From the NCBI GenBank assembly GCA_028714695.1, contig JAQTLX010000004.1, positions 62,001-126,000 of the forward strand: DNA of 64,000 nucleotides, in the 5' to 3' direction. The notes under the pieces are model-generated. The model did not search any database. It was not told the DNA's origin and worked only from the letters and a program-made list of their open reading frames with translations. The position numbers were made by a program, and so were the translations under genes. This document shows, piece by piece, positions 1 through 64,000 of the stretch; within the stretch, counting starts at the first letter, position 1; each line of letters starts with the position of its first letter. Source of the DNA: Ignavibacteria bacterium (GTDB lineage Bacteria > Bacteroidota > Ignavibacteria > Tepidaquicellales > Tepidaquicellaceae).

Positions 1-21
1 ACGATAGATAATTTGATTTTC

Positions 22-53
22 AAAGGTGTGGTTCGAAAGAATCACGCCTTTTT
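22..53. terminator. hairpin terminator at the 3' end of the TPR gene
   Basis: Inverted repeat GGTGTGGTTC-GAAA-GAATCACGCC (22-48, one G-T wobble), followed by a T run on the plus strand. It sits directly downstream of the minus-strand TPR gene stop codon. The T run favours termination of plus-strand transcripts entering from the left, but the hairpin also closes the minus-strand operon. Confidence 0.6.
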
Positions 54-1183
54 TATTTAATGTAGGCTTCTTTGATGTATTTGTTTGCGTCCTTATGACT
101 GTTGTTATATTCCTTCATATCAAGAACCTTCTTGTAATACTCAATTGCTTTCTTTCTGTCCCCTGCCGCGTCCGATTTCATACCCATCATCAGACAAGTA
201 AACGATTTGAAAGAAGAATCATCCTTATCAAGTTTGTTGTTTAATTTTTCACACTCATAAATGTAATCATCCGTTTTATCAATATTTCCGAGTTTCAGCA
301 TTGTAAGCGTAATGTAATAATCCGATTCTCTGAGCACCGCATCGTTGTTATATCCGTAAACTCCGTTTTTGCTTTTTTCTCTTACTTTCATCCATCCTTC
401 AAGCGCTTCCGGAAATTTTGACTTGCCTACAAAGCAACTGTAAAGCATTCTTTCGAATACGGGATTTTCCGGAAATAAATTCGACAGGTATGAAGCATAT
501 ATTTCACCTTCGTTATAATTTTTTTCGTAGTTCATGTTAAGATACGCGATTATATAATGCGCTTCATACATTGCTATCTTCGAATTCTGCGACGCTTCTT
601 TAATTTGTGCAAGTCCTTTGACCTTATCGCCTTTAGGAAATATTATCAGCAGTGGTTTAAGAAAAGGATATCTTGTGGGAACATATTCGGCGAAATAGTT
701 ATAAATTCCTATTCCGAGAAGTGCCTCTTTGTTCTTGGGATTAATTTCAAGCGCTTTATCCATCAGATTGAGCGCCTGTTTTCCGTCGTCGGCGGCAGAA
801 AGCCATTTTTCGCGAATACTTTTCAGCAATCCTCTGTAGCCAAGCGCGCCGCCTTTATAAAACAGCGCTTCGAAATCATCAGGATTCTTGTCGAGTACCT
901 CATCGCATACTTCGACTGTTTTGCTGACTTTGTCATTGAACTTCTCGTCAAGTGTTTCGTTTTTCCTGTCAATATTTATTTTCCACCAGTCGGAAAGCAC
1001 ATCGAAGAAATAACCTTTAGGCGAATTCGGCTTTGTGACGATAAAATTATCGATTAGAATTTTTGACGAATCGAATTTGCAGGAATAAATGTACTTTACT
1101 ACGGGCACAAGTTCATCATCGCTCTGCGAAAAAGCGCACAAAGCAGGTAATAAAAATATTATAAGAAAAACAATTTTACGCAT
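53..1183 (-). CDS. secreted TPR-repeat protein
   Basis: About 376 residues. A signal peptide (hydrophobic run after MRK, cleavage near ALCAFSQ) predicts export to the periplasm or outer membrane. The rest is helical with tetratricopeptide-like units, for example around 'EALFYKGGALGYRGL', 'MDKALEINPKNKEALLGIGIYNY' (two overlapping segments) and the last unit near the C terminus ending 'AIEYYKKVLDMKEYNN'. TPR proteins act as binding scaffolds and no catalytic motif is visible. I chose the ATG at 1183, which overlaps the upstream phosphatase stop codon by one base (TGATG). The alternative one codon earlier is TTG. It is the last gene of the operon hutH-yihY-phosphatase-TPR. The partner or substrate cannot be named. 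Confidence 0.8.
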   Translation of the reverse strand: MRKIVFLIIFLLPALCAFSQSDDELVPVVKYIYSCKFDSSKILIDNFIVTKPNSPKGYFFDVLSDWWKINIDRKNETLDEKFNDKVSKTVEVCDEVLDKNPDDFEALFYKGGALGYRGLLKSIREKWLSAADDGKQALNLMDKALEINPKNKEALLGIGIYNYFAEYVPTRYPFLKPLLIIFPKGDKVKGLAQIKEASQNSKIAMYEAHYIIAYLNMNYEKNYNEGEIYASYLSNLFPENPVFERMLYSCFVGKSKFPEALEGWMKVREKSKNGVYGYNNDAVLRESDYYITLTMLKLGNIDKTDDYIYECEKLNNKLDKDDSSFKSFTCLMMGMKSDAAGDRKKAIEYYKKVLDMKEYNNSHKDANKYIKEAYIK

Positions 1184-2430
1184 CAACTGATTCGTTTAAT
1201 TGCAACTATTGTTCTGTCGTCAGAGTATTTGCCGTGAGCGGAATATTTCTGAACATCTTCAATGATTTTTTTAACCATGAATTCGGGAGAAGAATTCTTG
1301 TGAAGCAATATTAGATTTTTTAATCGGTCTTCGCCGTAAAACTCAAATTTATGATTTGTCGCTTCCACAATACCGTCCGTATAAAGAATAAGAAAATCGC
1401 CTTTTTCTATGTACTGGCTGTCGAGATAATATTCCTGATTCGGGGACGGACCCAGCACGGGACCGGTTGATTCAAGGCTTAATATTTTATTCTCGGAATT
1501 TTTCAGCATGAACGGAGAATTATGCCCCGCGTTCACATACACACAAAGTCCTTTTTTATCTTTATATATTTCACAAAGAAATAATGTAACGAAACGCTCG
1601 TCAGGAAAAGTTTCGTTTACGAGGTTGCTGATTTTCTTTATCAATGTTGTAAATCCAACATCATAACTTACACCCATTTTAAGCGCGCCAGATACATACA
1701 GAGCCTGAGCCGCTGCGGATATTCCCTTTGAAGCGGCGTCCCCTATTACAATGCACAGTTTATTGTTATCGGCAATATTAATGTAATCAAAGAAATCCCC
1801 TCCGACAATTTTATCGGGCATCGATAATCCGAATATTTCGTAGTTCCCGAATTTGTATGCATGTTCAGGAAGGATGCTCCTTTGAATCTCGCTGGCTTTT
1901 TCAAGATCGGAAATATTTTCATTGGCTTTTCTCTCAATTTTTTTGGAGCGTATAATGGAATTAAGAGTTACTCCGATTATGTTCAAAGCATAGATGAATT
2001 CATCATAAACCTTATTAATATTGAACGCGAGCAGATACTGGTAAAGATATATTGTTCTGTCGTTTAATTTCACTTTGAATTTATCCCCGAGACCGGTAGC
2101 GGAAAACGCTATTATTCCTTTCTTCTGAAGATACTTGCTTGTTTCTGTTGCCGTAACTGTCCGGCGTTTCGATATCTCGATGAGAACGGGAAATTCGGAT
2201 ATTTTAAGTTCATAGCCTTTGTCAATCTTTGTGACATCACCCATCTGGTCGAGAAGAATATATGAATTTTTGTTATTGCCGAGTTTCCAAATTCGCCCCC
2301 CTTTAATGCCTATATGTTCGTAACTTATGATTTGTTTCAGTACATATTTAAGCAGGTCCTCGATTCGTTTGAAATTCGGAGCCTGGCTTAAAAATTGTTC
2401 AATCGTTCGCGATAATTTTCTCTGTTCCAT
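1183..2430 (-). CDS. PP2C-family serine/threonine phosphatase (SpoIIE/RsbU type)
   Basis: About 415 residues. The C-terminal half is a SpoIIE-type PP2C domain: 'QRSILPE' linker near residue 188, then the metal-binding signatures GGDFFDY, GDAASKG and, near the C terminus, LYTDGIVEATN. The first ~175 residues resemble a GAF-like or other sensory module but I cannot assign it firmly. Family members dephosphorylate anti-sigma-factor antagonists or STAS-domain proteins in partner-switching pathways; no such partner is encoded next to it. It overlaps the upstream YihY gene by 32 bases and touches the downstream TPR gene, so the three are probably translationally coupled. Confidence 0.88.
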   Translation of the reverse strand: MEQRKLSRTIEQFLSQAPNFKRIEDLLKYVLKQIISYEHIGIKGGRIWKLGNNKNSYILLDQMGDVTKIDKGYELKISEFPVLIEISKRRTVTATETSKYLQKKGIIAFSATGLGDKFKVKLNDRTIYLYQYLLAFNINKVYDEFIYALNIIGVTLNSIIRSKKIERKANENISDLEKASEIQRSILPEHAYKFGNYEIFGLSMPDKIVGGDFFDYINIADNNKLCIVIGDAASKGISAAAQALYVSGALKMGVSYDVGFTTLIKKISNLVNETFPDERFVTLFLCEIYKDKKGLCVYVNAGHNSPFMLKNSENKILSLESTGPVLGPSPNQEYYLDSQYIEKGDFLILYTDGIVEATNHKFEFYGEDRLKNLILLHKNSSPEFMVKKIIEDVQKYSAHGKYSDDRTIVAIKRIS

Positions 2431-3310
2431 ATTTTTCTTTTTTATAAAATTTTAACTCAAGATTATGAAGTTCCATATAAATTTTGCCTATTGCGGCGCC
2501 GATGCAGAATATCATAGATATTACATATACCCAGAGCATGAAAATAACTACAGCGGCGTATGCGCCGTATATTCTGGTATAATTCGAGATATTAAGAACG
2601 TAATAGGCGAATAAGTATTTAAGTATTTCATACATGACTGCGGCTATAAGCGAACCGAATAAAATAGCGTTGGTCGGTATTTTATAATGCGGAACAAACC
2701 TGTAAAGAAAGAAGAACATCACATACGATATGAAGAGCGGAAAAAAAATAATGAATAATTTGTTCGTAGTCACATTTGTGTTTATAAACGTAAACAGCAG
2801 TTGAATCGCCCCGTTATTTACCTGCTGAACCGAAGTGTAAACCATTGTAAGGGAAAACAAAACTATTATTATGAGAAGAAGAAGGAAATCTCTGAGTTTA
2901 CCTTTGAAAAAATTAAGCGATTCCTTGACGTCGTAAATCCTGTTCAATGCGTCGCGCATATAACTGAACATGCTGCTCATTGCCCAGAATACGCCCGCAA
3001 GACCGATTACTGTTGTTATCCATGCATTCTGCGAAAGTTCGTACGCTTTATTCGATATAGCATCGAGAAATTTTTCTTTTGCCTCGAAATCGAAAGGCAG
3101 CGCCTGATTTATATAATTGTTGATTTGCTGGAGAGCGTTGTACTTGTCAAAATAAAATCCAAGTATGCCGAGGAAAACAAGAAGCGTAGGTATAATAACC
3201 CATAAAATACTGAATGAAACACCCGACGACATAAACCATATCTGGTCCTTATCGAATTTTTCGTAAAGTCTTTTAAAATAAAAAAGTAAATTTTGTAATC
3301 TTTTCTTCAA
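2399..3310 (-). CDS. YihY/virulence factor BrkB family membrane protein
   Basis: About 303 residues with roughly six membrane segments: near residues 30-48, 95-115, 140-160, 178-200, 215-238 and 250-275. The pattern matches the YihY/BrkB family, inner-membrane proteins of uncertain function sometimes annotated as ribonuclease BN in error. The start is TTG at 3310, one base after the hutH stop; the first in-frame ATG (about residue 27) would remove the amphipathic cytoplasmic N terminus that family members have, so TTG is preferred. Second gene of the hutH operon. No link to histidine degradation is evident. Confidence 0.85.
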   Translation of the reverse strand: MKKRLQNLLFYFKRLYEKFDKDQIWFMSSGVSFSILWVIIPTLLVFLGILGFYFDKYNALQQINNYINQALPFDFEAKEKFLDAISNKAYELSQNAWITTVIGLAGVFWAMSSMFSYMRDALNRIYDVKESLNFFKGKLRDFLLLLIIIVLFSLTMVYTSVQQVNNGAIQLLFTFINTNVTTNKLFIIFFPLFISYVMFFFLYRFVPHYKIPTNAILFGSLIAAVMYEILKYLFAYYVLNISNYTRIYGAYAAVVIFMLWVYVISMIFCIGAAIGKIYMELHNLELKFYKKEKYGTEKIIAND

Positions 3311-3311
3311 A

Positions 3312-4844
3312 TCAGTATTTTAGTTTGCCCGTTATTTTTTCAACATTGTCCGTAAAACTGTCGTTCAGAATTATTGTCTTCACTTTATTTATCAGTTCGG
3401 ACATAACAACGTCTTTAGTTACAAATTTAATATTCTTTCTGATAATTTCATGTGCCTTTTCGACTCCCTTTCCGGGTTTGAGTGGTTTCAGGAAATATAA
3501 CGCCTGTGAAGCGCATAAAATTTCAATTGTTAATATATTTTTAACGTTATTTACTATTTCATAACACTTTCTGGAGGCAATCGAACCCATCGAATTATGG
3601 TCTTCCTGATTGGCGCTTGTCGGAATCGAATCTACGGAAGCGGGATGCGACAGTACTTTGTTTTCGCTCACAAGCGATGCCGCTGTATATTGCGCAATCA
3701 TGAATCCCGAATTAAGTCCGCCGTCTAATATGAGAAACCTTGGCAGTCCGCTTAAACTCCCGTCAACAAGGCGTGCCGTCCTTCTTTCCGAAATATTCCC
3801 GAGTTCGGCAATCGCTATTTTCAGGAAATCCGATGCGAATGCAAGCGGTTCACCGTGAAAGTTGCCTCCTTCGCGATGCTGACTCTCATCAGGAAAAATC
3901 AATGGATTATCCGTAACGGAGTTGATTTCAGTGTTCAGCACTGTCAGGCAATAGTTGAGCGTGTCTTTAACCGCTCCGTGAACCTGAGGAATGCACCTTA
4001 TTGAATATGCGTCCTGCACTTTTCCGCAGTCCGCATGTGATTTCATAATTTTGCTTCCCTGAAGAAGTTTGCGCAGGTTATACGCCGTGTCAATCTGTCC
4101 TTTGTGCGGTCTTATTTTCTGAATCTTCTCCTCATAAGCGGTATTTGTGCTTTTTGTTGCCTCTACCGTCATTGAAGATGCTATGTCCGAAAGTTTTATG
4201 AGTTTAATCGAATCATAAAGCGCTTTGCAAAGATATGCACTCATCATCTGTGTGCCGTTAATAAGCGCGAGCCCTTCTTTGGAAGAAAGTACGAAGGGTT
4301 TTAGATTTACTTTCTTAAGAGCATCAGTGCTTTTAAATATCCTGCCTTTATATTTAATACTGCCTTCACCTATAAACGTGGATGCAAGATGAGCAAGCGG
4401 TGCAAGGTCGCCTGAGCATCCTACGGAACCCTGATTCGGAATTTGAGGAATCAAACCGCTGTTGAAAAAATAGACAAGAAAATCAATAAGTTCAATCCTT
4501 ACGCCTGAATGTCCTTTAATCAGAGAATTAATCCTGAAAAGAATCATCAGTCTGACTATATCGTCTTCAATCATATCGCCTACTCCCGCAGAGTGTGATA
4601 TAATTAGATTTCTTTGTAATTCCGTAGTCTGGTCTTTTGATATAACAACATCTTTGAATTCACCGAAGCCCGTATTAATTCCGTAAACTATTTCGCCTTT
4701 GTCAATCCACTTTTCGACAAGTTTTCTTGATTTCTTCACTTTGCTAATTGACTCGTGCGAAACGGAAATATGATTTCCGGACTCGACGATATTCACTGCA
4801 GTCAGTACATTTAGATTGTTACCGTTTAGAATATATTTTTTCAT
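3312..4844 (-). CDS. hutH: histidine ammonia-lyase (aromatic amino acid lyase family)
   Basis: About 510 residues, normal for HAL. The enzyme deaminates L-histidine to trans-urocanate with a self-made MIO cofactor. Visible family motifs: YGINTGFG near the N terminus, the LQRNL..SH substrate-selectivity segment that fits HAL rather than PAL or TAL, GSVG-CSG-DLAPLAH at the cofactor site, and SANQEDH. Oddity: the cofactor tripeptide is Cys143-Ser144-Gly145 instead of Ala-Ser-Gly. The start is ATG 4844 (MKKYILNG, the usual HAL N terminus). An in-frame ATG at 4874 lies inside a terminator-like hairpin and is less likely. No hutU, hutI or hutG is in the window, so the full Hut pathway is not shown. 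First gene of a four-gene minus-strand operon. Confidence 0.92.
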   Translation of the reverse strand: MKKYILNGNNLNVLTAVNIVESGNHISVSHESISKVKKSRKLVEKWIDKGEIVYGINTGFGEFKDVVISKDQTTELQRNLIISHSAGVGDMIEDDIVRLMILFRINSLIKGHSGVRIELIDFLVYFFNSGLIPQIPNQGSVGCSGDLAPLAHLASTFIGEGSIKYKGRIFKSTDALKKVNLKPFVLSSKEGLALINGTQMMSAYLCKALYDSIKLIKLSDIASSMTVEATKSTNTAYEEKIQKIRPHKGQIDTAYNLRKLLQGSKIMKSHADCGKVQDAYSIRCIPQVHGAVKDTLNYCLTVLNTEINSVTDNPLIFPDESQHREGGNFHGEPLAFASDFLKIAIAELGNISERRTARLVDGSLSGLPRFLILDGGLNSGFMIAQYTAASLVSENKVLSHPASVDSIPTSANQEDHNSMGSIASRKCYEIVNNVKNILTIEILCASQALYFLKPLKPGKGVEKAHEIIRKNIKFVTKDVVMSELINKVKTIILNDSFTDNVEKITGKLKY

Positions 4845-4853
4845 ATTTGTTGT

Positions 4854-4946
4854 TAAAAAAATCCGGAAATACATTATTATTCCGGATTATAGAAATATTA
4901 TAGAATATTTTTCAGCCTATTTTATTATCTATCCGGGGAAGTCCCC
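4854..4946 (-). promoter_or_regulatory. candidate transcription attenuator in the hutH leader
   Basis: Reading the minus strand: arm 1 GGGG (4946-4943), arm 2 CCCCGGAT (4938-4931), arm 3 ATCCGGAA (4887-4880), arm 4 TTCCGGAT (4868-4861), then a T7 run (4861-4855) ending ten bases before the hutH ATG. Arms 3 and 4 form a perfect 8-bp terminator hairpin. Arm 2 can instead pair with arm 3 through CCGGAT/ATCCGG, or with arm 1. That is the arrangement of an attenuator, but the hairpin could simply terminate the upstream gamma carbonic anhydrase transcript. Sensing signal unknown. Confidence 0.45.
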
Positions 4947-4947
4947 A

Positions 4948-4955
4948 CAAAGATA
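4948..4955 (-). promoter_or_regulatory. possible -7 promoter box for hutH
   Basis: The minus strand reads TATCTTTG, a match to the Bacteroidota -7 consensus TAnnTTTG, placed so that transcription would begin at about the GGGG of the leader. No convincing -33 element is at the expected spacing, so this is only a candidate. Confidence 0.4.
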
Positions 4956-4979
4956 AATATAATCAAAATCAATATATTA

Positions 4980-5486
4980 TTAAATTTTATAATTTTTAAC
5001 GTACATCTGATAATTTTCCGAACTTCTTTTGATTTTCGATATTTCAACTTCCGTAAGATCCCTTATTATTTTTCCGGGCGTTCCCGCAACAAGCACTCCC
5101 TCGGGAACCTTGAAATGTTCTTTCACTAATGTGCCCGCAGCAATAAATGAATTGGAATTGATTTCGCAATCATCAAGCAGGATTGCTCCCATGCCAATAA
5201 GAGTCATGTCTTTAATATTACAACCGTGAATCAAGGCACCGTGTCCGATTGTTACGTCATTACCGATAAACAACGGATATTTCTTATAAGTAGTGTGCAA
5301 TACGCTCCCGTCCTGCACATTTGTTCGTTCGCCGATTCTTATGTAATTGACATCTCCGCGTATGACTGTATTGAACCAGAGGCTTGAATCTTTTCCGATG
5401 ATTACATCGCCGATAACCTGTGCTCCTTCGCAGATAAATACAGATTCATGTATCTGCGGTTTTATTCCCATGTAAGATAGTATCAT
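4980..5486 (-). CDS. gamma carbonic anhydrase family protein (left-handed beta-helix)
   Basis: About 168 residues, full length for the bacterial YrdA/CaiE/PaaY group. Hexapeptide-repeat signatures run through most of the protein (IGDVIIGKDSSLWFN, IRIGERTNVQDGSVLH, IGNDVTIGHGALIHGC, LIGMGAILLDD). The three zinc-ligand histidines of the family can be placed in the VLH, IGHGA and LIHGC segments. Such proteins are trimeric and cytoplasmic, with proven carbonic anhydrase activity in some members and CoA-ester-related or unknown roles in others. Probably its own transcription unit: hutH lies downstream past a terminator-like hairpin and the btuG-like gene ends 30 bases upstream. Confidence 0.88.
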   Translation of the reverse strand: MILSYMGIKPQIHESVFICEGAQVIGDVIIGKDSSLWFNTVIRGDVNYIRIGERTNVQDGSVLHTTYKKYPLFIGNDVTIGHGALIHGCNIKDMTLIGMGAILLDDCEINSNSFIAAGTLVKEHFKVPEGVLVAGTPGKIIRDLTEVEISKIKRSSENYQMYVKNYKI

Positions 5487-5516
5487 AGCATTAATTTTAT
5501 ATTCAAATATAAATTA

Positions 5517-6542
5517 TTATTTGTAAATCAGCAAACGTCTCGGTGCGGCGCCTGTGTTGAAACTTTTAATTTTGACGCCTGAATTGCTGTAAATTGAAAA
5601 AGAACCGTTTCCTGTAAAGTTCTTGGCGTCAAGCAAATAATGCTGGCTGCTCAAATAATCGAAACAATAACCGTATATATACGATGAAGATGCGGGCAGC
5701 GAAATAAACTTTGTGAATGTTTTAGTATCGAGATTTAATTTAATAATATCCCCCGCGTATCCTATGAAGTAGACATTGTTTGATAATTTATCAACCGAAA
5801 GGTCTTTCGAAAATCCATAAGGCGACGAAAGTGTATCGGAAAGCGAGTAATTCATGGTTTCGAAAAAGAACAATTTGCCGTTCGCTCCCGGGCATCCTGC
5901 TATTAGTTTATTATCGTTAGTATAAGCAATGGAAGACGGGTCCCTGTCGATTTTCAATGTTTTGATGATTGCATCAGAATTTGCATCTATGACGGATATC
6001 GTAGAATCGTTGGGACCGCCGTACAAACTTGTATTGCAAACATAAACCTTTCCGGAGAAAGAAAATATTTCCTGCGGATAAACACCCGCAGCAATTGTCG
6101 TTACCTCATCCAGATTTGAGTTGAGAACCGATACATTCCCGGAAGGTCCGTTTGTTACATAGAATTTGTTGTTTGCATTGCACAGCGAGAACGGATTCAG
6201 TCCTATTGTTTTCTGGTCGATGATTGTTCCGTTCATATCGGTCTTATAGATTTTGCCGGGAGAATTGTAATTTCCCTGTTCGGTAATATACAGATTATCA
6301 TTTACTTTAATTATTCCGTCGGGAAACAGACCGAAAGATGAAGGATTGAAAATGCTCACATAAAATGAATCCTTTACGCTGTTATAATATGAAAGTTTTG
6401 CCGACCCTGGTGTCATCGAGCCTTCAGATAGTATAAAAACACCCTTGGTTGTTGTAATTATGTTGTTGTTCACAACATCATCACTGCATGAAAATGCAAT
6501 AAAAGAATAAATAAGAAAAAGAAAGAAAAATATTTTTTTCAT
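5517..6542 (-). CDS. btuG: BtuG-like cobalamin-binding surface lipoprotein (YncE-like beta-propeller)
   Basis: About 341 residues. Lipoprotein signal peptide with a lipobox around AFSC (Cys near residue 19) followed by SDD. The remainder is repeating beta-propeller sequence of the YncE/DUF5074 type, for example 'VNGPSGNVSVLNSNLDEV' and 'ISVIDANSDAIIKTLKIDRD'. In gut Bacteroides, BtuG is such a lipoprotein: it caps BtuB on the outer surface and binds vitamin B12 very tightly. Function is inferred from fold plus context: it is the third gene after btuB and cobO, all downstream of a cobalamin riboswitch. Fold confidence is high. The B12 ligand is an inference, since related propellers sit in other TonB systems. 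Confidence 0.75.
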   Translation of the reverse strand: MKKIFFFLFLIYSFIAFSCSDDVVNNNIITTTKGVFILSEGSMTPGSAKLSYYNSVKDSFYVSIFNPSSFGLFPDGIIKVNDNLYITEQGNYNSPGKIYKTDMNGTIIDQKTIGLNPFSLCNANNKFYVTNGPSGNVSVLNSNLDEVTTIAAGVYPQEIFSFSGKVYVCNTSLYGGPNDSTISVIDANSDAIIKTLKIDRDPSSIAYTNDNKLIAGCPGANGKLFFFETMNYSLSDTLSSPYGFSKDLSVDKLSNNVYFIGYAGDIIKLNLDTKTFTKFISLPASSSYIYGYCFDYLSSQHYLLDAKNFTGNGSFSIYSNSGVKIKSFNTGAAPRRLLIYK

Positions 6543-6555
6543 ATGTTATTTAAAT

Positions 6556-7203
6556 TTAATATTCAATTCCCTGTCTGGCTGGAATTCCTTTGTCAAAATA
6601 ATGCTTAACTTTTCGCATTTCGGTAATAAGGTCTGCCTTTTCTTCGAGTTCACCCCATATCTTATGCCCTGTCATCACGAGTTCATATCTTTTGTTTGCA
6701 TGGAACAAATCGATGAGTTCCTTGATGTCTGTTTTCTGCAGAAGGTTATAAGCAACAGCCGCTACGCTTTCATCAAGTATAAGCAAATCCTGTTTTCCTT
6801 CTTTGATAAGTTTTTTCGATATTTCGAGACCTTTTTTTGCCTCATCGAAATCGCATTGCTCGTTTTTGAATCTGAATGTACCGTCTTCGTTCATCCTTTC
6901 GCATCCGGTAGGATAAATGTCAATTTCGTATCCGATTTCTTTTAATTTCCTGATTACATTTCTCTCTGAGTAATGTTCATTAGTGCCGTCATATCCTTTA
7001 TCGAATTGAACGATGGCAACTTTCTTTCCCGCTCCCAGCGCTCTTATCGCGAGACCTATTGCGCTCGTCGTTTTTCCTTTGCCGTAGCCGTAGTACAAAT
7101 GCAGGCAGTTTTTTTCTTCAGGTTTCAATTTACCGTAATTTTCAATTGCCGCCATAATTTTTTCTTTATATTTTTTCCCTCCGGGAGTGTTTTTGTTTTC
7201 CAT
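6556..7203 (-). CDS. cobO: cob(I)alamin adenosyltransferase, CobA/CobO type
   Basis: About 215 residues. Transfers adenosyl from ATP to cob(I)alamin or corrinoids to make adenosylcobalamin. The CobA/CobO P-loop is evident: YYGYGKGKTTSAIGLA near residues 38-53, followed by ALGAGKKVAIVQFDKG. Also present are the family's LLILDES (Walker B-like) and the C-terminal HYFDKGIPARQGIEY ending (normal: ...G..AR.GIE). It sits between btuB (1 base upstream) and the btuG-like gene, within the riboswitch-controlled unit, so it likely converts imported corrinoid to coenzyme form. Confidence 0.93.
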   Translation of the reverse strand: MENKNTPGGKKYKEKIMAAIENYGKLKPEEKNCLHLYYGYGKGKTTSAIGLAIRALGAGKKVAIVQFDKGYDGTNEHYSERNVIRKLKEIGYEIDIYPTGCERMNEDGTFRFKNEQCDFDEAKKGLEISKKLIKEGKQDLLILDESVAAVAYNLLQKTDIKELIDLFHANKRYELVMTGHKIWGELEEKADLITEMRKVKHYFDKGIPARQGIEY

Positions 7204-7204
7204 G

Positions 7205-9130
7205 TCAATAACTTAAAGTTATTAAAATTTTATATGTTCTCATCGGCATAGGATAGCCCGCTACCAGTTGATAATTTAAATTTGTAATATTGTTAACTTC
7301 AAATGCAATTCTGGATTTCAGCATCGCGATTTGTATTTTTGTATAAATATTGGCATCGACAAGAAATACTCTCTTAAGAGACGACGTGTTGATATAATCG
7401 GAATATCTTCTGCCGATGAAATTCCCGAATATAGAGACGCCTGAATCCTTGTATTTCAGTTCTGCGTTTACTTTAATCATATCCAGCGGGATATAGATCA
7501 ATTGTTTGTTAATCGAAGGATCTCCCGGATAATCTTCGGAAGTTTTCACCGATTTATTGTGAGAATAATTTGCGCTTAAAAACAGCGAACAATTCTTTGC
7601 GAATTCTTTTTTTGAAGTCATAACAATACTAATGACTTTCGAAGTAGATGAAGCAATATTCACCGGACTCCAGTAAGCGCCGCTGCCGGGTATCCAGAGA
7701 ATTTTATTGTCAGCGGATATATAATTAAAATTCACCTCAATGCTGTTGTCCCCTGCAAATTCGAATTCCGATAAAATTCCCGCATCTAAATTAAAAGCCC
7801 TTTCGGGAAGCAAATTCGAATTGCCGCCGGTCTTCCAGTATAATTCGTTGAAAGTCGGCGCGCGGAACGAATTCCCTGCGCTCGCGCGAAGTATAATCAG
7901 TCCGCTGTTGAAAGGCTTATAATTGGCGCCGAGTTTCGATGTAAAAACATTTTTACTGATGTCAGATATATTTTCAAATCTGGCTGAAGGAAATACTGAA
8001 AGATTTTCAAGAATTTTATACTCAAGATTGGAATAAAGCGATATTACGTTTCTTGATTTATTACCGGCAATTTCACCGCTCGTTATTCCTGCAGACAAAA
8101 AGTCCGTTCCGGAGAGAAGCCTGAGTTTAGAAGTATTAATCTGATAACTCGCGGATGCAGTTGCCGAGAGATTTCGGTAATAACTGTCATCGGACGGCGC
8201 GGATATGTATTTCATCAGATAATTCTGAAAATTAAGAGAAGCACGGAATGTATTTTTATTTTTGAATGTCCTGTCAAGATTGACTATCGAGTTCCACATT
8301 TCGTCAGTCTGGCGGGCATTCATAGGCGTATTTCCGCTTTCGACACCGGGAAGATGCCGTGTCTTGTAATCATAAAAACTTAGGAGATTAAGAATAAAAT
8401 TATCTCCGATATAAGAATACTGGACAAGCGCGTCATTTTTTTCAAAAGAATTGTTCGTTCTACGCTTTTTAATGTCCTCAGCCATATTGAAATAATAATA
8501 TTCAAAATCGTCGTCCGATTTTTCGGAATTAAACGACGTTTTAAATGAATGCTTTCCCGACGTTGAGTTAAAATCCAGACCGTAGTTTTTATAATTATAT
8601 GAACCAATGTTCATAAATGCCGAAGCGCCGAACCTTAACGGTTTCCCGGATTTTATATTATTGAATGTCATAATGTTAACTACACCGCTCATAGCATCGC
8701 TTCCGAAAAAGGAACTGCCGCCCGACGGCATTACTTCAATTGACTCAATATTATTGTTTGAAATAAGAGAAAGGTCAAACTGTGAATTCTGAACAGTATT
8801 CAATCTTGTACCGTTAATCATGAGAAGCGTATGCTCGGCATTCATTCCGTTTATAGAAATTGTTTTCAACGACGATTCGCCTCCGTATGATTTTATGAAA
8901 ACGTTATTTGCTTTCTGAAGGACATCGGAAATATGATTGCCGTTTGAATTGATTATTTTATTCCTGTCGAATGTCTGAATCGGAATAAAAGAATCCTCGT
9001 ATGTAAGCGAAATTCTGCTTGAAGAAATATTAATTAATGGAGTTGTGAAAATTAACGAATCGCTGTCTGTCTGCGTGTAAGCATTAGCAAAGGATAGAAC
9101 TAATAATATTGAAATGTAAATTTTTCTCAT
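7205..9130 (-). CDS. btuB: TonB-dependent vitamin B12 receptor, BtuB-like
   Basis: About 641 residues from ATG 9130 (an earlier in-frame TTG at 9139 is less likely). Signal peptide MRKIYISILLVLSFANAYT, then a plug domain with ISDVLQKANNVFIKSYGGE, ISINGMNAEHTLLMINGTRL and the plug-end signature SSFFGSDAMSGVVNIMTF. A 22-strand barrel with many alternating aromatic strands follows, ending in an aromatic residue (ILITLSY), as outer-membrane barrels do. Assignment to B12 rests on the riboswitch directly upstream and the cobO and btuG-like genes downstream; the protein length also fits BtuB. No btuCDF transporter genes are in the window. Confidence 0.9.
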   Translation of the reverse strand: MRKIYISILLVLSFANAYTQTDSDSLIFTTPLINISSSRISLTYEDSFIPIQTFDRNKIINSNGNHISDVLQKANNVFIKSYGGESSLKTISINGMNAEHTLLMINGTRLNTVQNSQFDLSLISNNNIESIEVMPSGGSSFFGSDAMSGVVNIMTFNNIKSGKPLRFGASAFMNIGSYNYKNYGLDFNSTSGKHSFKTSFNSEKSDDDFEYYYFNMAEDIKKRRTNNSFEKNDALVQYSYIGDNFILNLLSFYDYKTRHLPGVESGNTPMNARQTDEMWNSIVNLDRTFKNKNTFRASLNFQNYLMKYISAPSDDSYYRNLSATASASYQINTSKLRLLSGTDFLSAGITSGEIAGNKSRNVISLYSNLEYKILENLSVFPSARFENISDISKNVFTSKLGANYKPFNSGLIILRASAGNSFRAPTFNELYWKTGGNSNLLPERAFNLDAGILSEFEFAGDNSIEVNFNYISADNKILWIPGSGAYWSPVNIASSTSKVISIVMTSKKEFAKNCSLFLSANYSHNKSVKTSEDYPGDPSINKQLIYIPLDMIKVNAELKYKDSGVSIFGNFIGRRYSDYINTSSLKRVFLVDANIYTKIQIAMLKSRIAFEVNNITNLNYQLVAGYPMPMRTYKILITLSY

Positions 9131-9223
9131 TAAACTCAATTAAAGTCTGCGCTGAAACGAATATAAACCCTAATGAGTCTAATGGATTTCGTGTTCTTTC
9201 CAGCGAAGAACTTGAAAAAACGT

Positions 9224-9366
9224 GATTTTCGGCAGGTCTCCTGACTTATGAGCGCTTTCCCGTACACCTTCCCATTAGATAACAGTGGTTTACTATACAG
9301 GTCTTCTCATTTACAGTTGCGTGGACAGTTCCGGATTCACACCGGATTCCCTCTTTCGAAAAAACC
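9224..9366 (-). ncRNA. cobalamin riboswitch
   Basis: Read on the minus strand, the block contains the conserved AdoCbl-riboswitch core: GGGAATCCGGTGTGAATCC, GGAACTGTCC..GCAACTGTAA, the B12 box ACCACTGTTA and GGGAAGGTGTACGG, then AGTCAGGAGACCTGCC. A P1 helix can be drawn between UUUUCG (near 9357-9362) and CGAAAA (9226-9231). It lies 94 bases upstream of the btuB ATG and just after the dCMP deaminase gene. I see no terminator between it and btuB, which suggests translational control or a structure I cannot resolve by eye. A 6-bp hairpin GTTCTT/AAGAAC (9192-9210) lies between riboswitch and gene. Confidence 0.93.
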
Positions 9367-9376
9367 AAAAATCAAT

Positions 9377-9868
9377 TTAAAGAACTTTGTTATAATCTAA
9401 AATAATCTTTTTATTTCTGACTGTCAATTGTCTTTCTTTTACGCCTGACAGTTTAAACATTTTTCTTGACGCTTTTACCGAATCGGTATCTTTATATTTA
9501 TCGGAAAGGAAAACAACTTCCTTTATCCCTGACTGGATAATAAGTTTCGCGCACTCATTGCACGGAAAGAGATCGACATAAATTCGCGCGCCGTGCAGGT
9601 CCTTCGTGGAATTCAATATGGCATTCGCTTCCGCATGAACCACATAAGGATATTTTGTGAGATTAGGTTCATCCGCAGAACGTTCCCAGGGCAGATCATC
9701 ATCGGAACAGCCGATAGGAAATCCGTTATAACCGATACCGACTATTTTATTCAGAGAGTTCACAATACATGCGCCTACCTGCGTATTCGGATCTTTGCTT
9801 CTCTTCGACGAGAGAAGAGCAATACCCATAAAATATTCATCCCACGATATGTATTCCTGCCTCTTCAT
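9377..9868 (-). CDS. dCMP/cytidine deaminase family protein
   Basis: About 163 residues. Zinc-dependent deaminase with the signature H78-A-E80 and P-C103-xx-C106 (HAEANAIL...FPCNECAKL), the dCMP deaminase/ComEB layout. The likely reaction is dCMP to dUMP, feeding thymidylate synthesis. The N-terminal segment [20 protein letters not shown] and the VGACIV motif also match this group. It overlaps the upstream nucleotide-kinase gene by 4 bases (ATGA-type junction), so both probably act in deoxynucleotide metabolism. Last gene before the btuB riboswitch. Confidence 0.9.
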
Positions 9869-10398
9869 AAGTATGATGAAAGTTTTTTATTTAATTCCGC
9901 CAGAGTTGTATCGTTAATTTCAGTGTAATCCGCGTATGCTATCGGACCGCCTTTATCAAGATTTTCTATTTCGCTGATATCCCTCGATTCCGCTTCTTTA
10001 TTCGTAAGCGGTCTGTAAGGTCTGTTTTTAAGGCGTTCGTAGCGGATTGATTTCGTAGTAAATATATTAAGAAGTTTGAACGATTCGCCGAATTCTCTTT
10101 TTAAAATTTTAAATTCTTCCCATGAATAAAGACTTTCGACTACTACGTTATTATCTTTCAGATATCCTTTGATTTTATCTATGCTTTTAATTGCCATAAC
10201 GCCCATGCCGAATTCTTTTCTTAAGTCTTCCCTTACAAGCCTTTCGTTTGCTTCCGCTATCTGAAGACCTCGTGATTTCAATTCTTCAATCACAACTTCG
10301 CCGAAATAAACTTTTTTGAAATTATTCGTTTCAAAGAAATTAACCGCTTCGGATTTACCCGAACCGCACATTCCGATAATCGCAATAATTCTGTTCAT
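9865..10398 (-). CDS. P-loop nucleotide kinase (UPF0200 / dephospho-CoA-kinase-like)
   Basis: About 177 residues. P-loop GMCGSGKS at residues 9-16, then [18 protein letters not shown] and [20 protein letters not shown], and R-rich LID-like [14 protein letters not shown]. This pattern resembles UPF0200 AAA-family kinases, best known from archaea and related to dephospho-CoA and nucleoside monophosphate kinases. Substrate unknown. The overlap with a dCMP deaminase gene suggests a nucleotide monophosphate, but that is inference from neighbourhood. It abuts the upstream lipoprotein gene with no gap. Confidence 0.7.
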
Positions 10399-10821
10399 TT
10401 ATTTCAGGAATTGTTTTAAATTGTTTGTGGATGTTTCCGCGGATTCAAAGTATATTTCGTCTTCTTTCGGATTATAATATTTCTGTATAAGAATATTTTT
10501 TTCGGTTGTCCCTTCATAATATTTGAGAAGGAAAAGCGATGACGAAATTCTGTCTATGGTAACTTTCTGGCTGCCGGATAATTTCGGATATATATTATCC
10601 GTTAAGAAATCTTCAAGTTCAGGTTCATTCTCTTCATTCAGAATATCCTGCACAAGCGCCGAAGCGAATGCCTCAGCGGGCGTCATCTCTGTTGTGTCTT
10701 CAGAACTCTGATTCGTTTGTTCTGTGTTATCCGGCGTATTCTTAACGGTGTCTTTCTTTTTATCGCATCCGAATATTAAAACGGAAAAAACTATCAGGAT
10801 AGAAAATAAAACTCTCGTCAT
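10399..10821 (-). CDS. small lipoprotein of unknown function
   Basis: About 140 residues from the ATG at 10821. Lipoprotein signal with lipobox IFGC (Cys near residue 19), then a charged, Thr/Glu-rich linker (KKKDTVKNTPDNTEQTNQ...) and a small C-terminal domain of about 80 residues. An upstream in-frame start exists but would put 24 extra residues in front of the signal peptide and overlap the previous gene, so it is rejected. One base separates it from the acyltransferase stop codon. I do not recognise the domain. Its placement between a serine-palmitoyltransferase-like gene and nucleotide genes gives no clear role. Confidence 0.7.
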   Translation of the reverse strand: MTRVLFSILIVFSVLIFGCDKKKDTVKNTPDNTEQTNQSSEDTTEMTPAEAFASALVQDILNEENEPELEDFLTDNIYPKLSGSQKVTIDRISSSLFLLKYYEGTTEKNILIQKYYNPKEDEIYFESAETSTNNLKQFLK

Positions 10822-10822
10822 A

Positions 10823-12016
10823 TTAAATAACTCCCAGTTCTTTGCCGATTTTTTCAAACACTTCCAGAATTTTATCAAGATGCTTGTCTTCATGTGTTTC
10901 CATATAAGAAGTTCTCAGCATAGAAAGGTTCTGAGGCACACCCGGAGGTACGAATGCATTTACAAATACTCCGTTGTCGAACAGTTTTCTCCAGAAATGA
11001 AATACCTTCACATCATCGCCAAGTATTACGGGAACCACAGGCGTGATGCCGTCAAGAACGTTGAAGCCGAGACCCTTAAGTCCGTCTCTCATTTTTTTCG
11101 CATTCCTTCGAAGTTTATCCACTCTTTCGGGTTCTGCAATGAGAATTTTAAGTGCTGCTATTGCCGCTGCAACCGATGAAGGTGTCGGTGATGCAGAGAA
11201 AATAAGCGCTGCCGAATGATGTTTTAGAAAATTGATAACTCTTTCTTCGCCGACAACAAATCCGCCGAGAGATGCAAGCGTTTTTGAGAACGTGCCCATT
11301 ATCAAATCGACTTCATTATCAAGACCGAAATGCGATGCGGTTCCCCTTCCTCCGATTCCGATTACACCGAGAGAATGAGCATCGTCGACCATTATTCTTG
11401 CATTATATTTTTTACAAAGCGCTACAATACTCGGAAGGTCGACAATTGTACCCGATGTAGAAAATACACCGTCTGTTGCCAGCAATTTTGACGATTCCAG
11501 AGGAATATTCTTGAGCACTCTTTCAAGGTCTTTCATATCGCCGTGTTTGTAACGAACGAGTTCGGCCATTAATCCTTTTGCCATTAAAGTGCCGGAAACA
11601 ATACTGGCGTGGTTATCTTTATCGGAAATAATGTATTCGTCTTTGTTGACGAGTGTCGGAATTATGCCCTGAGCAGTTTGGTAACCTGTAGAATACAGTA
11701 AACAGGCTTCTTTTCCGAAGAATCCGGCAAGTTTATTCTCAAGTTCTATATGCAAATCAAGTGTTCCGGTAAGATATCTTGAACCCGAACATCCTGTACC
11801 GTATTTAAGAAGCGCTTTCTGCGCAGCCTCGATTACTTTAGGGTGTGTAGTCAGTCCGTGATAGTTATTAGAGCCTGCCATAATTATTTCACGTCCTTCT
11901 ATTTTCACAACAGGACCTTCATTTTGTTCTATAGGTCTGAAATAAGGATAGAATCCGGCGGCTTTGACTTCGTCAGCCCTCGTAAAAGTATAACACTTTG
12001 TAAATAAGTCGCTCAT
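10823..12016 (-). CDS. PLP-dependent alpha-oxoamine synthase, serine palmitoyltransferase-like
   Basis: About 397 residues from ATG 12016. Alpha-oxoamine synthase family (fold type I PLP): SNNYHGL near residue 50, [13 protein letters not shown], the [10 protein letters not shown] motif and the PLP-lysine segment [11 protein letters not shown]. The N terminus [20 protein letters not shown] is like the Bacteroidota proteins that condense serine with an acyl thioester to 3-ketosphinganine. The alternative is 2-amino-3-ketobutyrate CoA ligase (Kbl), a close homologue; no threonine dehydrogenase is nearby. A divergent extended SDR starts 97 bases away, which could supply the next reduction in sphingolipid synthesis. 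Family certain, substrate probable. Confidence 0.78.
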
Positions 12017-12113
12017 TATATTCAATTATAGTTTACTTGCAGCAATTTTAACATAGAAAATACATATTATTATTAATAACTTCTACGATAAAAATACAAT
12101 AAGAATACAAAAA

Positions 12114-13094
12114 ATGAAAGCGTTTGTAACAGGTGCAACAGGTTTTGTAGGAAGTCATTTAGTTGATTTGCTATTAAAAGAAGGGTTTGAAGTTTATTGC
12201 CTGAAACGGAACACATCTTCCACAAAATGGCTCGACGGGAAGAATGTCAATTTTGTAAACGGCGATTTATTCTCAAATGAAGTTCTTGAAAACGTGATAA
12301 AAGACATGGATTATGTGTTTCACGTTGCAGGAGTAGTGAAAGCAAAAACAAAGGAAGAATTCGAAAGGGGTAACGTTCTTGCCACTAAGAATCTCGTTGA
12401 AATTACCGCAAAAGTAAATCCGGGTATAAAAAAGTTTATACATGTAAGTTCAGGTGCGGCGTGCGGACCGAATCCGGATTCCGAACCGTTGACGGAAGAA
12501 TATATCCCCCGCCCCATTACGTCTTACGGGATAACAAAAAGACAGGCGGAAAAAGAAGTTCTGAAATTCAGAGATATAATACCGGTTGTGATTGTCAGAC
12601 CTCCTGCAATTTATGGTCCGAGAGATACGGAAGTATTTATTTATTTCAAGACATTGAACAGCCGATTAAACACTATTATAGGCTTAAATGAAAAATATGT
12701 AAGCCTTATACATGTCGCCGATCTTGTTAATGGAATTTATCTGGCTGGTGTGAAAGATACAAAGAGCGGAGAAATTTTCTTTATAAGTTCAAACAGAGAC
12801 TATAACTGGGTCGAAGTAGGTAAGGTTGCATCCTCCGTTAGCGGAAAAAAGGCTCTTAAGATTCGCATACCTCATGCTGTTGTTTATACTGTAGGGGCCA
12901 TAGCACAGTTATTTTCAGTCTTCAGCAAAAAAGCGCCGACTTTGAATCTTGAAAAGTGCAAAGACATTACGAGGGAGCGCTGGGTATTTTCGAATTTGAA
13001 GGCTGTTAAACAATTAGGATTCAGGGAAAACTTTACTCTCGAAGAAGGATTCAGGGATACATTCGATTGGTATAAAAAACAGGGATGGTTATAA
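12114..13094 (+). CDS. NAD(P)-dependent epimerase/dehydratase-type (extended SDR) protein
   Basis: About 326 residues. N-terminal Rossmann motif TGATGFVGSH (GxxGxxG), the NNAG-equivalent HVAGVV near residue 70, catalytic YGITKRQAEKE (YxxxK) and RPPAIYGPRDTE. The C terminus (LNLEKCKDITRERWVFSNLKA) resembles 3-beta-HSD-like and CerR-like extended SDRs. CerR of Caulobacter reduces a ketosphingolipid intermediate and is also annotated as an epimerase. The divergent neighbour is a serine palmitoyltransferase-like enzyme, so a role in sphingolipid reduction is a reasonable guess, but sugar-nucleotide or steroid-like substrates are possible. Ten bases from argS downstream. Confidence 0.75.
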   Translation: MKAFVTGATGFVGSHLVDLLLKEGFEVYCLKRNTSSTKWLDGKNVNFVNGDLFSNEVLENVIKDMDYVFHVAGVVKAKTKEEFERGNVLATKNLVEITAKVNPGIKKFIHVSSGAACGPNPDSEPLTEEYIPRPITSYGITKRQAEKEVLKFRDIIPVVIVRPPAIYGPRDTEVFIYFKTLNSRLNTIIGLNEKYVSLIHVADLVNGIYLAGVKDTKSGEIFFISSNRDYNWVEVGKVASSVSGKKALKIRIPHAVVYTVGAIAQLFSVFSKKAPTLNLEKCKDITRERWVFSNLKAVKQLGFRENFTLEEGFRDTFDWYKKQGWL

Positions 13095-13104
13095 AGGAAT
13101 AAGA

Positions 13105-14742
13105 ATGAAAGAAAAAATCGTAAATATAATTGATGAAATATTAAGGAAGAAAGAGTTTCCTTCAGTAAATTACAGTCTGGAACCTTCAAAGAATCCGGAT
13201 TTCGGTGATTTATCAGCAAATGCCGCTCTGCTGCTTGCAAAACAGTTAAAGAAAAATCCGAGGGATATTGCAAAAGAAATTTCCGCCGAACTTGAAAAAC
13301 ATACCGACATTTTCACGAAAGTTGAAATCGCAGGTGCGGGATTTATTAATCTGTTTGTAAATAATTCGGTTTATCTCAATGTTCTTCCTGTAATACTTGA
13401 AAAGCAATCCGAATACGGCAAATCGAAAATAAATAATGGCAAGAAGGCAAATCTTGAATGGGTAAGCGCAAACCCGACGGGTCCACTGCATGCGGGACAC
13501 GGTAGACAAGTGTGTCTCGGGAAAGCAATTGCAAATCTTCTCGAATGGAGCGGATACGAGGTCACAAGGGAATATTATTATAATGATGCGGGCAACCAGA
13601 TGAATAATCTTGCAAAATCGGTTTATGCAAGATATATGCAGAAATTCGACAAAGATTATCCGTTTCCCGAAGACGGATATAACGGCGATTATATTAGAGA
13701 ATGCGCAGATAAAATCTTTGCTGAAAAAGGCGATTCATTGAAGGAGCCTGATAATCTTGATTATTTCAAAGAAACTGCCGAAAAAAACAACTTTGATAAA
13801 ATCCGCAGTACATTGCAGACACTTGGCGTGAAACACGACATTTATTTCAACGAAACGGACCTTTATAAGAATAAGGATATAGAAAAACTTCTCGCCGATT
13901 TCAAAAAGATGGGAGCAAGCCGGGAAGAAGAAGGCGCTGTGTGGCTCAAGATGGATAAAAGCAGATTCCAGAAGGATAAAGTAATTGTCAAATCAACCGG
14001 AGAACCGACTTACCGTTTACCCGATATGGCTTATCATATAAATAAAATCAAACGCGGGTTCGATTATATAATAGATATTTTCGGTTCCGACCACGGCGAT
14101 ACTTATAAAGAAGTACTCTACGGTATGGAACTGGCGGGATATAAAACGGATAATATAAAAGTTATTATACATCAGATGGTCACATTTAAAATCGGAGACC
14201 AGTCGGTTAAGATGAGCAAGAGAAGCGATAATGTTTATTATCTGGACGACCTTATCAATGATGTTGGTGTTGACGCGACTCAGTTCTTCTTCGTAATGAG
14301 GGCTGCGAATACACATCTTGACTTTGACATTGAACTTGCGAAGGAACAGTCGGACAAGAATCCCGTATATTACCTTCAGTACGCCTACGCAAGAATCAGC
14401 GGTATTTTCAGAAATGCGAAAGAAAATCTTCCGTCTGATATATTCGGCAATGAATTTAAACTGGATCTTCTAAATGCGCCGGAAGAAATCGATTTACTTA
14501 AAGTTCTCTCAGGATTTCCGGAAGAAATCGTGAATGTTTCGCAAACTCTTGAACCTCATAAAATAATAACGTACCTGAACGGCGTTGCGGAATCCTTCCA
14601 TAAATTCTATCACAATAACAGAGTCATAAATACCGAAGATATGGAAACAACAAAAGCGCGTCTGAAACTATGCCTTGCTGCGGCTACGGTGCTTAAAAAC
14701 GGATTTGAAATTATCGGTATAAATGCACCTGAAAGAATGTGA
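13105..14742 (+). CDS. argS: arginyl-tRNA synthetase
   Basis: About 545 residues, normal length. Class I synthetase charging tRNA-Arg. N-terminal Add-1 domain, the HIGH-type motif in ANPTGPLHAGHGRQ (about residues 119-132), the KMSKS-type motif as VKMSKRSDN, and an alpha-helical C-terminal anticodon-binding domain ending near INAPERM. The ATG is preceded by AAGGAATAAGA. Co-directional with the upstream SDR, probably the same transcript. Confidence 0.96.
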   Translation: MKEKIVNIIDEILRKKEFPSVNYSLEPSKNPDFGDLSANAALLLAKQLKKNPRDIAKEISAELEKHTDIFTKVEIAGAGFINLFVNNSVYLNVLPVILEKQSEYGKSKINNGKKANLEWVSANPTGPLHAGHGRQVCLGKAIANLLEWSGYEVTREYYYNDAGNQMNNLAKSVYARYMQKFDKDYPFPEDGYNGDYIRECADKIFAEKGDSLKEPDNLDYFKETAEKNNFDKIRSTLQTLGVKHDIYFNETDLYKNKDIEKLLADFKKMGASREEEGAVWLKMDKSRFQKDKVIVKSTGEPTYRLPDMAYHINKIKRGFDYIIDIFGSDHGDTYKEVLYGMELAGYKTDNIKVIIHQMVTFKIGDQSVKMSKRSDNVYYLDDLINDVGVDATQFFFVMRAANTHLDFDIELAKEQSDKNPVYYLQYAYARISGIFRNAKENLPSDIFGNEFKLDLLNAPEEIDLLKVLSGFPEEIVNVSQTLEPHKIITYLNGVAESFHKFYHNNRVINTEDMETTKARLKLCLAAATVLKNGFEIIGINAPERM

Positions 14743-14785
14743 AAAATAATATTGAAACAAGAAAATGAATTGCATAATTTATCAC

Positions 14786-15307
14786 ATGAGAAAAATTTTA
14801 ATTCTAATCCTGATTTTATTGCCGGTAATATTATCTGCACAGGATAAAAACGAGAAACTCGGCATACCGGAAGAAACGAAGTTAGGTCTATTCTATTATA
14901 ATTACGGAGACAAGAACAAGGCAAACATCGAAGTCCTGGTATGGGGCTCTATCAGAAGCCCGGGGAAATATCTTATTCCGCAGGGCACAACACTGATTGA
15001 TCTTCTCACGCTTTGCGGCGGACCAATGACTGAAACAAAACTCAAAGACATAAGACTTGTCAGACTCAAAAATGATTCACTTGGCGTTAAGGAGGATAAG
15101 GTTATCAATTTAGATTATAACGATTTTCTTTGGGAAGACAAGATATCCAATCCGGCAAAGTTCAATCCTGTTTTGCTCCCCGGCGACATGGTTATCTTCC
15201 CTCTCGAACAGAAATTCAGTTTGAGGGATAATTTGTATCTTATACTTTCAATTACTTCGACACTTGTTTCGATAACAACTTTCCTCGTTACCGTTCTTCG
15301 TAAATAA
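14786..15307 (+). CDS. SLBB-domain secreted or membrane protein
   Basis: About 173 residues from the ATG at 14786; the earlier ATG at 14765 would add seven residues before the signal peptide. Signal peptide MRKILILILILLPVILSA, then a soluble-ligand-binding beta-grasp (SLBB) domain (VEVLVWGSIRSPGKYLIPQG-T-LIDLLTLCGG), and a C-terminal membrane helix (LYLILSITSTLVSITTFLVTV). SLBB domains are typical of polysaccharide-export outer-membrane proteins, but this protein lacks the usual N-terminal Poly_export domain and there are no export genes nearby. Its role cannot be named. A bidirectional terminator follows. Confidence 0.7.
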   Translation: MRKILILILILLPVILSAQDKNEKLGIPEETKLGLFYYNYGDKNKANIEVLVWGSIRSPGKYLIPQGTTLIDLLTLCGGPMTETKLKDIRLVRLKNDSLGVKEDKVINLDYNDFLWEDKISNPAKFNPVLLPGDMVIFPLEQKFSLRDNLYLILSITSTLVSITTFLVTVLRK

Positions 15308-15330
15308 ATTAAAGTTTTGTATATAATAAA

Positions 15331-15360
15331 AAAGGCAGTGTTTTCACACTGCCTTTTTTT
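15331..15360. terminator. bidirectional intrinsic terminator
   Basis: Stem GGCAGTG-TTTTCA-CACTGCC (15334-15353) flanked by an A run on the left and a T run on the right. It serves the plus-strand SLBB gene and the minus-strand lysine-rich gene, which converge here. Confidence 0.85.
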
Positions 15361-15376
15361 ATAAGTAAGAAAAAAC

Positions 15377-15958
15377 TTATTTCTTCTTTTCGTCTTTTTT
15401 AGGTTCTTCTTTCTTTACGTCTTTCTTGTCTTTCTTTTCTTCTTTCTTTACTTCTTTCTTATCTTTCTTGTCTTCTTTCTTATCTTTCTTGTCTTCCTTC
15501 TTTACGTCTTTCTTGTCTTTCTTTTCTTCCTTCTTTACGTCTTTCTTATCTTTCTTGTCTTCTTTCTTTACTTCTTTGTTATCGCCTTCTACTTTTTCTT
15601 TTCTGACTTTTTTCTTGGGTGTCAGTTTGTAGAATTTATCTTTCATCGGGGTCCATTTTGTTACCTGGTCTTTTGTTAAGATTTTTTCTACTTCTGTGTT
15701 TACGCCAGCCTGTAATTTTGTCATTTCTGTTTCGAGGCCTTTTTTATCCATTTTCTTTGCCTTTAAATCATCAACTTTCATTTCATAATTTAAATAGGCC
15801 GGATAAACTTTCATATACTGCTCGTTGGTTAATTTGAGCTTTTTGTAGAGATAATCTGCTTTCCATCCTGCTCTATCGCCGGGGAAATTCTTAGCGAATG
15901 CGGCTCCGAAGAATCCGAATACTACTAAAAGTACTACTAATGCTTTGATCTTTGACAT
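15377..15958 (-). CDS. secreted protein with lysine/glutamate/aspartate-rich repetitive tail
   Basis: About 193 residues. Signal peptide (KIKALVVLLVVFGFFGAAFAK), a ~90-residue domain with LTNEQYMKVYPAYLNYE and LTKDQVTKWTPM, patterns like the LTxxQ repeats of Spy/CpxP-type periplasmic proteins, then a tail of about 75 residues made of KKDKKDVKKEE-type units with a period near 11 residues. The tail is extremely charged, almost entirely K, E and D, and likely disordered or a single long helix. Its DNA is a pyrimidine-rich repeat. Function unknown; binding to anionic envelope polymers is a guess. The start ATG follows an AT-rich leader with no clear promoter. Confidence 0.75.
   Translation of the reverse strand: MSKIKALVVLLVVFGFFGAAFAKNFPGDRAGWKADYLYKKLKLTNEQYMKVYPAYLNYEMKVDDLKAKKMDKKGLETEMTKLQAGVNTEVEKILTKDQVTKWTPMKDKFYKLTPKKKVRKEKVEGDNKEVKKEDKKDKKDVKKEEKKDKKDVKKEDKKDKKEDKKDKKEVKKEEKKDKKDVKKEEPKKDEKKK
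15380..15590. repeat. in-gene repeat array encoding the Lys-rich tail
   Basis: Imperfect direct repeats of about 33 bases on the plus strand (TTCTTTACGTCTTTCTTGTC variants) with near-pure pyrimidine content. They lie inside the minus-strand lysine-rich gene. Such tracts are prone to unit-number change. Confidence 0.7.
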
Positions 15959-16212
15959 TTTCGTTAAATTTTTTTTTATTTAAAAAAGGTTAATTTAATT
16001 AACTCTCAAATATGAGTAGAATAATTTTAAAAGTAAATATTATTTTTAATCTACAAGTTTATTTATAGATTGCGAACTTCTATTAAAGGTTTTGTTAAAT
16101 GTATCTACAAATTGACTCACTTTGAGTCTAAAAAAGTGTACGGTATTAAATTACAGAAATAATTGAAAATTTTATGATAACAAATTATGGGAGAAATTAT
16201 TAAATTAAAAGT

Positions 16213-16917
16213 ATGCTTGATGACTTTATAAAAGAACCGTTTTTAGGTTTCGATCCGAAAGCGCCTGAATTTCTCGGCAAACTTAAAAACAAAAAATACA
16301 ATAATAAAAAGTGGTTCGACGCTCACAGGGACATATATGAGGAATATCTTAAAGCCCCTATGCGTCAACTGATTGATACATTATCGGTCGAACTCAAAAA
16401 AGTCGACCCCGATATCGTTATTTCATATAAATCGATTTTCAGGATTAACCGCGATATTAGATTTAAAAATGACAAGACGCCGTATAAGACAAACTATTCC
16501 GCAGCGTTCACTTACGACAGGATTAAGACACCCGAAATACCCCAGTTTTATTTTCATATTGCGCAGGGAGAATTTTTATTTGCCGCCGGGCAGTACAGTT
16601 CTGACACAAACATCATTAAAAAAATCAGAAGGAATATTTACGAGAACCCCGAGGATTTTCTCGAAATTGCAGCCGACAAGAAACTTTTACGATATTTTGG
16701 AGAAGTACAGGGTGACAGCCTAAAGAAATTACCAAAAGAATTTAATAACGAAAGCATCGATGACGATTTAGGCAAATATCTCCGCATGAAACAATTCTAT
16801 GTATTCAAAACTTATAATGAGGATATAACTTTCAATCCTGAGTTAGCGGAAATAATAGTAAACGACGCGCTTATAACAAATAAATTTAATAAATTTTTAT
16901 ATAAATCGGTCTTTTGA
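16213..16917 (+). CDS. DUF2461 family protein
   Basis: About 234 residues. Matches the DUF2461 (TIGR02453) family: FLGKLKNKKYNNKKWFDAHRDIYEEY near the N terminus, the RINRDIRFKNDKTPYKTNYSAAF segment (given here in part), and FAAGQYSSD. Cytoplasmic, function unknown; the family is widespread in Bacteroidota and proteobacteria. The 254 bases upstream are AT-rich with no recognisable gene or site. No terminator is clear downstream. Confidence 0.85.
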   Translation: MLDDFIKEPFLGFDPKAPEFLGKLKNKKYNNKKWFDAHRDIYEEYLKAPMRQLIDTLSVELKKVDPDIVISYKSIFRINRDIRFKNDKTPYKTNYSAAFTYDRIKTPEIPQFYFHIAQGEFLFAAGQYSSDTNIIKKIRRNIYENPEDFLEIAADKKLLRYFGEVQGDSLKKLPKEFNNESIDDDLGKYLRMKQFYVFKTYNEDITFNPELAEIIVNDALITNKFNKFLYKSVF

Positions 16918-16992
16918 TACATGATAAAATGCATTATTGCATACGATTCCCCTATTTTAAGAGACATTTTCCCCGTACGTTTATTTTTTCCG

Positions 16993-17037
16993 CATGGAGT
17001 CAATCGGAGCGTCAGCAGTTTTGCTGCGGTTTCCATG
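16993..17037 (+). promoter_or_regulatory. nested inverted repeat upstream of the tandem hydrolases
   Basis: CATGGA (16993-16998) pairs with TCCATG (17032-17037), and an inner GCAG-TTTTG-CTGC hairpin lies between. It sits 23 bases before the first hydrolase ATG, so it may be a structured 5' leader. No T run follows. Weak evidence only. Confidence 0.3.
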
Positions 17038-17059
17038 ACAATTTATTTAAAATTACAAT

Positions 17060-17848
17060 ATGAAAAATAAAATAATAAATGGTTTATCCGTTTATGACAA
17101 TGAAAACGGTAAACCGCCCTTGGTATTTGTTCATGCCTTTCCCCTTAATGCGGCTATGTGGAAGAGGCAAGCGGAATTCTTTAAGAAAGATTTCCGTGTA
17201 ATTACATACGACGTAAGGGGAATTGGCGGAAGTATTCCCGCTGACGGACAGCAGACGATGGATTTTTTTGCCGGGGATTTGATTTCGATAATCGAAAATC
17301 TCGGGATTACAAAAATCAATGCTGCCGGGCTTTCTATGGGCGGATACATAATTCAGCATGCAATGCTTAAACGTCCTGAACTATTCAATACAATCATCCT
17401 TGCGGATACTAAAGGTGAAAGGGATACCGACGAAGCGCTGATATCCCGCGCTGATACAATTAGAATGATAAAAGAAGGAAAAAGAAAAGAATTCTCCGAT
17501 GCTAATATAAAGAAACTTCTGAATGATAAGAACTATTCAACAAGTCTAAAAACCGAACTGGAAGAAATAATTTCCATGAATACCGATGAAGGTATATGCG
17601 GCTCGGTTCTCGCTCTTGCTACAAGAGGAAATTACATTCATGGTTTGCAAAAATCTGACGTGAATGCTCTTATACTGGTAGGCAGAGATGATATTCTGAC
17701 TCCCCTTCCGAATTCCGAAACACTTAAGAATTCGCTCGGAAATTCCGAAATGCATGTAATAGAAAACTCGGGACATCTTACTAACATGGAGAACCCTGAT
17801 GAATTCAATAAACTTACGATGAATTTTTTAATGAAGCACAATAAATGA
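17060..17848 (+). CDS. alpha/beta hydrolase fold protein (copy 1)
   Basis: About 262 residues. Serine hydrolase of the alpha/beta superfamily with the oxyanion-hole segment HAFPLNAAMW, nucleophile elbow GLSMGGY (Ser near residue 94), acid in GRDDILTP and catalytic histidine in SGHLTNMENP. Lacks a signal peptide, so cytoplasmic. Substrate unknown; family members include 3-oxoadipate enol-lactonase, esterases and haloperoxidase-like enzymes. Overlaps copy 2 by 4 bases (ATGA), so both are translated from one message and are evidently a tandem duplication. Confidence 0.88.
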   Translation: MKNKIINGLSVYDNENGKPPLVFVHAFPLNAAMWKRQAEFFKKDFRVITYDVRGIGGSIPADGQQTMDFFAGDLISIIENLGITKINAAGLSMGGYIIQHAMLKRPELFNTIILADTKGERDTDEALISRADTIRMIKEGKRKEFSDANIKKLLNDKNYSTSLKTELEEIISMNTDEGICGSVLALATRGNYIHGLQKSDVNALILVGRDDILTPLPNSETLKNSLGNSEMHVIENSGHLTNMENPDEFNKLTMNFLMKHNK

Positions 17849-18663
17849 AGGAAATAAATGTACTCGGCAATAAGGTTTTTGATTATGAAGGCAGCGGCGA
17901 ACCATTGATATTCGTTCATTCGTTTCCTTTAAACAGCAGAATGTGGGACAGACAGGCAGAGTATTTTAAAAAATCATTCCGTGTAATTACTTACGACCTG
18001 CGCGGAATGGGCGGAAGTACTTCAACCGATTACGTATTCACAATGGAAAAATTGGTTAACGATTTCTTTCATATCATAAATAATCTTAAGATTGATCGTG
18101 TTCATGCGTGCGGCTTATCCATGGGCGGTTATATATTGCTTCGTTCGGTTATAAAAGATGAATCAAGATTTCATTCTCTTGCGGTTGTAAATACAAAACC
18201 GGAGAAAGACAGCGACGATGAACTGCTGAGAAGATCGAACGCTGTAATTAAAATAAAATCCGGAGGCAGGAATACATATATCGGAAAACTGATTAAGAAA
18301 CTGGTTAATACACAGGATGGTAATTTGCTGCATGAAATCGAAGATATAATCGGAAATAATACGGATGACGGTATCTGCGGAAATCTTCTTGCACTTTCCA
18401 CAAGAACAAATACTTATACTAATCTGGACAGCATCAAAACACCGGTACTATTAATTTCCGCAGAGAAGGATGAAATAACTCCCCCGGGTGAAATTGAAAA
18501 AATTTATAAAACAATCACTTCCGCGAGGAGCAGCAAAGAATTTGCCGTTAGATATACATTAGATAATTGCGGTCACCTTTGTAATATGGAGAATCCGGTT
18601 GAATTCAATAAAATACTGGAATGGTTTTTAAAATGTATTGATATTAAAAAATCTTTAGAATAA
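17845..18663 (+). CDS. alpha/beta hydrolase fold protein (copy 2)
   Basis: About 272 residues, closely similar along its length to the preceding hydrolase: HSFPLNSRMWDRQAEYFKKS, RGMGGS, GLSMGGY nucleophile elbow, AEKDEITPPGE acid segment and CGHLCNMENP histidine. The triad is intact in both copies, so neither looks decayed. Differences cluster in the cap region (residues ~120-190), which normally sets substrate choice. Ends 12 bases before tRNA-His. Confidence 0.88.
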   Translation: MKEINVLGNKVFDYEGSGEPLIFVHSFPLNSRMWDRQAEYFKKSFRVITYDLRGMGGSTSTDYVFTMEKLVNDFFHIINNLKIDRVHACGLSMGGYILLRSVIKDESRFHSLAVVNTKPEKDSDDELLRRSNAVIKIKSGGRNTYIGKLIKKLVNTQDGNLLHEIEDIIGNNTDDGICGNLLALSTRTNTYTNLDSIKTPVLLISAEKDEITPPGEIEKIYKTITSARSSKEFAVRYTLDNCGHLCNMENPVEFNKILEWFLKCIDIKKSLE

Positions 18664-18675
18664 ATTTAGTCATAT

Positions 18676-18749
18676 GGCGGGTATAGCTCAGTTGGTAGAG
18701 CGTCAGATTGTGGCTCTGAATGTCACGGGTTCGAACCCCGTTACTCGCC
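18676..18749 (+). tRNA. tRNA-His (GTG anticodon)
   Basis: Cloverleaf of 74 bases. Anticodon stem TCAGA/TCTGA around loop TTGTGGC, with anticodon GTG. The eight-pair acceptor stem includes the histidine-specific extra G-1 (18676) opposite C73 (18749), and one G-T pair at 4:69. T-arm CGGGTTCGAACCCCG. CCA is not encoded. Confidence 0.96.
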
Positions 18750-18893
18750 CTCCTTCGGAAAGACTTCGGGAACTAATTTCATTTCACCTTTAATATATTA
18801 TCAAATTATTACCATTTTTCGGGAACTTTTATTTTTTATAAAAATATCTTGATTATATGCAATTTAATAAGTAGTTTATTTTCAGCAACTTTT

Positions 18894-19616
18894 ATGGCGA
18901 GAAAAAAGACTAAACAAGATGAAAAAGTTAAGGATAAACTTTCCCGGAAAGACGAGGATTTGAAAGATTACGACGAAAACGAAGAAGAAAAGAATGAAGA
19001 TGATGAAGAGGAAGAAGCAGGAATAGAAGGTTACCTTAGCGATGAAGAAATTGAAAAGCTTAAAGAGGAATTTAAGAAGGAAGCACTTCCGCATATAGGC
19101 TTATTATATAATTATGCCTATAAGATGACCGGAAATTCAGACGATGCAGACGACCTTTTGCAGGAAACATATCTAAGAGCATACAGATTTTTCCACAAAT
19201 TCGAGAAAGGCACAAACTGTAAGGCATGGCTCTTCAGGATAATGAAGAACCTGTTCATCAACAATTACAGAAAAACCCAGAAAACTCCCGGACAGGTAGA
19301 TTACGACGAAATTGAGAACTTCTTTGAAACAATTAAGTCCGACAGGCTCGATACCGCCGATCTTCAGGAAAAGGTATTCAACAATCTGCTCGACGATGAA
19401 GTGACGCGTGCTTTGAATTCTCTTCAGGACGATTTCAAAACTGTCATTATTCTATGCGACCTTGAAGGACTGAGTTACGAAGAAATAGCGGATTTTGTGC
19501 AGTGCCCTATCGGGACTGTAAGAAGCCGTCTCCACAGAGCAAGAAAACTATTGGCGCAGAAACTATACAGATATGCCAAGGAAAAGGGTTACGATGTGGA
19601 AAGCGTTCCGCTTTAA
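18894..19616 (+). CDS. ECF-type RNA polymerase sigma factor with acidic N-terminal extension
   Basis: About 240 residues from ATG 18894 (MARKKTK). Region 2 is visible as YNYAYKMTGNSDDADDLLQETYLRAYRFFHKFEKGTN (given only in part here), with the -10 recognition segment and the WLFRIMKNLFINNYRK helix; region 4 has the helix-turn-helix LSYEEIADFVQCPIGTVRSRLHRARK. The first ~65 residues are highly acidic (runs of D and E), longer than usual for ECF factors. No anti-sigma gene is adjacent. The target regulon is unknown. An alternative start 15 codons upstream is unlikely as it reads a non-homologous hydrophobic stretch. Confidence 0.9.
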   Translation: MARKKTKQDEKVKDKLSRKDEDLKDYDENEEEKNEDDEEEEAGIEGYLSDEEIEKLKEEFKKEALPHIGLLYNYAYKMTGNSDDADDLLQETYLRAYRFFHKFEKGTNCKAWLFRIMKNLFINNYRKTQKTPGQVDYDEIENFFETIKSDRLDTADLQEKVFNNLLDDEVTRALNSLQDDFKTVIILCDLEGLSYEEIADFVQCPIGTVRSRLHRARKLLAQKLYRYAKEKGYDVESVPL

Positions 19617-19755
19617 GCATCAGCGCCCTGTTCTGACTCCCGAATAAAATTACTTGCCACCCGCATTTATACTATTTTTTAAGAGCAAAATAATTTATTT
19701 TTGAATAAATAAATCTTAAAGTTAAATTCAATAAAACAAAAAATTAATAACTATT

Positions 19756-20361
19756 ATGAAGATTTTAAATTTTATTCTTGCGATTACACTTGTTATGTTT
19801 CTGTCAGGCTGCGGCAAGAAAGAGCAGAACACGAAAGTTGAAGAAAAGAAAAATGACGGGACACAGCAGACAACCCAGACTGAAAACAAATCAGGTATGC
19901 AGATTTATAAAATCTCTGCAGTAGAAGAGTCGAAAGCGGAAAAAACTATCCCTAATATGACATGGGATGAAGGAAGCAAGAAAGTATCAATGTCTGATTA
20001 TAAAGGAAAAGTTCTGTTCATAAATTTCTGGGCGACATGGTGCGGACCATGTAAGAAGGAAATGCCTGAATTATCGGAAATAAACACTGAATTAAAGGAT
20101 AAAGATTTCAAAATGTACGGCGTAAACGTATTCCAAAAAGGCAATACTACAATCGAAGATATTTTAAAGACAATCCCCGTTTCCTATCCGATACTTGACG
20201 GTAACGATCAGGTTGTGAAGGCATTTGAAAAAGCCTCTGGTGCACCGATGGACGGAGTTCCCACTACGTTCATTGTAGATAAAAGCGGAAAGATCGTCGA
20301 AACACTTGTCGGTTCAAGAGATAAAGCGGCATTCATGACAATTATCAAGAAATACTTGTAA
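19756..20361 (+). CDS. TlpA/ResA-like thioredoxin-fold lipoprotein
   Basis: About 201 residues. Lipobox LSGC (Cys19), a charged linker, then a thioredoxin fold with the active site WCGPC (Cys96/Cys99) and the cis-proline loop GVPTTFIVDKSGK. Likely a membrane-anchored periplasmic thiol-disulfide reductant, as used in cytochrome c maturation or disulfide repair. A -7-like box TATTTTTG lies at 19696-19703, about 50 bases upstream. A strong terminator follows the gene. Confidence 0.92.
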   Translation: MKILNFILAITLVMFLSGCGKKEQNTKVEEKKNDGTQQTTQTENKSGMQIYKISAVEESKAEKTIPNMTWDEGSKKVSMSDYKGKVLFINFWATWCGPCKKEMPELSEINTELKDKDFKMYGVNVFQKGNTTIEDILKTIPVSYPILDGNDQVVKAFEKASGAPMDGVPTTFIVDKSGKIVETLVGSRDKAAFMTIIKKYL

Positions 20362-20386
20362 AATAATTTTAAATATTATCAAAAAG

Positions 20387-20407
20387 CCCTCATTACGAGG
20401 GTTTTTT
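20387..20407 (+). terminator. intrinsic terminator after the TlpA-like gene
   Basis: CCCTC-ATTAC-GAGGG stem followed by a T6 run, 25 bases after the stop codon. Confidence 0.8.
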
Positions 20408-20455
20408 GTTTATATTAGTATTTTTGATTTTATATAAGTATTTTATATGATATAA

Positions 20456-21616
20456 ATGAAAAAAAGAATAGGTATATTAGGCTCCACCGGTTCAATCGGA
20501 ACAAATACACTGGAAGTTGTCAGAAGCCTGAATAATAACGGATTTGAGTGCGAGATAGTCTTTCTGTCCTGCAATAACAGCATCGAAAAATTCAGCGGAC
20601 AAATAAAGGAATTTAAGCCTAAAACAGTTCTGCTTCATAATAAAAATAAAATACAGGAACTTAAAAATTCAGGTATTGATTTAAGTATAGAAGTTTTAGC
20701 AGGTTATGAGAATATAAAAGAACTTGTTTCAAGAGATAATTACGATATTCTTATCAATTCTCTGGTAGGATTTATTGGACTCGTTCCTACCCTCGAAGCA
20801 ATTAAACATGATAAACGTATTGCTTTGGCGAATAAAGAAACTATGGTTGTAGCAGGTGAACTGATAAACAGGTCTTTGAAAGTTACGAAATCGGAAATTC
20901 TGCCTATTGACAGCGAACATTCCGCTATTTTTCAGTGTCTTACGGGTGAAAATCCTGCGGAAGTGAATAAAATTATTCTGACCGCTTCTGGAGGTCCGTT
21001 CAGGGGGTATTCTCCGGAGGAATTATCAAAGGTCACAGTTGAGCAGGCATTGAAACACCCGAACTGGAATATGGGTAATAAAATTACTATTGACTCGGCT
21101 ACGCTAATGAATAAAGGTCTCGAAGTTATTGAGGCTAAATGGCTTTTCAATATAGAAGTTAACAGGATTGAAGTAATAATTCACCCTCAATCTATTATTC
21201 ATTCGATGGTTGAGTTTAAAGACGGCTCAATTAAAGCGCAATTGGGTATGCCGGATATGAAAATACCGATACAGTACGCGATTACTTATCCTGAAAGGAT
21301 TCAGAGCAATTATCCGAAACTCGACTTTTCGGTTTCAAATACGCTCATTTTCGAAAAGCCGGATACCGGGACATTCAGGTGCCTTGGATTTGCTTACGAG
21401 TGTATTGAAAAAGGCGGAACTTATTCTGCCGTTTTAAATGCTGCAAATGAAATTGCGGTTGCTCTTTTTTTAAATAAAAAAATAGGCTTTAGCGACATAC
21501 CGGTAATTATTGAAGATAGTTTAAACAATCATGAAAATATATTAAATTATGAACTGCAAGATTTGTTGGAAATTGATAAATTCACAAGAGATAAGATTAT
21601 AAGAAAATATAACTAA
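20456..21616 (+). CDS. dxr: 1-deoxy-D-xylulose 5-phosphate reductoisomerase
   Basis: About 386 residues, normal length. Second step of the MEP isoprenoid pathway: DXP to MEP with NADPH. N-terminal NADPH-binding GSTGSIGTNTL, then ALANKETMVVAGEL, the metal/substrate motif LPIDSEHSAIFQCL and TASGGPFR, and later MNKGLEVIEAKWLF with IHPQSIIHSMVEF. A -7-like box TATTTTTG at 20419-20426 leaves a short leader. Co-directional with rseP downstream, the common dxr-rseP pairing. Confidence 0.97.
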   Translation: MKKRIGILGSTGSIGTNTLEVVRSLNNNGFECEIVFLSCNNSIEKFSGQIKEFKPKTVLLHNKNKIQELKNSGIDLSIEVLAGYENIKELVSRDNYDILINSLVGFIGLVPTLEAIKHDKRIALANKETMVVAGELINRSLKVTKSEILPIDSEHSAIFQCLTGENPAEVNKIILTASGGPFRGYSPEELSKVTVEQALKHPNWNMGNKITIDSATLMNKGLEVIEAKWLFNIEVNRIEVIIHPQSIIHSMVEFKDGSIKAQLGMPDMKIPIQYAITYPERIQSNYPKLDFSVSNTLIFEKPDTGTFRCLGFAYECIEKGGTYSAVLNAANEIAVALFLNKKIGFSDIPVIIEDSLNNHENILNYELQDLLEIDKFTRDKIIRKYN

Positions 21617-21670
21617 TTTTATACAACTTTTTGTTGTTTTAATACGTAATAGAATGGATATAACTCAAAT

Positions 21671-23041
21671 ATGGAAATAGTAAGCACAATATTTTATTTT
21701 TTAATTGTAATCGGTGTACTTGTTTTTGTACACGAATTCGGACACTTTTTTGCCGCAAGAATGACAGGCATGCGCGCAGAAGTTTTCGCATTCGGTATGG
21801 GTTACAGACTTTTCGGATACAATAGGATTAATGGTTTCTCATTCGGGAAACTTAGTGAAGAAATAGAACTGGGCAATCACACGGATTACAGAATCTGCGC
21901 ATTTCCTATCGGCGGCTATGTAAAAATTCCGGGTATGATAGATGAAAGCATGGACAAGGATTTCATAAAATCAGAACCGATGCCATGGGAATACAGAGCG
22001 AAATCTGTATGGAGAAGAATGATTGTTATTACCGCAGGTGTCATTATGAACATTCTTCTTGCATTCCTTATATTTTATACTCTGTCAATCTTCAAAGGAA
22101 AAAACCTTTTTGAAACTACCGAAATCGGCTACGTTGCAAAAGGCTCGGCTGCAATGGAATCGGGAATTAAAGAAGGCGACAAAATTTTATTTATAAACAA
22201 TCAGAAGATTGAATACTGGGATGATGTTCAAAGCAGACTTTACATTGATAATTTAGGCGAATCAATCAGATTTGACTTAATGAGAGACGGCAAGCCTCTT
22301 GTTATTAACGTGCCTAAAGATAAAGTCGGAATTCTCGGAGATAAACCTTTTGGAATTTATGCTGATAAAATATCGACTTTGATAAACGGCGTTATGCCGG
22401 GCAAACCCGCTGAAACCAGCGGTATTCAAAAAGGCGACATTATTACTTATTTGGCGGGAGAAAAAATTACCAACCCGTTAAAATTTTCCGAACTGATAAA
22501 AGCGAATACAGGTAAAGAAGTTGAACTGAAATATATACGCAACGGCGCTGAAATGGTAACAAAGATTACTCCTGCGGCTGATTCGACAATCGGAGTAGAT
22601 ATTGCGTCTAAATATATCGGAAATGTCAAGGAAGTTAAGTACAACGTGATTTCGGCAGTACCGCATGCGGTCAGCGAGATGTATTATTACGGTATTGAAG
22701 TATTCTTTAAATCGATTGCAAAAGTAATTAAAGGCGATATACCTTTCAAAAAGGCAATCGGCGGACCTATCAAAATTGCACAGGCGTCAGCGCAGTCGGC
22801 TGAGAACGGATTCTTCTCTTTCATTGGATTTGTAGCATTGCTTTCAATGTCGCTTGCAGTGATTAATATACTTCCCTTCCCTGCTCTCGACGGCGGACAT
22901 TTCATGATTCTGATATGGGAAGCGATATTCAGGAAACCTGTTTCATACAGGGTGCAAATCGTGCTTCAGAATGTCGGATTCATACTTCTTATTGCATTGA
23001 TGCTGTTCGTTATATATAACGATATAATTTCTATAAAATAA
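21671..23041 (+). CDS. rseP: RIP-type site-2 metalloprotease RseP
   Basis: About 456 residues. Zinc intramembrane protease with HEFGH (His21, Glu22, His25) in the first membrane segment and the second catalytic motif NILPFPALDGGHF near residue 405. Two PDZ-like regions lie between the membrane halves (AAMESGIKEGDKILFINNQK and AETSGIQKGDIITYLAGEK). It cleaves membrane-spanning anti-sigma factors or signal-peptide remnants after a first cut; the partner is not in the window, though an ECF sigma gene lies 2 kb upstream. A terminator follows. Confidence 0.96.
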   Translation: MEIVSTIFYFLIVIGVLVFVHEFGHFFAARMTGMRAEVFAFGMGYRLFGYNRINGFSFGKLSEEIELGNHTDYRICAFPIGGYVKIPGMIDESMDKDFIKSEPMPWEYRAKSVWRRMIVITAGVIMNILLAFLIFYTLSIFKGKNLFETTEIGYVAKGSAAMESGIKEGDKILFINNQKIEYWDDVQSRLYIDNLGESIRFDLMRDGKPLVINVPKDKVGILGDKPFGIYADKISTLINGVMPGKPAETSGIQKGDIITYLAGEKITNPLKFSELIKANTGKEVELKYIRNGAEMVTKITPAADSTIGVDIASKYIGNVKEVKYNVISAVPHAVSEMYYYGIEVFFKSIAKVIKGDIPFKKAIGGPIKIAQASAQSAENGFFSFIGFVALLSMSLAVINILPFPALDGGHFMILIWEAIFRKPVSYRVQIVLQNVGFILLIALMLFVIYNDIISIK

Positions 23042-23060
23042 ATCAAAATTTTTCTATAAA

Positions 23061-23090
23061 AAAAGGCGGTGTTTTCACATCGCCTTTTTT
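23061..23090. terminator. bidirectional intrinsic terminator
   Basis: GGCGGTG-TTTTCA-CATCGCC stem (one G-T pair) flanked by an A run and a T run, between the convergent rseP and SDR genes. Confidence 0.82.
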
Positions 23091-23110
23091 ATTTCCGTAA
23101 AGTTATTATT

Positions 23111-23881
23111 CTATTTTCTTGAAACAACCGTTGCGGATGCCTGTGCTTTCGGAAGTATAAGCATTTCCGCAATAACTACATTTTCATCTCGTGTTGCTGT
23201 GTATTCAACCGCTCCGGCTATATCCTTTGCCGATAATGGTTTCAGACCCGTGTAAGTGGCATCGGCTCTTTGTTTATCGCCTCTGTATCTGACGACACTG
23301 AATTCGGTATTAACCATTCCCGGGTCAATTGTTGAAACACGTACGGATGTGCCTGCCAAATCAATTCTCATGCCTTTAGTAAGCGCATCTACTGCATGTT
23401 TGCTTGCGCAGTAAACATTACCCGCGGGATAGACTTCTCTGCCTGCAATCGAACCAATATTTATGATATGCGCGCTTTTCCTCTTCAGCATATAAGGCAA
23501 AACCGATTTTGTTACGTAAAGCAGACCTTTTACATTAGTATCGAGCATCTCTTCCCAATCCATAAGAACCCCGTCCTGTATCTTATTCAATCCTCTTGAG
23601 AGACCCGCATTATTCACCAATACTTCGATGTCTTTCCATTCTTTAGGCAGAGAATTTATTGCATTCTGCACGTCGTCAAAATTTCTTACATCAAGCGTGA
23701 ATGCATGCACATTTACTTTATATTTCTTCTTCAGCGATTCCGCGAATTGTTTAAGCCTTGCTTCGCGTCTTGCGCAAATAAGAATCTTTGCTCCAAGAGC
23801 CGCGAAGTTTTCTGCGCACGCCTTGCCTATTCCGGACGTAACTCCCGTCACAAATACAACTTTATTTTTTAGATTTTTCAT
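23111..23881 (-). CDS. classical short-chain dehydrogenase (YdfG-like)
   Basis: About 256 residues. NAD(P)-binding TGVTSGIGKACA, NNAG at about residue 91, catalytic Ser in NIGSIAG and the YCASKHAV catalytic Tyr/Lys motif. The DPGMVNTEFSVVRYRGDK segment and overall length match YdfG-type serine/3-hydroxy acid dehydrogenases, but substrate is not predictable. Divergent from pyruvate kinase with a 59-base intergenic region. Confidence 0.88.
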   Translation of the reverse strand: MKNLKNKVVFVTGVTSGIGKACAENFAALGAKILICARREARLKQFAESLKKKYKVNVHAFTLDVRNFDDVQNAINSLPKEWKDIEVLVNNAGLSRGLNKIQDGVLMDWEEMLDTNVKGLLYVTKSVLPYMLKRKSAHIINIGSIAGREVYPAGNVYCASKHAVDALTKGMRIDLAGTSVRVSTIDPGMVNTEFSVVRYRGDKQRADATYTGLKPLSAKDIAGAVEYTATRDENVVIAEMLILPKAQASATVVSRK

Positions 23882-23940
23882 ACTAATTAACTTTTTACTA
23901 AAATGTTAAATTTCTAATTTACAAAAAAGGAAGAACAACG

Positions 23941-25347
23941 ATGATAAATAAAACTAAGGTAATCTGTACGATTGGTCCCGCTTCATCCGACAGGAAAGTA
24001 ATAACAGAACTCATTCTGAAAGGCATGGACGCGGCGAGATTGAACTTTTCGCACGGCGATTACACTGCTCATCTGAAAAATATTAAAACCATAAGAGAGG
24101 TATCAAAATCACTTAATAACAATATCCCTATTATTCAGGACCTTCAGGGACCGAAGATACGCGCGGGTAAACTTCTGAACGGTAAAATATTACTCCGCGA
24201 AGGAATGACAGTTCGGATATCATCGAAGTCTATTATAGGAAACGATGAAGTTTTTTCAACAACTTATAAAGACTTTGTAACCGATGTGAATGTCAATGAG
24301 AATATATTAATGGATGACGGATTGTTCAGACTTACCGTGATTTCAAAAAACATGGATAGTGTAATTTGCAAAGTAATCAAAGGCGGAATACTTAAAGAAC
24401 ATAAAGGAATAAATCTGCCGAACACAAAACTCTCTCTCCCGTCTTTGACAATTAAGGATAAAAAGGATTTGAAGTTCGGACTGAAATCCGGAGTTGACGC
24501 GGTTGCATTGAGTTTCGTAAGAAAGGCTGACGATATTATTAATCTTCGCAAGGAGTTGATGAAACACAAAAAGGACCTGCCGATAATTTCTAAAATAGAG
24601 AGACCTGAAGCAGTTAATAATATTGACGAGATAATAGATGCATCCGACATAATCATGATTGCAAGAGGAGATATGGGAGTTGAAATATCGCCCGAAGACG
24701 TGCCGATAATACAGAAGCAGATTATCAGGAAATGCAATTCGAAGATGAAACCTGTAATCACCGCGACACAAATGCTTGAAAGCATGATAAACAACAGAAT
24801 ACCGACGCGCGCGGAAGCGGCTGACGTTGCGAACGCGATTCTCGACGGTTCCGACTGCGTTATGCTTTCAGCCGAGACGTCTGTCGGTGTCGACCCTGTT
24901 AACGTTGTCGATACAATGGAGAAAATAATTTTGAAGGCAGAACAATTCCGTGTTCCGCAGTTCGATGATTTCTTCAATACTTCTGGTACAAAACTTCAGT
25001 CATTGTGCAAGAGCGCTATGATTCTCGCAAATGAGATTAAGGCTAAGGCAATCGTTACTTATACGCGCTCAGGAAATTCGCCGCGTTATCTTTCGAGATT
25101 CAGAATAAATACGGATATCATTTCAATAACACGAAATAAAAAAATAGCGTCTCTTACAAAATTTCACTGGGGTGTTAACAGCGTGCTGTACAGCGGAATA
25201 TTTAATGCCGCTAACCTGAATAAATTTACTCTGGACTTACTAAGAAAATCGAAAACTGCTGTCCGCGGAGATAAGGTAATACTCATTCTTTCGACTGAAA
25301 AGGAAGAGAACAAATCCGCAAATACTATTAAGATAATTGAATTGTAA
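23941..25347 (+). CDS. pyk: pyruvate kinase
   Basis: About 468 residues. Converts phosphoenolpyruvate and ADP to pyruvate and ATP. Signature segments: TIGPASSD, ARLNFSHGD, QDLQGPKIR, SKIERPEAVNNIDEI, MIARGDMGVEI, ATQMLESMI and CVMLSAETSVG. The C-terminal domain is present. RBS AAGGAAG before the ATG. The TPR membrane gene converges 7 bases downstream. Confidence 0.97.
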   Translation: MINKTKVICTIGPASSDRKVITELILKGMDAARLNFSHGDYTAHLKNIKTIREVSKSLNNNIPIIQDLQGPKIRAGKLLNGKILLREGMTVRISSKSIIGNDEVFSTTYKDFVTDVNVNENILMDDGLFRLTVISKNMDSVICKVIKGGILKEHKGINLPNTKLSLPSLTIKDKKDLKFGLKSGVDAVALSFVRKADDIINLRKELMKHKKDLPIISKIERPEAVNNIDEIIDASDIIMIARGDMGVEISPEDVPIIQKQIIRKCNSKMKPVITATQMLESMINNRIPTRAEAADVANAILDGSDCVMLSAETSVGVDPVNVVDTMEKIILKAEQFRVPQFDDFFNTSGTKLQSLCKSAMILANEIKAKAIVTYTRSGNSPRYLSRFRINTDIISITRNKKIASLTKFHWGVNSVLYSGIFNAANLNKFTLDLLRKSKTAVRGDKVILILSTEKEENKSANTIKIIEL

Positions 25348-25354
25348 AGAATTT

Positions 25355-25918
25355 TTATTTCCCGAGGTTCTTTTTTCGAATTTCGGAAAGTTTTTTCCTT
25401 GCTTCATCGTACATAATATTGTCTTTCGGCACCTGTACGAAGTATGCTTCTGCTTTGTCATAATCTCCTGCGCTGAAATAAGCCATGCCTTTCCCGAAGT
25501 TATCGAGTTTCTGTATTGACGGAAGTGTATCGAGTATTATCGACGGGCTTACTTTCCTGCTTGCATTTTCCTGTTTCGCTCTTTCCGTTTTCACATCCGC
25601 GTCTTTTCCGCTATCTGAAGTTTGTATATTGACCGCCCTATTCGCTGTCATGAAAAGCACAACGCCTGCAATTAAAATCGACACGCTCATCAGAAATACT
25701 GCCAGAGGCACACTGTTCTTTTTACCGGGAGCGGCGTGTAAAGTACTGTAATACTTTTTTTCGGATGAAGCATGGAACGGATTATTGTAAAACGGCGCTA
25801 TGAATTTATTGTAATATTCGGGATCGGAGTTCTTATATTCCCTCGCTAGCGAATCAAAATACAGCCTGTTGTTTTTGAAATACTCTGCGAGTACTTCTTT
25901 AGACGGTCCGTTAATCAT
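25355..25918 (-). CDS. single-pass membrane protein with TPR-like C terminus
   Basis: About 187 residues. N-terminal cytoplasmic part of ~65 residues, one membrane helix (VPLAVFLMSVSILIAGVVLFM), then a mostly charged periplasmic linker and a C-terminal TPR-like pair (FGKGMAYFSAGDYDKAEAYF). I do not recognise a named family. It follows the amidase gene by 24 bases on the same strand, so may assist an envelope process. Confidence 0.7.
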   Translation of the reverse strand: MINGPSKEVLAEYFKNNRLYFDSLAREYKNSDPEYYNKFIAPFYNNPFHASSEKKYYSTLHAAPGKKNSVPLAVFLMSVSILIAGVVLFMTANRAVNIQTSDSGKDADVKTERAKQENASRKVSPSIILDTLPSIQKLDNFGKGMAYFSAGDYDKAEAYFVQVPKDNIMYDEARKKLSEIRKKNLGK

Positions 25919-25942
25919 TTTAATATAAAAAGATTAATGAAA

Positions 25943-26752
25943 TTACTGCATTAAACTGTTTTCGAAATCGTATTCAAGTTTGAAATACCTGACGGATTTA
26001 AATATTGATTTTGCGATTTCGTCCTGACCTTTTTCGGATTTCAGATACTCTTCATCAGATGAATTCGTCAGGTACCCGCATTCAACCAGCACTGTTGGCA
26101 TGCTGGCGCTTAGCAGCACCCAGAACCCGGCCTGGAAAATTCCCCTTCCGGGCAATTTTGTCCCTTTAATTATTTCTGTTTCTATCATCGAAGAGAATCT
26201 TTCGCTGTAGTTCAAATATGCCTGCTGATAAACCGCTGCAAGCATTTTGTTCTGAGTCAAATATGTTGTGTCAATTTTTTCGTTGTATCCAATAAATTTA
26301 TTTTCATCGAGTGTGATTTTATTCGCCTCATCAACTCTTGCAAGGTCAAGCAGATATATCTCGAAACCGCTCTTATCGTTTTCTTCATTCTTCTTTGCGT
26401 TGCAGTGAATGCTGATGAAAAGATTACCGTTTTCCGAATTTGCAATCTGTCCCCGTTTTTTCAGTTCAATGAATTCATCCTTGTCTCTTGTCATGACAAC
26501 TTTCAAATCGTCATATTCCTTAGAAAGGTAATTCTTAAGTTTTATTGCAATTGGAAGAACGATATTCTTTTCGAACACACCGGATAATCCCGTTGTACCG
26601 GGATCCTTGCCGCCGTGTCCGGCATCGATTATGACCGTATAAATTCTTTTGTCGTTTGAGTTCTGAGGAACCGAAGTATTGTGGAAAATAAAAAATGCTG
26701 TTAGTGAGATTAAAAGAACTGACGATATGAGTATAATTTTTTTCAAAATCAA
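25943..26752 (-). CDS. N-acetylmuramoyl-L-alanine amidase
   Basis: About 269 residues. Zinc amidase of the Amidase_3 family, cutting the bond between MurNAc and the stem peptide. N-terminal signal/anchor helix, then VIIDAGHGGKDPGT (first zinc His), the FEKNIVLPIAIKL segment with the zinc-ligand Glu, LFISIHCNA (second His) and VLVECGYLTN (catalytic Glu). The family's SLGVS-type insertion is partly present. No in-frame ATG exists near the start; TTG at 26752 or 26746 must be used. It lies downstream of the initiator tRNA and a strong terminator hairpin. Confidence 0.9.
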   Translation of the reverse strand: MILKKIILISSVLLISLTAFFIFHNTSVPQNSNDKRIYTVIIDAGHGGKDPGTTGLSGVFEKNIVLPIAIKLKNYLSKEYDDLKVVMTRDKDEFIELKKRGQIANSENGNLFISIHCNAKKNEENDKSGFEIYLLDLARVDEANKITLDENKFIGYNEKIDTTYLTQNKMLAAVYQQAYLNYSERFSSMIETEIIKGTKLPGRGIFQAGFWVLLSASMPTVLVECGYLTNSSDEEYLKSEKGQDEIAKSIFKSVRYFKLEYDFENSLMQ

Positions 26753-26776
26753 AACATTGATTTGGTTTTATACTAA

Positions 26777-26805
26777 AATAGCCTTAAAATTGTTTTAAGG
26801 CTATT
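26777..26805 (-). terminator. terminator after the initiator tRNA gene
   Basis: Perfect 13-bp stem AATAGCCTTAAAA with a 3-base loop, and a T-rich tail on the minus strand, between tRNA-fMet and the amidase gene. It lies 25 bases upstream of the amidase start codon. Confidence 0.75.
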
Positions 26806-26812
26806 CACTTTG

Positions 26813-26885
<73 letters not shown>

Positions 26886-27049
26886 ATCATTTATTAATAT
26901 AGTTAATATTTCCTTTATTTTCAATATAATATAAGTTCAATATTTCGATTTTAATAAATAAGTCTTAATTTTGTAGAATAAAATTAATTTTTGAATTTTA
27001 AAAATTAATATAGTGTTAAGTTAGTAATTTGCAAAATAAACGTCAAATA

Positions 27050-27799
27050 ATGAAAATTGTAGTTTGTGTATCGCTGGTTCCGGACAGCACAACGAAAATC
27101 AAAATAGGAAGTACCGGAAAGTCTATTGACGAAACAGGGGTTACATTTATAATTAACCCTTATGACGAATTCGCTGTAGAAGAGGCTGTACAATTGAAAG
27201 AAAAGAACGGCGGCGAAGTCTATGCTCTTTCCGTCGGAACGGATAAATCGAAGGAAGCAATTAAAAAGGCTTTCCAGATGGGCGCCGATAAAGGGATTTT
27301 ATTGAAAACCGACACTATGGACATAGATCCATATCTTGTCGCAAAGAATCTCTCCGAGGAAATAAAATTAATTAATCCGGATATTATTCTTTTCGGCAAG
27401 CAATCCATCGATTATGACGGTTCTGTTGTACCGAACATGACTGCGGAGTTTTTAGGTCTTCCGTCCGTCAATGTTGTTACAAAACTCGATATCAACGGCA
27501 GCGAAGCCGTTCTTGAAAGAGAAATTGAAGGGGGAAAAGAAATTATTAAAGCATCGCTTCCCCTTGTGGTCGGAACTCAGAAAGGATTAAACAATCCAAG
27601 ATATCCGAACCTGAAAAGCATTATGGCATCAAAATCAAAACCAATAGAAGAAAAACCATTATATACTGCGGACAAAATGACGGAAGTTTCAGGAATGACT
27701 CTTCCCGAATCAAAAGGTCAGGGAAAAATATTCACCGACGGCGCCGCGAATGTGCCTGAACTCGTACGTTTATTAAGAGAAGAAGCAAAAATAATTTAA
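27050..27799 (+). CDS. etfB: electron transfer flavoprotein beta subunit
   Basis: About 249 residues from ATG 27050 (MKIVVCVSLVPDS, the family's N terminus). ETF beta signature segments include NPYDEFAVEEAVQLKEKNGGE, DPYLVAKNLSEE and ILFGKQSIDYD; the AMP/FAD-binding domain ends near NNPRYPNL. A second start at 27029 is TTG and adds no homology. It accepts electrons from acyl-CoA dehydrogenases. -7-like box TAATTTTG at 26966-26973. Operon with etfA. Confidence 0.95.
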   Translation: MKIVVCVSLVPDSTTKIKIGSTGKSIDETGVTFIINPYDEFAVEEAVQLKEKNGGEVYALSVGTDKSKEAIKKAFQMGADKGILLKTDTMDIDPYLVAKNLSEEIKLINPDIILFGKQSIDYDGSVVPNMTAEFLGLPSVNVVTKLDINGSEAVLEREIEGGKEIIKASLPLVVGTQKGLNNPRYPNLKSIMASKSKPIEEKPLYTADKMTEVSGMTLPESKGQGKIFTDGAANVPELVRLLREEAKII

Positions 27800-27812
27800 G
27801 GAGAAGAAGAAA

Positions 27813-28814
27813 ATGAAGAAAATACTTGTAATAGCCGAAGCAAAAGACAACATATACAAATCCCCCGCTTTTGAAATAACTTCTTCGGGAAAACATATTG
27901 CGAACGCAATGGGAGCAGAGTTTGACGTTATGACGATAAGCGATGCATCAGCGGAGCAGTTGAATAATCTCGGAAAATACGGCGCTAAAAAAATATTTCA
28001 GTTAAGTCTTGCCGAACTCAATACACTCAGCGGAATAGACGGTATAATTTATTCTCATTCGGCAATTTCCGCAGCGATTAGCAATTTTGCAAATACAAAC
28101 AGTTACGATTTAATTTTAATATCAGGCACTTCTTTCGGAAAAGAAATAGCGCCGCAAATTGCTGTCAGAACAAATTCCGCAATCATTACCGACTGCACCG
28201 GAATTAATACTGACGGGAAACTCAGTTTCAAGCGGCCTTCATTTGCGGGAAAGTGCAACACAATTGTAAATTACAACACAGAAAAACTTGTGGTCACTTT
28301 GCGTCCGAATGTATTCAAAGCGGAAATATCCGAAGTATCACCCGAGATACAAAAACTTTCGGCAGATTCACTGAATGTTCAGAAAACCGATTTCAGAACT
28401 TATGTTTCAGAAGTGGCGGTATCAACGGGTAAACTCGACGTTGCCGAAGCGGACATAATCGTTTCCGGCGGCAGAGGATTAAAAAATCCCGAGAGTTTCA
28501 AACTTGTTGAAGATCTCGCCGGCGCTTTAGGCGCTGCAATCGGAGCATCCAGGGCTGTTGTTGATGCAGGATGGCGTCCTCACGGCGAGCAGGTCGGTCA
28601 GACAGGTAAAACCGTATCTCCGAGTTTGTATATTGCATGCGGAATTAGCGGAGCAATTCAGCATCTGGCCGGTATGTCATCTTCAAAGTTTATCGTTGCG
28701 ATAAATAAGGATAAGGACGCACCGATTTTCCAGATTGCCGATTACGGAATTGTAGGGGATGTTTTTGAGATACTTCCCGCTTTAACGGAAGAGATTAAAA
28801 AATTGAAAGTTTGA
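27813..28814 (+). CDS. etfA: electron transfer flavoprotein alpha subunit
   Basis: About 333 residues. C-terminal FAD-binding domain is textbook: SGGRGLKNPESF, ASRAVVDAGWRPHGEQVGQTG, SPSLYIACGISGAIQHL and NKDKDAPIFQIADYGIVGD. Preceded by a good RBS (AAGGAGAAGAAG). With EtfB it forms the heterodimer carrying electrons, probably to the membrane Fe-S oxidoreductase encoded 3.4 kb downstream on the same strand. Confidence 0.96.
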   Translation: MKKILVIAEAKDNIYKSPAFEITSSGKHIANAMGAEFDVMTISDASAEQLNNLGKYGAKKIFQLSLAELNTLSGIDGIIYSHSAISAAISNFANTNSYDLILISGTSFGKEIAPQIAVRTNSAIITDCTGINTDGKLSFKRPSFAGKCNTIVNYNTEKLVVTLRPNVFKAEISEVSPEIQKLSADSLNVQKTDFRTYVSEVAVSTGKLDVAEADIIVSGGRGLKNPESFKLVEDLAGALGAAIGASRAVVDAGWRPHGEQVGQTGKTVSPSLYIACGISGAIQHLAGMSSSKFIVAINKDKDAPIFQIADYGIVGDVFEILPALTEEIKKLKV

Positions 28815-28919
28815 TAACATTTATTGACTTTTAAATTTAAACCATAAACTGTAATATATAAGAAGATTGAAACAAAATTTATGTTTCGAATGTATTATAT
28901 TTAAGGAAACGTTATAAAA

Positions 28920-29543
28920 ATGGACAAAAAAGATTCAATACGAGTGGATATTTTCGGGCTTACCATGTCAACTACTGTCAGCGGCGGAGGTTATGCCATA
29001 GTTTTAAAGGAAAGTGAAGGCGAAAGGCGTCTTCCGATAATAATTGGTCATTTTGAGGCTCAGGCGATAGCATTTGAACTTGAAGGCGTAAAACCTCCCA
29101 GACCACTTACACACGACTTATTAAAGAACATTGTCGAAGTATTAGGCTACAGAGTTGAATATATCACAATAAACGAATTGCGTGATTCCACGTTCTACGC
29201 AAAAATCAAACTCGATTCGTACGAAATAGATGAAATTGATGCAAGACCTTCGGATGCAATAGCAGTTGCGTTGAAATTCGCGGCTCCGATTTATGTTGCC
29301 TCTGAAATTATGGACGAAATCGGATTTATTCCCGAATCCGAACAAAAAGACGGCAGCGAACAGTCGGATAATGAAGAATTAATGAGTGATGAACATGAAG
29401 AACTTCATACTGACGACAATAAGGAATCGAGACTCAAACAGTTACAAACGGACCTTGAAGACGCGGTAAACCGCGAGGATTACGAAAAAGCAGCCGAAAT
29501 AAGGGACGAAATAAAGAAACTGGAAATATCTAATTTAAATTAA
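28920..29543 (+). CDS. bifunctional nuclease domain (DUF151) protein with C-terminal UVR motif
   Basis: About 207 residues. N-terminal ~140 residues are the bifunctional nuclease fold (VDIFGLTMSTTVSGGGYAIV, LPIIIGHFEAQAIAF, DARPSDAIAVALKF). An acidic linker follows, and the last ~40 residues are a UvrB/UvrC-type motif (LEDAVNREDYEKAAEIRDEI). The UVR helix usually mediates protein-protein contact in DNA repair proteins. This fusion is seen in other Bacteroidota-related genomes. Nuclease activity is family-based inference. Confidence 0.9.
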   Translation: MDKKDSIRVDIFGLTMSTTVSGGGYAIVLKESEGERRLPIIIGHFEAQAIAFELEGVKPPRPLTHDLLKNIVEVLGYRVEYITINELRDSTFYAKIKLDSYEIDEIDARPSDAIAVALKFAAPIYVASEIMDEIGFIPESEQKDGSEQSDNEELMSDEHEELHTDDNKESRLKQLQTDLEDAVNREDYEKAAEIRDEIKKLEISNLN

Positions 29544-29552
29544 ATATAAAGC

Positions 29553-30101
29553 ATGAAAATTAAATTAATTCTCTCATCTCTCATCCTTCTGTTTTTATTT
29601 TCAAATGGGTATTCACAGATTAATTCAAACAATTACGAATCAAAGGGTAATGTTGATTCGAAATTCACTTTGAAAACCATGTCGTCTTATCCGCAGATAT
29701 CACTCGGAGGCGCCGTTGGTTTATCTAATATTGAGCAGAAATCGGGAATTAGCATCAGTTTATTTTCAGAAATTAAGACAGAAAGTTTTTCTTTTGTTCC
29801 GCAGGCTAATTACTGGAAAAATGATGACAGAAATAATTTTGAAGTTGCCGGTCTTGTTCGTCTCAGATTCAAAGGCGGTTCCGTTGAACCCTATGTTGAC
29901 GGCGGTATCGGTATTAATTTCCTGACTCAAAAAATTAACAGCGATAACGCAACAAAGGTCGGTCTTGACCTCGGCGGCGGCGTTGATTTTTTAGTCGGCG
30001 TTAACTATTCGATATTCATTGATGCAAAGTACAAGATCATAGTTGCTGACCCGAATATCAAAGGATATTCACTTATGGGCGGCGTTAAATTCTACATGTA
30101 A
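29553..30101 (+). CDS. small outer-membrane beta-barrel protein
   Basis: About 182 residues. Signal peptide (KIKLILSSLILLFLFSNGYSQ), then alternating beta strands with glycine turns (ISLGGAVGLSNIEQ, GLVRLRFKGGSVEPYVDGGIGINF, LGGGVDFLVGVNYSIFIDAKYKI), ending in YSLMGGVKFYM; the penultimate aromatic fits an outer-membrane barrel. About eight strands are likely, like the OmpA or outer-membrane protein beta-barrel families. No ligand known. Followed by a terminator. Confidence 0.8.
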   Translation: MKIKLILSSLILLFLFSNGYSQINSNNYESKGNVDSKFTLKTMSSYPQISLGGAVGLSNIEQKSGISISLFSEIKTESFSFVPQANYWKNDDRNNFEVAGLVRLRFKGGSVEPYVDGGIGINFLTQKINSDNATKVGLDLGGGVDFLVGVNYSIFIDAKYKIIVADPNIKGYSLMGGVKFYM

Positions 30102-30126
30102 AAATATTTTTTCAGAGATTTTTTTG

Positions 30127-30152
30127 AGGGGACTTTTTAAGTCCCTTTTTTT
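30127..30152 (+). terminator. intrinsic terminator after the small barrel gene
   Basis: GGGACTT-TTT-AAGTCCC stem followed by a T7 run, 11 bases before the coaX ATG. The closeness to coaX means its transcription must read through or start within the hairpin. Confidence 0.8.
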
Positions 30153-30162
30153 ATTTTACAAT

Positions 30163-30924
30163 ATGAAAGGTTTATTGCTCGATATAGGAAATTCACGATT
30201 TAAAGGATGCATAACTTCCGGAGGCAAATTAAGCGCCGCCAGAATTTCCGCTTATAGAAAAGATTTCAAAACATCGGATTTCAGGAAGTTTGTTTCGGAA
30301 TTCGGGAAGTATGAAATAGATTTCGTTTATATTTCGAATAACGATAAATTATCCGAAAACATTTTTACCAAAATATTATTCGCAATATTCGGGAAAGTCA
30401 AAATTGTTTTCATAAACAAAAAGACTCCCCTGCCCGTTAAAATTGATTATGCGGAATCGCTTGGAAGCGACAGGATTTGTTCCGCCGCGGGCGCTATTGC
30501 AAAATACGGCAAACATAAAAATATTCTTGTTTTTGATTTTGGTACCGCCACAACAGTAAATTTAATTACGAACGGCACATATAAAGGCGGTATGATTGCA
30601 GCAGGTTTGCAAACGTGCGCTGATACTTTATTCAAAAAGACCACACTGCCCGAAGTTTCTTTCACAAAAAAAACATCACTCATAAATAAAGATACGGAAA
30701 GAGCAATAATCTCAGGACTGATATTTCAACAGGCATTTTTTGTCAATACTACAATTGCCGAACTAAAAAGAGAATTTAAGAATTTATATGTTGTATGTAC
30801 GGGCGGAGGATTAAAATTCATAAGACGATATATTAAATCGGCTGACAAATTTGATGATTCGCTTGTAATGTACGGTTTAAACATAATTGCAGTTTACAAT
30901 GAGAATACCGGGAATAAGAAATAA
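30163..30924 (+). CDS. coaX: type III pantothenate kinase
   Basis: About 253 residues from the ATG at 30163 (MKGLLLDIGNSRFK). CoaX signatures: N-terminal phosphate loop LLLDIGNSRFKG, the YAESLGSDRICSAAGA segment, ILVFDFGTATTVNLI, GGMIAAGLQT and CTGGG. First step of CoA synthesis: pantothenate to 4'-phosphopantothenate. An upstream in-frame start inside the previous gene would add 40 non-homologous residues. Overlaps the next gene by 26 bases. Confidence 0.93.
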   Translation: MKGLLLDIGNSRFKGCITSGGKLSAARISAYRKDFKTSDFRKFVSEFGKYEIDFVYISNNDKLSENIFTKILFAIFGKVKIVFINKKTPLPVKIDYAESLGSDRICSAAGAIAKYGKHKNILVFDFGTATTVNLITNGTYKGGMIAAGLQTCADTLFKKTTLPEVSFTKKTSLINKDTERAIISGLIFQQAFFVNTTIAELKREFKNLYVVCTGGGLKFIRRYIKSADKFDDSLVMYGLNIIAVYNENTGNKK

Positions 30925-31765
30925 ATTATCTCCTCAGTGGAAATTCAGCCAGAAAGGCAATTTATGGAAATTTGTCTTCGCTGGCAAAAAAATTATCGCG
31001 GGAGAAACCAGAGATATTGAGAATAAACTTCTGTACTTATTCACAATTGACGTCGAAACCGGCAATAGTTATCTGAAGAATTTCCTTTTTGAAGAAGGGA
31101 ATTACTGGATATCAATTGAAGGAGCAAACGAAAAATTTGTTTTCCTCAACAGATACATGAGTCCTGAACTCCCCTTCCATAAAAATATTATTGCTGTTGA
31201 TTTGAAGACGGGAAAAAAGATATGGGAAAATACGGAATGCCAATACTACTTCAGCACGAACGATGTAATCTACGGACTCCAAAGCAAATTCGAAAGTTAT
31301 GAGTATTTCAGAATAAATATGTCTGACGGCACTTCGTCGCCCGTACCGGAAGATGAAGTAAGCGAGGTTATAAATTTAAAGGAGAAATCCGATGAAGATT
31401 TATACAATGAATTCTATGATTACCCCAAACCGCACTCTCTTTATCCCGCGGGCGAAAATGCGGCAAGTATATTTTCGAAAGAATTTGGCAATACAAAGAA
31501 TGCCGGGGAAATAGAATATGTCGCAAAGAATAATTTGTTGTTTTTCAATTATTATTCCGAATCTGAGAAATCAATTTCCGGCGCTAAAACTTCTTACAAA
31601 AACATTTTCTGTATTTACAATCTTGATAGTATGAAAAAAGAGTTTGAAATCGTATTAAATGAAAATACGAATTACAATGTTCCCGATAATTTTTTTATAA
31701 AAGACGATTATCTTTATTATCTTAAAGAGAAAAAAGAAATTTCTGCAATCAAAATTAATGAATGA
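30899..31765 (+). CDS. uncharacterised PQQ-like/beta-propeller-type protein (possibly DUF4905)
   Basis: About 288 residues from the ATG at 30899. No signal peptide. Repetitive beta-rich sequence with WKFVFAGKKIIAGE, FTIDVETGNSYL and IIAVDLKTGKKIWENTE, which look like blades of a PQQ-enzyme-like propeller; the whole is reminiscent of the DUF4905 family found in Bacteroidota, but I cannot verify that. Cytoplasmic, function unknown. Overlaps coaX at its start and yjbQ at its end (ATGA), so it belongs to the coaX transcript. Confidence 0.65.
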   Translation: MRIPGIRNKLSPQWKFSQKGNLWKFVFAGKKIIAGETRDIENKLLYLFTIDVETGNSYLKNFLFEEGNYWISIEGANEKFVFLNRYMSPELPFHKNIIAVDLKTGKKIWENTECQYYFSTNDVIYGLQSKFESYEYFRINMSDGTSSPVPEDEVSEVINLKEKSDEDLYNEFYDYPKPHSLYPAGENAASIFSKEFGNTKNAGEIEYVAKNNLLFFNYYSESEKSISGAKTSYKNIFCIYNLDSMKKEFEIVLNENTNYNVPDNFFIKDDYLYYLKEKKEISAIKINE

Positions 31766-32187
31766 TGTCGGTATATTACGAAGAAATATTAAAAGAATCC
31801 GAAGGCAACTGCCACATTCAAAACATTTCCGGTGATGTTACCGGAATAGTTAATAAATCAGGCATCAAAAACGGCATTGTCACGGTTTTCTCAATCGGTT
31901 CGACAGCAGGTATTACAACACTTGAATACGAGCCGGGTTTATTGTCCGATATACCGGCAATGCTTGAAAAACTTATCCCCTCTTTTGCCAATTACAAGCA
32001 CAACGATACATGGGGTGACGGAAACGGGCATTCACATCTTCGTTCAGCATTAATCAAAACATCTTTAACCGTACCTCTCGTAAATAAAGAATTAGTTCTC
32101 GGCACTTGGCAGCAAATTGTTTTTATGGATTTCGATAACAGGCACAGAACAAGAAGAATCGCCGTACAGGTCATGGGCGAGAAATAG
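31762..32187 (+). CDS. yjbQ: YjbQ/UPF0047 family protein
   Basis: About 141 residues, family length. Segments NISGDVTGIVNKSGIKNGIV, the FSIGSTAGITTLEYEPG motif, WGDGNGHSHLRSALIKTS and LGTWQQIVFMDFDNR match UPF0047. Characterised members have weak thiamine-phosphate synthase-like activity; the physiological role is uncertain. Start ATG 31762 overlaps the previous stop; ATG 31765 is equally possible. Confidence 0.9.
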   Translation: MMSVYYEEILKESEGNCHIQNISGDVTGIVNKSGIKNGIVTVFSIGSTAGITTLEYEPGLLSDIPAMLEKLIPSFANYKHNDTWGDGNGHSHLRSALIKTSLTVPLVNKELVLGTWQQIVFMDFDNRHRTRRIAVQVMGEK

Positions 32188-32246
32188 ATTTTAAATATAT
32201 TTTTTATTATTAATCAATTAAGTAACTTCACCAAAATTTTTACCGT

Positions 32247-34253
32247 ATGATTAAAAGTATTCTATTTGCATTGCTGTTGATTTCCGCTGTCGGATTTTTC
32301 CTGAATTCGATTATGAGGGTTATCGGCTATCTGAAACTCGGGAAACCCGAAAACAGGCTGAACAATATACCGCAAAGATTAATCAATACATTGAAGATAG
32401 CGTTTCTTCAGACGAAATTGTTCAGACAGAAGTATGCGGGGTTCCTTCACTTCAGCATTTATTGGGGATTTCTCATACTATCTCTTGTAATTATCGAATC
32501 ATTCATCGAAGGATTCTTCCCGAATTTCTCATTCAGGTTTCTCGGGAAATTCTATTCGGTAATTACATTGACTCAGGATATATTCGGATTCCTTGTGCTG
32601 ATAGTTGCTTTTATGTCGTTGATAAGAAGATACGTAGGCACACCGAAAAGACTTCAGGTTGATAAATCTTCAAAATCAGATGCGTCTTTCATACTGATTA
32701 TGATTATGCTTGTTATGATAACAATGATTGGCGCCAATGCGGAAAAAATGATGCTTGGAAATTCACACGGATTCAGACCGCTCACAACTATGTTCACAAG
32801 ATTATTCTCATCAGGCGGAAATAATACAGCATACGAGATTTTCTGGTGGGCACATAACATTATCGTGCTGGTATTCCTTAACTATCTTCCTTTTTCAAAA
32901 CATTTCCACGTTTTGTCATCGGTTCCGAATACGTTTCTTTCGAATCTCAATATAGATAAAAAGAATGTACTGAAACCCATCGATTTTGAAGATGAAAGCA
33001 TACAGCAGTACGGGGCAAAAGATTTTGAAGACCTTTCATGGAAACAACTTCTTGACGGATATACCTGCACCGAATGCGGCAGATGCACGGAAGCCTGCCC
33101 TGCAAACAGCACAGGAAAATTATTGAACCCGAAAAAAATCATTACGCAAATCAGAAGACGAACGATGGATAAGGGTCCGCTCGTAGTAAATAACGTCAAA
33201 GAAAACGTTGTGCTTGAAACGGCGCTTGTTCCCGATTATATTTCACAAGAAGAACTATGGGCATGTACAACGTGCGCTGCATGCGTTGAGGAATGTCCCG
33301 TTATGATTGATCATGTAACATCAATTGTAGATATGCGCCGTAACCTTTCAATGATGGAATCGGCATTTCCCCCGGAAGTCAGTACCGTATTCAGAAATCT
33401 TGAAAACAATGAATCGCCCTGGGCATTCGGTCCTGAACAAAGGAATGACTGGATTGAAGAATTTATAGAAGAAACCGGAAAAGAAGGCAAAGACCTTATG
33501 CTCAGGAAAATGAGCAATGAAGGAACAGCAGAAAACGTCGACGTGCTTTTCTGGGTAGGATGCGCGGGAGCATTCGACCAGAGATACAGAAGCGTCACAA
33601 AATCGTTCGCAAAGATTCTTAATTCGGCCGGAATAAAATTCGGAGTACTTGGCAGCGAAGAGAAATGCAACGGCGATACCGCCAGAAGGCTCGGCAACGA
33701 ATTTCTCGCGCAGCAATTTATAACGCAGAACATAGAAACGTTTAAGAAATACAATATTAAGAAAGTAGTAACTGCCTGTCCTCACTGCCTGCATTCACTT
33801 AAGAACGAATATCCGCAGTTCGGCATAGAACTGGAAGTTACTCACCACTCACAGTTCATTAATAAACTTATTTCCGAGAATAAAATAAAAGCGGAGAAAA
33901 AAACAGAAAACAAATTCACATATCATGATTCTTGTTATCTGGGAAGATATAATTCGGTATATGACGAACCCCGGAGTGTTCTGAGCAATGTTCCCGGACT
34001 TAATATTCTTGAAATGAATCGTTCGAAGGATAAAGGATTCTGCTGCGGAGCCGGCGGAGGAAGAATGTTCATGGAAGAAACCGAAGGGAAGCGTGTGAAT
34101 ATAGAAAGAAGCGAGGAAGTTATAAATACGGGTGCTGATACGGTTGCAACAGCATGCCCGTTCTGCATGACAATGCTTAACGACGGCATGAAAGCCAAAG
34201 AATCGGATGTTAAGGTAAAAGATATCGCCGAAATTATTGCGGACAGTTTATAA
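32247..34253 (+). CDS. membrane Fe-S oxidoreductase, probable ETF:menaquinone oxidoreductase (EMO-like)
   Basis: About 668 residues. N-terminal ~220 residues: about five membrane helices of the nitrate-reductase-gamma/cytochrome b-like type with conserved histidines. Then two [4Fe-4S] motifs, [12 protein letters not shown] from Cys274 and [12 protein letters not shown] from Cys340, and two CCG-type domains (WVGCAGAFD...EEKCNGD and [10 protein letters not shown]...[10 protein letters not shown], Cys599-Cys600). Architecture is that of DUF3483/HdrD-like membrane proteins proposed to pass electrons from ETF to menaquinone in beta-oxidising bacteria. Co-directional with etfBA upstream though not adjacent. 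In the first CCG motif the second Cys is Asn. Confidence 0.85.
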
Positions 34254-34348
34254 CGGATGTCGTATATTTTTAACTAAATACTGTGATTTATTTTTCATAA
34301 ATTAAGGAAATAAAAAATAATCATTAATTTAAATTAAAGGGAAACTGT

Positions 34349-35497
34349 ATGTCATATTTTTTCACATCGGAATCTGTAAGTGAAGGACATCCGGATAAAA
34401 TCTGCGATCAGATTTCAGATGCAATTCTTGACGACATAATTAAACACGATCCGACTGCCAGAGTTGCATGCGAAACATTCTGCGCAACAGGGCTTGTATT
34501 AGTTGGCGGCGAAATAACAACTAAACATTATGTCGACGTACCTTCACTTGTACGCAAAGTTGTAGCCGAAATCGGTTACACAAAAGGCGAATACAGGTTC
34601 GATGCACATTCAATAAACGTATTATCCGCGATAAACAAACAATCGCCCGATATAGCAATGGGTGTGAATACCGGCGGTGCAGGCGACCAGGGAATGATGT
34701 TCGGTTATGCAACAAACGAAACAAAGGAATATATGCCGATGACGCTTGTGTTTGCGCATAATCTTGTAAAGAAACTCGCGGACATTAGAAAAAAATCGCC
34801 GAAATTAATGCCGTATCTGAGACCTGATGCAAAATCGCAGGTAACTATAGAATATGATAAGAACAATAAGCCTATCAGAGTTGAAGCAGTTGTAGTTTCA
34901 ACACAGCACGATCCCGATGTAACTCAGAAGAAAATAAAAGACGATGTAATAAAATATGTCATTAAAAAGATTATACCTGCAAATCTTCTGGATAAAAATA
35001 CCAAGATACACGTTAATCCGACAGGCCGTTTCGAAATAGGCGGACCTCACGGAGATTCGGGTCTTACGGGAAGAAAAATAATCGTGGATACGTACGGCGG
35101 CAAAGCCCCTCACGGAGGCGGAGCATTCTCCGGTAAAGATCCTTCGAAAGTTGACAGAAGTGCTGCTTATGCCGCAAGACATATTGCGAAGAATATAGTA
35201 GCCGCAAAACTTGCTGACGAATGTCTCATTCAGGTATCTTATGCAATCGGAATAGCACAGCCCGTTTCGATATTTGTCAATACATACGGAACAGGAAAGA
35301 TTGAAGACGAAAAACTCGCGGAAATAATCAGAAAAGAAATCGATTTAACTCCGGCAGGAATTATCAAGAGACTTAATCTCAGAAGACCTATTTACAGAAA
35401 AACCGCTGCATACGGACATTTCGGAAGAGATGAAAAAGAATTCACATGGGAAAAACTCGATTTGACGGCGAAATTACTTAAAGCAGTAAAGAAATAG
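34349..35497 (+). CDS. metK: S-adenosylmethionine synthase
   Basis: About 382 residues. ATP + methionine to S-adenosylmethionine. [22 protein letters not shown], the ATP-binding [12 protein letters not shown], and the methionine/K+ region [21 protein letters not shown] with [19 protein letters not shown]. The 95-base upstream region is AT-rich; I see no SAM riboswitch. A terminator follows. Confidence 0.98.
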
Positions 35498-35522
35498 TAT
35501 ATTGAATTGATTTGATATTTTA

Positions 35523-35550
35523 AACCCGTAATTTTATTACGGGTTTTTTA
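35523..35550 (+). terminator. intrinsic terminator after metK
   Basis: AACCCGTAAT/ATTACGGGTT stem followed by a T6 run, 26 bases past the stop codon. Confidence 0.88.
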
Positions 35551-35587
35551 TTATTCAAATCTTTCAGCCGGATAAGTAAAAAATATT

Positions 35588-35608
35588 TTATTCCTTTAAA
35601 GGGAATAA
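35588..35608 (+). promoter_or_regulatory. inverted repeat upstream of purL
   Basis: TTATTCC-TTTAAAG-GGAATAA in the 202-base metK-purL gap, about 92 bases before the ATG. It may be an operator or leader hairpin. No other signal is visible in this gap. Confidence 0.3.
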
Positions 35609-35699
35609 TAATTTAATTAGTTTTATTATTATGCTTCATTGATATGCTGTAGATTCAAGGAACAGATTCATTTTAAAAGAAAATCATCAAAATAATTTT

Positions 35700-37943
35700 A
35701 TGCATAAAGAACCTGAAGTAAATCTCTCGCTTGCTAAAGAACTCGGCCTTACGGCAGAAGAGTTCGAAAGAATTCTCAAAATACTCGGAAGAACTCCCAC
35801 CTATACGGAACTCGGAATATTTTCCGTTATGTGGAGCGAACACTGCTCATATAAAAATTCGATACTTAAATTAAAAACTTTGCCCCGAAGCGGCGGCAAA
35901 TTGCTTGTATCGGCAGGTGAAGAAAATGCAGGACTCGTGGATATAGGCGATGGTCTTGCCGTTGCTTTCAAAATTGAATCCCATAACCACCCGTCCGCTG
36001 TTGAGCCTTATCAGGGCGCTGCAACGGGAATTGGAGGAATACTTCGTGATATTTTTACAATGGGTGCAAGACCTATTGCAGCATTGAATTCACTCCGCTT
36101 CGGAAGAATTGACAGAAACGAAAGCGAGTCTTTGTCGGAAAGAAGCAAGTTTCTTTTCAAAAACGTAGTAAAAGGTATAGGAGATTACGGTAACTGCTTC
36201 GGTGTTCCTACTGTGAGCGGTGAAATTTATTTTGAAGAATGTTATCAGGACAATCCCCTCGTAAACGCAATGGCTGTCGGTATTGTAAAACATAACCAGA
36301 CTGCATCCGCAATAGCAAAGGGTGAAGGCAACCCTGTTTTCATTGTCGGCTCTTCGACAGGCAAAGATGGAATTCACGGCGCGACATTCGCATCGGAAGA
36401 AATATCCGAAGCATCCGAATCAAAAAGACCGAGTGTTCAGGTAGGCGACCCATTCACGGAAAAACTTCTGCTTGAAGCATCGCTTGAAGTTATAAGGTCA
36501 GGCGCTATTGTCGGAATTCAGGATATGGGCGCGGCAGGTATTACATGCTCATCCAGCGAAATGAGCGCTAAGGGAAAATGCGGAATGGAAATAAATCTCG
36601 ACCTCGTACCCTTAAGGGACAACGATATGTCGGCTTATGAAATCATGCTCTCGGAATCACAGGAAAGAATGCTTATTGTTGCCGAAAAAGGAAAAGAGCA
36701 GACAGTGCTTGATATCTTTAAGAAATGGGACCTGAACTGCGTTGAAGTTGGAAAAGTTATTAACGAAGATTTAATACGGATATTTTATAAAAACAAACTT
36801 GAGGCGGAAATACCCGCAGACGTGCTTGTTCTCGGCGGAGGAGCGCCCGTTTATGAAAGAGAAATAAAGGTGCCCGAATATTTGTCAAAGGTAAAAACAC
36901 TAGACCTGAATTCAATTCCGGAACCGGATGACTGCGGTAAAATTTTAGCCGAATTGCTGTCTTCGCCGAATATTGCAAACAAAAGATGGGTTTACGAACA
37001 GTACGACACACAGGTAAGAACAAACACAACTTTGCTGCCCGGGTGTGATGCATCCGTGGTAAGAATAAAGAAAACTAACAAAGCACTCTCGATGAAAACC
37101 GACTGCAACAGTAAATTCTGTTATCTCGATCCGTACACTGGAGGAATCATTGCCGTTGCCGAAAGCGCACGAAATGTTGTCTGCACCGGCGCAGTACCGC
37201 TTGCAATAACGAACTGTCTGAATTTCGGCAATCCTTATAACCCCGAAATGTATTACCAGTTCACCGAATGCATAAGAGGCATGGGAGATGCTTGCAGTTA
37301 TTTCGGAACTCCTGTGACAGGCGGAAACGTAAGTTTCTATAATCTTTCGAAGGACTATGCTGTCTTCCCTACTCCGACAATAGGAATGATAGGACTTATC
37401 GAAAATGTCGATAAAACGCTTACAAGTTATTTCAAAGACGACGGAGATGTTATATTTATTATAGGTAAAGACAAACAAGAATTAGGCGGAAGTGAATACC
37501 TGAGCAGAGTGCACAATATAATCAAAGGCACATGTCCGGAACTGGATTTAAATGCTGAAAAGAAACTGCAAGATTCAATTCTCGAACTTAATGACAAAGA
37601 ACTTATAAAGTCCGCTCACGATATTTCAGACGGAGGATTTGCTGTCGCACTTGCTGAATGCTGCGTGATGAATCCCGTAAACAAAGGATGCAGTGTTGAA
37701 ATCGAAATTGAGGGAAGAACTGACTTTGCTCTTTTCAGCGAAACGCAAAGCAGAATTATAATTTCCGCATCCGAAACTAAGAAGAATGAAGTAATCGCTA
37801 TACTAAAAAAATCGGGACTTTATTTCAAAGAAATCGGTAAAGTAGGAGGTGATTCGGTCAAGATAAATAATTCTGTGGATATGAAACTTGGCGGGATTTA
37901 CGATTGCTATTACAATTCCATTCACCGATTAATGGAGAAATGA
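35700..37943 (+). CDS. purL: phosphoribosylformylglycinamidine synthase subunit PurL
   Basis: About 747 residues, the small PurL of the PurLQS complex. FGAR + glutamine (via PurQ) + ATP to FGAM in purine synthesis. [51 protein letters not shown] in the first half and the duplicated AIRS-like domains ([34 protein letters not shown]) are clear. No purQ or purS is in the window. The next gene, a lipoprotein, starts 4 bases downstream. Confidence 0.97.
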
Positions 37944-37947
37944 TTTT

Positions 37948-38580
37948 ATGATTAAATCCGCCGCGCGAAAATATTCACCGGTTCTTTTTCTTTTAACGGC
38001 ACTGATAATATCTGGCTGCATAGCATCACCGCGCCATCCGAGATACGAGAATAATGACAACAGGGACACAGTCTCGATTAACGATTATGAGAATATTGAA
38101 CCCGGTTTAAACGATGGTGATTTAATAATTAAGACCGCGTTAAAGGAACAAAAGAATGAGATGTATTCGCCTGACGCGGATACCACCTATCTGTACTGGC
38201 TGAAATATAAACCTATATACCTCCGAAAATCGACAAAATGCAATATATTTGCATTAAATACTTTGTATAAAGCGGGTTTTAAAACTCCAAAAACAAATGC
38301 ACTCTCGCGTGATTTATATAACGAATCATTATTTACCGACCTGATACCCGTGGTAAGATTCAGGAGTCTCGAAGATATACAGCGCGGCGACCTGGTAATA
38401 TGGAAATCTCATGTTATTATATTCGAAAAACTTGTATATTTGGATGATGACCCTTATGCAAAGGCAATCTGGGCAGGAACAACAAAAAAAGATAACGGGA
38501 AAAACGTAATGAACAATGTCATGTACGGGAATTATCCCCTGAAGGGAAATTTCATTGTCAGGCGCCCGGAAAAGAGGTAA
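37948..38580 (+). CDS. lipoprotein, possibly NlpC/P60- or CHAP-like
   Basis: About 210 residues. Lipobox IISGC (Cys near residue 24). After a ~75-residue linker the domain contains KCNIFALNTLYKAGFKTP and, later, DIQRGDLVIWKSHVIIFEK: the Cys-Asn-x-Phe helix, GD-(L/V)-x-W and His-(V/I)-x-I-F spacing recall NlpC/P60-like cysteine peptidases acting on peptidoglycan. I cannot confirm the third catalytic residue, so the assignment is tentative. Four bases after purL, probably cotranscribed but with no functional link. Confidence 0.6.
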   Translation: MIKSAARKYSPVLFLLTALIISGCIASPRHPRYENNDNRDTVSINDYENIEPGLNDGDLIIKTALKEQKNEMYSPDADTTYLYWLKYKPIYLRKSTKCNIFALNTLYKAGFKTPKTNALSRDLYNESLFTDLIPVVRFRSLEDIQRGDLVIWKSHVIIFEKLVYLDDDPYAKAIWAGTTKKDNGKNVMNNVMYGNYPLKGNFIVRRPEKR

Positions 38581-38698
38581 ATTTCAAAAATCCATGAAAA
38601 TAGGCGTAAAAAATAATATTACTTTTATACTTTAAAATTTTTATATATATACCTATATTCATTAATTAATATTTTAAAATTAAAGGAGTAAAATTAAA

Positions 38699-38941
38699 AT
38701 GACTAAAGCAGAAATTGAAGCAAAAGTAAAACAAGCAATTATTGATAAACTCGGAGTTGAAGAGTCAAAAATTACACCTGACGCACATTTTATCAATGAT
38801 TTAGGTGCGGATTCACTCGATACGGTAGAATTAGTTATGAAATTCGAAGAGGAATTCGAAATTAAAATTCCTGACGAAGATGCAGAAAAAATCACCAAAG
38901 TAGATGATGCAATAAATTACATTGAATCAAAATTAGCTTAA
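38699..38941 (+). CDS. acpP: acyl carrier protein
   Basis: About 80 residues. The phosphopantetheine site [12 protein letters not shown] (Ser near residue 39) is intact, in the usual acidic four-helix fold. RBS AAAGGAG 10 bases before the ATG. Heads the conserved acpP-fabF-rnc cluster and carries the growing fatty acyl chain. Confidence 0.97.
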
Positions 38942-38954
38942 TCAACGAAGAATA

Positions 38955-40202
38955 ATGAAAAAAAGAGTTGTAGTAACAGGCTTGGGAGCTTTAACCCCGC
39001 TCGGTCTTTCAGTAGAAGATTCCTGGAAAGGTTTAATCGAAGGTAAAAGCGGCGTCGATTTTGTAACATACTTCGACACAACTGAATTCGATACAAAATT
39101 TGCAGCGGAATTAAAAGGTTTCGATCCGTTAAATTATATGGACAGAAAACTTTCTCAGCGTATCGATCCATTCACACAATATGCTATGGTTGCTTCCGAT
39201 ATGGCAATAGCGGACAGCGGACTGGTAGACGGTTCTTACAATAAAGACCGTGTCGGCGTGGTTTACGGCTCCGGAATTGGCGGTATGTGGACATACCACA
39301 AACAGCAGAACATTTTATATCAGCGCGGTGGAAATCCTGACAGGATAAGCCCGTTCTTTATTCCAATGTTAATCGCGGATATTGCTGCCGGAAGAATATC
39401 GATAAAACATGGTCTGCGCGGACCAAATTTTGCGACTACTTCAGCCTGTGCTACCTCTGCAAATGCAATAATAGATTCGATGATGATAATTCAACGGGGA
39501 GATGCAGACGTAATGGTTACAGGAGGTTCGGAGGCTGTTATTTGCCCTATGGGAATCGGCGGATTTAATGCTTTAAAAGCATTGTCAACAAGAAATGATG
39601 CTCCTCAAAAAGCATCCAGACCTTTCGATAAAAACAGAGACGGTTTTGTTATGGGTGAAGGAGGTGCAACATTGGTAATTGAGAGTCTTGAACATGCTAA
39701 AGCACGCGGAGCACGTATATATTGTGAAATTACAGGCTTCGGAATGACTGCTGATGCACATCATATTACAGACCCCTCCCCTAATGGAGACGGTGTGGCA
39801 AGAGCAATGAAAATTGCACTTGACGATTCAGGGTTGAAACCTGAAGATGTGGATGTAATAAATGCTCACGGTACATCTACACCGCCTAATGACAGAAATG
39901 AAACTGCCGCTATAAAAACTGTTTTCGGAGAACATGCTTATAAATTAAATGTTCATTCAATAAAATCAATGGTAGGTCATTTGTTAGGCGCAGCAGGCGC
40001 TGTTGAATCGATTGCCGCTGTTTTAACAATTCGTGACGGCATCATTCCTCCGACAATTAATTACGAGGAAAAAGATCCCGATTGCGATTTAAATTATACT
40101 GCAAACAAAGCTGTAAAAAAAGACGTGAAAACTGTTTTATCGGATAATTCAGGTTTCGGAGGTCATAATGCAGCAATTATATATAAAAAATACGAAGAGT
40201 AA
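38955..40202 (+). CDS. fabF: beta-ketoacyl-ACP synthase II
   Basis: About 415 residues. Condensing enzyme of type II fatty acid synthesis. Catalytic Cys in TTSACATSANAI, His in NAHGTSTPPND and His in KSMVGHLLGAAGAVE. Thirteen bases after acpP. Length and ending are standard. Confidence 0.97.
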   Translation: MKKRVVVTGLGALTPLGLSVEDSWKGLIEGKSGVDFVTYFDTTEFDTKFAAELKGFDPLNYMDRKLSQRIDPFTQYAMVASDMAIADSGLVDGSYNKDRVGVVYGSGIGGMWTYHKQQNILYQRGGNPDRISPFFIPMLIADIAAGRISIKHGLRGPNFATTSACATSANAIIDSMMIIQRGDADVMVTGGSEAVICPMGIGGFNALKALSTRNDAPQKASRPFDKNRDGFVMGEGGATLVIESLEHAKARGARIYCEITGFGMTADAHHITDPSPNGDGVARAMKIALDDSGLKPEDVDVINAHGTSTPPNDRNETAAIKTVFGEHAYKLNVHSIKSMVGHLLGAAGAVESIAAVLTIRDGIIPPTINYEEKDPDCDLNYTANKAVKKDVKTVLSDNSGFGGHNAAIIYKKYEE

Positions 40203-40237
40203 AGCAAGGTTAAACGGACTGAGAGAAATCTGATCAT

Positions 40238-41056
40238 ATGTTCAATACCTTAAAAAAATTAAGGATATTTTTTCCTTTTAGGAAAAAGGACAATAAATCT
40301 GAAGATTCATTTTCAAAAGCAGTCAAGAAAATTGATTTTGAGAAGTTTCAGGAGTCTATACATTATAAAATTATAGATAAAGCTTTCTTTACAAATGCGC
40401 TTACTCATCGTTCTTTCCTTAAAATCAGAAAAGACCCCCAGAAATTCGATTTAATTTCGAATGAAAGACTTGAATTTCTCGGGGATGCTGTTCTTGATTT
40501 AATCGTTGCGGAATTTCTTTACAGAAACTTCCCTTTAAATGAAGAAGGCGATCTGACAAAATTCCGTTCAATACTCGTAAACAAAAGATTTCTTGCCGAA
40601 AGAGCAAAGAATATCAGAATTCAGGACTACCTCCTCGCATCGAATACTGCATTAAAGTCAATCGATCAGGGTTATGATGCGATTCTTGCTGATGCTTACG
40701 AAGCCCTTATCGGCGCAATATTTCTTGATTCCGGATATGAAAATGCCAAGAAATTTTTGAATCACGAAATATTTTCAAAACTGGACATCAAGTGGCTTAA
40801 CCAGTTTGACGAAAACTACAAGAGCCGCTTCCTTGAATACGCACAGGCGCATACGGATTACATTCCCGAATACAAAGTAATAAAAGAAGAAGGACCGGAA
40901 CACCATAAACTGTTTACTGTTGAAGTGCATCTCGCCGGTCATTGCCTTGGTATCGGAAAAGGAAAATCAAAGAAACAGGCAGAACAGGAATCGGCTAAAA
41001 ATGCACTTCAAAATCTCGATGCAATCGAAAAATTAGGGATTAAGACTAAACGTTAA
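40238..41056 (+). CDS. rnc: ribonuclease III
   Basis: About 272 residues. Endonuclease for double-stranded RNA. RNase III signature NERLEFLGDAVLDLIVAEFLY and the second acidic cluster DAYEALIGAIFLD, followed by a C-terminal double-stranded RNA-binding domain (YKSRFLEYAQAHTDYIPEYKV; GKGKSKKQAEQESAKNAL). N-terminal ~35 residues are an extra basic stretch. A hairpin AAGACTAAACG/CGTTTAAGTCTT overlaps its stop codon and runs into the -35 box of the next promoter. Confidence 0.96.
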   Translation: MFNTLKKLRIFFPFRKKDNKSEDSFSKAVKKIDFEKFQESIHYKIIDKAFFTNALTHRSFLKIRKDPQKFDLISNERLEFLGDAVLDLIVAEFLYRNFPLNEEGDLTKFRSILVNKRFLAERAKNIRIQDYLLASNTALKSIDQGYDAILADAYEALIGAIFLDSGYENAKKFLNHEIFSKLDIKWLNQFDENYKSRFLEYAQAHTDYIPEYKVIKEEGPEHHKLFTVEVHLAGHCLGIGKGKSKKQAEQESAKNALQNLDAIEKLGIKTKR

Positions 41057-41074
41057 TTTTATTTCGTTTAAGTC

Positions 41075-41105
41075 TTGACAATCTTTTCTATCAATTATAT
41101 TTTTG
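41075..41105 (+). promoter_or_regulatory. promoter of the first porU copy
   Basis: TTGACA (41075-41080), a 17-base spacer, and TATTTTTG (41098-41105, TAnnTTTG consensus of Bacteroidota sigma-A). Predicted start near 41112. The second porU copy has the same arrangement. Confidence 0.8.
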
Positions 41106-41111
41106 AATAAA

Positions 41112-41255
41112 TTAAAAGGAGTAAACAAGAGAATAAGATTACTTTTTTAAAAACAAATAATCGGATATGCAAAATATATAAACCATTTGTTAAAGTTATT
41201 TAAATTTAATTTACCTTTAAATTTGGTTTTTGTTTTTATAAAGTAAATCATAAAA
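41112..41255 (+). promoter_or_regulatory. conserved leader of the first porU copy
   Basis: About 144 bases with AAAAGGAG at the 5' end (41114-41121), a 4-codon mini-reading frame ATGCAAAATATATAA at 41167-41181, the block ACCATTTGTTAAAG (41182-41195), and an imperfect hairpin closing with TTTGG then TTTTTGTTTTT. No Shine-Dalgarno lies next to the porU ATG. The same blocks occur at the same spacing before the second copy. Confidence 0.6.
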
Positions 41256-44200
41256 ATGGATAAGATAAAATTCTTATTTCTCTTAACCCTGTTAATCTGC
41301 ACTTCTGGTATATTTTCTCAGATTGATAAATCTTCTGAAGTCCGTAAAAACAACAAATCTGTAAGCGACTTCATCTTAATCTCGTCCGATAATAAATCAA
41401 TAGCGCTGGAGTATACTCCGGTTTATATCGGGAATACGGAATTTTTGAACTCAATACATCACTCAAATGAGACAGGAAAGCCTGACTTGCCTTCAAGAAA
41501 TTTTCCTGTTATTACTCCGTCCGGAAAGAATAATGTTTTAGAGATTTATGAAATAAATTTCGAAGAAATAACTAATGTAACGGTAAAACCTGTACCCGCT
41601 CCAAAACGCACGGAAAAAAGCCGTGAGATATATTATGATTATAAGAACGACAACACGGTTTATTCGATGAACAAGTATATTCCTGAAACAAGCGCTTCTT
41701 TTTTTAACGACGGCATAGTTCGGAATAAATACACAGGATATATTAACATTAATCCTATACAATACAACCCGGTAACTAAGACTCTGAAAAGAATAAAAAA
41801 CATAAAAATACGACTTACTTTCGGTGACAATCCGCTATATATAAACCAACCTCAGTCTAAAAATGAAATTGAATTTTTTAGAGATATAGCAATTAACTGG
41901 AAAAATACAATCAACTGGTCAACAGCGGATTTTAACAAAAAACATATTATACAAAACAGTGTTTTGGCAAACGGTGATTTTTACAGAATTGAAATTCGGG
42001 AAACCGGAATCTACAGGATGGATAAGAGTTTTCTGCAGCAGGCCGGGATTAATGTAAACAACATTGACCCGAGAACTATTAAAATATACGGAAACGGCGG
42101 AGCGGAACTTCCATATAATAATGATTCTCCCGCGCCGATTGACCCTGTGGAAAATGCAATCTATGTAGAGGGAGAATCTGACGGCGTCTTCAATGATAAT
42201 GATTATATATTATTCTATGCCCAATCACCCCATCAGTGGATGTATTCACAACCAACAGGTTTTTATCACAGCCTTAATCATTATTCAAATTCGAATTACT
42301 ATTTGCTGACGTTTGGAGGCTCGAACGGAAGAAGAATGCAGACCTTCAATTCGTCAAATTTAACAGGAATTACTCCCCTTCCGTATTTTAAGGAAAAATT
42401 TTTCGAAGAGCCCGAAGTTAATAACCTCGGCTCGACAGGTTTGTTATGGGTCAGCCAGAGAATAGGCTCAGGTGAAGGATTTGTGTTCAACAGAGAATTG
42501 AAAGGATACATAAGTGGCACTGACATAATATTAACTGCGATACTTGAAAATGGATCTGTGAAACTTGATGCCAGATATCTTATAAAAGATGAAAACTCGA
42601 ATTTATCCGTATTGCTTAATCCGATACCCGGTTTGGATAATGAAAGTTTTTCTCATATAAATCCGGTAAAGACTGATATTAATTATCAATTGAACAGCGG
42701 GATGTCGAGTATGAATCTGAAAATATCTTTGCCTCAGCAGTTAAATAATTCTTCCGTATCCGGCTACTACGATTATCTGGAAATATTTTATAAACGTGCA
42801 TTTTCGAGCGTTTCCGGGAATTACTTCAAGTTTACTTCACCTGATACTTCCGGTATATTGGAATATCAGGTTTCCCCTCTCAGTTCGGGTAATACGAAAT
42901 TATTCAGAATAATAAATTACAATACAGTCGATTTAATAAATCCGATTTCATATTCCGGTGGTACTGTCAGATTCCAGGATAATGCAATACAGGGGCAGCC
43001 GATGGATTATTATGTAGTTGGTGATATGAATTACAAAACACCTGCGTCAGTTTCTCTCAAAATGCAAAATCAGAATCTAAAAGGTTTTTCCGAAGGAGCA
43101 GATTATATAATTATTGCGCCGACAGAATTTTTATCGGCTGCAGGTAGATTAAAGACAATAAGAGAATCGGGCGGACCCGGAAATCCCAATTACCTGAAAA
43201 CACTTGTCGTGGATATTAATCAGATTTATAATGAATTTTCGGGATGTGTTCCTGATCCGGTTGCGATGAGAAACTTTCTTAAATATGCATTCAACAACTG
43301 GCAGACAAAGCCTGTGTATGTATTATTTCTGGGAGACGGAAATTATGATTATAAAAATATACTCGGTCTATCCGTTAAGAATTATATCCCTCCTATTGAG
43401 AAAACAAGCCCCACTATGGACGAAATTGACAGTTATTGCAGTGATGATTTTATTACTGAAATAAACGAGAATTATGACGCTCCTCATTACGGGAAAACGG
43501 ATTTTTCATGCGGAAGATTTTGCATTAACTCGCAGAATGAGGCTAACAGTATTATTGATAAGATTGTAGAATATGAATCAAGTTTATATAACGGCATTTG
43601 GAAAAAAAAGATTATGTATTGCGCGGATGACGGATGGATTACAAATCAGCAAATTCCCGGAAGCGAAGGAGATATGCATGTGCAGCAATGTGAAAACCTT
43701 GCGGAAGACTATACACCCGGAGATTACGAAAAAGAAAAAATTTATATTGTTGCTTATCCAACTGTCATTACTCCTCTCGGAAGAAGGAAACCGGGTGCAA
43801 ATATTGATATAATAAAAGGATGGAACGACGGGCGGCTCCTTATAAACTGGACCGGACACGGCAGTACGGATTTGTGGGCACACGAACACATATTTGTAAA
43901 AAGCGAATCAATTCCCCAATTGCATAATAAAGGGAAATACCCGGTTGTGACAATAGCGAGTTGCGATCTTGCCCGCTGGGATGATCCATATATAATCAGC
44001 GCGGCTGAAGAATTACTATTTGTAAATGAATCCGGCGGAATAGGCATTGTCGCTGCAACAAGACCTGTATTTTCTCAACAAAACGAAATATTAAACTATA
44101 AACTATGGACTAATCTGGCTATGACAAAAGACGATTCTAATATGCCACTGCGAATCGGTAAAGCCTTTTATAATACCAAGAATCAAATACCCGGCGGTCC

Positions 44201-45320
44201 GGAGGATAATGACATGAAATATGTTCTATTGGGCGATCCCGCATTACGATTTACGATGCCACAATATTTCACTCGTATTGACAGCATTAATACAACATCG
44301 AATAACGATACCGCTATAGTAAAAGCCCTTCAGAAAATGACAATATCCGGGAGTATTCTAAGAACCGATTCCACATTCTGGAATAATTTTAACGGGAACA
44401 TAATTGTAAAGGTTTTCGATGTTGAAAGACATATATCACTCGTTGATTTTGACAAACCGTTCAACTTTAAAATTGATGGCGGTGCAATATTTAAAGGAAA
44501 TACCGGCGTTAGTAACGGAAAATGGGTTATTGAATTCATAGTTCCTAAGGATATCTCATATAACAACGGCACGGGAAAAATCCTTGCCTATTTCTCTGAC
44601 AATAAAAATGAAGGCTCCGGTTATTCGAATATGTTTAAATTAATGGGATTGGATACCACTGCAAGAAATGATACAACCGGTCCTGTAATTTCGTTGTTTA
44701 TGGACAGCAGAAATTTCAAATCCGGCGATATTGTGAATCAAAACACTAAAATTATCGCCGATTTCTACGATGAAAGCGGCATTAATCTGACAGGTGTTAT
44801 CGGTCACAATATCGAAACGATAATCAATAACGACGAAAATAATAAAATCAATCTGACTTCAGTTTATAACTCAACGACAAATTATAAGTACGGTACTCTG
44901 GAATATCCGCTTACCGGGCTTGCTGACGGTTCTTATACTCTAAAACTAAGAGCATGGGATACGTACAATAATTTTTCGGAAATCAGTACTACATTCTCCG
45001 TTAAGAACAATCAGTATCTTGCAATTAATAATGTGTTTAATTATCCGAATCCGATGACTGATGCTACTGCGTTTACTTTTCAACATAATTTTGATATTCC
45101 CCTGTCGTCTCAAATCGACATTTATACAATTGCGGGAAGAAAAATTAAGACGCTAAAAAGAAATAATATTATGGACAAGTTTGTTTCAATTCAATGGGAC
45201 GGCAAAGACGAAGACGGTGATAATATTGCAAACGGTACCTATATTTACAAAGTCATCTTGAAATCGGAAGACGGATCATATTCTAAAGTTCAGACCGGAA
45301 AACTGGTGAAATTGAAATAA
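41256..45320 (+). CDS. porU: PorU-like C25-family peptidase with T9SS sorting domain (copy 1)
   Basis: About 1354 residues. Signal peptide near residues 1-22, an N-terminal domain of ~450 residues, the C25 (gingipain-type) peptidase domain with the catalytic pair His868 (NWTGHGSTD) and Cys903 (TIASCDLARWD), then Ig-like regions and a C-terminal T9SS type-A sorting domain with a FlgD-like repeat (NYPNPMTDATAFTFQ; WDGKDEDGDNIANGTY). PorU is the T9SS sortase that cleaves the CTD of exported proteins and attaches them to A-LPS. It is followed by a second porU copy and porV, the physical partner of PorU. Assignment as sortase rather than an ordinary secreted C25 protease rests on size and the porV neighbour. 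Confidence 0.85.
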   Translation: MDKIKFLFLLTLLICTSGIFSQIDKSSEVRKNNKSVSDFILISSDNKSIALEYTPVYIGNTEFLNSIHHSNETGKPDLPSRNFPVITPSGKNNVLEIYEINFEEITNVTVKPVPAPKRTEKSREIYYDYKNDNTVYSMNKYIPETSASFFNDGIVRNKYTGYININPIQYNPVTKTLKRIKNIKIRLTFGDNPLYINQPQSKNEIEFFRDIAINWKNTINWSTADFNKKHIIQNSVLANGDFYRIEIRETGIYRMDKSFLQQAGINVNNIDPRTIKIYGNGGAELPYNNDSPAPIDPVENAIYVEGESDGVFNDNDYILFYAQSPHQWMYSQPTGFYHSLNHYSNSNYYLLTFGGSNGRRMQTFNSSNLTGITPLPYFKEKFFEEPEVNNLGSTGLLWVSQRIGSGEGFVFNRELKGYISGTDIILTAILENGSVKLDARYLIKDENSNLSVLLNPIPGLDNESFSHINPVKTDINYQLNSGMSSMNLKISLPQQLNNSSVSGYYDYLEIFYKRAFSSVSGNYFKFTSPDTSGILEYQVSPLSSGNTKLFRIINYNTVDLINPISYSGGTVRFQDNAIQGQPMDYYVVGDMNYKTPASVSLKMQNQNLKGFSEGADYIIIAPTEFLSAAGRLKTIRESGGPGNPNYLKTLVVDINQIYNEFSGCVPDPVAMRNFLKYAFNNWQTKPVYVLFLGDGNYDYKNILGLSVKNYIPPIEKTSPTMDEIDSYCSDDFITEINENYDAPHYGKTDFSCGRFCINSQNEANSIIDKIVEYESSLYNGIWKKKIMYCADDGWITNQQIPGSEGDMHVQQCENLAEDYTPGDYEKEKIYIVAYPTVITPLGRRKPGANIDIIKGWNDGRLLINWTGHGSTDLWAHEHIFVKSESIPQLHNKGKYPVVTIASCDLARWDDPYIISAAEELLFVNESGGIGIVAATRPVFSQQNEILNYKLWTNLAMTKDDSNMPLRIGKAFYNTKNQIPGGPEDNDMKYVLLGDPALRFTMPQYFTRIDSINTTSNNDTAIVKALQKMTISGSILRTDSTFWNNFNGNIIVKVFDVERHISLVDFDKPFNFKIDGGAIFKGNTGVSNGKWVIEFIVPKDISYNNGTGKILAYFSDNKNEGSGYSNMFKLMGLDTTARNDTTGPVISLFMDSRNFKSGDIVNQNTKIIADFYDESGINLTGVIGHNIETIINNDENNKINLTSVYNSTTNYKYGTLEYPLTGLADGSYTLKLRAWDTYNNFSEISTTFSVKNNQYLAINNVFNYPNPMTDATAFTFQHNFDIPLSSQIDIYTIAGRKIKTLKRNNIMDKFVSIQWDGKDEDGDNIANGTYIYKVILKSEDGSYSKVQTGKLVKLK

Positions 45321-45542
45321 AATATATATAATTATTTATTGGATATTCATAAATTACTGAAATTTTTTAATTTCAAATTTACAAATTTCGGTAAGCGTAA
45401 TTGAATAATTTATGTTTGTTTTTTACAACGGTTTTCGATATTTTTATTAAGATTGCAGCATAAACAGCGGGATTTGAAATTCGATTAATTTAAAATTTGA
45501 AAACCTGTATTTCGAACTGTAATTAATAAATTATTTTCAGTA
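45321..45542. other. AT-rich gap between porU copies
   Basis: About 220 bases with no gene, no tRNA and no convincing terminator. An imperfect inverted repeat ACTGAAATTT/AAATTTCGGT is present near 45356-45392 but has no T run. Spacer ahead of the second porU promoter. Confidence 0.5.
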
Positions 45543-45573
45543 TTGACAATATTTTAAATCCGTTATATCTTTG
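45543..45573 (+). promoter_or_regulatory. promoter of the second porU copy
   Basis: TTGACA (45543-45548), a 17-base spacer and TATCTTTG (45566-45573). Identical layout to the first copy's promoter, with transcription expected to begin near 45580. Confidence 0.82.
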
Positions 45574-45579
45574 CATATA

Positions 45580-45725
45580 TTTAAAAGGAGCAAAATACAG
45601 AGTATTTCTTACATTTTGATAATTAAAATAATTAATGAAGAGTTCATAGACCATTTATTAAAGGTACGGGAAATAGAGTAACTTTTAATAAGTGGTTTTT
45701 TGTTTATATAAACAAAGCAAATTAA
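45580..45725 (+). promoter_or_regulatory. conserved leader of the second porU copy
   Basis: About 146 bases. AAAAGGAG at 45583-45590, mini-frame ATGAAGAGTTCATAG at 45635-45649, block ACCATTTATTAAAG, and a hairpin with 15 continuous pairs (45651-45665 against 45681-45695, two G-U) followed by T6 (45696-45701). It resembles an intrinsic terminator placed 25 bases before the ATG. Spacing from GGAG to ATG is 135 bases, against 134 in the first leader. Confidence 0.62.
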
Positions 45726-48700
45726 ATGAAAAAGTTTAGAATTATAATAATCATGATTGTGCTTTTAGGTTCTTCGGGAGCATACGCCCAGTATAAAACC
45801 AAAACCGACAATCAAAATAATGTTATAAAATCTGTAAACGATTACAGAGTATTATCGTCAAGTAATACATCGGTTGAACTGGAATATACTCCGGTATATA
45901 ACGGTAATTCGGATTTTATAAATTCTATTCACAATTCAGGTGATTATGGAAAACCCGACGTGCCTTCAAGAAATTTCCCGGTAATGACGCCTTCGGATAA
46001 AAATAATTTGGTAGAAATTACAGAAGTTACTTATGAAGAGATACAGAATATTGACATAAAACCAATTCCTACCCCTAAACGCGCAGATAATAAACTGGAA
46101 ACCGTATTTGATTTTAAATATGACAGCAAAATATATACGGCAAACAAATTTTTCCCTGAAAAAAATGTCCTTCTAATTAAAAGCGGAATTTTAAGAAATA
46201 AATATATTAGTACAATTAAGATTAATCCCATATTATATAATCCTCTCACCAGAGTCGTTAAACGAATTAAGACTCTGAAGATTCGTGTCGTATTCGGAGA
46301 TAATCCTTTGTACGTCAATAAAATACAATCAAGAGCCGAAATTGAATTTTTAAAAGGGCTTGCTCTGAACTGGGAGAACGCAAAAAACTGGTCAACGCCT
46401 GAATTTAACAAAAAACCTCTTGTCCAAAACAGCGTACTTGCATCCGGAGACTTTTATAAAATTGAAGTCCGTGAGACAGGAATGTATAAACTTGATAAGA
46501 ATATTCTTACTCAAGCCGGAATCAACGTTAATAACATTGACCCCCGTACAATAAAAATATACGGGAACGGAGGAGCCGAACTTCCTTATGATAATTCAGT
46601 AGCATCTCCGACGGACCTCGTCGAAAATGCAATTTATGTCCAAGGCGAATCGGACGGCGTGTTTAATGATAACGACTATATTGTATTTTACGGACAATCT
46701 CCGCATCAGTGGACGTACAATACTTCAACCAATTATACTCACAATATTAATCATTATTCAAATTCGAATTATTACTGGATTACATTCGGCGGCGCTAACG
46801 GAAGGCGCATGCAGACAGTCAATTCGCAGAATGTTTCAGGATTGTCGCCTTTGCAGTCTTTCACGGATAAGTTCTTTGAAGAACCCGAAGCGAATAATCT
46901 CGGTTCAACAGGTACGCTTTGGGTGAGCCCGAGAATAGGCTATGGAGATGGTTTTGTATTCAACAGAGAATTAAAAGGATATGTCAGCGGTTCTGACATT
47001 ACTCTGACTGCTGTTCCTGCAAACGGAACTATTGCAATGAGTTATGCAACCTTTCTAATAAAAGACGATAATTCGAATTTTTCTACGATTGTTCAGATTG
47101 CGGATGTTAACAGCGCTTTTTCACACATAAATTTATATGATCCGCCCTTAAAGGCAACTTATCAATTGTTTCCGGGACAGACTAGTATAAATCTTAAAAT
47201 GTCATTGCCTCAGCAGTATAATGTTTCGACGGTTGCAGGATATTACGATTATATAGAATTGCTATATAAACGATCATTCGGCAGTGTTTCCGGAAATTCA
47301 TTGAGGTTTTCTTCGCCCGATACATCAGGAATAATGGAATATCAGGTTTCAACATTCAGTTCATTGGCAGTTAAACTGTTCCGAATAGATAATTATAATA
47401 CCGTAGATTTAATCAATCCTATTTCATATTCAAATGGAGTACTGAGATTTCAGGATAATGCGGTTCAGGGTGTACCAACGGATTACTATTCAATCGGCGA
47501 TCTAAATTACATGACTCCTGTTTCAATCTCCCAGCGGGTACAAAACCAGAATATTAAAGGAAATGCGGATGGCGCCGATTACATTATAATCTCCCCTACT
47601 GAATTTTTGTCTGCCGCAACTAATCTGAAGACATTACGCGAGAGCGGCGGTCCGGGAAATCCGAGTTATTTAAAAACTCTTGTTGTGGATATAAATCAAA
47701 TTTACAATGAGTTTGGCGGAGGTATTCAGGATCCGGTTGCCATGAGAAATTTTCTGAAATATACGTATTTTAATTGGACTACGAGACCTGTTTATGTGCT
47801 ATTCCTCGGAGACGGTAGTTACGATTATAAAAATATTTACGGTCTCTCAACTAAGAATTTTATTCCGCCGATAGAGAGAAACTCGCCGACCATGGATGAA
47901 ATTTCCAGTTATAACAGCGATGATTTTATTACCGAAATAAACGAAAGTTTTTCCGAACCTTCTCCTTCGAAAACCGATTTTGCCAACGGAAGATTCTGCG
48001 TGAATTCCCTTAACGATGCAAACGCTGTCGTTGATAAAATTGCACTCTATGAATCGAGCGCGAGTAACGGAATTTGGAAAAAGGAAATAATGTATTGCGC
48101 GGATGACGGTTGGACAACGGAACAGAATCAGGGACAGGAAGGCGATATGCATACAAGGCAGTGCGAATCAATTGCTGAAGATCATACACCGAAAGATTTT
48201 GAGAAGGAAAAAATTTATATAGTTGCATACCCTACGGTAATCACTCCTCAGGGAAGAAGAAAACCGGGTGCCAACATTGATATTATTAAAGGCTGGAATG
48301 AAGGTCGTCTTCTGGTAAACTGGACGGGTCATGGAAGCACTGACTTATGGGCGCACGAACACATTTTTGTTAAGGACGAATCGATTCCTCAACTTCATAA
48401 TAAAGGCAAATATCCGGTAGTTACGATTGCGAGTTGCGATCTGGCTAGATGGGATGATCCATACATTATAAGTGCAGCGGAAAAACTCCTGTTTATTCCG
48501 GATGCCGGCGGAATTGGCATAATAGCGGCTACAAGACCTGTTTATGCAAACTATAATGAAGCATTGAATGATTTACTGTGGGATAATTTGATGTATGTTA
48601 AAGATACACTCAATTTGCCGATACGAGTCGGCAAAGCATTGTATTACGTTAAGAATCAACTTCCGGGAGATCTGACTGTCGAAAATGATATGAAATACTG

Positions 48701-49796
48701 TCTGATAGGAGATCCTGCAATGAGGATAAGCATTCCACAATATTTTACGAAAATTGACAGTATAAACAATACGTCTGGAAATGACACTGCAATTGTTAAG
48801 GCTCTTCAAAAAGTTAAAATTTCAGGCAGCGTGTTAAGACCTGATTCAACATTCTGGAGCAATTATAACGGTGATATTGTAATTAAAGTATTCGATGTTG
48901 ACAGACAGATATCAATGATTGATTTTAATATGCCATTCAGTTGGAGACTCGATGGCGGCACTATTTATAAAGGAAATACGAAAGTAATAAACGGGAAATG
49001 GACTCTTGAATTTATTGTCCCGAAAGACATTTCTTATAACACCGGAACCGGTAAAATTTTGGCATATTTCGGCAATAATAATTCCGAGGGCTCGGGATAC
49101 TCTAATCTGTTCAAATTAACAGGTCTGGATACTTCTGCAGTTGCGGATACAACAGGACCTGTGATTTCATTGTTTATGGACAGCAGAAATTTCAAAACCG
49201 GAGATCTGGTTAATCAGAATACAAAAATAATTGCCGATTTTTATGATGCCAGCGGAATTAACCTTACCGGCGCAATCGGACATAAGATAGAATCTATTGT
49301 AAACAACGACGATAACAGTAAAATTGATTTGACCCCGTACTATAATTCAACTTCGGGATATCAATATGGCTCCCTCGAATATCCTCTGACAGGTCTCGCA
49401 GACGGCAATTATACGTTAAAATTGAAAGCCTGGGATACTTATAACAATTCAAGTGATGCGAGTATTACATTCACGGTCAAAAGCGCTCAAATACTCTCAG
49501 TAAATAATGTGTTTAATTATCCAAACCCGATGACCGACGGAACTGCATTCACATTCCAGCATAATTTCGATATGCCTTTAACTACACAAATTGATGTTTA
49601 TACGGTAGCCGGAAGGAAAATTAAGACTATTAAAAGAACTAATATAATTAGTAAATTTGTTTCCATAGAGTGGGATGGAAAAGATGAAGACGGTGATTAT
49701 ATTGCTAACGGAACATATATTTACAAAGTGATTGTCAAAACAGAAGACGGTTCGTTCTCAAAAGTTCAGACCGGAAAACTAGTGAAATTAAAATAA
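45726..49796 (+). CDS. porU: PorU-like C25-family peptidase with T9SS sorting domain (copy 2)
   Basis: About 1356 residues, a full-length paralogue of copy 1, colinear from signal peptide to sorting domain. Catalytic pair intact: His869 (NWTGHGSTD) and Cys904 (ASCDLARWD). Conservation is highest around the active site and the C-terminal CTD (NYPNPMTDGTAFTFQ; GKDEDGDYIANGTYIYKV) and lower in the N-terminal ~450 residues and the region near residue 460. Two intact copies suggest divided roles rather than decay. It is 30 bases upstream of porV with a strong RBS between them, so copy 2 is the one in the porV operon. Confidence 0.85.
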   Translation: MKKFRIIIIMIVLLGSSGAYAQYKTKTDNQNNVIKSVNDYRVLSSSNTSVELEYTPVYNGNSDFINSIHNSGDYGKPDVPSRNFPVMTPSDKNNLVEITEVTYEEIQNIDIKPIPTPKRADNKLETVFDFKYDSKIYTANKFFPEKNVLLIKSGILRNKYISTIKINPILYNPLTRVVKRIKTLKIRVVFGDNPLYVNKIQSRAEIEFLKGLALNWENAKNWSTPEFNKKPLVQNSVLASGDFYKIEVRETGMYKLDKNILTQAGINVNNIDPRTIKIYGNGGAELPYDNSVASPTDLVENAIYVQGESDGVFNDNDYIVFYGQSPHQWTYNTSTNYTHNINHYSNSNYYWITFGGANGRRMQTVNSQNVSGLSPLQSFTDKFFEEPEANNLGSTGTLWVSPRIGYGDGFVFNRELKGYVSGSDITLTAVPANGTIAMSYATFLIKDDNSNFSTIVQIADVNSAFSHINLYDPPLKATYQLFPGQTSINLKMSLPQQYNVSTVAGYYDYIELLYKRSFGSVSGNSLRFSSPDTSGIMEYQVSTFSSLAVKLFRIDNYNTVDLINPISYSNGVLRFQDNAVQGVPTDYYSIGDLNYMTPVSISQRVQNQNIKGNADGADYIIISPTEFLSAATNLKTLRESGGPGNPSYLKTLVVDINQIYNEFGGGIQDPVAMRNFLKYTYFNWTTRPVYVLFLGDGSYDYKNIYGLSTKNFIPPIERNSPTMDEISSYNSDDFITEINESFSEPSPSKTDFANGRFCVNSLNDANAVVDKIALYESSASNGIWKKEIMYCADDGWTTEQNQGQEGDMHTRQCESIAEDHTPKDFEKEKIYIVAYPTVITPQGRRKPGANIDIIKGWNEGRLLVNWTGHGSTDLWAHEHIFVKDESIPQLHNKGKYPVVTIASCDLARWDDPYIISAAEKLLFIPDAGGIGIIAATRPVYANYNEALNDLLWDNLMYVKDTLNLPIRVGKALYYVKNQLPGDLTVENDMKYCLIGDPAMRISIPQYFTKIDSINNTSGNDTAIVKALQKVKISGSVLRPDSTFWSNYNGDIVIKVFDVDRQISMIDFNMPFSWRLDGGTIYKGNTKVINGKWTLEFIVPKDISYNTGTGKILAYFGNNNSEGSGYSNLFKLTGLDTSAVADTTGPVISLFMDSRNFKTGDLVNQNTKIIADFYDASGINLTGAIGHKIESIVNNDDNSKIDLTPYYNSTSGYQYGSLEYPLTGLADGNYTLKLKAWDTYNNSSDASITFTVKSAQILSVNNVFNYPNPMTDGTAFTFQHNFDMPLTTQIDVYTVAGRKIKTIKRTNIISKFVSIEWDGKDEDGDYIANGTYIYKVIVKTEDGSFSKVQTGKLVKLK

Positions 49797-49826
49797 TTTA
49801 AAAAATACTTAACGGAGGTAAATTTA

Positions 49827-50942
49827 ATGTTTAATAAAATGAATGTAAGAACAGGAGTCGTTTTTGTACTGATATTGTTATCAATGGTATCGTTTGAAAA
49901 GGCTTATTCACAAAACACAATTTCAACCGGTGTGCCGTTTCTGCTTATCGGTCCAAACTCAAGATTTGCAGGTATGGGTGAAACAGGAACTGCAATTTCT
50001 GACGATGCTACTGCAATGCACTGGAATCCATCCGGACTCGCTTATCAGACAACCGGCACTGAAATTAACTTTACACACTCTCCATGGCTTGCGGGACTCG
50101 GATTATCAGATCTTTTTTATGATTATCTTGCCGCTAAAAAATATGTGAAAAGTATTAATGGAACGGTTGGCGCAAGTTTGACGTATCTTAATATCGGTGA
50201 AGTTATTACTACGGACGAATTCGGTAATCAAACCGGTAAGAACTATAAAGCCTACGAATTTGCCTTCGCTCTGGCATACGCTACTAAGGTCAGCAAGCAA
50301 ATCGGCGTGGGTGTATCCGCAAGGCTGATTTACAGCAGACTTTCACCTAATAATGTTACTGTCGGAAATGAAAAAGGTACAGGAACAGCGTTTTCTACAA
50401 GTTTTGATTTATCAATGTTATACAGACCTACAAATGGTCCGAAATTTTTAAAAGACAGATTTTCGTTCGGTGTTAATTTATCGAACATGGGTCCGAAAAT
50501 TTCTTACGTAGATGCCGCTCAGGCAGACCCGCTTCCTACGCAATTAAGAATCGGACTTGCTTACAAGATATTTAAAAACGAAGGTAATGACCTTACTCTG
50601 GCTGCGGATTTCTCGAAATTGCTTGTTAACAGAAATGCAGACAACACTGCCGATCCTTTCTATAAAGCCTTTGCAACTTCATGGAGGGGCGGAGTTAACG
50701 GAATTGCAAGATCTATACAGTCGTCTGTCGGTATGGAATACTGGTATGGCAGCCCGAAACTGATTGCCCTGAGAGCAGGTTACTTCTACGAAGATCCCTC
50801 AAACGGTAACAGAAGATTCATAACGCTTGGCGCAGGTATTAGATATTCATTATATGGTTTCGATTTCAGTTATATTACGGGAACTGAAGATAACCATCCC
50901 CTTGCCAATACTCTGAGATTCGGGTTAATTGTTAGTTTTTAA
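49827..50942 (+). CDS. porV: PorV/PorQ family outer-membrane protein
   Basis: About 371 residues. Signal peptide, then a FadL-like beta-barrel with the family's N-terminal signature (PFLLIGPNSRFAGMGETGTA, DDATAMHWNPSGLAY). PorV is the T9SS outer-membrane protein that binds cargo CTDs and shuttles them to the PorU sortase. Very good RBS (CGGAGG at 49813-49818). Downstream of both porU copies. Distinguishing PorV from PorQ by eye is not certain, but the porU neighbour favours PorV. Confidence 0.85.
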   Translation: MFNKMNVRTGVVFVLILLSMVSFEKAYSQNTISTGVPFLLIGPNSRFAGMGETGTAISDDATAMHWNPSGLAYQTTGTEINFTHSPWLAGLGLSDLFYDYLAAKKYVKSINGTVGASLTYLNIGEVITTDEFGNQTGKNYKAYEFAFALAYATKVSKQIGVGVSARLIYSRLSPNNVTVGNEKGTGTAFSTSFDLSMLYRPTNGPKFLKDRFSFGVNLSNMGPKISYVDAAQADPLPTQLRIGLAYKIFKNEGNDLTLAADFSKLLVNRNADNTADPFYKAFATSWRGGVNGIARSIQSSVGMEYWYGSPKLIALRAGYFYEDPSNGNRRFITLGAGIRYSLYGFDFSYITGTEDNHPLANTLRFGLIVSF

Positions 50943-50974
50943 TTTATGATTATTTCCTTTAATTAAGTTTGAAT

Positions 50975-51007
50975 AAGGCATATATTTACATGATATATGC
51001 CTTTTTT
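50975..51007 (+). terminator. intrinsic terminator after porV
   Basis: AAGGCATATAT-TTACATG-ATATATGCCTT stem of 11 bp followed by T6. It lies only 29 bases upstream of the M6-like gene's ATG, so that gene must rely on read-through or a promoter I do not see. Confidence 0.85.
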
Positions 51008-51035
51008 CCTTAATGCAAATTATTTAATTGACACA

Positions 51036-54000
51036 ATGAAAAAGTTAATATTGTTCTTTTTGGTTTTATTTCTTAGCGTTAATGCTTATTCACAAAATGT
51101 TAAGAATTTAAAATTATCGCATCAGTTGAAATCCCGTGTTGAAAACAACACGTTTCCGAAAAAATTTACGACTGCCGCCGATACGATAAAAGTCGTGGGA
51201 ATACTTGTCCAGTTTCAACAGGACAATACTTCATTTACCACAGGTGACGGAAGATTTGACCTGTCAAATAAATATTATAATCCTGCTTTGCAGAGAGATA
51301 CCGTAATTGACTCCCCTCCTTATGATAGTTTGTATTTCATAGACCATCTGGAGTTCCTGAAGAATTATTATTACAAAGCATCAAAAGGAAAATTAATCAT
51401 CAATTATGAGTTGCATGGGAAAGTTATTACATTGCCCAAAAAAATGCAGGAATATTCTCCTCAGAGAAACGAAAGCAATGCAAAACTCGGACAGTTTTTT
51501 GTTGATGCATGGTCTTCGGCTGACAGTATAATCGATTTTTCAAATTACGATCAGGCTAAAACGGCATTCGTTATATTTCATGCGGGCGCAGGCAAAGATA
51601 TTGACCTGACTTCGATTTTTGGATACGACCCTACTCCTTATGATATTCCTTCACTGTATCTTGGAATTAAATCATTAAAAGAAATTTTCGGCAGCACTTA
51701 TGAAGGTTTTCAGGTAAATCATGGTTTCAAAATAAGCAATTCGCTGATATTGCCTTCAACGGAATTAAGAGAAATAGAAACATTAGGACAAACTTCACTT
51801 CTTAAACTCGGAATGAACGGCTTTCTCGTGGCAAATATTGGCAGTTACCTCGGGTTACCCGATTTGTTCAATACACAAACAGGCAATACCGCTATTGGCA
51901 GATTCGGATTAATGGACGGACAATCATTCTTTAGTTATCTGGGTGCATTTCCTCCCGAACCTTCGGCATGGGAAAAAATATACCTCGGCTGGGTTCAGCC
52001 TGTGACGATTTCATACGGCGATGCATTATTCAATCTTAAATCAAGTTCTACAGATGAATTTAAAGATTCAACAATATATAAAGTTTTAATAAGCAGTAAA
52101 GAATATTTTTTAATAGAAAACCGTAACAGAAATCCCTTTAATACGGGACAGAAAGTATATCTCAGAAATCGCGCATTCAGGGATTCTACTCTCTATACAA
52201 AAGATATAGCGGGATTTAGCGCCTCAGATATTTCGGGGCTTCATGGCAATCTTTACAACGTTTCATATCTTGACTGGAGCCTGCCCGGCTCAATAGATGA
52301 TACATCAAACTACAGAGGCGGTGTTTTAATCTGGCATATAGATGAAAACGTAATTGATGCAAATTTCGGAACGAATACAATTAATAATGACCCCAGACAT
52401 AAAGGCGTTGCGGTAATGGAAGCAAAAGGTTCGCAGGATATCGGTATTTCTTACAGCACACCTTTCGGTACAATTATAAGCGACGGCTCGTTTGTGGATT
52501 ACTGGTACAATGGTTATCATTTTGTCCCGTCGACAATTTATCAGAATAGATTTACACCGTCATCAACTCCCAATTCATTGAGTTATTCTCTGGCCAATAA
52601 TAATATTTTTATAACGGACTTCGATTCAATATCGTATTCGATGAAATTGAGAATTAAAATAGGAAGCGATGTTATTTCACCTGTCCCCGGTTTTCCTAAA
52701 AATCTTGGAAGCGCAGCCGTGAATGAATATTCGCAGGTAATTCCGATTGATATAAATAGAAACGGGAAGGAGGTTTTGTTCGTAAACAACGGACAGAATC
52801 TTTACGCTTTCAATAACAACGGAACAGGCTTGACAACTAACAACGGTCTGTTGTTCAACGGATACGGTTCATATCCTGTTTTGTACGGTTATTACGGATA
52901 TCTGAATGATTTCAGAATCGGAGGAATACAGAATAACACTGCCGGTTCTTCTTTTGTTACATTTAAATTAAATTCCGGAATAATCTCCGATACAAATATA
53001 ACAAATTTCACAAAAAAAGTTTCGGCTGCTCCGATTATTTTGGATTCATCCAAAATAGTTCTGGGTTTTGAGAACGGATACGTAATTGAAAAATCTCTGA
53101 CAGCAAATCAACTTATTAATAAAGACACAACGCTGAAGGCAGCGATAACAAGATTTACAAGAGATAATCAACAGAATTACAGATATTCATACTCACCTGT
53201 TACTAATATCATTTCAGGCAATTTCTTCTCGGCAAATTCCGCAGATTCCCTTCAATTGTATAATACAGGCGAAGTAAGAATAAACGGTTCAAAAGTAAAT
53301 ATTAACTATTCCGATGCATTCAGAAACGTGATTGCCTGTGATATAAATAAAGACAACAGGCAGGAAATTATTTTTTCAAACGGGAATCAATTATATGCCG
53401 TAAATTCAAACGGAATCCTGCTTGATAATTTCCCTGTGAAACTCACTTCCCCAGTTACATCGGGATTTTCGGTATGCGATATCAACGATGACGGTAACTT
53501 TGCTGTTATATTTGTAACTGCGAACGGCGATCTTTACGCTGTCGGAACAAACGGGAGGACATTAAACGGTTTCCCGTATAAAATCGGACCTAACACATAT
53601 TCAACTCCCGCATTATATAATTATTCCGATACTCTTGCAATATCGGTTATTTCAAGCGACGGATATCTTTATTCTTTTAAAACAAATCATCCTTATAAAG
53701 CACAGAACATTCTCTGGAAAAATTACTTAAGGGATAAGGACTTTTCGAACAATAATTTCAGAGGCATTTATAATCCGCCGGTGTATTCGGAAAAACTTCC
53801 GAAAGATAAAGTTTATAACTGGCCGAATCCTGTTTATAACGGACGAACTTTCATACGCTATTATATAAACGGAAATGCAGGTAACGTTACAATAAAGATT
53901 CTAGACCTCTCCGGCGAACTGGTTACGAAGTTAAACGGCACGTCCTACTCAAATGCGGAAAATGAGGTTATCTGGGATGCAAGCAAAGTGCAGAGCGGTG

Positions 54001-54077
54001 TTTATTACGGAGTTGTTGAAGCAGCAGTTGACGGCTCTACTGAAACAAAGATAATTAAAATTGCTGTTGTAAAATAA
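51036..54077 (+). CDS. M6-family metalloprotease homologue with lost zinc motif, T9SS-exported
   Basis: About 1013 residues from the ATG at 51036. An earlier in-frame start at 50997 lies inside the porV terminator. Signal peptide, M6 (immune-inhibitor-A-like) domain through ~residue 420, beta-rich propeller-like repeats (YAFNNNGTGLTT; YAVNSNGILLDNFP; YAVGTNGRTLNGFP), and a C-terminal T9SS sorting domain (NWPNPVYNGRTFIRY...VQSGVYYGVVE). The expected zinc motif HExxHxxGxPD is ANIGSYLGLPD (residues 266-276): both His and the Glu are gone while GxPDLF remains. It is therefore probably catalytically dead and may act as a surface binding protein. Confidence 0.85.
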   Translation: MKKLILFFLVLFLSVNAYSQNVKNLKLSHQLKSRVENNTFPKKFTTAADTIKVVGILVQFQQDNTSFTTGDGRFDLSNKYYNPALQRDTVIDSPPYDSLYFIDHLEFLKNYYYKASKGKLIINYELHGKVITLPKKMQEYSPQRNESNAKLGQFFVDAWSSADSIIDFSNYDQAKTAFVIFHAGAGKDIDLTSIFGYDPTPYDIPSLYLGIKSLKEIFGSTYEGFQVNHGFKISNSLILPSTELREIETLGQTSLLKLGMNGFLVANIGSYLGLPDLFNTQTGNTAIGRFGLMDGQSFFSYLGAFPPEPSAWEKIYLGWVQPVTISYGDALFNLKSSSTDEFKDSTIYKVLISSKEYFLIENRNRNPFNTGQKVYLRNRAFRDSTLYTKDIAGFSASDISGLHGNLYNVSYLDWSLPGSIDDTSNYRGGVLIWHIDENVIDANFGTNTINNDPRHKGVAVMEAKGSQDIGISYSTPFGTIISDGSFVDYWYNGYHFVPSTIYQNRFTPSSTPNSLSYSLANNNIFITDFDSISYSMKLRIKIGSDVISPVPGFPKNLGSAAVNEYSQVIPIDINRNGKEVLFVNNGQNLYAFNNNGTGLTTNNGLLFNGYGSYPVLYGYYGYLNDFRIGGIQNNTAGSSFVTFKLNSGIISDTNITNFTKKVSAAPIILDSSKIVLGFENGYVIEKSLTANQLINKDTTLKAAITRFTRDNQQNYRYSYSPVTNIISGNFFSANSADSLQLYNTGEVRINGSKVNINYSDAFRNVIACDINKDNRQEIIFSNGNQLYAVNSNGILLDNFPVKLTSPVTSGFSVCDINDDGNFAVIFVTANGDLYAVGTNGRTLNGFPYKIGPNTYSTPALYNYSDTLAISVISSDGYLYSFKTNHPYKAQNILWKNYLRDKDFSNNNFRGIYNPPVYSEKLPKDKVYNWPNPVYNGRTFIRYYINGNAGNVTIKILDLSGELVTKLNGTSYSNAENEVIWDASKVQSGVYYGVVEAAVDGSTETKIIKIAVVK

Positions 54078-54086
54078 ACCGGATAA

Positions 54087-55193
54087 TTGTATATAATAAT
54101 TGCAATATATGTCATTGCAGCAACGTATTTTCTGCTGCACGTATGGTTCTTTACCGGTTTGAAGAAATCGATACGGCTCGATAATAAAAACGAACGCCCT
54201 CTTCCTTTCGTTACAGTGCTGGTAGCGGCCAGAAATGAAGAAGACAATATTTCAAATTGCATAAACTCGCTTAAGTCGCTTGTCTATGAAAAGGGCTTGT
54301 ACGAAATAATTCTTATTAACGATAATTCCAATGACAGCACTTATGATATCATGATTCGTGAAACAGCCGGTCTTGATTACTTCATTATTTTAGACACTAA
54401 AAACTTCCATTCTGATAAATTAGCGGGAAAAACAAGAGCATTATCATACGGATTATCCGTATCAAAAGGTCAATTGATAATGATGACTGATGCCGATTGC
54501 GTTGTGCGTCCGGGATGGATTAAAAATACAGTGAAAAACTTCGATGAGAACACAGGAATGATTTGCGGATTTACACGTATCCGCTACGGCAGTTCCCTGT
54601 TTGCCGATATTCAGTCTCTCGACTGGCTTTATCTTCAATCTCTCGCGTCTTCAAGTTCCGGTATAGGCAGAATTCTGAGTTGCATCGGAAACAATCTGTC
54701 TTTTAACAGAAAGGCTTATGATGAAATAGGCGGTTATGAAAATCTGAAATTCTCTGTTACGGAAGACCTTTCGCTGATGAGAACAATTGAAAAGACAAAA
54801 TATTCGGTTAAGTATCCCGTCGAACCTGAATGCCTTGTCGAAACAGTAGAATGCAAGAACATTAAGGAACTGTATAGACAGAAAAAAAGATGGTTCAGAG
54901 GCGGAACAGGAATTAATTTTTTAGGCTATTGTCTTGGGACCGAACTTTATTTCATAAATTTCATTCTGCTTACCGGATTTTTATATATGCCTTTATATCA
55001 TTATTTATTTGTGATTGCTCTGAAAATGGCATCGGAATTGCTGATAATGATGCCTGTCTATAAACGCTTCGGGTATAATGGAATTATAAGATATTTTCCG
55101 GCACTTCAATTGTATTTCGCTTTGTACGGTCTCTTTCTGCCCTTTACATTTCTTACCGGATACAAAATTGTCTGGAAAGACAGGAAACACTAA
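54087..55193 (+). CDS. membrane family 2 glycosyltransferase
   Basis: About 368 residues. N-terminal membrane helix, GT-A domain (PFVTVLVAARNEEDNISNCI; DxD as MTDADC; TEDLSL; QKKRWFRGG), and two or three C-terminal membrane segments. This is a processive-like or lipid-substrate GT2. No in-frame ATG exists before the catalytic domain; TTG at 54087, ten bases past the previous stop, is the likely start. Its 3' end overlaps the converging barrel gene by 4 bases. Substrate unknown. Confidence 0.82.
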   Translation: MYIIIAIYVIAATYFLLHVWFFTGLKKSIRLDNKNERPLPFVTVLVAARNEEDNISNCINSLKSLVYEKGLYEIILINDNSNDSTYDIMIRETAGLDYFIILDTKNFHSDKLAGKTRALSYGLSVSKGQLIMMTDADCVVRPGWIKNTVKNFDENTGMICGFTRIRYGSSLFADIQSLDWLYLQSLASSSSGIGRILSCIGNNLSFNRKAYDEIGGYENLKFSVTEDLSLMRTIEKTKYSVKYPVEPECLVETVECKNIKELYRQKKRWFRGGTGINFLGYCLGTELYFINFILLTGFLYMPLYHYLFVIALKMASELLIMMPVYKRFGYNGIIRYFPALQLYFALYGLFLPFTFLTGYKIVWKDRKH

Positions 55194-55822
55194 AATTTTA
55201 TCAGCGGAAAATGGAATTGAGTTTTTATTGATAGCGAAGAATACTCCCCTGCAAAGTTATAAGAAGTAATTATGTCGAATATGTACAGCGTAAAACCCAG
55301 ACCCCCGGCAAATATTACTTTGCTCTCTGACTTTTTTAAATCGGGAATATCGATATCGGGCGACAATATTCGCTTTACGTTGTAGAACTTAACTTCTCCT
55401 ACAAGAAATGGAGAAGTAAAATTAGATTTCAAATATTTATTAAGCAGAAAATAAAACCCGCCTCCGAATGAACTAATTTTTGTTTCCATCGTATTTAGGT
55501 AATACAAAGACTTATATGCATCCAATCCTTTATGGTTCTGGAATTGATACTGCCCGAACAATACGAGCGGATATATGGACATTGAAGCAAATTCAAGCCT
55601 TGCCCCGTATGTCAATGCATTTTTTGAATTTCCTGAAAAAGTTTTTAGCGGAAAATCGGCACCGAGAAAGGGAGCGATGAACAATCCTGTGGGTTTTGCA
55701 GAAACAGATTTGAAAGTGTATATAACCGTAGAATCCTGTGAACCGGCGTTTATCTGCGCATCCGCTGTAGATATCAGAGATAATGATACTGCCAATATCA
55801 AAAAAATCAAACTCTTTCTCAT
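55190..55822 (-). CDS. outer-membrane beta-barrel protein
   Basis: About 210 residues. Signal peptide (KSLIFLILAVSLSLISTADA), then alternating hydrophobic strands (GLFIAPFLGADFPL, YGARLEFASMSIYPLVLFGQY, FAGGLGFTLYIFDIITSYNF) and ends with IKF. Eight to ten strands are plausible. No ligand can be named. Last gene of the minus-strand operon, overlapping DUF2520 by 4 bases. Confidence 0.75.
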   Translation of the reverse strand: MRKSLIFLILAVSLSLISTADAQINAGSQDSTVIYTFKSVSAKPTGLFIAPFLGADFPLKTFSGNSKNALTYGARLEFASMSIYPLVLFGQYQFQNHKGLDAYKSLYYLNTMETKISSFGGGFYFLLNKYLKSNFTSPFLVGEVKFYNVKRILSPDIDIPDLKKSESKVIFAGGLGFTLYIFDIITSYNFAGEYSSLSIKTQFHFPLIKF

Positions 55823-56676
55823 CTGTCAAATATTTTATTTACGTTTTTGGTTTTCTTGTTTTTCTTTCTTGAAACATCGGACAATATTACCGAAACTTGC
55901 TTATAATATTCAACAAAATTCGGAAATTTGCTATGCAATAAGTCCAAATGTTTTTTTACGGTATCTATATCTCCCCTTTCTACAGGCCCTGTCACGGATT
56001 TAACAACTCCGTATTCCCGAATATTTTCAATTGTTTTCATCAACAGAGGTTTCTGTGAATCGAACAGTTTTTTTTCGGGAATGCCCAGCGACTTTGATAA
56101 ATTGGCGGAAAGATAAAAATTCGCAATGACAAAATTGGAAGCCAGAACACAACTAAGATGATATTCGGATTTTTTATCCGAAGGTATCATTATATATTTT
56201 GATTTCAGTTTTTTTACAAGATTTTTTAATTTCCTGACAGCCGAAGGGCCTCCTTCAATCCCGAAATAAATCCCGGAAAGAAGTTTATTATCCTTCATCG
56301 AAATATACGGCAGCGTCTGAATCGGATGAAACGAAGCAATGTTTGCTGATTTTATACCCGAAGATTTTAGAATTGCTGAAGGCAGCACTCCGCTTGTATG
56401 CGCAATGACAGTGTCTTTAAGGGTTCCGGCTTTTTTTAATTCCGCGGCAATTCCTTTTATATCTCTGTCGCTTACACAAATTAGAATCAAATCGGATTTC
56501 GGTATAAACGGATTGCTTATACAATTGAAAACATTATTACAGCCGATAATTTTTCCTATTTTTTTCGCTCTGACCGTAGAATTATCGACAAGAGAAATAA
56601 TTTCGTTTCCCGTACGTTTTAATTCTATCGCAAATGCGGAACCGACATTGCCTATGCCTATAATCGATATTTTCAT
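55819..56676 (-). CDS. Rossmann-fold DUF2520 protein
   Basis: About 285 residues. N-terminal GIGNVGSAFAIEL (GxGxxG), the SDLILICVSDRDI and IAHTSGVLPS segments, and a helical C-terminal DUF2520 domain (SFHPIQTLP; CVLASNFVIANF). It resembles 6-phosphogluconate/P5C reductase-like oxidoreductases of unknown substrate. Common near panC or purine genes in other Bacteroidota, not here. Overlaps dtd and the barrel gene (4 bases each). Confidence 0.88.
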   Translation of the reverse strand: MKISIIGIGNVGSAFAIELKRTGNEIISLVDNSTVRAKKIGKIIGCNNVFNCISNPFIPKSDLILICVSDRDIKGIAAELKKAGTLKDTVIAHTSGVLPSAILKSSGIKSANIASFHPIQTLPYISMKDNKLLSGIYFGIEGGPSAVRKLKNLVKKLKSKYIMIPSDKKSEYHLSCVLASNFVIANFYLSANLSKSLGIPEKKLFDSQKPLLMKTIENIREYGVVKSVTGPVERGDIDTVKKHLDLLHSKFPNFVEYYKQVSVILSDVSRKKNKKTKNVNKIFDR

Positions 56677-57119
56677 TTTTCAAGAATTATGGTTACAGGA
56701 CCGTCATTTACAAGAGCCACTTTCATTTCAGCGGCGAAGACCCCATTCTTAATTTTTTCGGAAGAATAATTATCCTTTAGCGAAGACACAAACCGTTCGT
56801 AGAGTAAATTTGCTTTTTCAGGCTCTTCAGCAAAAATGAAACTCGGTCTGTTTCCGCTTTTTCCGTTATCCGTGCACAGCGTGAATTGAGAAATGACCAT
56901 TATCTCTCCGGATATATTTTTTATACTGAGATTCATCAGCCCCTTTTCATCTTCGAATATTCTGAGATCCGATATCTTCTGAGCAAGTTTATCGGCATTT
57001 GCTTCCGTATCCCCTTTTTTCACTCCAAGTAGTACAAGGAGACCCCTTCCCGTTTTGCTGTATACACTGCCGTCAATATTCACGCTCGACTCGAGCACTC
57101 TTTGTATTACCGCAATCAT
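56673..57119 (-). CDS. dtd: D-aminoacyl-tRNA deacylase
   Basis: About 148 residues. Removes D-amino acids mischarged on tRNA. Both motifs are present: SQFTL near residue 77 (catalytic) and the C-terminal NDGPVTIIL with the FAAEMKVALV strand; GNRPSF also fits. Overlaps prmC and DUF2520 by 4 bases each. Confidence 0.96.
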   Translation of the reverse strand: MIAVIQRVLESSVNIDGSVYSKTGRGLLVLLGVKKGDTEANADKLAQKISDLRIFEDEKGLMNLSIKNISGEIMVISQFTLCTDNGKSGNRPSFIFAEEPEKANLLYERFVSSLKDNYSSEKIKNGVFAAEMKVALVNDGPVTIILEK

Positions 57120-58006
57120 CTGTTTAATGTTAAAACTCTGTAATTACCGCTGTAATCTTTGTCGAAATTATAGTCTTTAATCCCTGCACACTCAAGCAGA
57201 TTTGTAAGTTCATCTTTTCTGTTGTAAGCAATCTCCATTAAAAATACAGCATCACAAATATTCTTAATTTCAAAAAGTTTCCTGTAAAAAACAAGCCCGT
57301 CTCCTGAATCCGTTAAAGCTGTTCCGGGTTCGTAATCCAGAACTTCCCTGTCCAGCAATTTATATTCAGGAATTGAAATGTAAGGAGGATTTGATATTAT
57401 GTAATTAAATTCGAGTTTGTATTTTTCTTCAAGTTCCTTTACGCTGAAATCTTCAGACAGAAAATCTCTTTTTTCCAAAATACAACTGCCTTCAGGAATA
57501 TTGTTAGCGTGTAAATTAGCAGTCGCTGTACTTATCGCTTCATCGCCTATATCTATCCCTATGTACTTATATTTTTTATTATTCTTGCCCAATTCTCCTG
57601 AAACAGCCGCTGCTATGCATCCGGAGCCTGTGCCGATTTCAAGTATCGAGATATTATCCTCATCTTTAGTTTTTTCAAGAAACCTTTCCACAAGAACTTC
57701 CGTGTCGGGTCTTGGAATAAGTACCGAAGGATTTACGGCTATTTCATACCCGTAAAAATTTGTCGAACCGAGGATGTATTGAAGTGGTTCGTTTTTAAGC
57801 CTTCTCTTCAGCAAAGGTTTGAACTTATTTATTTCGTCCTGCGTGAGCGGCTTATCGAAATCCAGATAAAGTTTTAATCTTGAACAGGAAAGCACATGAC
57901 AGAATAACAGTTCAACATTCAGTCTCGCATCTTTAATTCCGTTCTTACTCAGCAAATCGGCAGAATAATTCAGGATTTCAAGTAACGTCGATAGTTTATC
58001 CTTCAT
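57116..58006 (-). CDS. prmC: release factor glutamine methyltransferase
   Basis: About 296 residues. SAM-dependent N5-glutamine methylation of the GGQ motif of RF1/RF2. SAM site ILEIGTGSGCIAAAV, the catalytic NPPY motif in IISNPPYISIPEY and an N-terminal helical domain. Overlaps dtd by 4 bases and starts 4 bases after the amidohydrolase-like gene. Confidence 0.96.
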   Translation of the reverse strand: MKDKLSTLLEILNYSADLLSKNGIKDARLNVELLFCHVLSCSRLKLYLDFDKPLTQDEINKFKPLLKRRLKNEPLQYILGSTNFYGYEIAVNPSVLIPRPDTEVLVERFLEKTKDEDNISILEIGTGSGCIAAAVSGELGKNNKKYKYIGIDIGDEAISTATANLHANNIPEGSCILEKRDFLSEDFSVKELEEKYKLEFNYIISNPPYISIPEYKLLDREVLDYEPGTALTDSGDGLVFYRKLFEIKNICDAVFLMEIAYNRKDELTNLLECAGIKDYNFDKDYSGNYRVLTLNR

Positions 58007-58009
58007 ATA

Positions 58010-59671
58010 TTACTGTTGTTCAAAAACAATTTTCCCGTTCATGACAGTTCTGAGAATTTTTATCTTTGCAATATCCTTCGGGTTCATCGTAAAAATATCA
58101 TCTGAGAGAACTACAAAATCGGCATACTTGTCTTTTTCCAGAGTGCCTTTAATATCTTCTTCAAATCCGGCGTAGGCAGCATATACTGTGAATGCCTTTA
58201 CTGCATCAAGCACGGATAGTTTCTGATTTATGCCGGGAATGTTTTTTATGAGCGTATCCTGAGGCTGCCTGTTAACAAGCATGCTTATTAAAGTAACAGG
58301 GCTTATTGTATTGCTGTAAGGAAAATTTGAACCCGCTGCCAGATATCCTGCATTCTGCAGAAGCGAATTCCACAGACCGAGATTAACAATATTTCCGGCA
58401 GGTATATATTCATTTATGCTTTCAATATTGTTCAACGTAACATCGGGACGCACCGAAGGTATTATTTTCAGTTCACCGATTCTTTTCAGGTCATTTGGCT
58501 GTACAAATTCAATGTACTCCAATGTGATTCTCGGGTCTTTGTAACTTTTTTCTTTCAGCACTTTTTCGATAACATTCAGATTATCGTTTACAGCCTTATC
58601 GCCGACGGTTTTTATACAGAACTGGAAGTTCTTGTCCAGTGCTTTTTTAAGATTGGTCTCTACTTCTTCAGCCGTTGCGTAAAGAAAAGTGTTCGTGGAA
58701 TTTTTCAAATAACCGTCTTTCATTGCAGCAGCCTGCAAATTTAAAGCGCCGTCATAATCAACCGAAACTGAACGGACTGTCAATTGGTCCTTATAATTCT
58801 TTTCAATTCCTTTCTGAAGATATTCCTCAAATGTTTCGTCGCCGACACTCAGAACACCATATACCTTTGAATAAAACTTTCCGCTGTCTATAAGTTGTTT
58901 AAATAATTGCAGAGATTCCTTATTTACTGTCCTGTCATGCACTTCCGTTATTCCATATCTCGCAAGTTCTTTTGATGCAGTTTGAACCGATTGAAACATG
59001 TCTTCTTTAGATAGTTCCGGCGATTTTTCTTTTATTAGGTTTACTGCTTTATCGTATAAAAGACCCGTCATTTCGCCTTTTGCATCTTTTTCTATCTCGC
59101 CGTCCTTCGGATCAGGAGTCAAATTGGTAATCTGAAGCGTCTGCAGCAGTTTTGTATTGCACCACGCCATATCGCCCGTCAGATTCAAAATGTAAACATT
59201 ATAATTTGCAGCGGCATTGTCGAGAATGCTTTTATTCAGTTTTAATAGATCGTCATCCGAAAAATTCACTTCGTTCATCGCATATCCGACTATCCAACTG
59301 CCTTCTTTCTTTTCCTTTGCTTTCTCTGTTATAACCTTAGTTATATCATCAATGGATTTCGCATTAATGAAGTTTATGAAGTTCAGGTTTCTGCCGAATT
59401 CTACTATCGAGCCTTCAAGGTCTATAAATCCCGGTATAACTGTCTTTCCCTTTAAATCAACGATATCTTTCGTATCATATTTCGATTTTATCTCGTCGTT
59501 TCTGCCTATATCAATTATTTTCTTATCGCGTACTGCCATCGCCTCGGCTATAGTGTTTTTATTGTCCAGCGTATATATCTTCCCGTTTACGTATACAGTA
59601 ACAGGTGATTTTGAACACGAGGTTACAAGTACTACCAGCGATAATATTAATATATATTTAAGTAATTTCAT
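58010..59671 (-). CDS. amidohydrolase-fold (YtcJ-like) lipoprotein lacking metal ligands
   Basis: About 553 residues. Lipobox LVTSC (Cys19). Overall alignment to YtcJ-type amidohydrolases is clear (VYVNGKIYTLD, AEAMAVRDKKIIDIG, GKTVIPGFID, GSWIVGYAMN, DGALNLQAAAM, VGDKAVNDNL, GNIVNLGLWNSLL). The metal-binding residues are replaced: the HxH after PGFID is E86-G-S88, the later His of HAIGD is K354, the His of RIEH is Y386, and the Asp of GSDxPV is N449. Thus it is probably not an active amidohydrolase. Heads the minus-strand operon with prmC, dtd, DUF2520 and a barrel protein. Function unknown. Confidence 0.85.
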   Translation of the reverse strand: MKLLKYILILSLVVLVTSCSKSPVTVYVNGKIYTLDNKNTIAEAMAVRDKKIIDIGRNDEIKSKYDTKDIVDLKGKTVIPGFIDLEGSIVEFGRNLNFINFINAKSIDDITKVITEKAKEKKEGSWIVGYAMNEVNFSDDDLLKLNKSILDNAAANYNVYILNLTGDMAWCNTKLLQTLQITNLTPDPKDGEIEKDAKGEMTGLLYDKAVNLIKEKSPELSKEDMFQSVQTASKELARYGITEVHDRTVNKESLQLFKQLIDSGKFYSKVYGVLSVGDETFEEYLQKGIEKNYKDQLTVRSVSVDYDGALNLQAAAMKDGYLKNSTNTFLYATAEEVETNLKKALDKNFQFCIKTVGDKAVNDNLNVIEKVLKEKSYKDPRITLEYIEFVQPNDLKRIGELKIIPSVRPDVTLNNIESINEYIPAGNIVNLGLWNSLLQNAGYLAAGSNFPYSNTISPVTLISMLVNRQPQDTLIKNIPGINQKLSVLDAVKAFTVYAAYAGFEEDIKGTLEKDKYADFVVLSDDIFTMNPKDIAKIKILRTVMNGKIVFEQQ

Positions 59672-59854
59672 GATGTTTTAATTTAATTCATTATGCTTAC
59701 AATCGTATTAACATAACAAATAATAGGTTTTTATAAAATGCAAATTACAGAAAAAGTTCTAATAAACTGCTAAATATGGTTGGAATCATAAAAATATGAA
59801 CTGATGCTTTAAGTGGTATTGAATTATTGGTTTTTTATTGATATCTTAATCATC

Positions 59855-60340
59855 ATGAAACAAAGTAATGTATCAATGAAGGAAAAGTTTTCTATGAAGA
59901 AACTTTACTATTCCATTAGCGAAGTGAGTAAAATCACTGAACTGGAACAGTATGTGCTTAGGTATTGGGAAACCGAATTTGAACAATTAAAACCCGCAAA
60001 AAATCTCGCAGGGAATAGAATATATACTAACAAAGATATAAAACTGATTTTATACATTAAAAGACTTCTCAGAGACGAAAAATACACTATTGAAGGTGCA
60101 AAAAAACTTCTAAAGTCTTACAATTTCAAAGAAGAACAACCCGAAGATACTAAACCTGTTGAAAAGAAGAAATTTCAGCAATTTTTACACAAAGAACCCA
60201 AACCATCCAAAGAATTGAGCCTTTTTAATTCAGGTACTTTGCCTCATCAGGACGAGGAAACTGTAGACAAACCCGTAATAAAGAAAGATTTGAAAGAACT
60301 GCGTAACTTCCTTTCAGAACTTTTAGATGACCTGGACTAA
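59855..60340 (+). CDS. MerR-type DNA-binding regulator
   Basis: About 161 residues from ATG 59855; later ATGs at 59876 or 59894 are possible. N-terminal MerR winged helix (YSISEVSKITELEQYVLRYW, FEQLKPAKNLAGNRIYTNKDI, LLRDEKYTIEGAKKLL), then a charged linker rich in K, E and P and a short helical C terminus (LKELRNFLSELLDDLD). No ligand domain or cysteines are obvious. Targets are unknown. The 265 bases downstream (60341-60605) are AT-rich with no gene seen. Confidence 0.85.
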   Translation: MKQSNVSMKEKFSMKKLYYSISEVSKITELEQYVLRYWETEFEQLKPAKNLAGNRIYTNKDIKLILYIKRLLRDEKYTIEGAKKLLKSYNFKEEQPEDTKPVEKKKFQQFLHKEPKPSKELSLFNSGTLPHQDEETVDKPVIKKDLKELRNFLSELLDDLD

Positions 60341-60605
60341 CAGTCTTATTTAATAACCATATCGGCAATTAATTCTAAAGCATTACTTTCGCGTTTGGGA
60401 ATGTTAATAACTCTGAAATACAGATTGTATTCCCTATTATTCTCCCGGAATTACCATAATACCGTCTGAAATAATACGTACTCGATATATTATTACAACA
60501 GATTTGTACAAGCATTTGATAATGAATAATTATCAGCGCAGAATTTTTATTTATATAATTTTTTAATTCAAAATTACATAACTTTATTGATAAATAATTA
60601 AAATA

Positions 60606-62279
60606 ATGGCAGATAACAAAATAATTTTTTCATTGGTAGGTGTGAACAAGTTTTTCCCGCCCCACAAACAGGTTTTAAAGAATATATATTTATCATTTTT
60701 CTACGGCGCTAAAATCGGAATTATCGGTTTAAACGGTTCGGGAAAATCGACATTGCTGAAAATAATAGCGGGACTGGAAACTGAATTCGACGGCGAACTT
60801 CATTTTACTAAAGAATATTCAATAGGTTTTCTTCCTCAGGAACCCGAACTTGACGATACTAAAACAGTAAAAGAAACCGTAATGGAAGGCGCCGGCGAAA
60901 TTGTCGGCATATTAAAAGAATACGAAGAGATAAATAATAAATTTGCCGAACCGATGACGGACGATGAGATGACAAAACTTATCGAAAGACAGGGCGAACT
61001 TACAGAACTTATCGAGCATAAAGGCGGATGGGAACTTGATGCAAAACTCGAACGAGCAATGGATGCTCTGCGATGCCCCGACGAAGATGCTGTAGTCGGC
61101 AATCTTAGCGGCGGCGAAAGAAGACGCGTCGCGCTTTGCAAACTGCTGCTTACTGAACCCGATATACTATTACTGGACGAACCGACAAACCATCTTGACG
61201 CTGAATCAGTCGAATGGCTCGAACTTTTTCTCCAGCAATATAAAGGTACAGTCATAGCCGTTACTCATGACAGATATTTTCTGGATAACGTGGCAGGATG
61301 GATACTTGAACTCGACCGCGGAGAAGGAATTCCCTGGGAGGGAAATTATTCTTCCTGGCTTGACCAGAAAGCACGCCGTCTCGAATTGGAAGAAAAAACC
61401 GAAAGCAAGAGAAAGAAAACTCTTGAAAGAGAACTTGAATGGGTGCGGATGTCTCCGCGAGCCAGACAGGCGAAATCCAAAGCAAGACTGCAGGCGTATG
61501 ATAAAATGATGAGCGAAGATACTAAAGAAAAAGAAGAGAAACTTGAGATTTTCATTCCGAACGGTCCGCGTCTCGGAAATAAAGTAATCGATGCGCAAAA
61601 TGTAAAAAAATCTTTCGGTGAAAAATTATTATTCGATAATCTTAATTTTTCGCTTCCGCCTGCAGGGATTGTTGGCGTTATAGGTCCGAACGGAGCTGGA
61701 AAAACAACATTGTTCAGGATGATTCTCGGCACCGAAAAACCTACAAGCGGCAATTTCGATGTAGGCGATACCGTAAACATTGGATACGTAGACCAGAGCC
61801 ACATAAATTTGAATCCGGAAGACTCAGTATGGCAGGCAATTTCGGAAGGTTCCGAAGTAATCGAACTCGGAGGCAGACAATTTAATTCAAGAGCATATGT
61901 CGGAAGATTTAATTTCACAGGCGCCGACCAGGAGAAAAAAGTTAAGTCACTGTCAGGAGGCGAAAGAAACCGGCTGCATCTTGCTCTTACACTTAAATCA
62001 CAGGCGAATGTACTGCTTCTTGACGAACCTACAAACGATATCGACGTAAATACTCTTCGCGCGCTCGAGGAAGGTCTTGAGGACTTTGCCGGATGCGCTG
62101 TCATCATTTCCCATGACAGATGGTTTCTCGACAGAATAGCAACTCATATTCTTGCGTTCGAAGGAAACTCGGAAGTCTTTTTCTTCGAAGGCGGTTATTC
62201 GGATTACGAAGAAAACAAGAAAAAAAGACTCGGCGATGCAGTACCGAAGAGAATTAAATTCAGGAAACTTGTTGAATAG
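60606..62279 (+). CDS. ettA: energy-dependent translational throttle protein EttA (ABC-F)
   Basis: About 557 residues. Two ABC domains in one soluble chain without membrane segments: Walker A GLNGSGKST and GPNGAGKTT, signatures LSGGERRRVALCKLL and LSGGERNRLHLALTL, Walker B LLLDEPTNHLDAES and LLLDEPTNDIDVNT. The linker between them (EWVRMSPRARQAKSKARLQAY) is the P-site tRNA-interaction motif. EttA sits at the ribosomal E site and gates translation when ADP rises. Confidence 0.95.
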   Translation: MADNKIIFSLVGVNKFFPPHKQVLKNIYLSFFYGAKIGIIGLNGSGKSTLLKIIAGLETEFDGELHFTKEYSIGFLPQEPELDDTKTVKETVMEGAGEIVGILKEYEEINNKFAEPMTDDEMTKLIERQGELTELIEHKGGWELDAKLERAMDALRCPDEDAVVGNLSGGERRRVALCKLLLTEPDILLLDEPTNHLDAESVEWLELFLQQYKGTVIAVTHDRYFLDNVAGWILELDRGEGIPWEGNYSSWLDQKARRLELEEKTESKRKKTLERELEWVRMSPRARQAKSKARLQAYDKMMSEDTKEKEEKLEIFIPNGPRLGNKVIDAQNVKKSFGEKLLFDNLNFSLPPAGIVGVIGPNGAGKTTLFRMILGTEKPTSGNFDVGDTVNIGYVDQSHINLNPEDSVWQAISEGSEVIELGGRQFNSRAYVGRFNFTGADQEKKVKSLSGGERNRLHLALTLKSQANVLLLDEPTNDIDVNTLRALEEGLEDFAGCAVIISHDRWFLDRIATHILAFEGNSEVFFFEGGYSDYEENKKKRLGDAVPKRIKFRKLVE

Positions 62280-62994
62280 CACGAATTCAATATTGAGGAC
62301 GATATCATCTTTTAAAGATGACTTCGTTGATTTTGTGTTTCCGAAAATATGTATTATAAGCGACGAACGTTTGCCCGAAGGCAATTCAAACAATTTTATT
62401 AAAGACGAACTGCTTGAAAAACTCGAACTGGTTAAGAAAGATAAACTTGTTCTGGCAAGAGCAAAAATCAATTCCGACTTTTTCCTTTCGAAATATGCCT
62501 TCAGAACGGATAATGAAATCCAGACATTGATTCATTATCTCAAGTATAAAGGATTTTCTAAAATCGGTGAATTTCTTGGACGTATCATCGGCGCCCTTCT
62601 TCTTGATAAATACACCGAAGAATTATCGCAGTTTGATTTGTTGATGCCTGTTCCCCTATTCGTATCTAAAGAAAGAGAAAGAGGTTATAATCAGAGTTAT
62701 CATATATGCCGGGGCATTTCAGATGCAGCAGGACTTGACATTTTAAATGACAAAGTTTTAAGAATTAAAAATACAAAATCACAGACAGGACTTACGTACG
62801 ACAGGAGAATCGAAAACGTAAAAAATGCTTTCATAATAAATGACAAATGCAAAACAATTGTCGACGGCAAAGGAATACTTGTCGTGGATGATGTGATTAC
62901 AACCGGCTCAACTATTAAAGAAGTTATTAGAATACTTAAAGAGACAACTTATTCTAAAGTCGGAGCGGTTACTGTCAGCATGGCTGAAGACTAA
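62272..62994 (+). CDS. comF: ComF family phosphoribosyltransferase-like protein
   Basis: About 240 residues. ComF/GntX type: RERGYNQSYHICRGI and the PRPP loop GILVVDDVITTGSTIKEV are clear, as is the LIHYLKYKGFSKIGEFLG segment. The N-terminal zinc-finger CxxC motifs of many ComF proteins are mostly missing; only an isolated Cys (FPKICIISDERLP) remains. There is no in-frame ATG near the start: TTG at 62272 (AGGA 7 bases upstream, overlapping the ettA end) is chosen, with TTG 62269 or 62293 as alternatives. Used in competence in other bacteria, function here unknown. Confidence 0.85.
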   Translation: MNSTNSILRTISSFKDDFVDFVFPKICIISDERLPEGNSNNFIKDELLEKLELVKKDKLVLARAKINSDFFLSKYAFRTDNEIQTLIHYLKYKGFSKIGEFLGRIIGALLLDKYTEELSQFDLLMPVPLFVSKERERGYNQSYHICRGISDAAGLDILNDKVLRIKNTKSQTGLTYDRRIENVKNAFIINDKCKTIVDGKGILVVDDVITTGSTIKEVIRILKETTYSKVGAVTVSMAED

Positions 62995-64000
62995 TATTTA
63001 CCGAGTTTCAGCAATAATTTTTCGATGTCCCCTTCGTTATTGAAAAGATGCGGCGACACACGTAAAAATCCTTCCCTTAATGCAATGAACACATTCTCCT
63101 TTTCAAGATCTTTCTGAATGTATGCATTCTTCGTTTTGTCTTTATGAGAAAATATCATTATGTTCGACCTGTGCTCCGGACTCATATCGGATTCATTTAT
63201 GAAGTTTGTTTTTGCCAGCCCTTCTGAAAACAAATCCATAAGATGAAGTATATGTTTGAAAATATTTTCCACTCCGATTTTAAGGAATAATTCGAGCGAT
63301 GATTCCAAACCTATCATCCCCAGTGTATTAGGCGTCGAATTTTCATACGCCGAACCGTCGTCGTTGAACTCAAGATTGTAATCTAAAAAATTATCGAAAT
63401 TATATTTCACGCTTGCCGTTGCTACGTAAGTCGGGTTTATAATACTTCTCATTCTTTCGGGAATATAAGAAAATCCGATTCCCGCCGGCGACATCATCCA
63501 CTTCTGCGAGCCTGCCGCAAGAAAATCGGGATTCAGTTTCTTTACGTCGAAAGGCACAACGCCTATGCTCTGAATACCGTCAATCACAAGATACACGCCG
63601 CGTTCTGTGCATATACCCCTTATTTCTTCAAGATTATTTCTGAATCCTAAAAACTCAACCGAACTTATTGTCAGAACCTTAACATTGTTTTCAGATAAGA
63701 CTTTTTCAATATCGTCCGTTTTGATAACACCATTGCGCGATGGGATTTTAATGTTCCTTATTCCGTTTAATTTTTCCTGATTCATCCAGGCATATACTAT
63801 TGAGGGAAATTCACTGTCGGCATAAGCAGCGCAATCATCTTTATTAAGTTTTATTCCGTTAGCAAATATATTCAGACCGTGAGTAGTGCATCCGGTTATA
63901 ATGATTTCTGATTTGTCTGAATTTATAAGTCTTGAAGCGAGTTCCCTGACAGAACTCAACTTTTCATTATTGAATATGCTCAGATTATCGTTTGTGAATG
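62991..64000 (-). CDS. class V aminotransferase-like PLP enzyme (partial, 5' end outside window)
   Basis: At least 336 residues; the reading frame stays open to the window edge, so the N terminus is missing. Fold type I, class V: FLAAGSQKWMMSPAGIGFSYI carries the PLP-binding lysine, and VIDGIQSIGVVPFD is the D-x-x-Q cofactor segment. Resembles isopenicillin-N-epimerase or cysteine-desulfurase-like enzymes. The usual His before the PLP Lys is Gln (SQK), and no catalytic Cys of desulfurases is obvious, so a lyase or epimerase-like role is more likely. Converges with comF with a 4-base overlap. Confidence 0.85.
   Translation of the reverse strand, partial: FTNDNLSIFNNEKLSSVRELASRLINSDKSEIIITGCTTHGLNIFANGIKLNKDDCAAYADSEFPSIVYAWMNQEKLNGIRNIKIPSRNGVIKTDDIEKVLSENNVKVLTISSVEFLGFRNNLEEIRGICTERGVYLVIDGIQSIGVVPFDVKKLNPDFLAAGSQKWMMSPAGIGFSYIPERMRSIINPTYVATASVKYNFDNFLDYNLEFNDDGSAYENSTPNTLGMIGLESSLELFLKIGVENIFKHILHLMDLFSEGLAKTNFINESDMSPEHRSNIMIFSHKDKTKNAYIQKDLEKENVFIALREGFLRVSPHLFNNEGDIEKLLLKLGKY

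Follow-up and report, generated by a model that had tools for sequence, protein, structure and literature searches.

Tandem porU sortase genes with unequal candidate leader RNAs in an Ignavibacteria bacterium

The porU locus

The window, a stretch of 64,000 nucleotides (contig C4, positions 62001–126000), comes from the genome of an Ignavibacteria bacterium (G000), whose 3.85 Mb assembly is 96% complete with <1% contamination. An initial annotation had placed two PorU-type genes of 1354 and 1356 codons in tandem in front of porV, an arrangement that the open reading frames and their scores against the PorU model NF033707 confirm. Both genes lie on a single contig of 216 kb. The locus includes the following features.

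40238–41056, + strand: rnc, the conserved 5′ neighbour in the family (synteny fabF-rnc-porU-porV)
41067–41242, + strand: promoter and 5′ leader of porU-A, which form one of the two duplicated non-coding units
41075–41105, + strand: porU-A promoter of Bacteroidota type, TTGACA-N17-TATTTTTG, with motif and spacing as in most relatives of the family
41180–41230, + strand: eroded remnant of the leader hairpin of porU-A (best fold −6.9 kcal/mol; 3′ arm unrecognisable)
41256–45320, + strand: porU-A, the upstream copy, 1354 aa (NF033707, 920 bits; His868/Cys903; branch length 0.31 vs 0.16)
45535–45712, + strand: leader of porU-B (promoter and leader), within the A-B spacer
45543–45573, + strand: porU-B promoter, TTGACA-N17-TATCTTTG
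45650–45703, + strand: terminator-like leader hairpin of porU-B, intact and with a T run after it; the sole exact match to the pattern in the genome
45726–49796, + strand: porU-B, the conservative copy adjoining porV, 1356 aa (NF033707, 916 bits; His869/Cys904)
49827–50942, + strand: porV (NF033710, 285 bits; cut-off 250)
50997–54077, + strand: gene for a T9SS-dependent M6-like inactivated metalloprotease (M6i), from synteny and model match (NF052323, 820 bits; cut-off 600)

The porV gene at 49827–50942 is the highest-scoring of 11 PorV-family matches in the genome, the second of which reaches 210 bits. An inactive M6-like metalloprotease gene lies 3′ of porV nearly throughout the class (window positions 50997–54077; L041–L079 and L123–L125), and this near-constant place suggests that its product may have a role in the T9SS.

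Identity of the two PorU copies

The NF033707 model has 1095 positions and a cut-off of 420 bits. Copies A and B cover positions 1–1094/1095 at more than twice that cut-off, and in both the catalytic Cys/His pair lies intact within conserved GHG and SCDLARWDDP motifs, at the residues given above, as had been read from the sequence at the outset. The C-terminal T9SS domain claimed for both proteins is likewise borne out by the extent of the model match and by an FlgD_ig match at the C-terminus, and this domain is presumed not to be cleaved. With copy B as the query, P. gingivalis PorU (6ZA2) is the sole PDB match. Among named relatives, those closest to PorU-A are metagenome genomes of Ignavibacteriae.

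Six C25 genes are present in the genome, and only A and B exceed the PorU cut-off. The other four are a PorU2-like tandem pair on contig C5 and two ordinary C25 proteases that carry type A sorting domains. With PorU2, a putative second type IX sortase (NF052324; cut-off 450 bits), A and B have in common the C25 domain and a weak similarity, and their scores of 188 and 192 bits are well below the cut-off. The C5 pair scores 357 and 353 bits on the same model and falls under the cut-offs of both PorU and PorU2. In a C25-domain tree, A and B are located inside PorU, and the C5 pair forms a separate clade outside it; the tree was built without the genome's two ordinary secreted C25 proteases, which are too distant for alignment to the PorU domain. 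The doubt raised with the initial annotation, that a copy might be an ordinary C25 protease with the true porU elsewhere, is not borne out by these results: neither copy falls among ordinary C25 proteases, and no other C25 gene of the genome exceeds the PorU cut-off. On sequence grounds, A and B are both true PorU sortases, with signal peptidase and sortase activity predicted.

The two proteins resemble P. gingivalis PorU in their full-length match to NF033707, the Cys/His pair, the C-terminal Ig-like domain and the neighbouring porV, and porU adjoins porV in G000 as well as in relatives from several families. The locus differs from that of P. gingivalis, which has one PorU, in that it holds tandem copies, each with a promoter and leader.

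Origin of the duplication

A single PorU scores above the cut-off in each of the 28 other genomes of the family (28/28), and the gene order is fabF-rnc-porU-porV-M6i-glycosyltransferase wherever contigs are long enough. A and B group as sisters in the tree built from 29 sequences of the family, with UFBoot/SH-aLRT support of 100/99, and stand beside G001 and G002. The AU test rejects the grouping of B with G001 and G002 (p 0.003) and that of A with G001 and G002 (p 0.002), and so rejects a duplication that preceded the separation of this lineage from G001/G002. Sites that group A with B outnumber those for rival groupings, though not everywhere (22:14:8). Because A and B are sisters and the alternatives are rejected, the doubling postdates the split from the nearest relatives, a timing that carries the caveat that G001, G002 and G004 are fragmented at porU. 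The two porU pieces of G002 share 141 identical overlapping bases and were read as one gene.

The resemblance between the copies extends upstream of the coding regions. Leader B (178 bases) is 69.6% identical to leader A over 181 columns, and, measured against the one rnc-porU spacer present in G002, identity is 75.8% for leader B and 68.6% for leader A. Each copy carries its own TTGACA-N17-TATNTTTG promoter. As judged from these alignments, the copied unit is the promoter, leader and gene together, non-coding DNA included. A duplicate created during assembly was also considered and is excluded because A and B are only 70% identical.

Selection and rate of change

The A and B proteins are 69.7% identical. 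Their genes differ by 0.22, 0.16 and 0.54 at codon positions 1, 2 and 3, respectively, and by 0.71 at fourfold sites, where 0.74 is expected at saturation. Since copies that are 70% identical have synonymous sites near saturation, both have been kept for a long time under purifying selection, which agrees with the retained function proposed for them initially. Synonymous saturation makes per-domain dN/dS unusable, and codon-position and relative-rate tests were substituted for it. A recent conversion event spanning the active site was rejected as a candidate explanation, given that the best-conserved stretch (91–92% amino acid identity) is still saturated at synonymous sites.

The branch leading to A in the family tree is 0.31 long and that leading to B is 0.16. 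With G002 as the outgroup, unique changes number 165 in A and 99 in B (chi2 16.5), or 164 and 100 in a second count (chi2 15.5); the excess in A is not clear with G003 as the outgroup (chi2 2.3 and 2.4). Changes specific to A are scattered over all domains in about equal ratio, the catalytic domain included. Among 228 positions that are invariant in 27 relatives, seven are altered in A and three in B, and five of the seven changes in A fall in the C25 domain (G664C, T795I, T809V, Q841L and T960D). A comparable share (7/235) is altered in G006, a relative with a single copy. The faster change in A could reflect a shifted specificity.

Divergence at the N-terminus had been offered as an argument for separate cargo or partners. 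This argument does not hold, because PorU orthologue pairs are all poorly conserved in this region: over the first ~160 residues, identity between the single-copy orthologues of G002 and G003 is 0.32–0.51, compared with 0.38–0.51 between A and B, and the changes in A affect every domain.

A candidate leader RNA upstream of porU

In the family of G000 (f1), porU is preceded in 25 of 27 leaders, that of B among them, by a hairpin of 14 base pairs, ACCATTTATTAAAG...CTTTAATAAATGGT, and then a T run. These 25 leaders keep 13–14 of the 14 pairs, and the hairpin is unrecognisable only in A and in G013. Predicted folds span −12.8 to −21.1 kcal/mol for B and the relatives, with B at −21.1 kcal/mol, compared with −6.9 kcal/mol for A.

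The leader in family f2 is a 140-nt element, composed of a main helix and a terminator, with a sequence unlike that of f1 and a different upstream gene. One pair of the f2 helix occurs as GC seven times, as AU five times and as GU twice. When eight f2 genomes were scanned with a covariance model built from f2 (R1), every strong match lay before porU and no wider regulon was seen; the model also gives a weak match before porU of G049. The same model misses the leader in f1, and homology between the f1 and f2 hairpins therefore rests on position and architecture. By position, without support from sequence, the f1 hairpin is likely the same element as the f2 leader. The f2 leaders also contain a candidate antiterminator in which UUCGGUUUUAUAA, mostly invariant, could base-pair with the terminator 5′ arm, UUAUAAAGCCGAA.

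About 45–115 nt into the leader: antiterminator candidate segment (L070, L072, L074 and other f2 leaders)
L070:7555–7695, L079:11176–11294, L163, L164, L146 and L155: examples of leaders

A related helix, TNGTTAAAGG / CCTTTAACNA, is found in families f4, f6, f8, f13, f16, f19, f23 and f60, and is followed in most of them by a terminator-like hairpin. In f10, f18 and f20, the first ~30 bases of porU are instead the pairing partner of the matching 5′ arm. This leader-start pairing has z values of −2.4 to −6.8 in 21 of 22 cases, the exception being the upstream copy of G553, and control genes at the same loci give values of −2.4 to +1.0. In the window, leader-start pairing is absent for A and B (z −2.0 and +0.2). 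The helix arms co-vary across families, with the second pair present as CG, TA, GC or TG, in an alignment made partly by hand and uncorrected for phylogeny. In G491, a second porU at a different locus brings its leader along, which argues that the leader belongs to porU. Searches of Rfam with the window and the leaders of relatives gave no relevant match at E-values up to 1–5.

We propose from these comparisons that a structured leader RNA before porU is conserved across the class, where it would either end in a terminator-like hairpin or sequester the start codon. The hairpin may instead do nothing more than end the upstream transcript. Like riboswitches and other terminator-type leader RNAs, the porU leader has a promoter, a conserved helix, a terminator or start-codon sequestration, and one associated gene. 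It differs from riboswitches in general in being without an Rfam match and in being confined to porU in our scan.

Recurrence of tandem porU genes in the class

A scan of the class covered 391 genomes, 371 of which have a PorU match. The order porU-porU-porV is present in four of the 371, namely G000, G456 and G461 (both f6), and G553 (f18), which overturns the supposition that G000 alone carries such a pair. In G456, G461 and G553 the order is porU-porU-porV-M6i. A second copy in another setting is carried by three further genomes: in G544 (f20), a probable tandem, the two distinct copies lie where contigs end, and in G666 and G491 the second copy is distant from porV. All of these copy counts are lower bounds, with most genomes being metagenome assemblies. 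The original contrast with organisms that have one PorU is nearly right, except that tandem pairs recur in the class.

G249, G286, G438, G512, G647 and G101 were left out of the count, as their two matches look like pieces of a single porU interrupted by a contig end or a frame break. The PorU of G101 is found in two adjacent pieces (L088 and L092; G101:C3:402620–406114), with an apparent frame break, insertion or sequencing error. Outside the class, where about 160 porU-bearing genomes were sampled, G418 has two full copies on different contigs. In this distant member of the Bacteroidota (L128, L129), a porV match is located only beside the C51 copy.

In the tree, the A and B pair, the G553 pair, the G666 pair and the G491/f8 set are each placed within their own family, which indicates separate origins of the doublings. 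The f6 pair is older than the split between G456 and G461; neither species has lost a copy. From the scan and the tree, the tandem porU arrangement is rare, at about 1% of the class, and has arisen at least three times.

The pairs of G456/G461 and G553 share the gene order of G000 and a tendency for the upstream copy to change faster and to have lost part of its leader control; they differ in that they are independent duplications in other families. Unique changes in the upstream and porV-adjacent copies are 161:101 to 183:79 in G553 and 165:109 in G461, with G456 showing the same direction without significance. In both f6 species, the main helix is found before both copies and the terminator hairpin only before the porV-adjacent copy. 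In G553, leader-start pairing is present at the porV-adjacent copy (z −4.4) and absent at the upstream copy (z +1.6). In G666, whose two copies are dispersed, there is no rate asymmetry and both copies keep the pairing. A pattern to test emerges from the three confirmed tandem origins: faster change and partial loss of leader control, both in the upstream copy. It is drawn from three cases only, in which rates were examined before any prediction of leader state. We offer more tentatively, and at less than even odds, the broader idea that an undescribed leader RNA controls porU class-wide, and that the upstream porU of a tandem has repeatedly arisen with broken control to give a gated and an ungated sortase for a single porV.

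Interpretation of the tandem pair

In P. gingivalis, PorU cuts the C-terminal domains of cargo proteins, links the cargo to A-LPS and keeps its own domain (PMC10202324, PMC11285876), and it is inhibited by dimerisation through the beta-hairpin of its partner (reviewed in PMC10202324). All type A cargo of F. johnsoniae passes via PorV (PMC12618676).

Our working model, to which we assign a probability of about 0.5, begins with promoter, leader and porU being duplicated together in tandem, which would have given two PorU sortases with intact active sites, sharing the cell's one clear PorV. Copy B, adjoining porV, would be the conservative copy, gated by the ancestral RNA leader. Copy A, upstream, would have lost the leader hairpin, be less tightly gated and evolve faster. 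Both enzymes would be exported and held at the surface by their own C-terminal domains, and would use the Cys/His pair to cut type A sorting domains off cargo, which they would link to surface lipopolysaccharide or release. Their main difference would lie in the timing and amount of enzyme made, with a slow sequence drift of A besides. The identity of the genes, the duplication history, the long-term selection, the leader asymmetry and the recurrence derive from the comparisons above, and the enzymology is taken from P. gingivalis. We infer a role of the leader in controlling expression, and take differences in expression, not in cargo choice, as the main division between the copies.

Regulatory divergence has better direct evidence than either separate cargo or a heterodimer. 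A division of cargo, in which A and B handle different type A classes or A attaches what B releases, seems rather unlikely. It would fit the larger number of invariant positions altered in A, most of them in C25, and the large cargo set of G000, where at least 150 of 256 candidates have type A sorting domains; yet the changes in A affect all domains in similar measure, single-copy G006 has a similar share of altered positions, one clear PorV serves both copies, and no cargo is linked to either copy. A mixed dimer, with one copy keeping its partner latent or shielding its C-terminal domain, is conceivable by analogy, since type A cargo of F. johnsoniae passes via PorV and P. gingivalis PorU is inhibited as a dimer. 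The two genes are alike in operon position and length and both are intact, and PorU is reported to be latent as a dimer (PMC10202324). Single-copy relatives manage without a second PorU, however, and we regard such a dimer as quite improbable.

Copy A might also be a redundant dosage copy, a spare under relaxed constraint and drifting to loss, as its doubled branch, eroded leader and more frequently changed conserved positions would suggest. This fate is improbable in view of an open frame and a catalytic pair that remains intact past synonymous saturation, the strong bias against non-synonymous change and, in f6, the retention of both copies across two species. An identity of 70% is low for a recent duplicate and might point to a copy from another lineage or to an assembly artefact. 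Such an origin has almost nothing to recommend it when A and B are sisters inside the genus on one 216 kb contig, the leader was copied with the gene and synteny is otherwise unchanged.

Trimming, anchoring or release of T9SS cargo is decided at the PorU step, and the basis of this choice is described as an open question (PMC10202324). The repeated evolution of two sortases offers a comparative handle on that choice, as well as a natural experiment on the need for two sortases. No paper on a duplicated porU or on a porU leader was found in the open-access literature searched, and the leader RNA, if functional, would be the first known RNA-level control of a T9SS sortase as far as that literature and Rfam extend.

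The PorU2-like pair on contig C5 of G000 is itself arranged in tandem (L037:6743–16401). Its genes encode proteins of 1600 and 1619 aa and are accompanied by a WecG/TagA-type glycosyltransferase gene, and similar PorU2-like tandem pairs are seen in many relatives.
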